Assembly (NCBI GenBank): GCA_020847395.1
Contig: JADLCD010000131.1
Location: forward strand, 1 to 41,552
Reading direction: 5' to 3'
Length of the DNA: 41,552 nt
DNA from: Chitinophagaceae bacterium
GTDB lineage: Bacteria; Bacteroidota; Bacteroidia; Chitinophagales; Chitinophagaceae
The position numbers and the translations under genes were made by a program. Below are positions 1 to 41,552 of the stretch, piece after piece; position 1 is the first letter of the stretch; every line of letters begins with the position of its first letter. The notes beneath the pieces were generated by a model that worked only from the letters and a program-made list of their open reading frames with translations, ran no database searches and was not told the origin of the DNA.

Positions 1-74
1 AAAACAACGGAGATTATTCGTCCCGGAAGAACGAACCCCAGAAAGAAAATAAAGAAAAAGCCGCCATCCTCTAA
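1..74 (+). CDS. Possible 3' end of an upstream gene (partial)
   Basis: Reading from base 3, an open frame runs in from the window edge and stops at TAA 72-74. The 23 visible residues are hydrophilic and rich in Lys, Glu and Asn. Such tails are common on Bacteroidota RNA-binding proteins such as DEAD-box helicases, but the stretch is too short to name. The other two plus-strand frames do not give a better alternative. The call depends on sequence left of the window. Confidence 0.3.
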   Translation, partial: NNGDYSSRKNEPQKENKEKAAIL

Positions 75-144
75 TTATAAACACCTGTAGAAGATTTTCA
101 CTAAGGAAACGACATTGAATAGGCAATGGTGAATGATGGTTGCA

Positions 145-158
145 GGTTACAAGTTTCA
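145..158 (+). repeat. Two-unit copy of the GGTTACA/AGTTTCA heptad repeat
   Basis: Two adjacent 7-bp units, GGTTACA (145-151) and AGTTTCA (152-158), lie in the non-coding leader of the CAP-domain gene. The same two units occur in the long heptad array at 40390-40452. Confidence 0.5.
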
Positions 159-262
159 GATTAGTTTAGGCACCTGAAACATTGCAGTACAGCAACAAAT
201 TATCAAATGTTAAATATGCACTTATAGCTCGTTTTCGTTTAAGGAGAAATTTTCAATTCCTC

Positions 263-784
263 ATGAAAAAGCGGCTATACCTTTTTTTGCCTGTTATCCT
301 GGCAATAATATTATTCTCCTGCAAAAAAGATGATGCAATGGAAACTACGCCACCCGAAGAGGTACAAAAACCTGATTTTGCCTACGGCGTAAATGCTGCT
401 GATATACTGGATATGGTAAATGAAGTGAGAAAAAGCGGCTGCAATTGCGGCGCAACCTACATGCCGCCTGTTAGTGAACTAACATGGAACGATGCGTTAG
501 GAAAGGCAGCGTATGCACATAGCGGGGATATGAAAAACCAAAATTATTTTTCGCATACAGGGAGCGATAACAGTAATGCCGGCGAAAGAATTACAGCAGC
601 AGGGTATAGCTGGATAACATACGGAGAAAATATAGCACTTGGACAAACTACAGAAAGAATGGTAATGAACAGTTGGCTGAAAAGCGAAGAACATTGCAAA
701 AATATTATGAATGCCGGCTTTAAAGAGATGGGCGTTGGCCGCATTGATAATTACTGGACACAGGTATTCGCCGCAAAAAAATAA
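263..784 (+). CDS. CAP/SCP-domain (PR-1-like) lipoprotein
   Basis: A 173-residue secreted protein. From ATG 263 it begins MKKRLYLFLPVILAIILFSC, a classic lipoprotein signal with a Cys to be lipidated, followed by KKDD. The rest is a CAP domain: an N-terminal helix (ADILDMVNEVR), WNDALGKAAYAHSGDM, FSHTGSDNSNAGERI, the GENIALG segment, a W-L-x-SEEHCKNIMN segment and a C-terminal YWTQVF strand. Bacterial CAP proteins are extracytoplasmic and mostly of unknown activity. An in-frame ATG at 182 would add 27 residues ahead of the signal peptide, so 263 is preferred; an AAGGAG lies about 16 bases upstream, a long spacing. The gene converges on the symporter gene with a 4-bp gap. Family certain, role unknown. 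Confidence 0.85.
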   Translation: MKKRLYLFLPVILAIILFSCKKDDAMETTPPEEVQKPDFAYGVNAADILDMVNEVRKSGCNCGATYMPPVSELTWNDALGKAAYAHSGDMKNQNYFSHTGSDNSNAGERITAAGYSWITYGENIALGQTTERMVMNSWLKSEEHCKNIMNAGFKEMGVGRIDNYWTQVFAAKK

Positions 785-788
785 TATT

Positions 789-2012
789 TCATTCGCTATT
801 GTTTACAACCGGAGAAAGCGGATGGGTAAACTCCTTTTCACTTTTTGATATTACCAGTGTTGCCACACCATTGCCGATAATATTGGTAATGGCTCTTGCC
901 TCGCTCATAAATTTATCTACCGCCAGTAAAAATGCTAATCCCTCCAAAGGAATTTTATGCAATGCGGTTAATGTTGATGCAAGAATGATAAAACCACTGC
1001 CCGTAACACCGGCTGCCCCTTTTGATGTAATCATTAAAATACCTACAACAGAAGCCATCTCCCAAAAAGAAAGATGAACATTATATAACTGTGATAAAAA
1101 AATAATTGCCATCGAAAGATATATGGAGGTGCCGTCGAGATTAAAAGAATAACCTGTTGGCACAACTAATCCAACTACAGATTTGCTGCAACCCATCTTT
1201 TCAAGCTTATTCATTAAAGAAGGCAAAGCAGATTCTGACGAAGATGTGCCGAGCACAATCAATAGTTCTTCTTTAATACCTATAAGAAATTTCCAGATAC
1301 TGAGCCTGTAATACCGTAGTATAGAACCCAAAATAATAAATATAAAAGCCGCCATGGTTCCATACATTGTCAACATTAATTTTCCGAGAGGTATTAGTGT
1401 TTTTATACCAAATTTTCCTACGGTAAATGCCATGCCTCCAAAAGCACCGAGTGGCGCGAGGTACATTACATACTTCAGCGCCCTGAATACATAATGTGTT
1501 ATCATCGCTAACCATTTCAGTATTTTTTCCCTGTGCTTAACCTGGCTTAAAATAATGCCGGCTATAATAGCAACTATCAGTACCTGTAAAGTAAAATTCT
1601 CTTTCAGAAAGTCCATCCAGTTAAAATCACTATGTCCTTCATTCGAGTATTTTGAAGCATCCTGCATCGGAAGCCCGCTCTTATTAATTTTACCCGGTTC
1701 AAAAAATAAGGCGAATACAATACCCAGCACCAATGCAAAAGTGGTTACAATCTCAAAATATAATACTGACTTTAAACCAATCCTTCCTACTTTTTTTAAA
1801 TTGCCCATGCCTACAATGCCAAGTACAATAGTGAGAAAAATGATAGGGCCTATAAAAAATTTAATAATGCTGATGAAAGTCTTGCCCATCCATTCTGTTT
1901 TAACAGCGGTTTCGGGGAAAAAATGTCCGAGCATTACTGCTGCTATTATAGCAAGCAAAACCCAAAAGGTGAGGTTGAAAACAATCTTACTAAACGTGCT
2001 TTTGGGTTTCAT
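789..2012 (-). CDS. Dicarboxylate/amino acid:cation symporter (DctA/GltP family)
   Basis: A 407-residue inner-membrane secondary transporter of the DAACS family, which couples uptake of C4-dicarboxylates, glutamate or aspartate to H+ or Na+. The diagnostic parts are present: hydrophobic N-terminal helices, the serine-rich re-entrant motif TSSSESALPSLMNKLEKMG, the PTGYSFNLDGTSIYLSMA helix, the second re-entrant loop TSKGAAGVTGSGFI, and a late AVDKFMSEARAITNIIGNG helix carrying the Asp/Arg/Asn of the substrate site. Length is normal. The substrate cannot be read from the sequence; the Arg in the last helix fits an acidic substrate. The gene stands alone, convergent with the CAP gene. Confidence 0.9.
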   Translation of the reverse strand: MKPKSTFSKIVFNLTFWVLLAIIAAVMLGHFFPETAVKTEWMGKTFISIIKFFIGPIIFLTIVLGIVGMGNLKKVGRIGLKSVLYFEIVTTFALVLGIVFALFFEPGKINKSGLPMQDASKYSNEGHSDFNWMDFLKENFTLQVLIVAIIAGIILSQVKHREKILKWLAMITHYVFRALKYVMYLAPLGAFGGMAFTVGKFGIKTLIPLGKLMLTMYGTMAAFIFIILGSILRYYRLSIWKFLIGIKEELLIVLGTSSSESALPSLMNKLEKMGCSKSVVGLVVPTGYSFNLDGTSIYLSMAIIFLSQLYNVHLSFWEMASVVGILMITSKGAAGVTGSGFIILASTLTALHKIPLEGLAFLLAVDKFMSEARAITNIIGNGVATLVISKSEKEFTHPLSPVVNNSE

Positions 2013-2065
2013 TCAAAAAATAAATGCTTAAATGTAATATAAAATGAACGAATGCCATCGTTATA

Positions 2066-2187
2066 AAAATTTTGGGTGCATCCCAAATTTTCGCTTCATA
2101 TGTAGTTTACCCTCACCCCTTTATCCCCTCTCCACAGAGTGGCGAGGGGAATAACGGTGCGAAAATTTGGGATGCACCCAAAATTTT
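2066..2187. repeat. Nested inverted-repeat element (MITE- or REP-like)
   Basis: Two perfect 29-bp arms, 2066-2094 and 2159-2187, are inverse complements. Each arm contains its own hairpin (TTTGGG - TGCAT - CCCAAA in the left arm). The centre (2124-2149) holds a third, GC-rich hairpin: CCCCTC and CCAC pair with GTGG and GAGGGG. The 122-bp unit is more GC-rich than its surroundings and encodes nothing. Such a nested palindrome is typical of small non-autonomous mobile elements or REP/BIME-type repeats. No second copy lies in this window. Confidence 0.65.
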
Positions 2188-2246
2188 CATTCTATTTGTA
2201 TGCTGAAATTTTTCAGCATAGCTTACTTAAAAATTGAAATGTTACA

Positions 2247-3623
2247 ATGATAGATATAGGTAGTTGCAAAAATTTCTTTTTTATTGGTGTAGCCGGCACC
2301 GGAATGAGCGCATTGGCGCAATATCTTGTTGGACTTGGTAAAAATGTATCTGGCTCTGACCGTTATTTTACAAATGACAGCAAGAATGAAACGCAGATAA
2401 AATTAGAAGAAGCAGGTATTCGTTGCTATATGCAGAATGGCGAAGCCATAACGAAGGATATTGATATTATTATAGCATCCACTGCTATTGAAGATACCGT
2501 AATAGAAATACAAAAGGCTAAGCAACTTAATATTCCAATAATTAAAAGATCGGAGTTATTGGCGTATATAGCAACAACCAGGAGAACAATTGCCGTTGCA
2601 GGCACTTCCGGAAAAAGCACAACCAGCGCTATGTTATTTGATATATTAAAGTATGCCGGGTTGCAGCCGGGCATTATCAGCGGCGCAGGATTGGTAAGTC
2701 TTATTAAAGAAGGCAAAATAGGTAATGCAGAAACCGGCAAAGGCGAATGGCTTGTAATTGAAGCTGATGAAAGTGATGGCTCAATTGTGCAATATAAAGC
2801 TGAAGTTGGCGTGCTGCTGAATATTGATAAAGACCATAAAGAGATTGATGTATTGATGGACGTTTTTGACGTGTTTAAAAGAAATACACGTGGAATATTT
2901 TCCGTAAATCAATCGCATCCGCTTGCTGCAAAACTGTCAAAAGAAAGCAGGTATAATTTTTCGGTTGATGAAAATGATGATGCCGGATTTATTGCTACTG
3001 ATTTTGAGCAGGAAGGGTTGAATATCCGGTTTAAAATAAATGAAGTTGATTTTGCGCTGAATACTGTTGGCCGGCATAATATGGAAAATGCTCTTGCTGC
3101 TACTTCGGTTGCAGCTTTATTAGGGTTGCCTTTGCAAACCTGTGCTGATGCACTAAAGCATTATGAAGGTATTTATAGAAGGCACCAGGTGTTAGGAAAA
3201 AAAAGCGGTGTAATGCTTATTGATGATTATGCGCATAACCCTGCAAAATGTGCAGCATCAATAGCAGCCTGCCAAAACATAGCACCAAAAGTAGTTGCCT
3301 GGCTTCAACCTCACGGTTATGGGCCAACGCGGTTTCTGCGCCATGATTTTGTGCAGGAAATAGGGCATGTATTACGTGCTGAAGATGAAATATGGATGAG
3401 TGAAATATTTTATGCAGGAGGAACGGCAGAAAAAAATATTTCGGCTAATGATCTTATCAATGACCTGAAAGAAACAGGAGCGAATGCCTTTTTTGTTGAA
3501 GACAGAAATGATTTTTTAAATACTGTTCGACCACATCTGACAGGCAATTGTGTATTGCTGCTTATGGGCGCAAGAGATCCTTCGCTGGAAAACTTTGCCC
3601 AAAATGTTTGGCAGCAATTATAG
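2247..3623 (+). CDS. MurC-type Mur ligase (UDP-N-acetylmuramate--alanine ligase-like paralogue)
   Basis: A 458-residue ATP-dependent Mur ligase. The N-terminal Rossmann domain starts FFIGVAGTGMSALAQYL (canonical MurC: FIGIGGxGMSALA). The ATP loop AVAGTSGKSTTSAM is at about 116-129, the middle domain has IEADESD and NIDKDHKEID, and GRHNMENALAA, RRHQVLG and IDDYAHNPAKC (about 325) mark the C-terminal domain. MurC normally adds L-Ala to UDP-MurNAc. This copy differs from canonical MurC in having TSGKS for THGKT, DDYAHNP for DDYxHHP, and GARDPSL near the end. It stands alone rather than in a division/cell-wall cluster, so it may be a second MurC-like enzyme, for example for peptidoglycan recycling (Mpl-like) or a non-murein substrate. 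A weak -7 element (TCTATTTG, 2191-2198) lies beside the inverted repeat. Its stop overlaps the converging glycosyltransferase by 6 bp. Confidence 0.8.
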   Translation: MIDIGSCKNFFFIGVAGTGMSALAQYLVGLGKNVSGSDRYFTNDSKNETQIKLEEAGIRCYMQNGEAITKDIDIIIASTAIEDTVIEIQKAKQLNIPIIKRSELLAYIATTRRTIAVAGTSGKSTTSAMLFDILKYAGLQPGIISGAGLVSLIKEGKIGNAETGKGEWLVIEADESDGSIVQYKAEVGVLLNIDKDHKEIDVLMDVFDVFKRNTRGIFSVNQSHPLAAKLSKESRYNFSVDENDDAGFIATDFEQEGLNIRFKINEVDFALNTVGRHNMENALAATSVAALLGLPLQTCADALKHYEGIYRRHQVLGKKSGVMLIDDYAHNPAKCAASIAACQNIAPKVVAWLQPHGYGPTRFLRHDFVQEIGHVLRAEDEIWMSEIFYAGGTAEKNISANDLINDLKETGANAFFVEDRNDFLNTVRPHLTGNCVLLLMGARDPSLENFAQNVWQQL

Positions 3624-4580
3624 ATTAGAATAAAAAGCCAGTTTTGCTTTCCTCTTTTTAATATTCCATACAATTGCCTTAAAAAATGCCTGCAAATGAT
3701 TGAACTTTCTCAACGTTGTGTAGCGTATTATGTTAAACGGTATAAAAACTATGGAGAAAAACAGGAGGAAAAGACTGAACCCTGCAACAGTTGTATTATT
3801 GCGCATTGCCAAAATCCTGTTGCGGGTATTGTAGTATACTTCCATCGCCGTTTCCTCCCTGTTTGCAAGAGAGGATTTGCTATATACAACAGCTTTGGGC
3901 TGGTATAATATTTTATAGCCGTTTTTTAATACCCTTGCACTTATTTCTGCATCATCAAAATAAACAAAGAAATTACGGGGAAGCACACCCGCTTTTTCTA
4001 TTACAGTTTTTCTCATCATCATGGCACCTGAATATACGCCGTTGGTATATGCTTCCTTATCGTATTGCCCCTTATCTTTCTTTTTATTACCAATAATATT
4101 GCTGAATCCTGTTATGCGGTTAACAGTTGTGCAGCCTGCATATTCAATAACATTTTTGTTTTTATGAGAATATATTTTAGGACAGGCTACTCCTACTGCC
4201 TGATCATTTAATAGTGGCGCCAGCAGGTCGTCTATAACATTTTCCGTCACTTCTGTTTGATTATTCATGAAAAGAATAAAATCTCCCTTAGCCTGGGTTA
4301 CTGCCCAGTTTGCTGCACCTTCGGGTCGCAGCGTGCTATCGGCACGTAATAACCTCATATGCGGATAATCCCCTCTAAACAATTGAGGCCCCGGATCAAT
4401 AGTCGATCCCATATCGCATACCAGTACTTCAAAATGTTTGTATGTAAGTTTTTTGGTATATTCCAGGAACTGGCATGTAGCGCCAGTTTGGTTCCAGTTC
4501 AATGTAATTATAGAAACTAAAGGACTTGCTTTAATTGCTATATACTTTTTTTCCTGCTGGGTATTTATTTCTCTGTTCAT
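3618..4580 (-). CDS. Glycosyltransferase family 2 protein
   Basis: A 320-residue GT-A fold glycosyltransferase resembling rhamnosyltransferase-type GT2 enzymes of surface polysaccharide synthesis. SPLVSIITLNWNQ (about 19-31) opens the nucleotide-sugar domain. ILFMNNQTEV stands where the family usually has LxNxDT, so the expected metal-binding Asp is Gln. GVYSGAMMMRKTVIEKAG and YFDDAEISARVLKNGYKI are the acceptor and catalytic-base segments. The early DNGSTD motif reads CDMGSTI. A hydrophobic helix (GFSLFLLFFSIVFIPFNII) near residue 275 and a basic C-terminus suggest membrane association. The product is unknown. The changed donor-site residues could mean altered substrate use or loss of activity. 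Confidence 0.85.
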   Translation of the reverse strand: MNREINTQQEKKYIAIKASPLVSIITLNWNQTGATCQFLEYTKKLTYKHFEVLVCDMGSTIDPGPQLFRGDYPHMRLLRADSTLRPEGAANWAVTQAKGDFILFMNNQTEVTENVIDDLLAPLLNDQAVGVACPKIYSHKNKNVIEYAGCTTVNRITGFSNIIGNKKKDKGQYDKEAYTNGVYSGAMMMRKTVIEKAGVLPRNFFVYFDDAEISARVLKNGYKILYQPKAVVYSKSSLANREETAMEVYYNTRNRILAMRNNTTVAGFSLFLLFFSIVFIPFNIIRYTTLRKFNHLQAFFKAIVWNIKKRKAKLAFYSNL

Positions 4581-5228
4581 AAACTGTATAAGTGTTGAGA
4601 AATAAAGGATTTAAAAATTGCCGGTTTATGAGCAATTACGCTACATCAGAGGAATTTGGATTAAACAATAGCTATTGTCATAATTAAAGATATAGCAAGG
4701 TCTTTAATGAATGAAAAGCAAAATTTTGAAACACAGGGTTTTTTACTTAGAATTTTTGTAATTCATTATAATTAAATCTAATTACAAATGAAAATCATTT
4801 TCATGTAATAATTTATTTACCATATGATAATTTTACAGTTTTAACTCATTAATTTATAAGAATAAAATATAGTTTAAAATATAATTTATTGACTTTTAGT
4901 TTATTGCATAGTTTTTTTTGAAACCCTCAGTTTCAACAATAATTAAGGAGAAGAGGAGTTGTAAAACTTTTTGCTGGTAAAAAAAGCAAATAGTTTTCCA
5001 CTTTTTGCCGTAATCTGTTTAATTGGTATAATCCTTGCTTTTTTCACAAAACTTTTTCAATTAATTTCTAAATCCATTAACTATGTACAATTTTTACCTC
5101 AAACCGGCGTCCAAAACGGGATTACATTTAACCATTGGCGTCATCCTTATTTAAATTTTGATATTCTAATCCATTCATTTCTTTTATTGATAATCCGATT
5201 ACACTTACTCTTCTAATTTTTATTTTTT
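4581..5228. other. 648-bp AT-rich intergenic region
   Basis: No convincing gene. It holds a Fur-like palindrome (4788-4804), a possible Bacteroidota-type promoter (TTG at 4889-4891, 17 bases, then TAGTTTTT) and a strong purine-rich ribosome-binding-like stretch (AAGGAGAAGAGGAG, 4945-4958) not followed by a good reading frame. An open frame from TTG 4971 to 5216 has one hydrophobic segment but no family resemblance. This is probably the long leader or regulatory region of the secreted esterase, or the scar of a decayed gene. Confidence 0.5.
4788..4804. promoter_or_regulatory. Fur-box-like palindrome
   Basis: ATGAAAATCATTTTCAT is a perfect palindrome around one central base. Its core TGAAAAT-C-ATTTTCA matches the Fur 7-1-7 pattern TGATAAT-N-ATTATCA at all but two positions. 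It lies 208 bp ahead of the glycosyltransferase start (minus) and 424 bp ahead of the esterase start (plus). No iron gene is adjacent, so the regulator and target are unproven. Confidence 0.35.
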
Positions 5229-7553
5229 ATGAATCAGAAAAACCAAAGAAGGTATAACAAATCCTTTAATATCCTTTATGCACTATCTTTACTCGCAACT
5301 ATTTTTTTATTAGTATCTTCTCCCTCTGCATTTACATATGGTCAAACAATGCAGACTACACAGAAACCAGTATATACCCGTGTTACCAGTAATGTTGGCG
5401 GGTATATGGAATCTTTACCTAATGACTATAATAATAATCCTTCAAAGAAATATCCTCTTCTTATTGCATTAGCAGGTGTTGGTGAAAGAGGGAATGGTTC
5501 TGCAGGCGTTTTGGAAAAAGTTACCAATGTGGGAATTCCTAAATTGCTAAAAAATAATGCATTTCCTGCATCTTTTACAGTTGGAGGTCAAACATATTCT
5601 TTTATTGTTATTTCGCCGGAGATGGAATCAACCAACAATTGGGCTAATGATGTTTATACATTAATTAATTATTGTAAAACAAAATACAGGGTAGATGAGA
5701 AAAAAGTATATTTGACAGGTTTGAGTTTAGGCGGTGTAGCTACCTGGAGTTATTCAGTTACCTGGGGCGATCAACTTGCAGCTGCAGTTTTGGTTTGTCC
5801 TGGAGTTACAGCAAATGCTACAACAGCTAAAGCTATCGGAACATTTCAACTTCCTCTTTGGGTTACTAATAATTTGAATGATGGTACAGTAAATTATAAT
5901 ACAGCAGTTAACCTGGTAAACACACTTACCAATACTGTACCTGCCCCCCCAAAACCACTTCTTACAATCTTTAATGCATCCGGGCATGATGCCTGGACAC
6001 AAACATATAATCCAAATTTTAAGCAGGATGGATTAAATGTATATGAATGGATGCTATCAAAAACGAGAGGTACAGCCCAGACTACTCCTGTTAAACCTGT
6101 TCTTACCGCTAATGCAGGTGCTAATAAGGTTATTACACTTCCTACCAGTAGTGTTACGTTAGATGGGTCGGGTTCAAATGTAACTTCAGGAACAATTACA
6201 TCATATGCATGGGTTAAAACTTCAGGCCCTGGCAGCTATAATTTAGTTGCGCCATCAGATAAAGTTACTGAGGTCAAAAACCTGGTGGCTGGCACATACA
6301 TATTTCAGCTAACCGTAAAAGACAGTAATGGAAATACAGCCACCTCAACAGTTACGATAACTGTTAATCCTGCCGGCACATCTACAACGCTTACTGCAAA
6401 CGCAGGTTCTAATCAAACAATTACGCTTCCTACAAATAGTGTTACCTTAAGTGCATTAAATTCTAAAACATCTTCAGGAACAATTACTTCTTATGCATGG
6501 CTTAAGATTTCCGGTCCTGGTAGTCATAATATAATAGCACCATCAGACAAGGTTACGGAAGTTAAAAACCTTGTAGCCGGTACATATGTATTTCAGTTAA
6601 CGATAAAAGATAGTAATGGAAAGACAGCTACTGCAACAGTTACTATAACAGTTAATCAGGCTTCTATCATAACTGTAAATGCAGGAAATACACAATACCT
6701 GACTCTCCCAACTAATACAACTACGTTAGATGGAAGTGCCTCAACAGCCACAAGTGGTATTGCTTCTTATTCGTGGACGAAAATAGGTGGTCCGTCTAGC
6801 TGTACAATTGTAAGTTCAACCAGTGCAAAAACTGTAATTAAAGATCTTGTAGCAGGTGGTTATACCTTTAGGCTGGTTGTAACCGATAAAAATGGCTCAA
6901 GTGATAGTAAAGATGTAATAATTACTGTTTATCCAGTGCCTGGCACTATTGTCGTAAATGTAGGTAGCACTCAGTACTTGACACTTCCCACTAACACAAC
7001 CACATTGGATGGTAGTGCTTCAACAGCTACAGCAGGTATTGCCTCCTATTCCTGGACAAAGATAGGTGGACCATCAAGCTATGCTATTGTTAGCCCAACC
7101 AGTGCAAAAACTGTAATTAAAAACTTAGTAGCAGGTGGTTATACCTTTAGGCTAGTTGTAACCGATAAAAATGGCGTGGCGCTTAATAAAGATGTAATTG
7201 TTACTGTAAATGCAGCTACGTCCAATAGAACTGCAAATACTGAGATTTCCGGCAATTCAATCGCCGCTCATCCTGAAACAGAGGCATTGACATCAGAGTT
7301 CAATTTCAAAGTAAGTCCTAACCCTGTACAATCAGATATAAATCTTATTGTGAGTGGTGCTGTAAAAGGAAAAGCCAGCATAATAGTGTACAGTCTTGAT
7401 GGGAAAGCGCTGTTACAGCAAGAATTTACCAAAGATGGATCAGGAACAATTAACAAGAGCGTAAATGTATCTAAACTGCCATCCGGAATTTATGTAGTGC
7501 AGTTAGTGGTTGATGGTAAATACAAGAAAACATTGCGTATTGTAAAGAGATAA
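5229..7553 (+). CDS. Secreted alpha/beta-hydrolase (esterase) with four PKD repeats and T9SS sorting domain
   Basis: A 774-residue exported protein with a signal peptide (hydrophobic stretch about 14-34). Residues about 50-280 form an esterase-type alpha/beta hydrolase: YPLLIALAGVGERGNG (oxyanion region), nucleophile Ser166 in GLSLGG, probable Asp218 (NLNDGT) and His253 (ASGHDAW). Four PKD/Ig-like repeats follow at about 290, 386, 480 and 573, each opening with a TLPT strand and containing LVAG(T/G)Y. The C-terminus (about 691-774) is a type A T9SS sorting domain: FKVSPNP, YSLDGKALL, LPSGIYVVQL, ending KTLRIVKR. The protein should cross the outer membrane through T9SS and be cell-attached or released, acting on an extracellular ester or acylated polysaccharide. 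The gene is monocistronic with a strong terminator. Confidence 0.88.
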   Translation: MNQKNQRRYNKSFNILYALSLLATIFLLVSSPSAFTYGQTMQTTQKPVYTRVTSNVGGYMESLPNDYNNNPSKKYPLLIALAGVGERGNGSAGVLEKVTNVGIPKLLKNNAFPASFTVGGQTYSFIVISPEMESTNNWANDVYTLINYCKTKYRVDEKKVYLTGLSLGGVATWSYSVTWGDQLAAAVLVCPGVTANATTAKAIGTFQLPLWVTNNLNDGTVNYNTAVNLVNTLTNTVPAPPKPLLTIFNASGHDAWTQTYNPNFKQDGLNVYEWMLSKTRGTAQTTPVKPVLTANAGANKVITLPTSSVTLDGSGSNVTSGTITSYAWVKTSGPGSYNLVAPSDKVTEVKNLVAGTYIFQLTVKDSNGNTATSTVTITVNPAGTSTTLTANAGSNQTITLPTNSVTLSALNSKTSSGTITSYAWLKISGPGSHNIIAPSDKVTEVKNLVAGTYVFQLTIKDSNGKTATATVTITVNQASIITVNAGNTQYLTLPTNTTTLDGSASTATSGIASYSWTKIGGPSSCTIVSSTSAKTVIKDLVAGGYTFRLVVTDKNGSSDSKDVIITVYPVPGTIVVNVGSTQYLTLPTNTTTLDGSASTATAGIASYSWTKIGGPSSYAIVSPTSAKTVIKNLVAGGYTFRLVVTDKNGVALNKDVIVTVNAATSNRTANTEISGNSIAAHPETEALTSEFNFKVSPNPVQSDINLIVSGAVKGKASIIVYSLDGKALLQQEFTKDGSGTINKSVNVSKLPSGIYVVQLVVDGKYKKTLRIVKR

Positions 7554-7583
7554 GAGCGCATTAGATAAAAGTTTTCATCACAA

Positions 7584-7624
7584 AAGAAGACCGGTTACAT
7601 GTAACCGGTCTTCTTCTTTTGTTT
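7584..7624 (+). terminator. Rho-independent terminator of the secreted esterase
   Basis: A perfect 16-bp stem (7584-7599 with 7600-7615, centred on CATG) is followed by a T-rich tract to 7624. It begins 30 bases after the esterase stop. The opposite strand also ends T-rich, so it may serve metG as well. Confidence 0.85.
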
Positions 7625-7701
7625 TGGAGAGAAAAACTTTATTAGCTTTTACTATTCCTTACTCCGGAATTAATGAAGGCAAATTACTCAACAAAAAATA
7701 T

Positions 7702-9804
7702 TTAATTCACTCCTGCGCCTGGTTCAATCGCATTATCGGGGTTTACAAAATGCAATTTACCTGCTTTATCTTCCGCCATCAATATCATACCATTGCTTTC
7801 AATGCCACGCATTTTTCGTGGAGCGAGATTTGCAACTACTACCACCTGTTTGCCAACAATATCCTCGGGTTTAAAATGCATGGCAATACCCGATACTATT
7901 GTTCTTTTTTCAAAACCAAGATCAACTTCGAGTTTCAGTAGTTTATCTGCTTTTTCTACTTTTTCAGCAGCGGTAATTGTTGCTACTTTTAAATCAAGCT
8001 TTGCAAAATCGTCGTAAACAATTTCAGGTTTTTGTGCTGGCTTTTCTTCCATTATTTTTGTTTTTTCTTCTATTGCAGCTTGTGCCAAAGGGTTTACAGC
8101 ATTTGCTTTAAGCTTTTCTACCTGCGCGGCAATTTCAGTATCTTCAATTTTTCTGAATAATAATTCCGGTGCACGCAAAGTATATCCCACACTTAATAAT
8201 TTCAGGCTTCCGGCGTTTTCCCAATCCAGCATTTTATCAACCACCTTCATCATGTGCAACATTTTTTGCGCGGTAGCCGGCAAAAACGGGTTAATAAAAA
8301 TGGCAAGATTAGCCGTTAACTGTAAACTTAGGTGCAGGCAATTATCTATTTCCTTTTGTGCCAGTTCGGCAACGTCTCCGCCTTCAGATAATTTTTTTGC
8401 TTTAATCCAGGGCTCATTATCCTGCATGTATTTATTGCCCTTTCGGGAAAGATCAATCACTTCAAACAACGCTTCCTTGAATTTATATTCTTCAAGGCAT
8501 TTGGTAATTTTTTCCTTAGCAGTATTGATATCTTCTATTAATTGGTTGCCGGTGATATCAAGTATATCTTTATGCAACGGTGGCACTTTTCCGCCACATA
8601 GTTTATGCATTAATACAAAAGCACGATTCACAAAATTTCCGAATATAGCTACCAGCTCACTATTATTCCTGTCCTGGAAATCTTTCCAGGTAAAATCGTT
8701 ATCTTTTGTTTCCGGTGCATTAGCACAAAGCACATAACGAAGTACATCTTCACAGCCGGGAAAATCTTTCACATATTCATGCACCCACACGGCCCAGTTT
8801 CTGCTGGTAGATACTTTTTCACCTTCGATATTTAAAAATTCATTAGCCGGCACATTATCAGGCAATACAAAATTGCCATGTGCTTTCAGCATTGCGGGAA
8901 ATATGATACAATGAAATACTATATTATCTTTACCAATAAAATGCACCAATTTGGTATCTTCCTTACACCAGTAATCATTCCATTTATCCGTCAATTCTTT
9001 TGTTGCGCTGATATAACCAATAGGCGCATCAAACCAAACATACAATACTTTTCCTTCCGCGTCGGGCAATGGCACTTTCACACCCCAGTTGCTGTCTCTT
9101 GTCATGGCGCGGCTTTGCAAACCACCATCCAGCCAGCTCTTGCATTGTCCGTATACATTGTTTTTCCATTCTTTATGGTCTTCAAGCACCCATTGTTTCA
9201 GCCATTCTTCATAATGCTGCAAAGGAAAATACCAGTGCTTTGTTTTTCTTTTAACCGGCACAGCATCGCTCAATGTACTTTTAGGATTGATAAGTTGCTC
9301 GGGCGATAAAGTGCTTCCGCATTTTTCGCATTGGTCGCCGTAGGCATTAGGATTGCTGCATACCGGGCATGTTCCGGTAATATACCTGTCTGCTAAAAAT
9401 ACTTTGGCTTTTTCATCATAATACTGCTCCGTTTCTTTCTCTTCAAACAAACCATCATCGTATAACTTTTTGAAAAAGTCAGCGGAAGTTTTATGGTGAA
9501 CGGGGTTAGATGTACGCGAGTAAATATCGAAAGAGATATTCATCTGGCTGAAACTCTCTTTAATTAGCGCGTGATATTTATCAACAATCTGTTGCGGACT
9601 TACGCCTTCCTTCATTGCACGAATAGTAATAGGCACGCCATGTTCATCACTCCCTCCAACAAATTTTATATCTCTTTTTTGGGCACGCTGGTAGCGCGCA
9701 TATATATCCGCAGGTATAAAACATCCTGCCAGGTGACCGATATGCACAGGCCCGTTGGCATAAGGCAATGCCGCTGTAACCAATATTCTTTTATACGCTT
9801 TCAT
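7702..9804 (-). CDS. metG: Methionyl-tRNA synthetase
   Basis: A 700-residue cytoplasmic enzyme that charges tRNA-Met. The class I signature HIGH is at 21-24. The zinc ribbon has CPVC (146-149) and CEKC (159-162). The KMSKS loop reads KVSTS (330-334). The catalytic domain is followed by the helical anticodon-binding domain and a C-terminal Trbp111-type tRNA-binding domain from about 595 ([31 protein letters not shown]), which usually mediates dimerisation. Length fits metG enzymes carrying this extra domain. A -7 element (TACTTTTG on the minus strand, 9822-9829) just upstream implies a very short leader. No T-box or other riboswitch is visible. Confidence 0.97.
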
Positions 9805-9821
9805 ATTTTAATAAAGGATTG

Positions 9822-9829
9822 CAAAAGTA
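9822..9829 (-). promoter_or_regulatory. Bacteroidota -7 promoter element for metG
   Basis: TACTTTTG on the minus strand matches TAnnTTTG exactly and ends 18 bases before the metG start codon. Confidence 0.5.
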
Positions 9830-9903
9830 AAGCAATATGGCGAATAAGTAAATTGAAGCTCAGCACTCCCTTTTTGTTACTACTTGTTTTAAAATCAATC
9901 AAA

Positions 9904-10371
9904 TTATGCTTTAACAGATTTAAATGATCCTATGCCAAGATTAAAAAAATAAATTAATTGAGTTAACACTAACAAAATAAGAATTTTGAGATTGATTTTC
10001 AATTGAGCAATCCTGAAAGAAAACAAGTCAAAGTTTTCCAGTTCAGAATAATCATAATATCTCCTCGGCATGCCCGCAAAACCATTATTTCCCATAACAG
10101 TTTTAAGTAAAATAAAAACAAATGCAATTGTTAGTACGGTATGTATCCAAGTGAGAACTGAAGAATATAAAAGCTTTTTTGTAAAGGTATATAATGTATA
10201 GAGGGAGGAAAGCTGCACAATTAAAAAACAATAAAATATTGTGTTGCCCAAAGCCTGCTCCGACCCAATAAAATGAAAATCTCCTGCTTTTATTTCATCA
10301 ATAAAGGCTATAAAAACAATGATTATTACAGGAATAAAAAGAATATATGGTTTAGTTTTAAGGTGTTTCAT
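9904..10371 (-). CDS. Hypothetical four-helix membrane protein
   Basis: A 155-residue protein that I do not recognise. Four hydrophobic segments can be seen at about 7-25, 42-64, 69-92 and 127-149, so it is probably an inner-membrane protein with both ends on the same side. The loop between helices 3 and 4 is polar (GMPRRYYDYSELENF). It lies between metG (99-bp gap) and the AlkB-like gene (69-bp gap), all on the minus strand, so co-transcription with the AlkB-like gene is possible. No enzymatic motif is visible. Confidence 0.6.
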   Translation of the reverse strand: MKHLKTKPYILFIPVIIIVFIAFIDEIKAGDFHFIGSEQALGNTIFYCFLIVQLSSLYTLYTFTKKLLYSSVLTWIHTVLTIAFVFILLKTVMGNNGFAGMPRRYYDYSELENFDLFSFRIAQLKINLKILILLVLTQLIYFFNLGIGSFKSVKA

Positions 10372-10440
10372 CTACTTCCAAATTCATAGTAAAATACTTG
10401 AATTTACAATAGATTGTATAGCATATCATAAAATTCTATA

Positions 10441-11070
10441 TTACCCAACAATAGTTCTGAATGTTAGATTCACTCTTGGCTTACTTACCAGTTTGGTTGG
10501 AGGCAAACGATGCAACCAATGCGTTTGCGTGATACCTTTCATCATTAAAAGACTGCCGTGTTCAAGCAGTAACTCAATCTTTTGTTTAGTTTGTTTATGT
10601 TTGAAAGCAAATTTTCGCTCTGCTCCGAAAGTTAAGGACGCTATAGTACCATCTTTTTTTAAATCGGGCTCTCCATCACTATGCCAGGACATACCCTCAT
10701 CTCCATTATGATACAGGTTAAGCAAACAGGAATTGAATGTTTCACCACTTTCCTGCTCTGTTATATCTTTCAGATCAAGCAGGTCATTCGTCCACGGCAA
10801 GGCAATTTTTATTATGTTAGAATAAGTATACTCAAAAGGTTTATCACCATACCACGCCACTTTTCTTTTGGTAATTATCTTCTTCCCGAATATAACAGCT
10901 TCATCATTTCGCCATGCGATAGTATCAAGTAGTGATTTTAAATAGTAATCTGCTTTTTCTTTTGAGAATAACCTGCCATAATACTGCACTATTCCATCGT
11001 GCGGAAGGAGGTTTTCATTTTTATCCATCAAACTACTGAACAAATCCATCTTTTCAAATTTTATACTCAT
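10441..11070 (-). CDS. AlkB-type 2-oxoglutarate/Fe(II) dioxygenase
   Basis: A 209-residue protein of the AlkB family, closest in layout to the ALKBH2/3-type bacterial members. These enzymes remove methyl groups from alkylated bases in DNA or RNA using Fe(II), O2 and 2-oxoglutarate. The iron ligands are visible as His130 and Asp132 (SWHSDGE) and His187 (WLHRLP). The 2-oxoglutarate-binding arginines are Arg199 and Arg205 in RVNLTFR. NLYHNGDEGMSWHSD, ASLTFGAERKF and HGSLLMMKG are the usual jelly-roll strands. A second start at Met8 would also work. The gene stands apart from other repair genes here. Substrate preference cannot be read from the sequence. Confidence 0.93.
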   Translation of the reverse strand: MSIKFEKMDLFSSLMDKNENLLPHDGIVQYYGRLFSKEKADYYLKSLLDTIAWRNDEAVIFGKKIITKRKVAWYGDKPFEYTYSNIIKIALPWTNDLLDLKDITEQESGETFNSCLLNLYHNGDEGMSWHSDGEPDLKKDGTIASLTFGAERKFAFKHKQTKQKIELLLEHGSLLMMKGITQTHWLHRLPPTKLVSKPRVNLTFRTIVG

Positions 11071-11313
11071 TTTTTATGTAAAGCCCGCATGGGTAATATT
11101 CATTTTTAATGGCATCACCTTAAGTCAAAAACAAATTTCAGCAATTCATTTTATTATAAAAATTGGCATTACGTATTTGAGAATATAATACGATCATGGA
11201 TCGGTAATCGTTATGAAAAATTTATAATGCTAATATACCTTGAGTTGAAGTGGGCTAAAATCTGGTATTTACGTGAATGAATATTGTCTTTCAAATAATA
11301 TATATACCTGTAA

Positions 11314-11338
11314 AATAAATAAGCAAGGCTTATTTATT
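11314..11338. repeat. Perfect AT-rich hairpin
   Basis: AATAAATAAGC (11314-11324) and GCTTATTTATT (11328-11338) are exact inverse complements around a 3-base loop. It is not followed by a long T-run on either strand, so it is a weak terminator at best; it could also be a regulator site. Confidence 0.4.
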
Positions 11339-11378
11339 ACCTAAGGGCGAGAGAAGCGGCTAATGTAGAAACAGGGAT

Positions 11379-11413
11379 AAAAAAAATAAGGCCAGCCCTA
11401 GAAAGAGCCAGCC
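11379..11413 (-). terminator. Terminator of the ECF sigma operon
   Basis: Read on the minus strand, GGCTGGCTC pairs with GGGCTGGCC through nine pairs including three G-U wobbles around a 6-base loop. A T-rich run ending in eight T's follows. It lies 73 bases past the stop of the Spy-like gene, the last gene of the minus-strand run. Confidence 0.6.
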
Positions 11414-11485
11414 GTTGCTAACCTATGAAAAACACCAAGTTAAAATTAGGTAAAATATTTTGTATTTAAAAAATCATTTGTCGGT

Positions 11486-11893
11486 TTATCTTCTTTGCCT
11501 GCCGGCTCCTCTTTCTTTTAGCCTGTTATTCATTTCTTTCTTCACCAGCATTTTAAATCTATCCTCGGCATTATAGAATTTTTGGGCTCTTTCATTATCT
11601 AAAACAGTGGCAAAACTCTTTTTATATTTTTTTCTTATATCCAGAATTTTCTGCTCCTTATCCAGTTGATCCGCGCCAGCACTTTCCATAATTCCTGCTT
11701 TAAGTTCTTTCCTATACTGGTTAAAAACCGGCCAAAATTTTTCAGCCTCTTCAGGAGTAAGTTGCAGTTGCCGGGTAAAATATGCAATCTCAAGAGATTT
11801 TATTCTTTCACCTTTTTCCGGTTCAATAACCTGCGCATGAGTTAGCAAGGTTGCAAATGTAATAAATCCAAAAAGTATAAAAATTTTTTTCAC
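11486..11893 (-). CDS. Exported Spy/CpxP-like protein
   Basis: A 135-residue protein with a cleavable signal peptide (KKIFILFGFITFATLLTHAQ, mature end about residue 21). The mature part is short, helical and highly charged. It contains LQLTPEEAEKFWPVFNQYRKEL, which resembles the LTxxQ region of Spy/CpxP periplasmic chaperone-like and sensor proteins, and ends with a basic tail (GRQRR). In Bacteroidota such proteins often follow an ECF sigma/anti-sigma pair, as here (72-bp gap). It is probably periplasmic and may act as the output or feedback sensor of that sigma system. The function is an inference. Confidence 0.7.
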   Translation of the reverse strand: MKKIFILFGFITFATLLTHAQVIEPEKGERIKSLEIAYFTRQLQLTPEEAEKFWPVFNQYRKELKAGIMESAGADQLDKEQKILDIRKKYKKSFATVLDNERAQKFYNAEDRFKMLVKKEMNNRLKERGAGRQRR

Positions 11894-11965
11894 GGAAAAA
11901 TATTTAAAAAATTATGGCTTCAATGAATATTATTTTTCGGATTAAAGTTTTTAATAAAACGTAAC

Positions 11966-12625
11966 CTATAACGATATGTCAAGGCTGGGATCCTGAGCAT
12001 AAACTATCAAGTCTTCATCAGGAATTTCATGTAAAATATTGGATAACCTTTTGTCATCAAGATCTAAAACTGCAACATCATAAAATGTGGTTTCAACACT
12101 GTCGATAGACGCAGATTTTTCCGGCATACCGGAAAGATATCCTTCAAGGGCATCATCCGATATCTTGTTAAAATCATCATCAGTGTGCTTGTTATTTTGT
12201 GCAGCAGCAACACCAGAATGGTTTTTAGTAAAATTATTATTTATAAAAAAAATAGCGCTTATACCAATAAACCCGGTTATGGCAGCGGCAACCGCATATT
12301 TTATCCATTTGCTTTTTGAAGATATTGAGCGAACAGGGGTTAATGTTTCCTCTTCTGTGGAAATCTGACTTTTCAGGTTGTCAAAATAATTATCTGGTAA
12401 GGAAAAAGGTTGATTGTGTTTTAATGACGCCAGGAATGGTGAAAGTATTTCTATTTCTTCTTTCGCAGAAGAATAAATACCGTTATTATATATATGCTTC
12501 AATATTTTTTCGGGAAATTCAGAGAAATAGCCTTCAGGTACTGAAAAAAGATTGTTTTTTTCAATACCTGCAACCAATGCACTTATTTCTTTCAATTCTG
12601 CTACTATATCAAGGGCTTGTTTCAT
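11966..12625 (-). CDS. Probable membrane anti-sigma factor
   Basis: A 219-residue protein with one transmembrane helix (about 109-129, YAVAAAITGFIGISAIFFI) between a cytoplasmic N-terminal part and an acidic C-terminal part. The N-terminal half has two similar segments, VPEGYFSEFPEKIL (about 29-42) and LPDNYFDNLKSQI (about 77-89), a repeated motif often seen in Bacteroidota proteins encoded next to ECF sigma factors. It starts 32 bp after the sigma factor gene and is followed by the Spy-like gene, the usual sigma / anti-sigma / effector order. I see no zinc-binding HxxxCxxC motif, so it is not of the ZAS class. The role is inferred from position and topology. Confidence 0.65.
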   Translation of the reverse strand: MKQALDIVAELKEISALVAGIEKNNLFSVPEGYFSEFPEKILKHIYNNGIYSSAKEEIEILSPFLASLKHNQPFSLPDNYFDNLKSQISTEEETLTPVRSISSKSKWIKYAVAAAITGFIGISAIFFINNNFTKNHSGVAAAQNNKHTDDDFNKISDDALEGYLSGMPEKSASIDSVETTFYDVAVLDLDDKRLSNILHEIPDEDLIVYAQDPSLDISL

Positions 12626-12657
12626 AGATTGTTAAGACTAAGTTATAGCCTAATGGT

Positions 12658-13212
12658 TTAATGATTAAGTATAAAATCCTCTATCTTTTTTACTGCATGA
12701 TGATAACTGGCTTTTAAAGCTCCTTCAGAAGTATCTAAAACTTTGCTCATCTCTTCATAAGGCATCTCATCATAATAGCGGAGATTGAATACAAGTCTCT
12801 GTTTTTCAGGAAGTTGCTGTATTGCCATCTGAAGCTTCCACTCAGCTTTATTAGCATCAAAATCTTTTTCAGCCTGTAGTTTAGCTGCTACCGGACTTTC
12901 TTCATTATCAATTGATACGGAAGATTTTCTTTTTAGTTGCTCCAGGTAAGTGAGAGATTCATTCGTGGCAATTCTGTACAGCCAGGTATACAATTGGGAG
13001 TCTTCCCGGAAATTCTCCAATCCATTCCATACTTTAATGCATACGTTTTGTAAAACATCATTGGCATCTTCATGCTGAACAACAAGGCGGCGTATATGCC
13101 AGTAAAGCTTTTCCTGGTATTTTTTTAAAATGGCAGTGAAAGCTTTTTCCTTTGTGGCCGGATTACGAAATTCCTGCAATAATAAAATGTCATCGGAATG
13201 GCTGTTACCCAT
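12658..13212 (-). CDS. ECF-family RNA polymerase sigma factor
   Basis: A 184-residue group 4 sigma factor. Region 2 is clear (YWHIRRLVVQHEDANDVLQN, then VWNGLENFREDSQLYTWLYR, for -10 recognition). Region 4 has LPEKQRLVFNLRYYDEMPYE and the helix-turn-helix EMSKVLDTSEGALKASYHHA for -35 recognition. Between them lies a linker of about 40 residues. The start is 20 bp after the transketolase-half stop, so it may be read from the long rmlA-galE run, although sigma factors usually also have their own autoregulated promoter. Downstream lie a probable anti-sigma factor and a Spy-like protein, pointing to an envelope-stress role. Confidence 0.93.
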   Translation of the reverse strand: MGNSHSDDILLLQEFRNPATKEKAFTAILKKYQEKLYWHIRRLVVQHEDANDVLQNVCIKVWNGLENFREDSQLYTWLYRIATNESLTYLEQLKRKSSVSIDNEESPVAAKLQAEKDFDANKAEWKLQMAIQQLPEKQRLVFNLRYYDEMPYEEMSKVLDTSEGALKASYHHAVKKIEDFILNH

Positions 13213-13232
13213 GCATCAAAAATTTGCAAATG

Positions 13233-14189
13233 TTATTTGCGCTTAATTACTCTTTCAGCAGCGGCAACAATATCAGGAGTATCCAAACCATACTTTTTCA
13301 ACAGCTCCAGCGGTTTGCCACTTTCTCCAAAAGTATCTTTGGTTCCAACATATTCAATTGGTATAGGAAAATTCTTTACAGCTACCTGTGCAACAGCGTC
13401 ACCTAAACCACCGATAATATTGTGCTCTTCAACAGTTACCGCGCATTTGGTTTTGCGTATGGATTTGATTATTGCTTCCTCATCCAAAGGCTTAATGGTG
13501 TGTATATTCACTACTTCCACACTTAGCCCTTTATCCTGTAATATTATACCGGCTTCAATAGCTTTCCATACCATATGCCCGCAGGCAAAAATGGATACAT
13601 CTGTACCTTCAGAAAAAAACTGCGCTTTTCCAATCTCAAATTTTTGATCGGCAGCGGTAAAAATGGGCCAAACGGGTCTGCCAAAGCGCAGGTATACCGG
13701 GCCAACAAAGTCTGCTATAGCAATCGTAGCCGCTTTAGTTTGATTATAGTCGCAGGGAACTATTACAGTCATTCCCGGCAACATTTTCATCAAACCTATA
13801 TCTTCCAGTATCTGGTGGGTAGCGCCATCTTCACCCAATGTTAAACCTGCATGGGAGGCGCAAATTTTTACATTTTTATTTGAATAAGCCACAGACTGGC
13901 GTATCTGGTCGTATACACGCCCGGTTGAAAAGTTGGCGAAAGTAGTGGTAAAAGGAATTTTACCGCCAATAGTTAAACCTGCCGCAATACCTATCATATT
14001 AGCCTCGGCTATGCCGCACTGTATAAACCTGTCAGGGAAATCTTTAATAAACGCATTAAGTTTCATGGAGCCGGCAAGATCGGCAGTAAGCGCTACCACG
14101 TTTGGGTTCTTTTTTCCCAATTCATAAATTCCATCACCAAAACCGCTTCTTGTATCTTTTTGTCCGCTTACCTGTATTTCTTTCAGCAT
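13233..14189 (-). CDS. Transketolase C-terminal half (split-type)
   Basis: A 318-residue protein containing only the pyrimidine-binding and C-terminal domains of transketolase. CGIAEANMIGIAAG carries the Glu (about residue 62) that activates thiamine diphosphate. FTTTFANFSTGRVYDQIRQSV, ASHAGLTLGEDGATHQ and a C-terminal GHMVWKAIEAGIIL domain follow. Transketolase moves two-carbon units in the pentose phosphate pathway. Split forms need a separate diphosphate-binding subunit of roughly 280 residues, usually encoded next door; here the neighbours are galE and an ECF sigma factor and no partner is in the window. Related split enzymes serve other ThDP pathways, so the exact reaction is uncertain. 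Confidence 0.85.
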   Translation of the reverse strand: MLKEIQVSGQKDTRSGFGDGIYELGKKNPNVVALTADLAGSMKLNAFIKDFPDRFIQCGIAEANMIGIAAGLTIGGKIPFTTTFANFSTGRVYDQIRQSVAYSNKNVKICASHAGLTLGEDGATHQILEDIGLMKMLPGMTVIVPCDYNQTKAATIAIADFVGPVYLRFGRPVWPIFTAADQKFEIGKAQFFSEGTDVSIFACGHMVWKAIEAGIILQDKGLSVEVVNIHTIKPLDEEAIIKSIRKTKCAVTVEEHNIIGGLGDAVAQVAVKNFPIPIEYVGTKDTFGESGKPLELLKKYGLDTPDIVAAAERVIKRK

Positions 14190-14219
14190 AAAAATTTCTT
14201 TAGTTGCGCAAAATATGGA

Positions 14220-15278
14220 TTAATTCAACTGTATATTTTTTCCTGTAAATAATTTTTCATCCTCTTTCAACTTCTGTTCCCATTTCCAGGCAGTTCCCAG
14301 TATATCTTCAAGGTTATATAAAGGTTGCCACCCTAAAACAGATTTGGCTTTATCATTATTGGCATATATGGCAATAACATCTCCCGGGCGGTTGGCCCCG
14401 ATAGTATAGTTTAATTTAATGCCCGTAACTTTTTCAAAAGCTTTAATGGTTTCCAGTACGGTTATACCTTCTCCTGTACCAAGATTAAATATTTCCGGGT
14501 TTGCTGTGTTTTTATTATTGATAAGAAATTCCAGCGCCAGCGTATGCGCATGTGCAAGATCTGATACGTGAATAAAATCTCTTACACAAGAACCGTCTCT
14601 TGTTGAATATTTGTCGCCAAAAACTGTAATGCCCGGTATTTTGCCAATAGCACTTTGAGTAATAACAGGCACAAGATTTTGTGGTTTATCAATCGGTAAT
14701 TCACCGATAAGCGCAGAAGAGTGTGCGCCCGCCGGGTTGAAATATCTCAGCAAAATACATTTGGTACCCTTATTCGCCTTAGTAAACTCGCCAATAATCT
14801 GTTCGCCCATTTGTTTGGTATAACCATAGGGAGATTCTGCCGGTTTGGTGGGTGTTTCTTCAGTAACGGGAATACTGTCAGGGTTACCATATACTGTGCA
14901 GGAAGATGAGAAAACGAAATATGGTATTTTGAAATTCTCAACACACTTTAACAGGTTGATTAAAGACAGGAGATTATTTTCAAAATACATTAATGGTTTT
15001 TGAACTGATTCTCCAACTGCCTTATATGCCGCAAAATGAATAATGCCTGCTATATCTTCATTCTCTTCAAATACTGCGTTCGTATCATTAAAATCACATA
15101 AATCAACTTTATAGTTTTTCACTTTTTTACCGGTGATTTTTTCAACACCTTCTAATAAAAAAGTAGAAGAACGGGAATTGTCATCAATAGATATTACATC
15201 AAACCCATTATTGATTAAATCAACAATTGTATGTGAGCCTATATAGCCGCAGCCACCCGTTACCAAAATTTTTTTCAT
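14220..15278 (-). CDS. galE: UDP-glucose 4-epimerase
   Basis: A 352-residue short-chain dehydrogenase-type epimerase that interconverts UDP-glucose and UDP-galactose with bound NAD. The NAD loop is TGGCGYIG (7-14) and the catalytic pair is Tyr151-Lys155 in YGYTK. SSSCTVYG (124-131) supplies the active-site Ser/Thr. NPAGAHSSALIGE and a C-terminal NRPGDVIAIYAN segment match GalE. It lies 18 bp after rmlA and 30 bp before the transketolase half, a sugar-nucleotide run that supplies surface polysaccharide synthesis. Confidence 0.95.
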   Translation of the reverse strand: MKKILVTGGCGYIGSHTIVDLINNGFDVISIDDNSRSSTFLLEGVEKITGKKVKNYKVDLCDFNDTNAVFEENEDIAGIIHFAAYKAVGESVQKPLMYFENNLLSLINLLKCVENFKIPYFVFSSSCTVYGNPDSIPVTEETPTKPAESPYGYTKQMGEQIIGEFTKANKGTKCILLRYFNPAGAHSSALIGELPIDKPQNLVPVITQSAIGKIPGITVFGDKYSTRDGSCVRDFIHVSDLAHAHTLALEFLINNKNTANPEIFNLGTGEGITVLETIKAFEKVTGIKLNYTIGANRPGDVIAIYANNDKAKSVLGWQPLYNLEDILGTAWKWEQKLKEDEKLFTGKNIQLN

Positions 15279-15296
15279 GTTGAATAAAAATTTATC

Positions 15297-16157
15297 TCAA
15301 GATACTAAGTTCAACAAATATTCGCCGTAACCGCTTTTAATAAGGGGTTGTGCAATTTTTTGTAATTGTTCTTTATTTATAAATCCTTTTCTGTAAGCTA
15401 TTTCTTCAATACAGGCAATTTTTATTCCCTGCCGCTGCTCAATTACCTGCACAAATAAAGATGCCTGCATCAGTGAATCAAATGTTCCCGTATCTAACCA
15501 GGCTGTTCCCCTGTCAAGCACAGAAACTTTCAATTTTCCTTCCTGAAGATATTCCCTGTTTATATCTGTAATTTCATATTCACCTCTTGGTGATGGCTTT
15601 AAATTTTTGGCGATACGGATTACATCATTATCGTAAAAATATATGCCTGGTATAGCGTAATTGCTTTTGGGTTTAGCAGGCTTTTCTTCAATAGAAAGTG
15701 CATTCATGTTTTCATCAAATTCCACCACGCCATATCTTTCCGGGTCGCTTACCTGGTAAGCATATACTATACCACCATCCGGATTGCTATTGCCACTGAG
15801 CTGGCGGCCAAGTCCTGCACCATAAAAAATATTATCTCCTAAAACAAGCGCTACTTTTTCTTTGCCGATAAATGATTCGCCAATAACAAAAGCCTGCGCT
15901 AATCCGTTTGGAACAGCTTGTTCCGCATAAGAAAAATCCAACCCTAACTGGCTGCCATCGCTAAACAATTTTTTGAATTGCGGTAAATCGTGCGGCGTAG
16001 AAATGATTAAAATATCGCGTATACCCGCAAGCATCAGGGTTGATAATGGATAATATATCATAGGCTTATCATACACAGGCATAATCTGCTTGCTGATAGC
16101 ATATGTAATGGGATGCAGGCGGGTACCAGACCCTCCCGCAAGGATAATACCTTTCAT
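15297..16157 (-). CDS. rmlA: Glucose-1-phosphate thymidylyltransferase
   Basis: A 286-residue nucleotidyltransferase making dTDP-glucose from dTTP and glucose-1-phosphate. [14 protein letters not shown] (3-16) is the nucleotide loop; [28 protein letters not shown] and the [14 protein letters not shown] strands are all standard. Length matches the short RmlA class. A good ribosome-binding sequence (AGGGAG on the minus strand) precedes the start. rmlB, rmlC and rmlD are not adjacent, so the dTDP-rhamnose genes are either elsewhere or the product feeds another dTDP-sugar. It appears to lead the six-gene minus-strand run ending at 11486. Confidence 0.95.
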
Positions 16158-16246
16158 CAGTTAACTCCCTTTATTTATTACTGTTTAATAAAAATATAGC
16201 GGGGGCGAAGATACCCTGTTTTGCCTAATATGAAAACAGCTAATTA

Positions 16247-17440
16247 TCAAAAAAAGAAATGAGAGATATAATATATCAATCCTGCCATTAATGCACTGAT
16301 GGGAATGGTAATTATCCATGCCCAAAGTAAGTTAACCGTTACGCCCCAGCGCACGGCAGATAATCTTTTAGTGGCGCCCACACCCATAATGGATCCTGCA
16401 ATGGTATGCGTGGTACTTACCGGTATTTTAAGATGTTCTGTAAGAAAGAGTGTAATGGCGCCTGCAGTTTCGGCTGCAACACCTTCAAAAGGCGTTACCT
16501 TGGTAATGCGGCTGCCCATGGTTTTTACAATTTTCCAGCCACCGCTCAATGTACCGAACGCAATAGCGGTATAACAGGAAATGGGTACCCATGTAGGCAT
16601 TTGCTCAAACTCCTGTATGTTGCCGTGGGCAATTAAAGCAACCGTAATTATACCCATTACTTTTTGCGCATCATTACCACCGTGCCCAATACTGAAGGCT
16701 GCTGAAGAAACTAATTGCAAACGTTTAAACCAAACTGTGGATTTATGCGCATTCAGCCGGCTGAGGTAAAGGGTAAAAATACACATCACCGTCATGATAA
16801 ACCCAATGAGCACCATCTTGAAGTTATTCGAATGGAAGATTACTTTAAGTATATAGCTGTTATAATGAGAAGTAAGTTTTGCCGGATCAAATTCCATAGT
16901 GTTGTATAAAATAATGATTACAACAAGCAGCACGCATAACGAAAAAATCTTTGGCCATATACTTTTCCTGAAGGAATTAATAAACCAGAGCGATATGATA
17001 AATGCCATGATCATACCTATAAGCGGCGCAAGAAGTATAAATGCTACGATTTGTAAAACCGGTGCTATATTAATTGATTGAAAGCCGGCATGTGCTATGG
17101 CAGCGCCTGCAAAACCACCAATAAGCGTATGCGATGAAGATGAGGGAATACCAAACCACCAGGTAAGCAGGTTCCAGATGATAGCTGCCGAAAGCCCTGC
17201 TAAAATTACCTGTAAGGTGATATAGCTTTCCTTAACCGTTTTGGCAATAGTATTTGCAACACCGTGATCTTTAAAAATAAAAAAAGCAATAAAGTTGAAT
17301 AAGGCAGCCCATAATACCGCCTGAAATGGTGTAAGCACTTTTGTGGATACGATAGTAGCTATAGAATTAGCGGCATCATGAAATCCATTAATATAATCGA
17401 AGATAAGCGCAAGAACTATAATGATTACTAACAAGGTCAT
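16247..17440 (-). CDS. PiT-family inorganic phosphate transporter
   Basis: A 397-residue inner-membrane low-affinity phosphate transporter (Pi with H+ or Na+). The two inverted-half signatures are visible: GFHDAANSIATIVSTKVLTP near the N-terminus and SIGHGGNDAQKVMG in the second half. SSSHTLIGGFAGAAIAHAG and STTHTIAGSIMGVGATKR are the paired repeats. About ten hydrophobic segments are present. It follows the DUF47 gene by 70 bp, the common DUF47-PiT pairing. A 17-bp stem lies between the two genes. Confidence 0.95.
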   Translation of the reverse strand: MTLLVIIIVLALIFDYINGFHDAANSIATIVSTKVLTPFQAVLWAALFNFIAFFIFKDHGVANTIAKTVKESYITLQVILAGLSAAIIWNLLTWWFGIPSSSSHTLIGGFAGAAIAHAGFQSINIAPVLQIVAFILLAPLIGMIMAFIISLWFINSFRKSIWPKIFSLCVLLVVIIILYNTMEFDPAKLTSHYNSYILKVIFHSNNFKMVLIGFIMTVMCIFTLYLSRLNAHKSTVWFKRLQLVSSAAFSIGHGGNDAQKVMGIITVALIAHGNIQEFEQMPTWVPISCYTAIAFGTLSGGWKIVKTMGSRITKVTPFEGVAAETAGAITLFLTEHLKIPVSTTHTIAGSIMGVGATKRLSAVRWGVTVNLLWAWIITIPISALMAGLIYYISHFFF

Positions 17441-17448
17441 ACAAACAG

Positions 17449-17509
17449 GTTTGAAAATCTGATAATGATACGAATGGAAGGTTGTGATAATGTTATCAGG
17501 CTTTCAAAC
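17449..17509 (-). repeat. Intercistronic inverted repeat between DUF47 and PiT genes
   Basis: Arms 17449-17465 and 17493-17509 are inverse complements at 15 of 17 positions, around a 27-base loop. The hairpin fills almost the whole 70-bp gap and ends 9 bases before the PiT start codon. There is no following T-run, so it is more likely an mRNA processing, stability or attenuation element than a terminator. Confidence 0.5.
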
Positions 17510-17510
17510 A

Positions 17511-18155
17511 TTACGCGTATTTAACAATGATAGATTCAATTACATTTGCTGCATCCTCACATTTATCCGTGGCAATTTCAAGCACCTGGTATATTTCTCT
17601 CTTCTTTATCACTTCTTTGGCATCAGGCTCCATTTCAAATAATCTTTCAATGCTCATATCAAAAATATCATCTGCCTGGTTTTCTATGCTGTTGATTTTT
17701 ACCAGCGATTCAGTAATCTGCCGGAGATTTTTCATATTGCGCAGTTCATGCACCGCTATATTGATGTGTTCGGCGCCGGCAACAATCAGGTCAGCAAATT
17801 TTTGCATGCCCTGTTCATTAGGGTTAACCTTGTAAAATTTTATTTTTTTGGAAGATGCGTGAATATAATCCGCTATATCATCCAGTGCGGAAGCAAGGTA
17901 GTGTATATCTTCCCTGTCGAAAGGAGTAATGAAATTTCTGCCTAACTCGGTAAAAATTTTGTGCGTAAGATCGTCATTCACGTGCTCCAGCTCTTCAATT
18001 TGTGAAGCAATGGCCGATCTTTTATCGTAATCCGGTTCATGCATCAATTCTCTTAATTTCCTTGCCATCTCTAATACTTTGGATGCAACATCTTCAAACA
18101 ACTGGTAAAAAATCCTGTCTTTAGGTAAAAAGAGCTTCATTATAGAGTTAATCAT
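17511..18155 (-). CDS. DUF47 family PhoU-like phosphate transport regulator
   Basis: A 214-residue all-helical cytoplasmic protein of the DUF47 (PhoU-like) family, recognised by KLFLPKDRIFYQLFEDVA at the start, the DREDIHYLASALDDIADYIHAS metal-binding helix, and ENQADDIFDMSIERLFE followed by YQVLEIATDKCEDAANVIESI. Members pair with PiT transporters and are thought to control their activity. ATG 18155 gives the full family N-terminus; Met6 (18140) is an alternative. A perfect -7 element lies 17 bases upstream. It is divergent from the TonB-receptor gene and shares its intergenic repeat array. Confidence 0.92.
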   Translation of the reverse strand: MINSIMKLFLPKDRIFYQLFEDVASKVLEMARKLRELMHEPDYDKRSAIASQIEELEHVNDDLTHKIFTELGRNFITPFDREDIHYLASALDDIADYIHASSKKIKFYKVNPNEQGMQKFADLIVAGAEHINIAVHELRNMKNLRQITESLVKINSIENQADDIFDMSIERLFEMEPDAKEVIKKREIYQVLEIATDKCEDAANVIESIIVKYA

Positions 18156-18171
18156 GCACGAAAATTTTGGG

Positions 18172-18179
18172 CAAAAATA
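18172..18179 (-). promoter_or_regulatory. Bacteroidota -7 promoter element for the DUF47-PiT operon
   Basis: TATTTTTG on the minus strand is an exact TAnnTTTG match 17-24 bases before the DUF47 start, giving a short leader. Confidence 0.55.
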
Positions 18180-18263
18180 GTTTTAACATTTGCGGTCGGC
18201 CAAATATTTTTATACTTAATGATTTCTTAACATTGAGCGGTTTTCAATACACATCTTTTACAC

Positions 18264-18329
18264 CGTCGTAACATTCAGGTAATATTCCGGTAACGCACTC
18301 TTAACCTCCCGGTAATTATCCGGTAATGT
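18264..18329 (+). promoter_or_regulatory. Six 11-bp direct repeats: probable PhoB/OmpR-family operator
   Basis: Six contiguous 11-bp units begin at 18264, 18275, 18286, 18297, 18308 and 18319. The pentamer at positions 4-8 of each unit is CGTAA, GGTAA, GGTAA, CTTAA, GGTAA, GGTAA. Flanking bases are also shared; units 2, 3, 5 and 6 begin TCA, TCC, CCC and TCC. Direct repeats at an 11-bp step are the known arrangement for OmpR/PhoB-class regulators (the E. coli Pho box). A near -7 element (TTCCTTTG, 18338-18345) follows directly, so the last units would cover the -33 region, as in PhoB-activated promoters. The regulator identity is an inference from the adjacent phosphate genes. Confidence 0.65.
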
Positions 18330-18337
18330 ATGCTGTA

Positions 18338-18345
18338 TTCCTTTG
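18338..18345 (+). promoter_or_regulatory. Probable -7 promoter element of the TonB-receptor gene
   Basis: TTCCTTTG matches TAnnTTTG at five of the six fixed positions and lies 9 bases past the repeat array. If used, the transcript starts only about 10 bases before ATG 18360, which argues against the upstream ATG at 18330. Confidence 0.35.
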
Positions 18346-18359
18346 CCGAAAATTCTGGT

Positions 18360-21152
18360 ATGCAGGTAAAGCTACAATATTGCGCGGTTCTTATTTTTCT
18401 ATTTTCTTTCTCATTTATTCAGGCTCAAACAGTTACGCTATCCGGTAAGGTAATAAATGAAAAAAATGAACCGGTATCAGGTGTTACGGTAAAGGCGGCA
18501 GGCGCTTCCGGAACTGTTACAGATATAGAAGGTATATATATATTATCGCTTAGCGCAGGTAAAAAATATGAACTTGATTTTTCTGCTGTTGGATATGAAA
18601 ACAAAATCATTACCGATGTAGAAGTGATTAGCGGACAGGTTAATGAACTGAATGTAGTAATAAGTGTAAAAGCAAAAGACTTAGAAGGCATTGTGGTAAC
18701 AGCAAAAAAATCCAGCGCAAGAATGGAAACAGTTTCTTCTGCTATACAATTTCAAAAAAATACAAATACCGTAGCTTCTGTTATTTCAGCGGAAAGCATT
18801 CGCAGAAGCCCGGACAGGAATACCGGAGAAGTATTGAAACGCATACCGGGAGTGAGCCTGCAGGAAAACAGGTTTGTGGTAGTGAGAGGACTGGCAGACA
18901 GGTATAACCAGGCTATGCTGAACGGTATATTACTTACCAGTACAGAACCTGACCGTAAAGCTTTTTCTTTCGATATGTTCCCAGCGCAGATTGTAGATAA
19001 TATCGTTATCAATAAAGCATTTGTTCCGGAGCTTCCCGGTGAGTGGGCTGGTGGCTTGATACAGATTAATACCAAAGATGTACCTGCGAAGCGTTTTTTT
19101 AATGTACAGGTGGGTACGGGTTTTAATACTCAAACTATAGGTAAAGATTTTTATAAAGTACCGGGCGGTAAACTCGACTGGCTGGGTGTTGATGATGGCT
19201 ATCGCAGCTTACCGGCTACCTATACCACCAAATCGCAGTTTGATGAATTATCTGCTGCCGATAAAACAGCTATCGGTAAGTCTATGAAAAATTCATGGAC
19301 CGGTGCAAAAGGCAATGCACCGTTTAATACATCCTTCCAGGTAAATGGTGGATTGAATACCACATTATTTGGTAAAAAAACCGGGGGCGTATTAAGTGTT
19401 GTATACAATAAAACCAACCGTTACCAGAAATTACTAAACAGGCTAAATTCCATAGATCAGCAAAATGTTTCTGTTGATTATAATTATAATGATGACAAAT
19501 ATTCACAGGATATTAGCTGGGGTGCATTAGGCAGTTTAACCATGCAGCTTAATTCACTCAACAAAATTTCTGTTAAGTCTGTTTTGAATGTTAATACTAC
19601 CAACTTTATTACTAACCGCTCCGGGGTAAGTAATGTTCGTAATGATAATATGTATGGAGCTGAAATCAAATTCAGGCAAAATACTTTCTTTACTGTTCAG
19701 GCAATAGGTGAGCATAGTTTAGCCACTCCTTTAAAATTAAAATGGTATGGTTCATTCAATATCCTGGATGCTTATACTCCTGACCAGCGGAGAATATTAT
19801 ATACACAAACTATCGGCTCACAGGAGCCTTACCTTCTTGCCATAGGAAACTCTCTTTCGCAGGAAAGCGGCAGCAGGATCTACCAAACGCTCAATGATTA
19901 TATATATACTGCAGGCGGCGATCTGAATTATAATTTCAACCTGTTTAACCAAAAGCAAACAGTGAAGGGCGGCTATATGCTGCAAATAAAAGACCGTTTG
20001 TATGATGCCAAACCTTTTTCAGTTTACCTGCCGGTAGATAATGCTGCATTGCGCCGGTTACCTGCCGGCCAGGTGTTTGCTCCTGAAAATTTTGGAGATG
20101 CTGCAGGCAACAGTAACAAATTTGCTTTTGATATTATTAAAGGAACCAATTTCCGTTATCTCGCTAATACAATTCTCAATGCCGGCTATATTCAGTTTGA
20201 TAATCAATTTTCACCGCTGCTGCGTGTGGTTTGGGGTTTGCGTGTAGAAAATTACGATCAGCTTGTGGGCAGTACAAAAACCAGTGACCCAAGATATACT
20301 CATTCAAAAGTAAACGACTTTTTACCGGGCTTGAATGCAACATTGAAATTAAACGGCAAAACCAATCTTCGGTTATCAGGTTCGCAAACGGTTATCAGGC
20401 CGGAGCTAAGAGAGCTTGCCTTTTTAAACCTGTATGATTTTGAATTGAACGCTTCTATACAGGGTAATCCTGCATTAAAACGCACAAAGGTTTCCAACGC
20501 CGATATCAGGTATGAGTTTTACCCGCGTGCAGGTGAAATATTTTCTGCTGGCGCTTTTTATAAATATTTCGCTAACCCTATTGAGCAAATATTTAATGCC
20601 GGCAGTGGGGGTGCAAGCACATTCAATTATCAAAACCCGGAGAAAGCGCAGTCGTACGGTGCAGAACTGGAAATACGAAAAAAGCTTGATTTTGTAAATG
20701 CGCTTAAAAACTTCACGTTCCAGGCAAATGCTGCATACATATACAGCAGGGTAGAAGATAAAGGACTTAACCTGAAAAGATCTTTGCAGGGACAATCACC
20801 TTATACTGTTAATCTTGGTTTGATGTATGATCTGGAAAAACCGGGCATTACTGCAACACTGTTATTTAACCAGATAGGTGAACGCATATACCTTGTGGGA
20901 GATATTTCCGCAGGTGCCGGTTCACCAGATATATATGAAGCCGCAAGACCAATTCTTGATTTTCAGTTAGCAAAAAAGCTCATTAAAAATAAAGCGGAAA
21001 TAAGATTGAATATTTCAGACATCTTAAACCAAACACAGTATTTCTACCAGAATACTGATGATAAAACAAGCTTTCAAAAAGATAAAGACCCTATTCGTTT
21101 TTCACGCAAATGGGGAACAACTTTTGGCGTAACATTTAATTACAGTTTATAA
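18360..21152 (+). CDS. TonB-dependent outer-membrane receptor with carboxypeptidase-like regulatory domain
   Basis: A 930-residue outer-membrane transporter. The signal peptide MQVKLQYCAVLIFLFSFSF-IQAQ is followed by a CarboxypepD_reg-like beta-sandwich (about 24-105: VTLSGKVINEKNEPVSGVTV, GTVTDIEGIYILSLS). The plug domain contains SAESIRRSPDRNTGEVLKRI, VVVRGLADRYNQAMLNG and PGEWAGGLIQINTKD. The rest is a 22-strand-type barrel ending WGTTFGVTFNYSL with a terminal aromatic pattern. It should import a substrate too large or scarce for porins, using TonB energy. There is no SusD partner; a lipoprotein gene follows after 27 bp. Its own promoter sits under six 11-bp repeats, and the divergent genes handle phosphate. 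The substrate is unknown; a phosphorus compound is an inference. ATG 18330 is rejected because it lies directly after the operator and before the -7 element. Confidence 0.93.
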   Translation: MQVKLQYCAVLIFLFSFSFIQAQTVTLSGKVINEKNEPVSGVTVKAAGASGTVTDIEGIYILSLSAGKKYELDFSAVGYENKIITDVEVISGQVNELNVVISVKAKDLEGIVVTAKKSSARMETVSSAIQFQKNTNTVASVISAESIRRSPDRNTGEVLKRIPGVSLQENRFVVVRGLADRYNQAMLNGILLTSTEPDRKAFSFDMFPAQIVDNIVINKAFVPELPGEWAGGLIQINTKDVPAKRFFNVQVGTGFNTQTIGKDFYKVPGGKLDWLGVDDGYRSLPATYTTKSQFDELSAADKTAIGKSMKNSWTGAKGNAPFNTSFQVNGGLNTTLFGKKTGGVLSVVYNKTNRYQKLLNRLNSIDQQNVSVDYNYNDDKYSQDISWGALGSLTMQLNSLNKISVKSVLNVNTTNFITNRSGVSNVRNDNMYGAEIKFRQNTFFTVQAIGEHSLATPLKLKWYGSFNILDAYTPDQRRILYTQTIGSQEPYLLAIGNSLSQESGSRIYQTLNDYIYTAGGDLNYNFNLFNQKQTVKGGYMLQIKDRLYDAKPFSVYLPVDNAALRRLPAGQVFAPENFGDAAGNSNKFAFDIIKGTNFRYLANTILNAGYIQFDNQFSPLLRVVWGLRVENYDQLVGSTKTSDPRYTHSKVNDFLPGLNATLKLNGKTNLRLSGSQTVIRPELRELAFLNLYDFELNASIQGNPALKRTKVSNADIRYEFYPRAGEIFSAGAFYKYFANPIEQIFNAGSGGASTFNYQNPEKAQSYGAELEIRKKLDFVNALKNFTFQANAAYIYSRVEDKGLNLKRSLQGQSPYTVNLGLMYDLEKPGITATLLFNQIGERIYLVGDISAGAGSPDIYEAARPILDFQLAKKLIKNKAEIRLNISDILNQTQYFYQNTDDKTSFQKDKDPIRFSRKWGTTFGVTFNYSL

Positions 21153-21179
21153 AATCTTCAAACAACAAATAGTAAATAC

Positions 21180-22646
21180 ATGAAACAACTAACACTATTG
21201 GCTGCGGTGGCAATAATATTGACGACAGCCGGTTGCCGTAAAATTGAAATGGATGGTAGCGGAAGCGGAAATGGAAACGGGAATGGAAGTGGCAGCGGAT
21301 CTACTGTAACACTAACCGGTCGTATAACCAAAGACATTACGCTGAAAAAAGCAGACGAAAATATTATTTCAGGCATTGTTTATATAGCTGATGGGGCAAC
21401 GCTTACCGTTGAAGCAGGTGCAACCGTAAAAGGTGATTATAAAGGAACTAATGTGGCGGCGCTCGTAATTACACGTAGTTCAAAAATTGAAGCAAAAGGT
21501 ACACAGGATGAACCTATTGTTTTTACAAGCTCGTCTCCTGATCCGCGTTCCGGCGACTGGGGCGGTATTGTACTTTGCGGTAAGGCAAATGTAAACACAG
21601 CATTCAGCGGCACTGGTGGTGGACAGGGGATTATGGAAGTAGAAGGCGGCATTAATAACGCCAATGGCGATGGCCTTGCAGGCGGCGGTACCACACCAGA
21701 TGACGCTGACAACAGCGGAACATTGCAGTATGTAAGAATTGAATATGCAGGTTATGCATATCAACCCGATAAAGAAGTAAACAGTTTAACATTGGCAGCA
21801 GTGGGCAGCGGAACCACTATAGATCATATACAGGTTTCTTATGCAAAAGATGATGCCTATGAATGGTTTGGCGGTACGGTAAACTGTAAATATCTTATTG
21901 CCTATAAAACACAGGATGATGATTTTGATACGGATAATGGCTTTAGCGGAACTGTGCAATTTGGATTAATTGTGCGTGATTCCCTGATTGCAGATATTTC
22001 AAAATCAGAATCATTTGAAAGCGATAACAATTCTGCCGGTTCAACAGTAGCCCCGCAAACCAGGGCTGTATTTTCAAATATTACTTCTGTAGGGCCATTG
22101 GCTACATTGAATAATGTGGGTAACAGCAATTATCTTGCAGGCGCTCAAATCAGGAGAAACTCCTCTATCTCAATATTTAATTCTGTGTTTTTAGGATGGC
22201 CAACGGGTATATTCATTGATGCTACAACAGGAAGGGCAACAGACAGAAATATAATGGACAGTACACTCAGAATAAGAAGTGTGATTGTGGCTGGTTGCAA
22301 AGCTGCGGTAAACTATGCCAAAGGATCTAATACAGATGTAACAGGCGCTACTCCTGAATTTATTAAAAGCTGGTTTTTAACAGACCACTTTAAAAACAGG
22401 ATTCTGGAAAGTACTGATAATTTATACACACGTGCTTTTGATTATTCAAGCCCCGACTTTATTCCTTTTGGTAATGCATCCTCCATACTTGTAGATCAAA
22501 GTGGAAAAACATCATTTACCTATTTTGACGATCCGGTTATTACTGCAAGAAGTTTTATTACTGCTGTAAATTTTATAGGCGCAATAGCCCCGGCAGGTGA
22601 ATATGCAGGCTGGCACAAGGGGTGGACAAAATTTGCGAATAATTAA
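21180..22646 (+). CDS. Outer-surface lipoprotein paired with the TonB receptor
   Basis: A 488-residue lipoprotein. The lipobox ends TTAGC with Cys19; residues about 25-41 are a flexible Gly/Ser/Asn linker. The body is beta-rich with repeated short strands (ISGIVYIADGATLTVEAGATVKG, ALVITRSSKIEAKG, GDWGGIVLCGKA, LQYVRIEYAGYAY, IDHIQVSYAKDDAYEWFGG), a pattern resembling right-handed beta-helix proteins. Acidic clusters (KTQDDDFDTDNG, TTPDDADNSG) could bind metal. It lies 27 bp after the TonB receptor and must be co-transcribed, so a surface substrate-binding or processing role is likely. I do not recognise a catalytic motif. A terminator follows. Confidence 0.8.
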   Translation: MKQLTLLAAVAIILTTAGCRKIEMDGSGSGNGNGNGSGSGSTVTLTGRITKDITLKKADENIISGIVYIADGATLTVEAGATVKGDYKGTNVAALVITRSSKIEAKGTQDEPIVFTSSSPDPRSGDWGGIVLCGKANVNTAFSGTGGGQGIMEVEGGINNANGDGLAGGGTTPDDADNSGTLQYVRIEYAGYAYQPDKEVNSLTLAAVGSGTTIDHIQVSYAKDDAYEWFGGTVNCKYLIAYKTQDDDFDTDNGFSGTVQFGLIVRDSLIADISKSESFESDNNSAGSTVAPQTRAVFSNITSVGPLATLNNVGNSNYLAGAQIRRNSSISIFNSVFLGWPTGIFIDATTGRATDRNIMDSTLRIRSVIVAGCKAAVNYAKGSNTDVTGATPEFIKSWFLTDHFKNRILESTDNLYTRAFDYSSPDFIPFGNASSILVDQSGKTSFTYFDDPVITARSFITAVNFIGAIAPAGEYAGWHKGWTKFANN

Positions 22647-22667
22647 TCATAGCTATTTTTCCTAAGT

Positions 22668-22698
22668 AAAGCATCGCTTAAAAAGGCGGTGCTTTTTT
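22668..22698 (+). terminator. Terminator of the TonB-receptor/lipoprotein operon
   Basis: AAAGCATCGC (22668-22677) pairs with GCGGTGCTTT (22686-22695) including one T-G wobble, over an 8-base loop, then a T-run to 22698. It begins 21 bases after the lipoprotein stop. A related hairpin occurs at 23941-23972. Confidence 0.8.
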
Positions 22699-22821
22699 AT
22701 TTAGCGTTCTGATTCCTGCAACTCGCTATATTAGTTGCCGGGATATTATTTTACCATTGCCGGCATTCAGCTAAATCATTAGCTTTATTATAATACCTTA
22801 TTACTGAAAAATATTTTGATC

Positions 22822-23353
22822 ATGAAACACTATTCCTTTTTACTGTTCTGCTTCCTGTTTTCCCTGTTGCTGCTATCCTCCCGTTGCAAAAAAGACAGGT
22901 TTGAGCTCCCGCCCGAAACCACTACCGGCGCCAATACCTTTGGCTGCAAAGTGAACGGTAAAGTGTTTGTACCAAGAGACGGAAACGGAAGACCGGGATT
23001 ATATTGCCAGTATGTAAACCTGGGAACAGGTGAAGGGGGGGTGGTTTTTGGGGATCCCTGCAACTGACTGGAAATCTGAAGGAAATGAGTCTGTAAGAAT
23101 TTATACCGACAGCTTATTTTTAGAAGAAGGATTTTCCTATTCATTAGGAACCGGAAAGGGTAAAGCGAATGGCAACTATGATAATTTGCCTAAAATATAT
23201 ACCATTTCTGGATCCGATTCTGGGCAATTAACTATTACCAAACACGATCCTGTACAAAGAGTTTTATCGGGGCATTTCTGGTTTGATGCTACGGATAAGG
23301 AAAGTGGAGAGAAAGTGGAAATTCGCGAAGGGCGCTTTGATATTGTTTATTAA
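22822..23353 (+). pseudogene. Frameshifted small lipoprotein gene (DUF6252-like)
   Basis: The frame from ATG 22822 starts with a lipoprotein signal (LLFCFLFSLLLLSSRC, then KKDRFELPPETTTGANTFGCKVNGK in sequence) but stops at 23067. The remainder continues one frame over to 23353 (GWFLGIPATDWKSEG ... LSGHFWFDATDK ... EGRFDIVY). The two frames join at a run of seven G's (23035-23041); six G's would give one uninterrupted protein of about 176 residues reading GTGEGGWFLGIPATDW. The composition and the ANTFGCKVNGK...GRFDIVY layout resemble a common Bacteroidota family of small lipoproteins of unknown function. It could be a true pseudogene, a phase-variable tract or a sequencing error. Confidence 0.7.
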
Positions 23354-23383
23354 ACTTATACTATAACCTTTAAAAGCATTGTT

Positions 23384-23984
23384 ATGAAAAAGTTGCTACT
23401 TCATTTTATTGGTCTAATCCTTTCATTCAACTGTTTTGCGCAATTCACTCCTCTGTCCGGCGGCGGGGATACTACTTTTACCCTGCCTTCCTATGCTGAT
23501 GTAAACAGCAATTACCGCACTTATGCCAATAACGTATTTGGCTTGCTGGAAGCTAACCGTGTGCCTACCGGCTTATTGCTTGATTATGCTTTTGATTTTA
23601 CCGAGCCCAAAACTTTTAACGGCGTTACCCTGCACGACAGTACCCTGATAGAGCCGGGCATATTTTCGGAATTGTATAAAACCATTTTCACCGGTAAATT
23701 TAATAGTACCGCCAGCCTGCGGCACCCGCATGTGCACGACAGCCTGTTCTATAATTACCCGCCAAAAAAATATAATTACGCTGAGCGGGCTGCTGTTTAA
23801 ATACAATGCCATTGACCCTAACGCGCAAACCAATGGCAAAATAGATGTGGTAAGCGGCAGGCTGAAAGATAAATATGTGAGCGGGGTATGGCAAAACCCC
23901 TACCAGGAGTTTACCACCCTGGCTATTACACCCAGCATATACAAAGCATCGTCAAAAAAGACGGTGCTTTGTATTAAAGTTTAA
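23384..23984 (+). pseudogene. Frameshifted and probably truncated secreted-protein gene
   Basis: The frame from ATG 23384 has a signal peptide (KKLLLHFIGLILSFNCFAQ) and a secreted domain (GLLLDYAFDFTEPKTFNG, STLIEPGIFSELYKTIF) but ends at 23800. The sequence continues one frame over (GLLFKYNAIDPNAQTNGKID, VSGRLKDKYVSGVWQNPYQE) to TAA 23982-23984. The switch lies at or near a run of seven A's (23764-23770); one A fewer restores a single frame of about 200 residues. The last residues (SIYKASSKKTVLCIKV) are encoded by a terminator-like hairpin, so the original C-terminus has probably been lost. I do not recognise the family. It follows the other broken gene by 30 bp. Confidence 0.65.
23941..23972 (+). 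terminator. Terminator-like hairpin inside the end of the broken reading frame
   Basis: ACAAAGCATCGTC (23941-23953) pairs with GACGGTGCTTTGT (23960-23972), 13 pairs with one wobble, over a loop of six A's. It shares AAAGCATCG and CGGTGCTTT with the hairpin at 22668-22698. It lies within the last codons of the upstream frame. The following sequence has only short T-runs. Confidence 0.55.
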
Positions 23985-24008
23985 TAAATACCTTTTAATT
24001 GATTTTTG

Positions 24009-24296
24009 TTAAATACCCAATGCCTTATCCAACTGCTTTTCCATCTTTTTTAATGCTTCAGAAAAATCGTTTTCCAGCACATTTGCCTTTCCACTCTGCA
24101 ATTGTGTAGCATACCAAAGCAATACCATTGAAATATAGTCCTGCATATCTTTTCCTGCAAATTCAGTCTTGAATTCTATAATCTTATCGTTGATGATTTT
24201 CAGGGTTTTTCTAACCTGCTCTTCATCATTGGTGGCTATCTTAATACGATATGTTCTGTCTCCTATTGGTACGTTTATGGCAATGAGTTGATCCAT
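24009..24296 (-). CDS. zapA: Cell division protein ZapA
   Basis: A 95-residue protein beginning MDQLIAINVPIGDRTYRIKI, the FtsZ-binding N-terminal domain of ZapA, followed by a helical region (VRKTLKIINDKIIEFKTEFA) and a C-terminal coiled coil (FSEALKKMEKQLDKALGI). ZapA binds FtsZ and stabilises the division ring. An ATG at 24326 would add ten residues not typical of the family, so 24296 is chosen. Its companions upstream on the same strand are a coiled-coil gene and pheT, though the plus-strand gene 24418-24672 lies between zapA and the coiled-coil gene. Confidence 0.85.
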   Translation of the reverse strand: MDQLIAINVPIGDRTYRIKIATNDEEQVRKTLKIINDKIIEFKTEFAGKDMQDYISMVLLWYATQLQSGKANVLENDFSEALKKMEKQLDKALGI

Positions 24297-24417
24297 ATTT
24301 CGGTTATTGTATGGCATTATGAACAATTTGTCAACATAAAATGCAGAATTTTACGTTTATCAAAAGTAACCTTTTCAGGTTAGGTAAAAACATCCGTATT
24401 ATGAAACCCTAAATTGT

Positions 24418-24672
24418 ATGCCTGCAAAACTAAAATCACTGGTATTTATTGATACCCTGATTTTTGAGCTTGAAGATGATACTTCATCCTGCCTTAAAGC
24501 GGTGCTCAAAGATGAAAAAGGGAAAGTTTGCAGCATGCTGGATACAAACATTCCGCCTAACCAGAAAACCTATTACTGGAAGGGCCTGAATGACCTTCCT
24601 TATGGCGTTTATACACTTGAAATTTCCAATGATAAAGAAGAACTGAGAATGCGGCTCGTTAAAAGAATATAG
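24418..24672 (+). CDS. Small hypothetical protein
   Basis: An 84-residue protein without signal peptide or membrane segment. The body alternates short strands (SLVFIDTLIFELEDD, LKAVLKDEKGKVCSML) and ends YYWKGLNDLPYGVYTLEISN, then LRMRLVKRI. That ending resembles the beta-sandwich of FlgD-type or T9SS sorting domains, but with no export signal this may be coincidence. It stops at 24672, directly against the stop of the converging coiled-coil gene (24673), with no spacer. It sits alone on the plus strand between two minus-strand genes. A four-codon frame (24401-24412) precedes it. Confidence 0.55.
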   Translation: MPAKLKSLVFIDTLIFELEDDTSSCLKAVLKDEKGKVCSMLDTNIPPNQKTYYWKGLNDLPYGVYTLEISNDKEELRMRLVKRI

Positions 24673-24963
24673 TTATTGGTTTTGAAGCATGGCTATACAT
24701 TGGTCTATCTCTTTTATATAAGCATTGATTCTTTTTTCAAGGTCTGTTTTATTTTTATCATCCTGCACGCCTGAAACCGCTGTTGCTATTTCCACCTGTT
24801 GCTGCAATTTTTTTACCTTTTCTTCTGTGGTTTTTTCCACATGTTCTTTTTGCTCAAGCTGCTGCTTAAGTTTTTCATTTTCCTTTTCAAGCGTGGCGTA
24901 TAATTTCATCAACACCTGCAGCTTATCATTCACCCGGCTTATATGTGCTTCTATATCGCTCAT
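24673..24963 (-). CDS. Coiled-coil protein of the pheT-zapA region
   Basis: A 96-residue, almost entirely helical protein. Leu/Ile heptads run from about residue 10 to 60 (VLMKLYATLEKENEKLKQQL, VKKLQQQVEIATAV) and again near the end (LEKRINAYIKEIDQCIAML). The size and composition recall ZapB-like division proteins. It lies 21 bp after pheT on the same strand and ahead of zapA, so a division role beside ZapA is a reasonable inference. There is no catalytic motif and no membrane segment. Confidence 0.75.
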   Translation of the reverse strand: MSDIEAHISRVNDKLQVLMKLYATLEKENEKLKQQLEQKEHVEKTTEEKVKKLQQQVEIATAVSGVQDDKNKTDLEKRINAYIKEIDQCIAMLQNQ

Positions 24964-24984
24964 ATTGCATGCGTATTATTATCG

Positions 24985-27414
24985 TTATTTCCTTATTTCG
25001 GCTGACAAATCCTGCTCAAATGTTTTCATTATTTTCTGCATCATGCCATCAATCTCTGTATCAGTCAATGTTTTTTCCGTATCAATAAAGGTAAAGTTAA
25101 CTGCAAATGATTTTTTATCCTTTCCCAATTTATCACTTTCAAATAAATCAAACAGTTTCAGGGATTGTAATTTCTTTATGCCGGCTTTGGCAACAGACTG
25201 CTCAACTTTTTCAAACGACAGGTTCTTATCAATTACAATTGCCAAATCTCTTTGTACTGCCGGAAAGCGGGGTATTTCCTTATAGCCTGGCTTTTGTTTT
25301 GCCGCCAAAGCGCATAATACCTGCCATTCAATTTCACCATAATACACCGGCTGTTTTATATCAAACTTTTTGGTAACCGTATTTTCTACCAGCCCTAATG
25401 ATACCAGTAATTTATCTCCCTGTTTTATTTGCAGCGCATATTGCATTTGTGTTGCCTTAACTATACCAATAGTATATTTTTCAACGCCGGCAAGTTGTAA
25501 AATATTTTCGGCTATGCCTTTCAGGTAGTAAACATCACTCTTTTCATCTTTGTGTTTCAAGGATGCCTCCCGCGTTATACCGGTTACGTACAGACTAAGT
25601 TTTTCTGTTTCAATATATTTTCCAACACCGGAACTTGCATATACTTTGCCAAATTCATACAACAGCAGGTTATTGTTTTTCCTGTTAAGATTATGCAGCA
25701 TGCATTCCAACCCTGTTTCCAGCATTGAGGTGCGCATAATATTCAGGTTAGCACTTAGGCTGTTAAGCATCTTTACACTTGTTTGCAATACTTCTTCCGA
25801 AAAATATGCGCTGTTGGTGATTGAGTTGGTGAAAATTTCGTAAAAGCCATTGCCTGAAAGATAATTGGCGATCTTTTCTTTAAACGCGTTCTGAAAACCC
25901 AATGCTTCCACAGACGGGCTTATGAATATGCTTTGCGGAATCTCCACATTATCATAACCATCTATACGCATTACTTCTTCCACCACATCAGCAGGCAATT
26001 CAATATCAGGTTTGCTGTAAGGCGCATCCACAACAATGGCTTCAGCCGTATTGCTCACTATTTTAAAACCTGATACGGTAAGAATATCTTCAACTGTTTC
26101 CGGGTTATATACTTTACCGCTTAATTTTTTAAGATATGCGTAGGTGAGTGTAATGCGTTTTTGTGGTTGAGGATCAGGATAAACATCAATAACACCTGAT
26201 GCGATAGCTCCCCCGGATAATTCTTTAATAAGCATTGCCGCCCGTTTCAATACGTTAACGGTATTGCTGATATCAACCCCTTTTTCAAAACGTGCTGCGG
26301 CATCTGTACGCAAATTATGCCTGAAAGATGTTTTGCGTATTACAATCGGGTTAAACCACGCGCTTTCAAGAAATATATTTTTTGTGCTGGCTGTTACGCC
26401 GCTGTTCAATCCGCCAAATACACCACCAAAACACATAGGCGTTCCGTTTCCATCGCAAATCATTAAATCTTCAGCATTCAGCTTTCTTTCTTTTTCATCC
26501 AGGGTTATAAATGTTGTTCCTGCTGCAAGATTTTGCACAATCACTTTTCTCTCCTTTATCTTATCCGCGTCAAATGCATGCAAAGGCTGCCCTGTTTCGT
26601 GCAAAATAAAATTCGTGATGTCTACTATATTATTGATAGAACGAATGCCGATAGATTTTAACCGTTGCTTCAGCCAGTCCGGGCTTTCTTTTATGGTTAC
26701 ATTTTCAATATACACGCCGCTATAGCGCTGGCAGGCTTCCGTATTTTTTATAATAATATCAAATGCCGGGGCATTGGTATCTTTTTTAAAATCTTCTTTA
26801 TACGGGTATTGTACAAAATGGTTTTGATGGTCGTGCACCGTTAAATAAGCGCAAACGTCTTTGGCAACACCAAGGTGGCTCATGGCGTCCATACGGTTGG
26901 GCGTTAATCCTATTTCGTAAATCCAGTCTTTTTGCGGCTTAATATAATCAGCTACCGGCGTGCCCTGTACCGCATCATCATTCAGTATCATTATACCTGC
27001 ATGATTATCGCTGATGCCCACTTCATCTTCGGCGCAAATCATACCAAAACTTTCTATACCCCTTATCGTTGCTACCTTCATGGTAACAGGGTTGCCTTTT
27101 ATGGGATAAATAGTGGAACCAACCGGTGCTACAATTACCTTTTGACCTGCTGCAACATTGGGCGCGCCACATACCACCTGGAGTAAATCTCCTTTACCTG
27201 TATCTACTTTTGTTACCCTTAGTTTATCTGCATTAGGATGTTTCTCTACTTCTGTAACATATCCTATCACCAATCCTTCGAGGTTGCCTTTAATTTCTTC
27301 GTAAGGTTCAAAGTTCTCCACCTCAAGCCCGAGAGAAGTTAATATAATCGAAAGCCTTTCTGGTTCAATTTTTACCGGTAAATACGTAGAAAGCCAATTA
27401 TAGCTGATAGTCAT
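24985..27414 (-). CDS. pheT: Phenylalanyl-tRNA synthetase beta subunit
   Basis: An 809-residue subunit of the (alpha-beta)2 enzyme that charges tRNA-Phe. The N-terminal EMAP-type tRNA-binding domain (about 40-155: LEGLVIGYVTEVEKHPNADK, VVCGAPNVAAGQKVIV) is followed by the B3/B4 editing domain (RSINNIVDITNFILHETGQP), the B5 domain (about 405-480), the catalytic-like core and a C-terminal ferredoxin-fold anticodon-binding domain (FPAVQRDLAIVIDKNLSFEK, LFDLFESDKLGKDKKSFAV). Length is standard. pheS is not adjacent, as is usual in Bacteroidota. A -7 element (TATCTTTG, minus strand, 27457-27464) gives a leader of about 40 bases; no T-box or leader peptide is evident. Confidence 0.97.
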   Translation of the reverse strand: MTISYNWLSTYLPVKIEPERLSIILTSLGLEVENFEPYEEIKGNLEGLVIGYVTEVEKHPNADKLRVTKVDTGKGDLLQVVCGAPNVAAGQKVIVAPVGSTIYPIKGNPVTMKVATIRGIESFGMICAEDEVGISDNHAGIMILNDDAVQGTPVADYIKPQKDWIYEIGLTPNRMDAMSHLGVAKDVCAYLTVHDHQNHFVQYPYKEDFKKDTNAPAFDIIIKNTEACQRYSGVYIENVTIKESPDWLKQRLKSIGIRSINNIVDITNFILHETGQPLHAFDADKIKERKVIVQNLAAGTTFITLDEKERKLNAEDLMICDGNGTPMCFGGVFGGLNSGVTASTKNIFLESAWFNPIVIRKTSFRHNLRTDAAARFEKGVDISNTVNVLKRAAMLIKELSGGAIASGVIDVYPDPQPQKRITLTYAYLKKLSGKVYNPETVEDILTVSGFKIVSNTAEAIVVDAPYSKPDIELPADVVEEVMRIDGYDNVEIPQSIFISPSVEALGFQNAFKEKIANYLSGNGFYEIFTNSITNSAYFSEEVLQTSVKMLNSLSANLNIMRTSMLETGLECMLHNLNRKNNNLLLYEFGKVYASSGVGKYIETEKLSLYVTGITREASLKHKDEKSDVYYLKGIAENILQLAGVEKYTIGIVKATQMQYALQIKQGDKLLVSLGLVENTVTKKFDIKQPVYYGEIEWQVLCALAAKQKPGYKEIPRFPAVQRDLAIVIDKNLSFEKVEQSVAKAGIKKLQSLKLFDLFESDKLGKDKKSFAVNFTFIDTEKTLTDTEIDGMMQKIMKTFEQDLSAEIRK

Positions 27415-27456
27415 AATATTTAATGCTGTTTCATTTAGCCCCTAAACGAGCGCCGG

Positions 27457-27464
27457 CAAAGATA
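27457..27464 (-). promoter_or_regulatory. Bacteroidota -7 promoter element for pheT
   Basis: TATCTTTG on the minus strand is an exact TAnnTTTG match 43-50 bases before the pheT start codon. Confidence 0.5.
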
Positions 27465-27690
27465 ATTAAATTGATAAAGAGCATATAAAATCGCTGAAAT
27501 GCCATACTGTTATTTATTTAACGCCGCCAAAAAAAAGCTAGGTATTTATTATTAACAATACCTGTGGATTAATACAAAGGAAGGGCGCATTTTTTTGCTA
27601 AATTGTGTATAAACAAATTTATACAGTGCATAAGTAGGGAAAAGCTGTTGAAAAGCATGTTAATATTTTAGAATAAAAAAATAGCCAAAG

Positions 27691-27698
27691 TAAATTTG
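27691..27698 (+). promoter_or_regulatory. Possible -7 promoter element for dnaB
   Basis: TAAATTTG is an exact TAnnTTTG match, but it lies about 175 bases before the dnaB start, so either the leader is long or another promoter is used. Confidence 0.3.
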
Positions 27699-27742
27699 GA
27701 TATCAAAAATCAATGACCTTAAATTCGCCATCCCGACAAACT

Positions 27743-27775
27743 TTGGTAACATTCAGTTAATGTTATTTTAATATG
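27743..27775 (+). promoter_or_regulatory. Second 11-bp repeat site resembling the TonB-receptor array
   Basis: Pentamers GGTAA (27745), GTTAA (27756) and TTTAA (27767) recur at an exact 11-bp step. The 19 bases 27746-27764 match 18268-18286 at 17 positions, including the shared core GTAACATTCAG. It lies 100-130 bp ahead of dnaB. Confidence 0.35.
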
Positions 27776-27873
27776 AGGGTAATAGAAGATAAAGAATGGT
27801 GAGATTAATGACATGCTGGCTAACCTTAAAAAACCAACTTTTAAAACGATTACTCTATATATAAATTTTTTTA

Positions 27874-29436
27874 ATGGAACCCCTTACTAATCTGAATAAA
27901 GACCGTAAAGCCCGCCGTAAAAGTACCCTCGACCTCAGCACAATGGTGTATGGCAAAATACCACCACAGGCAAGGGACCTTGAAGAGGCAGTGTTAGGCG
28001 CGATTATGCTTGAAAAAACGGCTTTTGATACGGTTGTTGAAATATTGAAACCTGAGTGTTTTTATGTAGATGCTCATCAGCGTATTTTCCGCGCCATGCA
28101 AAACCTGGCACAAAAAAGTATGCCTATCGATTTATTAACGGTTGTAGAAGAATTAAAAACAAAAGAAGAATTAGAACTGATAGGAGGTCCGTACTATGTT
28201 ACCAAACTTACCAGCTCGGTGGTTTCTTCGGCTAATATAGAAACGCATGCACGTATTATTCTGCAAAAATTTATTCAGCGAGACCTTATCCGCATAAGTG
28301 GAGAAATCATCAGTGATGCTTATGAAGATTCCACTGATGTATTTGATTTGCTTGACGAGGCTGAAAGCAAACTTTTCGACATCACCAATAATCACCTGCG
28401 CAAAAACTTCGACAGTATTGATGCGGTATTGGTAAAAACCATTCAGCGTATTGAAGATATGCGCAACCGCCAGGAAGATATTACCGGCGCGCCGAGTGGC
28501 TTTGCATCGCTTGACAGGATTACCTATGGCTGGCAGCCAACAGACCTGGTCATCCTTGCAGCCCGCCCTTCAGTAGGTAAAACAGCTTTTGCGCTTAACC
28601 TTGCCCGTAATGCGGCGCTTCATCCTACCAAGCCAACACCGATTGCTTTTTTTAGTCTTGAAATGAGTTCCGCGCAACTTGTGCAACGTATTTTAAGTGC
28701 TGAAAGCGAAATATGGCTTGAAAAGATTGCAAGAGGTAAAATGGAGCAGCATGAAATGGAACAGCTATACCGCAATGGTATACAGCGCCTGCAAAATGCG
28801 CCCATCTTTATAGACGATACCCCTGCCTTAAACATATTTGAATTAAGAGCAAAATGCCGAAGGCTTAAAAATAAACATAATGTTGGGCTGGTTATTATAG
28901 ACTACCTGCAATTGATGAGCGGCACCGGCGATAAACGCAGCTCAAATCGTGAGCAGGAAATCAGTACCATTTCAAGAAACCTGAAAGGCCTTGCGAAAGA
29001 ATTGGGTATACCTATCATAGCATTAAGCCAGTTAAGCCGTGAAGTAGAGAAAAGAAAAGAAGGCGATAAGATGCCGCAGTTAAGTGATTTGAGAGAGTCT
29101 GGTGCTATTGAGCAGGATGCGGATATGGTAATGTTCCTCTATCGCCCGGAGTATTACAATATTACTGCCAATGAAATGGGTGAAAGCAATAAAGGAGAAA
29201 CGCATGTAAGAATTGCAAAGCACCGTAATGGTTCTCTTGAAACAATAAAACTTCGTGCTTTACTGCATATTCAGAAATTTATTGAGATGGAATCAGATGA
29301 TTTTGGGGGTATAGCTCCACAGGGCGGTAATTGGAAACCCTTACCCGGCAACTCAGGAGATGATGCTGCAAGGCTGTTTATACAAAAAGGAAGCAGGATG
29401 AATGATAGCAGGTTTGATGAAGATGCCCCATTTTAA
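27874..29436 (+). CDS. dnaB: Replicative DNA helicase
   Basis: A 520-residue hexameric helicase that unwinds DNA at the replication fork. The N-terminal DnaB domain (about 28-135: PQARDLEEAVLGAIMLEKTA) binds primase. The RecA-like C-terminal domain has Walker A ARPSVGKTA (230-238), FFSLEMSSAQLVQRIL, Walker B GLVIIDYLQLM, the LSQLSREVEKR loop and SGAIEQDADMVMFLYRPEYY. The C-terminal ~50 residues are a glycine/asparagine-rich tail ending FDEDAPF, similar to the acidic protein-interaction tip of SSB. No intein is present. A terminator follows. Confidence 0.97.
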   Translation: MEPLTNLNKDRKARRKSTLDLSTMVYGKIPPQARDLEEAVLGAIMLEKTAFDTVVEILKPECFYVDAHQRIFRAMQNLAQKSMPIDLLTVVEELKTKEELELIGGPYYVTKLTSSVVSSANIETHARIILQKFIQRDLIRISGEIISDAYEDSTDVFDLLDEAESKLFDITNNHLRKNFDSIDAVLVKTIQRIEDMRNRQEDITGAPSGFASLDRITYGWQPTDLVILAARPSVGKTAFALNLARNAALHPTKPTPIAFFSLEMSSAQLVQRILSAESEIWLEKIARGKMEQHEMEQLYRNGIQRLQNAPIFIDDTPALNIFELRAKCRRLKNKHNVGLVIIDYLQLMSGTGDKRSSNREQEISTISRNLKGLAKELGIPIIALSQLSREVEKRKEGDKMPQLSDLRESGAIEQDADMVMFLYRPEYYNITANEMGESNKGETHVRIAKHRNGSLETIKLRALLHIQKFIEMESDDFGGIAPQGGNWKPLPGNSGDDAARLFIQKGSRMNDSRFDEDAPF

Positions 29437-29472
29437 TATATATTTTTGAGATTGCCATAGAACCTGGTATTG

Positions 29473-29500
29473 AGCCTTTCAGCAATGAAAGGCTTTTTTA
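29473..29500 (+). terminator. Terminator of dnaB
   Basis: AGCCTTTC (29473-29480) pairs with GAAAGGCT (29487-29494) over a 6-base loop, followed by a T-run and a second T-tract beyond. It begins 36 bases after the dnaB stop. Confidence 0.85.
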
Positions 29501-29552
29501 ATTTTTTTCTGTTTTAATTAAGATTTGCAAATTTCTGACGTTATATAATTAC

Positions 29553-29560
29553 TATTTTTG
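29553..29560 (+). promoter_or_regulatory. Bacteroidota -7 promoter element for the TPR histidine kinase
   Basis: TATTTTTG is an exact TAnnTTTG match ending 12 bases before ATG 29573. The resulting leader would be under 10 bases. Confidence 0.5.
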
Positions 29561-29572
29561 AATGTACGCCAG

Positions 29573-31666
29573 ATGAAGAGTCATAAAACTAACTCAGATC
29601 TTTTACAGTTGTTTGTTAAACTGCTGTTGCCTGCATTGCTTTTCCTTACTGCCTGCAATAATAAAACCGGGATTAAGGATGAAGGCTCTGATTACCGGTT
29701 TAAAAAAATCCAGCCTTTTATAGATGATAGCGCACATTATTTTAAAGCTATGGATTCGGTATATTCAGATCTTCCCCCACTAAAAAGAGCCTACGAAACT
29801 TACAATAACAAACGGGGATATTTTTATACTTATAAAAGAGATTATAATAAAGCGCTTCAATATGCAGATAGTTCATTGCTGCTGTTGAGCAAAAATAAAA
29901 ACAACGAAAACTATGGCTTGTGGTATCCGCAGGCATTATCGCTGAAGGCTGATGATCTTCATGCGCTGAAAAGATACAGTGAAGCATTTACCTATTATTA
30001 TCTTGCCCGTGAAGCCATTTATGCATCAGGCAATAAATGTTTGTATGCTGACTATAGTTCAAAATTAGGTATGGTGTCTTATCGCCATAAGCATTATAAA
30101 AATGCAATTGAATATTTTAAGCAGTCTGCCCAGCAGGAAACAGATTGCAAAAAAGAAGGCAATATCGATAATGAATACGTATTGTTTGCACATTACCAAA
30201 ACAACCTTGATAATATAGGCTTGTGTTACAGCCGCCTTGAAATGCATGATTCTGCCCTTTACTATTTTGACAGCACGCTGCGGTATATTAATCTAAACAA
30301 GGCAAAAGCTTTTAAGTACGATAAAAGCAGTAATAAAATACAGGATACGGATTTTGTGCAGAGTGCAATAGGTGTTGTATATGGAAATATGGCTGTTGAT
30401 TTAAGAGCCATAGGAAAAGATACGGTGGCAGAACGATTATTAAAACAAAGTATTATCATCAACAGCAAACCTCACCGTGCTTTGGAAGATGTGCCCTATT
30501 CCCAATCCAAACTTGCCGATTTATATATTGAACAATTGCGGTTAGCCGAAGCGCAGCCGGTTTTAGCATCTTTAAAACAGTTGATTGATACCTTACCCAA
30601 TGCAGAACTGTTGCAAAAATGGTACGGACTTAAAGCTAAATATACAGTTGCTGAAAAGGATTATCTCAGCTCCAATGATTATCTAACAAAATTTATTGCG
30701 ATAAAAGACTCTTTGAATACAATTGAAAGAGAACGGCTGGCTATAGATATCAATCAAACATTCAGCTTTTTGAAGAGCCAGAATGAACTATATCTTTTTA
30801 AGCAGGGTGATGAGCGGAAACAGTTTTACCTGTTGCTGTTGGGCATAGCTGCGATTATTGTTGCAGTAATTTCAATACTTATATGGCGCAATTACCAACA
30901 GTCCAAAAAACATATTAAAGTTTTGGGAGAACTTAATAACCAATTACAGAATAAACAAAATCATCTTGAAAAAACACTTGCCGCATTACAATCAAGTCAT
31001 GATGATAATAGTAAACTGATGAAAATTGTGGCACACGATCTCAGAAATCCTGTTAGTGGTATTGCGGGTATGAGTGATTACCTGTTAAAAGAAAATAACT
31101 ATACTGAGCTTCAGCGTAAAATGCTTGAAATGATGCAGGCGTCAAGCTATCATTCCATTGAACTTATACAGGAACTATTGAATTTAAATGGTAATGTAAA
31201 TGATTTTAAGAAGGAGCCTATTGATTTATCTGGTTTAATTAACTATTGTGTAGAAACATTGCAGGTAAAGGCAGATAAAAAATCTCAAAGAATAAAAGCG
31301 GATATTGCTGCTGTAAAAATTATTGGCGACAGGGAAAAACTCTGGCGGGTATTTGCCAATTTATTAGGTAACGCGGTAAAATTTAGTCCGGATAACGAGT
31401 ATATTGAAATTAATGTTACTGTAAAGGATAATAATGTTGTAATCGGTATTAAGGATAAAGGTATTGGTATACCCGAAGATTTTAAAGAAAAGATGTTTAA
31501 CATGGATCCTACTATAAAACGTAAAGGAACTTCGGGTGAAACTTCTTTTGGATTTGGTTTAGCTATCTGCAAACAAATTATTTCCAATCATGATGGAGAT
31601 ATATGGTTTGAAAGCGAAGAATATAAGGGTACAGTGTTTTATGTTTCACTTCCGCTTGCAGCTTAA
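29573..31666 (+). CDS. Lipoprotein-type TPR sensor histidine kinase
   Basis: A 697-residue hybrid-topology sensor kinase. ATG 29573 opens a lipoprotein signal (LLLPALLFLTAC, Cys28). The extracytoplasmic part (about 50-400) is made of TPR-like helical repeats (RGYFYTYKRDYNKALQYADS, HKHYKNAIEYFKQSA). A transmembrane helix follows (about 419-442, LLLLGIAAIIVAVISILIW), then a coiled coil and the kinase: phospho-acceptor His488 (KIVAHDLRNPVSGIAG), N box NLLGNAVKFSP, G1 DKGIGIPEDF and G2 GFGFGLAICKQII. No response regulator is adjacent, so its partner is elsewhere. TPR-histidine kinases are common in Bacteroidota, but the lipobox on top of a transmembrane helix is unusual. A TTG start at 29558 would extend the protein by five residues and is less likely. 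Confidence 0.9.
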   Translation: MKSHKTNSDLLQLFVKLLLPALLFLTACNNKTGIKDEGSDYRFKKIQPFIDDSAHYFKAMDSVYSDLPPLKRAYETYNNKRGYFYTYKRDYNKALQYADSSLLLLSKNKNNENYGLWYPQALSLKADDLHALKRYSEAFTYYYLAREAIYASGNKCLYADYSSKLGMVSYRHKHYKNAIEYFKQSAQQETDCKKEGNIDNEYVLFAHYQNNLDNIGLCYSRLEMHDSALYYFDSTLRYINLNKAKAFKYDKSSNKIQDTDFVQSAIGVVYGNMAVDLRAIGKDTVAERLLKQSIIINSKPHRALEDVPYSQSKLADLYIEQLRLAEAQPVLASLKQLIDTLPNAELLQKWYGLKAKYTVAEKDYLSSNDYLTKFIAIKDSLNTIERERLAIDINQTFSFLKSQNELYLFKQGDERKQFYLLLLGIAAIIVAVISILIWRNYQQSKKHIKVLGELNNQLQNKQNHLEKTLAALQSSHDDNSKLMKIVAHDLRNPVSGIAGMSDYLLKENNYTELQRKMLEMMQASSYHSIELIQELLNLNGNVNDFKKEPIDLSGLINYCVETLQVKADKKSQRIKADIAAVKIIGDREKLWRVFANLLGNAVKFSPDNEYIEINVTVKDNNVVIGIKDKGIGIPEDFKEKMFNMDPTIKRKGTSGETSFGFGLAICKQIISNHDGDIWFESEEYKGTVFYVSLPLAA

Positions 31667-31845
31667 AATAATTATACCGTTGCTGTTACTTTTTCTCTCC
31701 AGATCTTTGATTGGTATAGAAAGAACGGAAACTGTAGCCGTCATTTTAATACTGCCGGCAGGTTGTATTGAATTAGCCCATTTTTACTATAAGCTACCTG
31801 ATTGTGTAAACTTTCTTTTATTTGCACAAATAAAAAAAGCCAGGC

Positions 31846-32550
31846 ATGTCGCTTCCTCTTTTTTTTACAGAAAATATTGATGTAAATGCATCGCGGGTTA
31901 CGCTCGATGAGGGTAATTCCAAACATATCATCCAGGTGCTTCGCATGAAGCAGGGTGACGCTTTGCGGCTGACAGATGGCAAGGGTAATATTTTTACCGG
32001 TAATATATTTGATGAGCATAAAAAAGCCTGTATAGTCAATATAAAAGAGCATGCGTTGCAGGCGTCTTCTCCCCGAAAATCAACTATTGCTATTTCATTG
32101 GTAAAAAACGCAGCGCGTTTTGAATGGTTTCTTGAAAAAGCTGTGGAAGCAGGGATGAATACCATTATACCATTGCTTTGTGAGCGTACAGAAAAAGCGC
32201 ATTTCCGTTACGACCGTATGCAGCAGATTATGATAAGCGCCATGCTGCAAAGCCAGCAAGCCTGGTTGCCTGTTCTTGCTGAACCTGTAAAATATAAGGA
32301 CTGGCTGCCTGCGCATACCAATACTGTAAAATGTATTGCGCATTGTAATAACGAAGAAAAATATCATTTCAGGCAAATTACAGATGGCAACGATGATATT
32401 ACCATTTGCATAGGACCGGAGGGAGATTTTACGGAACAGGAAATAGCATTGGCCTTACAGCATGATTTTAAACCTGTGAGCCTTGGAAATACAAGACTTC
32501 GTACCGAAACAGCAGGCATTGCAGCGGCTGTTTTACTGGCGATTAAGTAA
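31846..32550 (+). CDS. rsmE: 16S rRNA (uracil-1498-N3)-methyltransferase
   Basis: A 234-residue SPOUT methyltransferase that modifies U1498 of 16S rRNA using S-adenosylmethionine. The N-terminal PUA-like domain has SKHIIQVLRMKQGDALRLTDGKG (HIxxVLRxxxGD signature). The C-terminal knot carries KAVEAGMNTIIPLLCERTEK, ICIGPEGDFTEQEIALAL and SLGNTRLRTETAGIAAA, the SAM-binding loops. dinB begins 15 bp downstream, so the two are probably co-transcribed. Confidence 0.96.
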   Translation: MSLPLFFTENIDVNASRVTLDEGNSKHIIQVLRMKQGDALRLTDGKGNIFTGNIFDEHKKACIVNIKEHALQASSPRKSTIAISLVKNAARFEWFLEKAVEAGMNTIIPLLCERTEKAHFRYDRMQQIMISAMLQSQQAWLPVLAEPVKYKDWLPAHTNTVKCIAHCNNEEKYHFRQITDGNDDITICIGPEGDFTEQEIALALQHDFKPVSLGNTRLRTETAGIAAAVLLAIK

Positions 32551-32565
32551 ATTGCCTGTTGAACT

Positions 32566-33714
32566 ATGGCATCTTCGCAACGTATTATAGCACATTTTGA
32601 TCTCGACGCGTTTTTTGTGTCGGTTGAATGTATTAATAACCCTTCCCTTAAAGGTAAGCCATTGATTGTGGGTGGCAGCAGGGAGCGGGGAGTGGTAGCA
32701 GCCTGTAGTTACGAAGCAAGGAAATTTGGTATTCATTCCGCTATGCCAATGGCTAAAGCAATGAAGTTATGTCCGCATGCAACGGTGGTAAAAGGTACAA
32801 GAGGCGAGTATAGTAAATATTCCCGCTGGGTAACGGAAATAATAGCTGCAAAAGCGCCATTGTTTGAAAAGGCTTCCATAGATGAATTTTACCTTGACCT
32901 TACGGGAATGGATAAATATTTTAATCCCTGGCAATGGACAATTGACCTGCGCCAGGAAATTATTGATAAAACCGGTTTGCCCATTTCTTTTGCGCTTGCT
33001 GCCAATAAACTTGTTGCCAAAATAGCTACCAACGAAGCCAAACCCAATGGCTATATGCAGGTGCCGGCGGGTATGGAAAAAGAATACCTGGCGCCCTTAT
33101 CTGCCGACAGAATGCCGGGTATAGGCACACAAACCTACCAGCAATTACTGGCAATGGGCATTAAAACGCTGGGCGATATCAGCAGCAGAACGCCTGCCGA
33201 GCTTGAGCTTTGGATGGGTAACTATGGGGCTGAGTTATGGAACAGGGCCCAGGGTATACACAACAGCGAGGTGGTACCGTATCATGAAGCTAAATCCATT
33301 TCAACCGAAAATACATTTGACTCTAATAAAACCAGTATAGAATTCCTGCTTTCGCAACTGGTACGTATGACGGAAAAGGTTGCTTTTGAGCTGCGGCAGG
33401 ATGATAAAATGGCCGGCTGTGTTGCTGTAAAAATCCGGTATCCCGATTTTGAAACTACCTCCCGCCAAACTACTATTCCATATACTTTTTATGATGATGA
33501 GCTTATTCCTGTGGTGAAAGATATTTTTGATAAACTATACCGGAAAGGGCAGCCTGTGAGGCTTATTGGGGTAAGACTGAGTGAATTGACCAGCGAGGCT
33601 TTACAAACAAATTTGTTTGTAAACACGGAGAAAAAGGCGGGTTTATATAAGGCAATTGATGCCGTAAAAGACCGGTTTGGTAAGGGCGCAATAGTGCGGG
33701 GAAGAACGATTTAA
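32566..33714 (+). CDS. dinB: DNA polymerase IV (Y-family)
   Basis: A 382-residue translesion polymerase. Catalytic carboxylates are Asp12 (HFDLDAFFVSVE) and Asp106-Glu107 (SIDEFYLDLTGM); the fingers contain VVAACSYEARKFGIHSAMPM. Helix-hairpin-helix signals (ADRMPGIGTQTYQQLLAMGI) and a little-finger domain from about 240 (KSISTENTF) follow. Family members replicate past damaged bases with low fidelity. No obvious C-terminal sliding-clamp-binding peptide can be picked out by eye. No LexA-type operator was recognised upstream; the gene sits 15 bp behind rsmE. Confidence 0.96.
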   Translation: MASSQRIIAHFDLDAFFVSVECINNPSLKGKPLIVGGSRERGVVAACSYEARKFGIHSAMPMAKAMKLCPHATVVKGTRGEYSKYSRWVTEIIAAKAPLFEKASIDEFYLDLTGMDKYFNPWQWTIDLRQEIIDKTGLPISFALAANKLVAKIATNEAKPNGYMQVPAGMEKEYLAPLSADRMPGIGTQTYQQLLAMGIKTLGDISSRTPAELELWMGNYGAELWNRAQGIHNSEVVPYHEAKSISTENTFDSNKTSIEFLLSQLVRMTEKVAFELRQDDKMAGCVAVKIRYPDFETTSRQTTIPYTFYDDELIPVVKDIFDKLYRKGQPVRLIGVRLSELTSEALQTNLFVNTEKKAGLYKAIDAVKDRFGKGAIVRGRTI

Positions 33715-33756
33715 ATTTTTTTAACCAAATAGTCTACTAAGTTTATAGGAAAACGA

Positions 33757-33764
33757 TATATTTG
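33757..33764 (+). promoter_or_regulatory. Bacteroidota -7 promoter element for the peroxiredoxin gene
   Basis: TATATTTG matches TAnnTTTG exactly and lies 34-41 bases before the peroxiredoxin start. Confidence 0.55.
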
Positions 33765-33797
33765 CAATCCAATTTTTAACTTTTAAACAGAAGTATT

Positions 33798-34433
33798 ATG
33801 AGTTTGCGTTTAGGTGATATAGCACCAAATTTTACCGCTGAAACCAGCGCTGGCAAAATTGATTTTTACGAATATCTTGGTGATGGCTGGGGTGTTCTTT
33901 TCTCTCACCCTGCTGATTATACGCCGGTATGTACTACCGAGCTTGGCAAAACAGCATTATTACAGGAAGAATTCGCTAAGCGCAATGTGAAAGTGCTTGC
34001 TGTAAGTGTTGATACACTCGAAAAGCATAGTGGCTGGATAAAAGATATTAATGAAACCCAGAATACGGATGTAAAATTCCCTATTATAGCTGATCCTGAA
34101 AGAAAGGTGGCTACTGCATATGGTATGATTCATCCTAATGCATCTGAGAATTTTACCGTTCGTTCGCTTTTTGTGATTGGGCCGGATAAGAAAGTAAAGC
34201 TTACGATTACTTATCCTGCTTCTACAGGAAGAAACTTTCACGAAGTATTGCGTGTAATTGACTCTTTACAATTAACTGCCAACTACAGTGTGGCTACGCC
34301 TGCAGACTGGAAACCAACAGAAGACGTTATTGTAGTACCTGCAGTATCTACTGAAGATGCGATTAAAAAGTTCCCTAAAGGTGTTAAAGTTGTAAAGCCC
34401 TATTTGCGCTATACTCCACAACCCAATTTATAA
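33798..34433 (+). CDS. 1-Cys peroxiredoxin (Prx6 type)
   Basis: A 211-residue thiol peroxidase that reduces H2O2 and organic or lipid hydroperoxides. The catalytic motif is HPADYTPVCTTELG with peroxidatic Cys45, and no other cysteine is present, so it is a true 1-Cys enzyme needing an external reductant. RSLFVIGPDKKVKLTITYPASTGRN and the C-terminal extension with VVPAVSTEDAIKKFPKG, ending KPYLRYTPQPNL, are typical of the Prx6 subfamily. The gene has its own -7 element and a good terminator, so it is monocistronic. Confidence 0.95.
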   Translation: MSLRLGDIAPNFTAETSAGKIDFYEYLGDGWGVLFSHPADYTPVCTTELGKTALLQEEFAKRNVKVLAVSVDTLEKHSGWIKDINETQNTDVKFPIIADPERKVATAYGMIHPNASENFTVRSLFVIGPDKKVKLTITYPASTGRNFHEVLRVIDSLQLTANYSVATPADWKPTEDVIVVPAVSTEDAIKKFPKGVKVVKPYLRYTPQPNL

Positions 34434-34463
34434 GTTGACGCTGAAGCATTGATTTTACCTTCT

Positions 34464-34499
34464 AAAACCCCTTTTGGTACTGTTACCAAGGGGGTTTTT
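34464..34499 (+). terminator. Terminator of the peroxiredoxin gene
   Basis: AAAACCCCTTTTGGTA (34464-34479) pairs with TACCAAGGGGGTTTT with a small bulge, loop CTGT, ending in a T-run. It begins 30 bases after the stop. Confidence 0.85.
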
Positions 34500-34607
34500 G
34501 TTATTGAATGAAAAAAAATAACTAAGCTTTGTACATATTCTAAATATTATTCCTAATTTTCTACATCAAAACATCTCTTCTACATAACACAATAAATTCC
34601 AACAATC

Positions 34608-35117
34608 ATGGCTAAAGCAAAGAAAAAAAGTGCTCCTAAGAAGGCGGCCCCTAAAAAGAAAGCTGCGCCTAAAAAAACAGCTAAAAAAGCTGCAAAAAAG
34701 GTAGCTAAGAAAACAATTAAGAAGGTAGTAAAAAAAGCTGCTTCTAAAAAGAAAGCGCCTGCTAAAAAAGTAGCTAAAAAAGCTGTAAAGAAAGCAGTAA
34801 AAAAGGCCGCACCAAAAAAGAAAGCACCGGTTAAAAAGGCACCAGCCAAAAAAGCTCCAGCCAAAAAAGCACCGGCAAAGAAAGCACCAGTAAAAAAAGC
34901 TCCTGCTAAAAAAGCTCCTGCTAAAAAAGCAGCACCTAAAAAGAAATCAGCACCTAAAAAGGCTGCTAAAAAAATAGTTCCCCAGCAGGAAATAATGCCT
35001 GATGTAATAGTTGTTGAAGAAATAATCGTTACGGAAGAACCTGTTATTGAACTTCCTGTTATAGAAGATACTCCTTCCGAAGGCGATAACAACAATGGCG
35101 GGTTGTTATTCAGCTAA
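34608..35117 (+). CDS. Histone H1-like Lys/Ala/Pro-rich protein
   Basis: A 169-residue protein. Residues 2-125 are nearly all Lys, Ala and Pro, built from repeats such as KKAPAKKAPAKKAPVKKAP and KKAAKKVAKK. The last ~45 residues are acidic (IVVEEIIVTEEPVIELPVIE) and end NNNGGLLFS. Lys/Ala/Pro-rich bacterial proteins of this kind resemble the tail of eukaryotic histone H1 and bind DNA or other polyanions; nucleoid compaction is the likely role. The acidic tail could modulate binding. The DNA repeats (about 15 bp) make repeat-number changes easy. It is monocistronic with a bidirectional terminator. Confidence 0.8.
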   Translation: MAKAKKKSAPKKAAPKKKAAPKKTAKKAAKKVAKKTIKKVVKKAASKKKAPAKKVAKKAVKKAVKKAAPKKKAPVKKAPAKKAPAKKAPAKKAPVKKAPAKKAPAKKAAPKKKSAPKKAAKKIVPQQEIMPDVIVVEEIIVTEEPVIELPVIEDTPSEGDNNNGGLLFS

Positions 35118-35146
35118 AATTTACCTGATAAAATATAAAAAGAAAG

Positions 35147-35178
35147 AGGCTGGCTCAAAAGTATGAGCCAGCCTTTTA
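35147..35178. terminator. Bidirectional terminator between the H1-like gene and the LytTR operon
   Basis: AGGCTGGCTCA (35147-35157) pairs perfectly with TGAGCCAGCCT (35164-35174) over a 6-base loop. T-rich sequence follows on the plus strand and an A/G-rich stretch (T/C-rich on the other strand) precedes it, so it can end both convergent transcripts. Confidence 0.8.
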
Positions 35179-35238
35179 TTATTCGAATACATGATGCCAA
35201 TTAAAGTTTAAAGATATAATATAGATGAAACCTGTATG

Positions 35239-35982
35239 TTAAAGACCTAATACTTGTTTGAGTTTAATATAGCCTGGCTTACTTACAGGTATCTTTTCTC
35301 CTGATTTTAAAATAGCGGTATATGTATCTTTTTCATAAGGATCTAACCTGGTAATATATTGAACGTTTACAATGTAGGATCTGTGTGTTCTCACAAACTG
35401 TTCGCCACCTAACAATGTTTCAAAATATTGCATTGTTTTATTTTTCAGGTATTGGCCTTCAGCGGTATGTATTTTTACATAGTCATCAGCAGCCTCAATA
35501 AAACAGATATCCTGTAATGGAATAATCTTTATTTTATTATTGATTTTTACAACAATCCTGTTTTGACTAAGTTGTTGTTGAACGGTTGCTTCTGCTAACA
35601 TAGCATAAGCGTTTGTGTTTTTATCAGCATTTTGTTGTGAAAGCCATTTCTGTAAGCTTTTGTCAAATCTTTCCTTACTGAATGGCTTTAACAGGTAATC
35701 AATAGCGTGCGTTTCAAAAGCACGGATAGCATATTCATCAAATGCAGTGGTAAAAATTACCGCAGGCGGGTTTTCTAATAATTCCAGCATTTCAAAACCA
35801 TTAATTTTTGGCATTTGTATATCCAGGAAAATTAAATCAGGGCGATATTGTGCAATGGCTTTCACCCCTTCAAAACCATCATTGCATTCCTGCGCAATAT
35901 TTATCTGTGCATAATCAGCCAGGTATTCCTTCACTATATTTCTTGCCAATGGCTCATCATCTATTATTATTACCTTAATCAT
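35239..35982 (-). CDS. LytTR-family response regulator
   Basis: A 247-residue two-component regulator. The receiver domain has acidic Asp8-Asp9, phospho-acceptor Asp54 (LIFLDIQMPKINGFEML), Thr79 and Lys99 (YLLKP). The C-terminal LytTR DNA-binding domain has VKINNKIKIIPLQDICFIEA, FVRTHRSYIVNVQYI and KIPVSKPGYIKLKQVL. It overlaps the kinase gene by 4 bp (35979-35982), so translation is coupled and the two are a cognate pair. It is the last gene of the LiaF-DUF4288-LytS-LytR run. Confidence 0.94.
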   Translation of the reverse strand: MIKVIIIDDEPLARNIVKEYLADYAQINIAQECNDGFEGVKAIAQYRPDLIFLDIQMPKINGFEMLELLENPPAVIFTTAFDEYAIRAFETHAIDYLLKPFSKERFDKSLQKWLSQQNADKNTNAYAMLAEATVQQQLSQNRIVVKINNKIKIIPLQDICFIEAADDYVKIHTAEGQYLKNKTMQYFETLLGGEQFVRTHRSYIVNVQYITRLDPYEKDTYTAILKSGEKIPVSKPGYIKLKQVLGL

Positions 35983-37016
35983 TGCTGCGGAATTTTTACC
36001 TGTGTTACAAAAATATTTTCCCGTGTGGAAGTATTTAAAAGGTCGTTTCGTGAAAAAAGCAGGAATAATCTTTTTTGTACGGAGCTTAATCCAAAACCTG
36101 TGCCTTTTACCGGCTTTGATACTTCGGCGTCAAACGGGTTTTCAATTTTAATGGTCAGCATATTTGCAGATGATTTTGCATCAATACCAATAACTATATC
36201 GCCGGTAGTATCATATAATCCAAACTTTATAGCGTTCTCTACAACAGGCTGAAGCAATAATACAGGAAGTTTCATCTGCATCGCTATTTCATCAGCCTGT
36301 ATTTGCGTAGATAAGCGATGCCCAAATCTCACTTTTTCAATATCAAGATATAATTGCAAATATTCCAGCTCTTCTTCAAGCGTTACCCATTTGTGTTCTT
36401 CTTTTTTTAAAGTGTTCCGCAAATATTCAGACAATTGCTGTATCATTTTTCTTGCCCCGGCAGGCTGGCTTACCACCAGCGCATTTATTGAATTGAGACT
36501 GTTGAACAAAAAATGCGGTTGTAATTGCTGCCTCAGTTTATATAATTCTGCGTCTTTTGCTATTCTGTCGGCTTCGCTCTTTCTCCTTTCCTGCTCCTGT
36601 TGTTCCTGCAATGTGTGCAGCAAAACATTAATGAGTATAACACATCCCAAAATCAATATCCCGATTGCAGCGCGTACAGGAATAGATTGTGTATATTGAT
36701 CTAAAGTTTTATCCTTAATAACAAAAGCTAAAACAAATCTTGTTAAAGAAATGCATATGGCAGAAAGTACAATACACATTAAACCAAAATAGGTGAAAGA
36801 TTCTTTTCTTGGCAGGTAATAGCGGAAGCTGGTAATAATAAGCATACTTGCCATACACAGTAATGCGTTACTCACTATACTGTCTGCCCATGCTTCTTCC
36901 AATGTATAATTCCATTCATGCAATACCCATGCGTGTATAGCAGACCATATAAGCCAGAAGGAAACAAAGTATACCCTCAATTTATTTTTTGATAAAACAG
37001 ATGCCGGCACAAGCAA
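35979..37016 (-). CDS. LytS/YehU-type sensor histidine kinase
   Basis: A 345-residue membrane kinase. Four hydrophobic segments lie in the first ~135 residues without an obvious extracellular domain, then a coiled coil (EQQEQERRKSEADRIAKDAE). The His_kinase domain has His168 in LQPHFLFNSLNSINAL, and an ATPase domain has LLQPVVENAIKFGL and GTGFGLSSVQKRL. With no large input domain, the signal is probably sensed in or at the membrane or through the LiaF-like protein encoded upstream. It lies 4 bp after the DUF4288 gene and overlaps its regulator. Confidence 0.93.
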   Translation of the reverse strand: MLVPASVLSKNKLRVYFVSFWLIWSAIHAWVLHEWNYTLEEAWADSIVSNALLCMASMLIITSFRYYLPRKESFTYFGLMCIVLSAICISLTRFVLAFVIKDKTLDQYTQSIPVRAAIGILILGCVILINVLLHTLQEQQEQERRKSEADRIAKDAELYKLRQQLQPHFLFNSLNSINALVVSQPAGARKMIQQLSEYLRNTLKKEEHKWVTLEEELEYLQLYLDIEKVRFGHRLSTQIQADEIAMQMKLPVLLLQPVVENAIKFGLYDTTGDIVIGIDAKSSANMLTIKIENPFDAEVSKPVKGTGFGLSSVQKRLFLLFSRNDLLNTSTRENIFVTQVKIPQQ

Positions 37017-37020
37017 AATA

Positions 37021-37380
37021 TTATAATGGCTGTAAGAAATGCGCTACGCTATTCAACTGCAAATGTGCAGCTCTTTTATGCACCATTTCCGTATAAAGAT
37101 CGCCATTTTCTTTTTCTTCAATCCTGCTGTATAATTCTGCTCCGTCTATAAGATTTGCAATCTTATATAGTTCGGCAACATTAATAAATTTCCACTGTAC
37201 TAATTTTTCTACGTTGTTGTAAAAACAATCTTCTTCCTGCTTACCTATGTTATAAGCTTTTTGTAATGCGTCTTTTTCATTTTCCGCAGTAATAAGCCTG
37301 AGTTGTTCATCAAACTGTGGGGTGTGATTGCCATCACCACAAATAATACGGTACACGATTTTTGCGAGAAACCAGTTCAT
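37021..37380 (-). CDS. DUF4288-domain protein
   Basis: A 119-residue soluble protein of the DUF4288 type: it begins WFLAKIVYRIICGDG, has QFDEQLRLITAENEKDALQKA, then WKFINVAELYKIANLIDGAE and ends with YSRIEEKENGDLYTEM. The function of this family is unknown. It lies between a LiaF-like membrane protein gene (18 bp) and a LytS-type kinase gene (4 bp), so it is part of the same transcript and may take part in that signalling module. Confidence 0.75.
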   Translation of the reverse strand: MNWFLAKIVYRIICGDGNHTPQFDEQLRLITAENEKDALQKAYNIGKQEEDCFYNNVEKLVQWKFINVAELYKIANLIDGAELYSRIEEKENGDLYTEMVHKRAAHLQLNSVAHFLQPL

Positions 37381-37398
37381 AACAATAGCTTTGGTAGA

Positions 37399-38181
37399 TT
37401 AATAACTTTTAATTTCTATACCGCCAAATATTGACGTGCCGTCTATCACAAGTACTTTATTAGGGTCTGTAGCGTTTATATTGGCCGGGCGCTTATCTTC
37501 AAAACCGGCAAATAGGGAAGTGGCTGCCGATTGTATTGTCCAATGAGGCGGAACAATGATTTTTGTACCCCCGAAAATTTGTGTAATGTCAAGCATAACC
37601 CTGCCATTAATATCTGCCTGAGAGCAATTGATTTCCGTGCCGCCCATAAAGTTTGTAATATCGCCGCCTTTAAAATTTTTAGAGAAAATTATTTTTTTTG
37701 TGCTGCCCATAATAGCGGTGCTTTCAATGAAATCTTCACGATCATTAGAGTATGGCCCAATGTACTCAGGAATGCCGGCTATATTAACATTGCTTGATGA
37801 ATTTTCCGGGTTTTCTCCAAACCTTGATTGATTACGAAGCCATCTTTTTCTTGATCCTGCGCCAAAGATCATCACCAATCCCACTGCAATAATTATAAAT
37901 GGCCACAGGTAAGGCTTGAGATTTGCTTCAGGCACTATTCTGTCTACTAAAAACACACAGCCCAAACCAATTAATACAATCCAGCCTACACCTCTGAATC
38001 CATGTTTTAAACCGAGAAATACACCAATCCCAACCATTAGCATTGGCCAACTCATTATCCAGGAAGGAAAGTCGGCAGACATTGTTTGTTTTAAAAAGAA
38101 GCCCACACCAATCAATAAAAGAAATAACCCTGCCAGCACCGAACCAGTTCTTCCTTCGTTTCTCAATTTTTCGCGATTCAT
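37399..38181 (-). CDS. LiaF-like membrane protein (cell-envelope stress response)
   Basis: A 260-residue protein. The first ~110 residues hold four short helices (VLAGLFLLLIGVGFFLK, MLMVGIGVFLGLKHG, WIVLIGLGCVFLVD, WPFIIIAVGLVMIFG), as in DUF5668/LiaF N-termini. The C-terminal ~120 residues are a beta-helix-like repeat with phased GG turns (IMGSTKKIIFSKNFKGGDI, FMGGTEINCSQADI, IFGGTKIIVPPHW, IFGGIEIKSY), the LiaF C-terminal pattern. In Firmicutes LiaF restrains the LiaSR system responding to cell-wall antibiotics. Here it leads an operon with a LytS/LytTR pair. An exact -7 element (TAGCTTTG, minus strand, 38198-38205) precedes it. Confidence 0.85.
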   Translation of the reverse strand: MNREKLRNEGRTGSVLAGLFLLLIGVGFFLKQTMSADFPSWIMSWPMLMVGIGVFLGLKHGFRGVGWIVLIGLGCVFLVDRIVPEANLKPYLWPFIIIAVGLVMIFGAGSRKRWLRNQSRFGENPENSSSNVNIAGIPEYIGPYSNDREDFIESTAIMGSTKKIIFSKNFKGGDITNFMGGTEINCSQADINGRVMLDITQIFGGTKIIVPPHWTIQSAATSLFAGFEDKRPANINATDPNKVLVIDGTSIFGGIEIKSY

Positions 38182-38197
38182 TTACCTTAATTTTTAC

Positions 38198-38205
38198 CAA
38201 AGCTA
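38198..38205 (-). promoter_or_regulatory. Bacteroidota -7 promoter element of the LiaF-LytSR operon
   Basis: TAGCTTTG on the minus strand is an exact TAnnTTTG match 17-24 bases before the LiaF-like start. An inverted repeat lies upstream of it (CCGGTAA 38257-38263 with TTACCGG 38290-38296). Confidence 0.45.
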
Positions 38206-38349
38206 TGCCTGCAATAAAAATAAGGCAATGGTTAAAAGGTAATAAGCGCTGTTTTTCCGGTAAGATGGGATGTTTTGTCGGTGAAAATTTTACCGGTACA
38301 AGTTCTTGGCAGTAAACAATGAAAATAAAATGTGAAGTTATCCGGATAA

Positions 38350-38379
38350 AAAAAGCCTCCGTGGCAACGGAAGCTTTTT
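38350..38379 (-). terminator. Terminator of ahcY
   Basis: On the minus strand AAAAAGCTTCCGT pairs with ACGGAGGCTTTTT (one wobble) over a 4-base loop, followed by a T-run. It lies 22 bases past the ahcY stop and also ends T-rich on the plus strand. Confidence 0.8.
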
Positions 38380-38400
38380 GAATTATACAAACAATTTGGT

Positions 38401-39729
38401 TTAATACCTGTAATGCTCAGGTTTAAACGGACCTTCTTTTGCAATACCTAAGTAATCAGCCTGGGTTGTAGTTAATACATCTAACTCAACACCAATTTTT
38501 TTAAGATGTAAACGGGCTACTTTTTCATCGAGATGTTTTGGTAACACATATACTTTATTTTCGTAGCTTTTATGATTTGTCCACAATTCAATTTGCGCCA
38601 ATGTTTGATTGGTAAATGAATTACTCATTACAAAGCTTGGGTGACCTGTAGCGCAACCCAGGTTAACCAGGCGGCCTTCAGCCAATAAAATAATGTCTTT
38701 GCCATCAATAGTATACAAATCTACCTGTGGTTTAATGGTGTCTTTTGTATTGCCATAATTTTTGTTTAACCAGGCCACATCAATTTCAATATCAAAGTGC
38801 CCGATATTACAAACGATAGCTTTATCCTTCATTAGTTTAAAATGTTCGCCGGTAATTAAATCGCGGCAACCACTGGCTGTTACAATAATATCAGCTTCTT
38901 TAACCGCGTCAATCATTTTCTTTACTTCAAAACCATCCATAGCTGCCTGCAAAGCGCAGATAGGATCTATTTCAGTAACAATTACACGGCAACCTGCACC
39001 TGCCAGTGAAGCAGCAGAACCTTTACCCACATCGCCATAACCGCCAACAACTGCAACTTTACCAGCAAGCATTACATCTGTAGCGCGGCGGATAGAATCT
39101 ACCAAACTCTCTTTACAACCGTACTTATTATCAAATTTTGATTTGGTAACAGAATCATTTACGTTGATAGCAGGAATAGGTAATGTACCTTTTTGCATTC
39201 TTTCGTATAAACGGTGTACGCCGGTAGTGGTTTCTTCACTCAATCCTTTTACATGCTGAATAAGTTCAGGATATTTATCAAATACAATATTGGTAAGATC
39301 GCCGCCATCGTCAAGAATCATATTCAACGGGCGGTCAGCACTACCGAAAAATAATGTTTGTTCAATACACCATTCAGCTTCTTCGTTGGTTTGTCCTTTC
39401 CATGCATATACGCCAATGCCCGCAGCGGCAATAGCGGCAGCAGCATGATCCTGTGTAGAAAATATATTGCAGGAGCTCCATTTTACTTCAGCGCCTAATG
39501 CAATTAATGTTTCAATTAAAACCGCGGTTTGAATAGTCATGTGAAGACAGCCGGCAATTCTTGCGCCTTTAAGTGGTTGAGTGGCGCGGTATTCTTCGCG
39601 GATGGCCATCAGACCTGGCATTTCAGCTTCAGCTAATTTTATTTCTTTGCGGCCCCAGGCTGCAAGGCTGATGTCTTTTACCTTATTAGGCAAAGCAAAA
39701 TCAATGGTTGATTTGGATACTGTTGACAT
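38401..39729 (-). CDS. ahcY: Adenosylhomocysteinase
   Basis: A 442-residue NAD-dependent enzyme that hydrolyses S-adenosylhomocysteine to adenosine and homocysteine, clearing the by-product of methylation. [37 protein letters not shown] and [20 protein letters not shown] are substrate-site segments. [16 protein letters not shown] is the NAD loop, and [12 protein letters not shown] and [20 protein letters not shown] are also present. The C-terminus ends [10 protein letters not shown] as in the family. It is divergent from the Lrp gene with a shared promoter region. No SAH or SAM riboswitch is visible in its leader of about 45 bases. Confidence 0.98.
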
Positions 39730-39781
39730 AATTAATGTTTTAAAAATATTGAAGAAGGTTTAATCAATAATAATCAGGCAG

Positions 39782-39789
39782 CAAAACTA
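39782..39789 (-). promoter_or_regulatory. -7 promoter element for ahcY, overlapping an inverted repeat arm
   Basis: TAGTTTTG on the minus strand is an exact TAnnTTTG match 53-60 bases before the ahcY start. It overlaps the left arm AACTACAATT (39785-39794) of an inverted repeat whose right arm AATTGTAGTT is at 39866-39875. Confidence 0.5.
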
Positions 39790-39821
39790 CAATTACAGAA
39801 CAGAATATTAGTCATAGGTTG

Positions 39822-39829
39822 TATATTTG
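39822..39829 (+). promoter_or_regulatory. -7 promoter element for the Lrp-family gene
   Basis: TATATTTG is an exact TAnnTTTG match 51-58 bases before ATG 39880. Confidence 0.5.
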
Positions 39830-39879
39830 GGATAAATACCTGTTTTTTTTGTTTTAAAAGAACAAAATTGTAGTTGTGT

Positions 39880-40380
39880 ATGAAAAAAGCCATTAAAAAA
39901 GAAAATCTGCCTTTGCCTGCGCCTGTGCTGGATGATAAGGATTTAGCTATACTCCGGTTGCTGCAGCAAAATGCCAGGGCAACAGTTAGGGAAATATCAG
40001 ACGCTATTCACCTGAGCACAACGCCGGTGCATGAAAGAATAAAACGCATGGAGGAAGCCGGTGTGATTAAACAATATGCCACCCTGCTTGATCATGCAAA
40101 AGTAAAAAAAGGGTTGATGGTGATTTGTTATGTCTCTTTAAAGCAACACAATAAAACAGCGGGCGCCAAGTTTATAAAAGCCATCCAGGAAATGAATGAA
40201 GTGGTAGAGTGCTATAATATTTCAGGCGATTTTGATTTTATGCTGAAGGTTATGGCAGAGAATATGGATGACTATTATAATTTTCACGTAAATAAATTGA
40301 GTGAAGCAGATAATATAGGTAATGTGCAGAGCGTATTTGTGATGGGCGTGATAAAACAAACGCATCAGTTGGTGTATTAA
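39880..40380 (+). CDS. Lrp/AsnC-family transcriptional regulator
   Basis: A 166-residue regulator. The N-terminal winged helix-turn-helix (about 22-70: LAILRLLQQNARATVREISD, STTPVHERIKRMEEAGVI) binds DNA; the C-terminal RAM/AsnC domain (about 80-160) senses small ligands, often amino acids, and forms octamers. ATG 39880 is preferred over an upstream TTG at 39874. The N-terminal extension KKAIKKENLPLPAPVLDDKD is slightly longer than usual. The gene is divergent from ahcY, and two copies of an inverted motif lie at the two promoters, so it may regulate itself and ahcY, linking methionine/homocysteine metabolism to amino acid levels (inference). Confidence 0.93.
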   Translation: MKKAIKKENLPLPAPVLDDKDLAILRLLQQNARATVREISDAIHLSTTPVHERIKRMEEAGVIKQYATLLDHAKVKKGLMVICYVSLKQHNKTAGAKFIKAIQEMNEVVECYNISGDFDFMLKVMAENMDDYYNFHVNKLSEADNIGNVQSVFVMGVIKQTHQLVY

Positions 40381-40389
40381 AGAGTTTTA

Positions 40390-40452
40390 GGTTACAGGTT
40401 ACAAGTTACAAGTTTCAGGTTTCAGGTTACAAGTTTCAGGTTACAGGTTACA
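40390..40452 (+). repeat. Tandem 7-bp repeat array (GGTTACA/AGTTTCA type), nine units
   Basis: Nine contiguous heptads: GGTTACA, GGTTACA, AGTTACA, AGTTTCA, GGTTTCA, GGTTACA, AGTTTCA, GGTTACA, GGTTACA. Pattern RGTTWCA throughout. It begins 10 bases after the Lrp stop. There are no spacers, so it is not CRISPR. Confidence 0.85.
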
Positions 40453-40487
40453 GGTACTCAAACTAAAAACCTGTTGCTATATTTATT

Positions 40488-40522
40488 AAACTATAAACCA
40501 TAAACATCAAACTATAAACTAT
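40488..40522 (-). repeat. Second heptad array, AAACTAT type, five units
   Basis: Units AAACTAT, AAACCAT, AAACATC, AAACTAT, AAACTAT. Read on the minus strand these carry a GTTT core at the same 7-bp step, so they look like the same repeat class in opposite orientation to 40390-40452. The array ends 48 bases before the next start codon. Confidence 0.7.
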
Positions 40523-40569
40523 AAAATTTCCTCCCAATCCAATTAATTTTGTAAATCCAAACTATTCAT

Positions 40570-41088
40570 ATGCTGAGCAACACCGCTATTATTGTTATTG
40601 CTGTAGTTATTATACTCTGTTTTCTTGCCTTATATTTTTTTACATACAGAACTGATATAAAAATTGGCAAAGACCTTGAAAAAAAATCTGTTGCCGATAC
40701 GGCATTGCAATTGCAGGCTTATGAACGCCTGACTATATTAACAGAACGTATTTCACTCAAAAATCTGCTATCCCGCATTTCTCCGGCAGATATGCAGGTT
40801 GGTGTTTACCAGTCATTACTGGTAGAAAGCATTAAGCAGGAGTATGAATATAATCTTTCCCAGCAATTGTATGTATCTAACCAGGTATGGGAAGCGCTCA
40901 CTAATTTAAAAGAGCAAAATATTTTTATTATTCACCAGTTAGCCGGCACACTACCTGCCAATGCACCGGGCATTGAATTAAGTAAGCGTATTCTTGAATT
41001 GCTTGATGCTGATCCTAAAACCTCATTGCATTTTGTTGTGCTGGACGCATTGAAGTTTGAAGCTGGTAAAATAATGAAAGGCAAGTAG
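40570..41088 (+). CDS. Hypothetical protein with N-terminal membrane anchor
   Basis: A 172-residue protein. One transmembrane helix (about 5-27, TAIIVIAVVIILCFLALYFF) is followed by a mainly helical cytoplasmic part (QLQAYERLTILTERISLKNL, YQSLLVESIKQEYEYNLSQQ, VWEALTNLKEQNIFIIHQLA, DALKFEAGKIMKGK). There is no enzymatic motif. The start at 40570 is the only one that gives a clean N-in anchor. It lies between heptad repeat arrays and has no close same-strand neighbour. I believe it belongs to a conserved Bacteroidota family of unknown function. Confidence 0.75.
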   Translation: MLSNTAIIVIAVVIILCFLALYFFTYRTDIKIGKDLEKKSVADTALQLQAYERLTILTERISLKNLLSRISPADMQVGVYQSLLVESIKQEYEYNLSQQLYVSNQVWEALTNLKEQNIFIIHQLAGTLPANAPGIELSKRILELLDADPKTSLHFVVLDALKFEAGKIMKGK

Positions 41089-41194
41089 TCATTTTTTTAA
41101 TTATGAAACCATCGTTTGAGCCCTGATTGAACATTTGAGGCGACGCTCCATTCATCTGCATATCTTTGGGCATCTTTTGCAGAAATGATTTGCC

Positions 41195-41229
41195 TGTAAC
41201 CGGAAATCCATAACCAGAAACTCGTAACC
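41195..41229 (-). repeat. Degenerate heptad array in reverse orientation
   Basis: Units TGTAACC, GGAAATC, CATAACC, AGAAACT, CGTAACC. On the minus strand they read GGTTACG, AGTTTCT, GGTTATG, GATTTCC, GGTTACA, i.e. the same class as 40390-40452 but worn. Confidence 0.55.
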
Positions 41230-41334
41230 TTTGAAGGCGTATGTCAATTTTTCGCCCGTTTAGGATTGTGTGCAAGGTTGCCGTATGCATTAACCTTTGC
41301 TCATCTGTAACCGGTAATCAGGCATAGACCCCTC

Positions 41335-41442
41335 ATTTGGTCCGGGTGACAAACGGCAGTACGTTGTTCAGCTTTGATACAAATGCTCAACAATTATACA
41401 TGGTTCAGCATTGCACCCCAGTTTGTCACCCCGAGTACCAAA
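41335..41442. repeat. Inverted-repeat element with internal hairpin
   Basis: The left arm (41335-41354, containing GGGTGACAAAC at 41344-41354) and the right arm (41421-41442, GTTTGTCACCC at 41421-41431) are inverse complements with a perfect 11-bp core and an outer TTTGGT/ACCAAA match interrupted by a small size difference. The interior has a further hairpin (TTGTTCAGC with GCTCAACAA, one mismatch). No coding content. Confidence 0.5.
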
Positions 41443-41552
41443 CCTGTTGTCAGGAAAAATATAAAGATGACATTTAAGTAGCTTGCCGTAAAAGCATCAT
41501 CCTTAAGGGGTGAAAGAAACAATCTCTTATAAGTTTTTGAAAGAGGAGATTG

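Follow-up and report, generated by a model that had tools for sequence, protein, structure and literature searches.

Known phosphate operators and the locus

The Pho box of E. coli consists of 11-bp direct repeats, with 10 bp between the box and the -10 element downstream of it (PMC4415409, PMC1906773), and the consensus of the Pho box varies between species (PMC4415409). The cyanobacterial SphR box is made up of at least three tandem 8-bp boxes, CTTAACCT, joined by a 3-bp linker, which gives an 11-bp step (PMC1906773). In Riemerella anatipestifer, the most conserved bases of the PhoP motif have been reported as TTTAACA; PhoPR is upregulated in phosphate starvation, and PhoP shifts promoter DNA of a TonB receptor and of dnaG (PMC9603813). 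The phosphate regulon of F. johnsoniae, including phoBR and plcP, has been mapped by transcriptomics and proteomics. Fjoh_0545 and Fjoh_0546, which lie in the phoBR cluster, were strongly induced by phosphate depletion, and Fjoh_0546 was described as a hypothetical lipoprotein (IPR011050) (PMC8115612). Likewise, plcP of Dokdonia was induced by phosphorus starvation (PMC4796936). As judged by listings and a few passages of open-licence full texts, no operator rule for Bacteroidota beyond the Riemerella PhoP motif was found.

The window analyzed here (the whole stretch of 41,552 nucleotides) contains a six-unit array of 11-bp repeats, flanked on one side by a TonB-dependent receptor gene and on the other by a DUF47 (PhoU_div)-PiT operon that is divergent from it. 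As judged from sequence comparison, this array is very probably the operator of a PhoB-type regulator that would activate the receptor-lipoprotein pair under phosphate starvation. The features of the locus are as follows.

16247 to 17440, minus strand: PiT phosphate transporter (PHO4), by Pfam
17511 to 18155, minus strand: DUF47/PhoU_div phosphate-transport accessory protein, by Pfam
18254 to 18264, plus strand: degenerate seventh unit in register, TCTTTTACACC, from a scan with a weight matrix built from other species' arrays
18264 to 18329, plus strand: putative six-unit 11-bp operator array of the Pho-box type with a KTAAY core, from self-similarity, shuffles, the weight matrix and homologues
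18338 to 18345, plus strand: -7-like promoter element TTCCTTTG, from the register in homologues; its TTTG begins 19 bp past the K of the last unit
18360 to 21152, plus strand: TonB-dependent receptor (Pfam domains Plug, CarbopepD_reg and OMP_b-brl_3)
21180 to 22646, plus strand: lipoprotein of 488 aa with a lipobox-like N-terminus and a mostly beta structure model

The six-unit array and its core

An earlier note on this DNA had pointed to GGTAA-like pentamers at 11-bp steps, and these are present at 18267, 18278, 18289, 18300, 18311 and 18322 (CGTAA, GGTAA, GGTAA, CTTAA, GGTAA and GGTAA, respectively). Four of the six are exact GGTAA, one has a single mismatch and one has two, and all six units match KTAAY in phase at the 11-bp step. 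The 66-bp sequence was identical to itself at 30 of 55 positions at a lag of 11 and at 22 of 44 positions at a lag of 22, with 19 of 54 as the next best value among lags 2 to 29. When the entire 41.5-kb window was shuffled 300 times with dinucleotides preserved, the longest KTAAY run at 11 bp was three units (6 of 300 shuffles), and the longest run at any spacing from 6 to 30 bp was four units (1 of 300 shuffles). The six-unit array scored 37.5 bits with a weight matrix derived from the receptor arrays of other species. In the organism's own genome (5.17 Mb), a three-unit pattern occurred at three places, two of them inside the window; as a reversed control pattern gave two matches, the third place may be due to chance.

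The repeats are thus real, but the GGTAA core that the earlier note had assigned to them proved to be a local form only. The consensus of 251 units was (C/G)(G/T)TAA(C/T)ATT. GGTAA was rejected as a general core, because G and T are about equally frequent at position 1 of the unit in relatives and most of the information resides in TAA(C/T). The E. coli-type core CTGTCAT does not fit the consensus of the 251 units either.

The repeats are followed by a near -7 element, as had been described previously: TTCCTTTG differs from the exact consensus by one mismatch. The receptor most likely starts at the ATG at 18360 rather than at 18330, judging from its orthologues at loci L011 and L012, which have an in-frame stop between both positions. 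The closest named receptor orthologue, from Terrimonas sp. NS-102, is 94% identical. The lipoprotein encoded downstream had no Pfam match over its 488 aa. Its structure model is mostly beta, with a mean pLDDT of 87.4 (34 sequences), and the PDB matches listed for it were weak (best E value, 7.6e-4; TM-scores of at most 0.36) and largely beta-helix proteins (e.g., mannuronan epimerases, tailspikes and pectate lyases). Elsewhere in the window, an ECF-type sigma factor gene is located at 12658 to 13212 on the minus strand, downstream of transketolase and sugar-nucleotide genes.

Conservation of phase and promoter register

Conservation of the 11-bp phase in relatives had been set beforehand as a test, and the phase was retained. 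In 29 receptor loci of relatives, KTAAY pairs numbered 55, 33, 26 and 17 at 11, 22, 33 and 44 bp, respectively, compared to a mean of 1.5 and a maximum of 7 at other lags. A set of 80 named receptor loci was then reduced to 77 by dropping three with less than 250 bp upstream; the same genomes occur twice among the loci as L174/L010, L175/L011, L207/L014 and L222/L013. In these 77 promoters, pairs at the same four lags numbered 121, 87, 59 and 32, and lags that are not multiples of 11 had at most 10 pairs each. At least three in-phase units at 11 bp were present in 54 of the 77 loci, compared to at most one locus for other spacings from 7 to 16 bp; the remaining 23 named loci did not reach this number. 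Across seven aligned loci of the genus, the unit sequences vary and the spacing is constant. In nine of the 11 Chryseobacterium/Kaistella receptor loci (L231 to L247), the upstream 300 bp contained fewer than three in-phase units; their promoter may lie further up, or they may have another arrangement.

The distance from the last in-phase unit to TTTGC was exactly 19 bp in 38 of the 54 arrays, and seven more TTTGC occurrences were found at 30, 41 or 52 bp. A single phase (8 mod 11) is therefore common to 45 of the 46 TTTGC occurrences within 75 bp downstream; nine of the 54 arrays had no TTTGC within that distance. A constant distance thus separates the end of the array from the -7 element, and the array covers the -33 region, which it would replace. 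The earlier note had stated that such repeats replace the -35 region in PhoB-activated promoters.

Genome-wide matches and candidate target genes

A sequence-only profile (R1) was built from 37 arrays and their -7 elements; the 43 in-register arrays had been reduced to this number by a redundancy filter, with L207 left out and the window added. A search of 38 genomes, the organism's own included, gave 84 listed matches at E values of up to 0.01, and a column-permuted decoy of R1 gave none in the same genomes (best value, 0.0134). The matches comprised 23 at receptor genes (19 genomes), nine at plcP (nine genomes), nine at dnaB (nine genomes), four at the lipoprotein gene, at least two each at phoB and oprP, and at least one at pstS. 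The numbers for phoB, oprP and pstS are lower bounds, as only part of the gene matches were entered as class intervals; the intervals of the lipoprotein class were set roughly, and 56 of the 84 matches were read gene by gene. A further 34 of the 84 matches fell into none of the tested classes. As R1 contains the window promoter and promoters of some of the searched species, its receptor matches are partly circular. The matches at nonreceptor genes are not. Occurrence of the motif before phosphate genes, a second test set beforehand, was borne out by the plcP, lipoprotein, phoB, oprP and pstS matches.

The product of the gene here named plcP is a calcineurin-like phosphoesterase, and the name was given by analogy with the lipid-remodelling phospholipase (PMC8115612, PMC4796936). 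Units at 11 bp were present in 17 of the 22 plcP loci for at least two units and in nine of the 22 for at least three, compared to at most three and none of the 22 loci, respectively, at other spacings from 7 to 16 bp. PstS was rejected as the main test gene, since it was over the cut-off in only three of the 38 genomes and otherwise gave weak PstS-like matches. These weak PstS-like genes of relatives, the organism's own included, showed no enrichment, with three units in one of 30 loci and none of the 30 over the strict matrix threshold. For pstS across the phylum, the signal was small but specific: at least three units occurred in three of 30 loci and in none at other spacings, and of the six loci with at least two units, four had TTTG at an offset of 19 or 30. 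OprP was likewise dismissed as a general target (at least three units in three of 22 loci, at least two in six of 22). The strict matrix threshold of 22.06 was passed by two of 22 plcP, two of 30 phylum-wide PstS and nine of 23 family dnaB loci; this threshold is severe, because the null contains some real sites.

In the organism's own genome, there was no plcP match at 1e-30 and the PstS-like match was weak. Its phosphate regulon therefore appears small, or the assembly lacks parts of it. A degenerate array with TTTGC precedes a SusC/SusD-like pair in the same genome (contig C141, 87216 to 87273; locus L376, 1217 to 1274; E value, 0.0024), possibly a SusCD system for phosphate utilization. 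R1 also matched at loci L294 and L299 of two members of the genus (E values, 2.8e-6 and 1.9e-5, respectively), approximately 190 bp before a gene for an ABC-F-like ATPase.

Putative operator pair at the DUF47-PiT operon

The divergent operon has repeats and a promoter element of its own.

18172 to 18179, minus strand: DUF47-PiT -7 element, CAAAAATA on the plus strand and TATTTTTG on the minus strand (CAAAnnTA is the reverse complement of TAnnTTTG)
18216 to 18231, no strand assigned: putative two-unit operator TTAATGATTTCTTAAC, inverted relative to DUF47-PiT, 44 bp start to start from the DUF47-PiT -7 element

When the seven genus loci were aligned, the longest stretch of invariant columns fell within TTAATGATTTCTTAAC. 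Removal of four duplicate genomes and one second match from 24 rows left 19 distinct divergent-DUF47 loci. Of these, 13 had a KTAAY pair at 44 or 45 bp and one had it at 33 bp; in two loci a pair was present without a matching -7 element, and in three there was no pair at this place. The orfA-pit operon of Sinorhizobium meliloti is repressed in phosphate starvation through a PHO box (cited in PMC3131613). By analogy with this operon, repression in phosphate starvation is the likelier sign at the DUF47-PiT pair. The two cases are alike in that a pit operon carries a PHO box, a putative one in the present case; they differ in that the S. meliloti box is just upstream of the translation start, whereas the pair described here is upstream of the -7 element (PMC3131613).

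A second array at dnaB

A further array was found in the window, close to the gene for the replicative helicase.

27720 to 27727, plus strand: conserved -7-like element TAAATTCG before dnaB, from family loci
27743 to 27786, plus strand: four-unit array, which begins 15 bp past the end of the dnaB -7-like element
27874 to 29436, plus strand: dnaB, replicative DNA helicase, annotated by family

With the receptor matrix of other species, the dnaB array scored 26.3 bits, and the next independent places in the window scored 3.5 (plus strand) and 3.9 (minus strand). In the organism's own genome, R1 matched the array only at an E value of 0.027. In the scan with the strict matrix threshold of 22.06, the array scored 21.5, just below it. 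At least two in-register units, with the first core 21 to 23 bp past TTCG, were present in 10 of 20 dnaB loci of the family when ATAAY was allowed in the unit count. Seven more distant dnaB loci had no score above zero in the matrix scan; one of these, L141, ends at a contig end and was wrongly anchored.

No exact TAnnTTTG or TAnnTTCG was found at +15 of any unit in the dnaB arrays examined, and two of the 10 array loci came within one mismatch of a -7 element (L119 after the third unit, L126 inside the array). The lack of an exact in-register -7 element after the array weakens its reading as an activator site for a downstream promoter. Such a reading keeps some probability because of these two near matches and because the receptor's own -7 element is itself one mismatch off. 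The array is unlikely to belong to pheT, as L126 and L127 keep it without pheT in the 1.5 kb upstream.

The position of the array downstream of the likely dnaB promoter, probably in the start of the transcript, suggests a repressor-like road-block. It is possible, though somewhat doubtful, that the Chitinophagaceae phosphate regulator binds this array and blocks helicase transcription, so that starvation would directly brake replication. If this is true, one operator alphabet would be used in two geometries, with activation from upstream arrays locked to the -7 element and road-block repression from downstream arrays. Riemerella PhoP binds the dnaG promoter, and deletion of phoP lowers dnaG (PMC9603813), so the sign there may differ from the repression proposed for dnaB. 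Judged by titles and abstract openings, no report of dnaB control by PhoB was found in the literature. Through the dnaB array, a direct coupling of replication to phosphate supply becomes testable.

Candidate regulator and alternative explanations

The window is contig C133, and the organism's own PhoB-like regulator is encoded on contig C101, with a histidine kinase gene after it. The two best families of this regulator were TIGR02154 (PhoB) and the Bacteroides PhoB model NF053854; its scores were below the cut-offs of both PhoB equivalogs (215.7 versus 296.2 and 207.9 versus 270, respectively). In the 300 bp preceding the gene, KTAAY units spaced 11 or 22 bp apart were absent. A same-strand pair with either spacing was found in 10 of 30 PhoB-like loci, none of which is the organism's own. 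Arrays adjoin PhoB-like genes in L080, L083, L307 and L308; in L080 the opposite flank of the array is occupied by an OprP-like porin, and in L083 a lipoprotein homologue adjoins the PhoB-like gene. The picture for phoB autoregulation is mixed, with arrays directly before phoB in L307 and L308. As arrays stand beside PhoB-like genes and the Riemerella TTTAACA fits the consensus, the evidence favors PhoB as the candidate binder. We infer that the binder is the own PhoB-like protein, that its effect is activation and that the signal is low phosphate.

During phosphate starvation, each 11-bp unit would be occupied by one phosphorylated PhoB monomer. The monomers would be arranged head to tail along a single face of the DNA, leaving only a few bases before the -7 element. 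Bound PhoB could then take over the -33 contact and recruit RNA polymerase, leading to transcription of the receptor and lipoprotein genes.

Other OmpR/PhoB-family regulators also bind head to tail at approximately 11 bp, and one that responds to a different signal might bind the array instead. The position of the own PhoB-like protein under the equivalog cut-offs and the presence of dnaB and SusC-like genes among the targets are in line with such a regulator. However, arrays adjoin PhoB-like genes and precede plcP, pstS and oprP, and the own regulator matches TIGR02154 PhoB better than any other family, which makes this explanation unlikely. The array is within the intergenic region common to both operons and could thus be a repressor or dual operator that serves mainly the divergent DUF47-PiT operon rather than the receptor. 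This is very improbable, as the array keeps phase with the receptor's -7 element, a DUF47 match within 1.5 kb upstream is lacking at most array loci, and a constant distance separates the DUF47-PiT promoter from a pair of its own. Still less credible is a chance or structural repeat with no regulatory function: some short runs do arise in AT-rich DNA, but the phase is kept in 77 promoters though the unit sequences vary, the register to the promoter is shared and the decoy control was empty.

The most likely identity of the array is thus that of a Pho operator of Bacteroidota with a TTAAC-type core. The general reading of the earlier note, that of a Bacteroidota Pho box, is supported by the conserved phase, the -7 register and the recurrence at phosphate genes. 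At least two head-to-tail 11-bp repeats were found at a fixed place upstream of the core promoter, and they occur at phosphate-starvation genes of the group, except for the weak PstS-like genes and with little at OprP.

Comparison with known systems

The Pho operator as a kind is known; what is new is the array length, the combination of a TTAAC-type core and a strict -7 register in Bacteroidota, and the placement at dnaB. The array, the 11-bp phase and the fixed -7 distance together provide a rule for predicting phosphate genes in unannotated genomes of Bacteroidota, which contribute to phosphorus turnover in soil and plants.

Like the E. coli box, the array consists of 11-bp direct repeats just upstream of a promoter element (PMC1906773). 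The E. coli box differs in its CTGTCAT core, its two units and its sigma-70 -10 element, in contrast to the Bacteroidota -7 element of the array (PMC4415409, PMC1906773). Unit 4 of the array contains the SphR consensus CTTAACCT exactly; however, SphR belongs to another phylum and promoter type, and here the core is more commonly followed by ATT than by CCT (PMC1906773).

The receptor and lipoprotein genes are a pair similar to the PUSIV-type receptor and FII lipoprotein of F. johnsoniae, not the same cluster. The likeness to Fjoh_0545 is in the Pfam set (PF07715, PF13715 and PF14905) and in the order, with the lipoprotein gene after the receptor gene (PMC8115612). In F. johnsoniae the pair is beside phoBR, whereas here it is beside PiT and the phoB-like gene is on contig C101 (PMC8115612). 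A pectin-lyase (beta-helix) fold would be expected of an FII lipoprotein; for the lipoprotein described here, the model is mostly beta and the weak PDB matches are largely beta-helix proteins. The main text of the F. johnsoniae study uses none of the words Pho box, motif or promoter (PMC8115612). The PhoP operator of Riemerella, from the same phylum, resembles the array in that TTTAACA is close to the unit consensus (PMC9603813). The text of that study likens the Riemerella motif to the E. coli ArcA motif, and it may well span repeats (PMC9603813).
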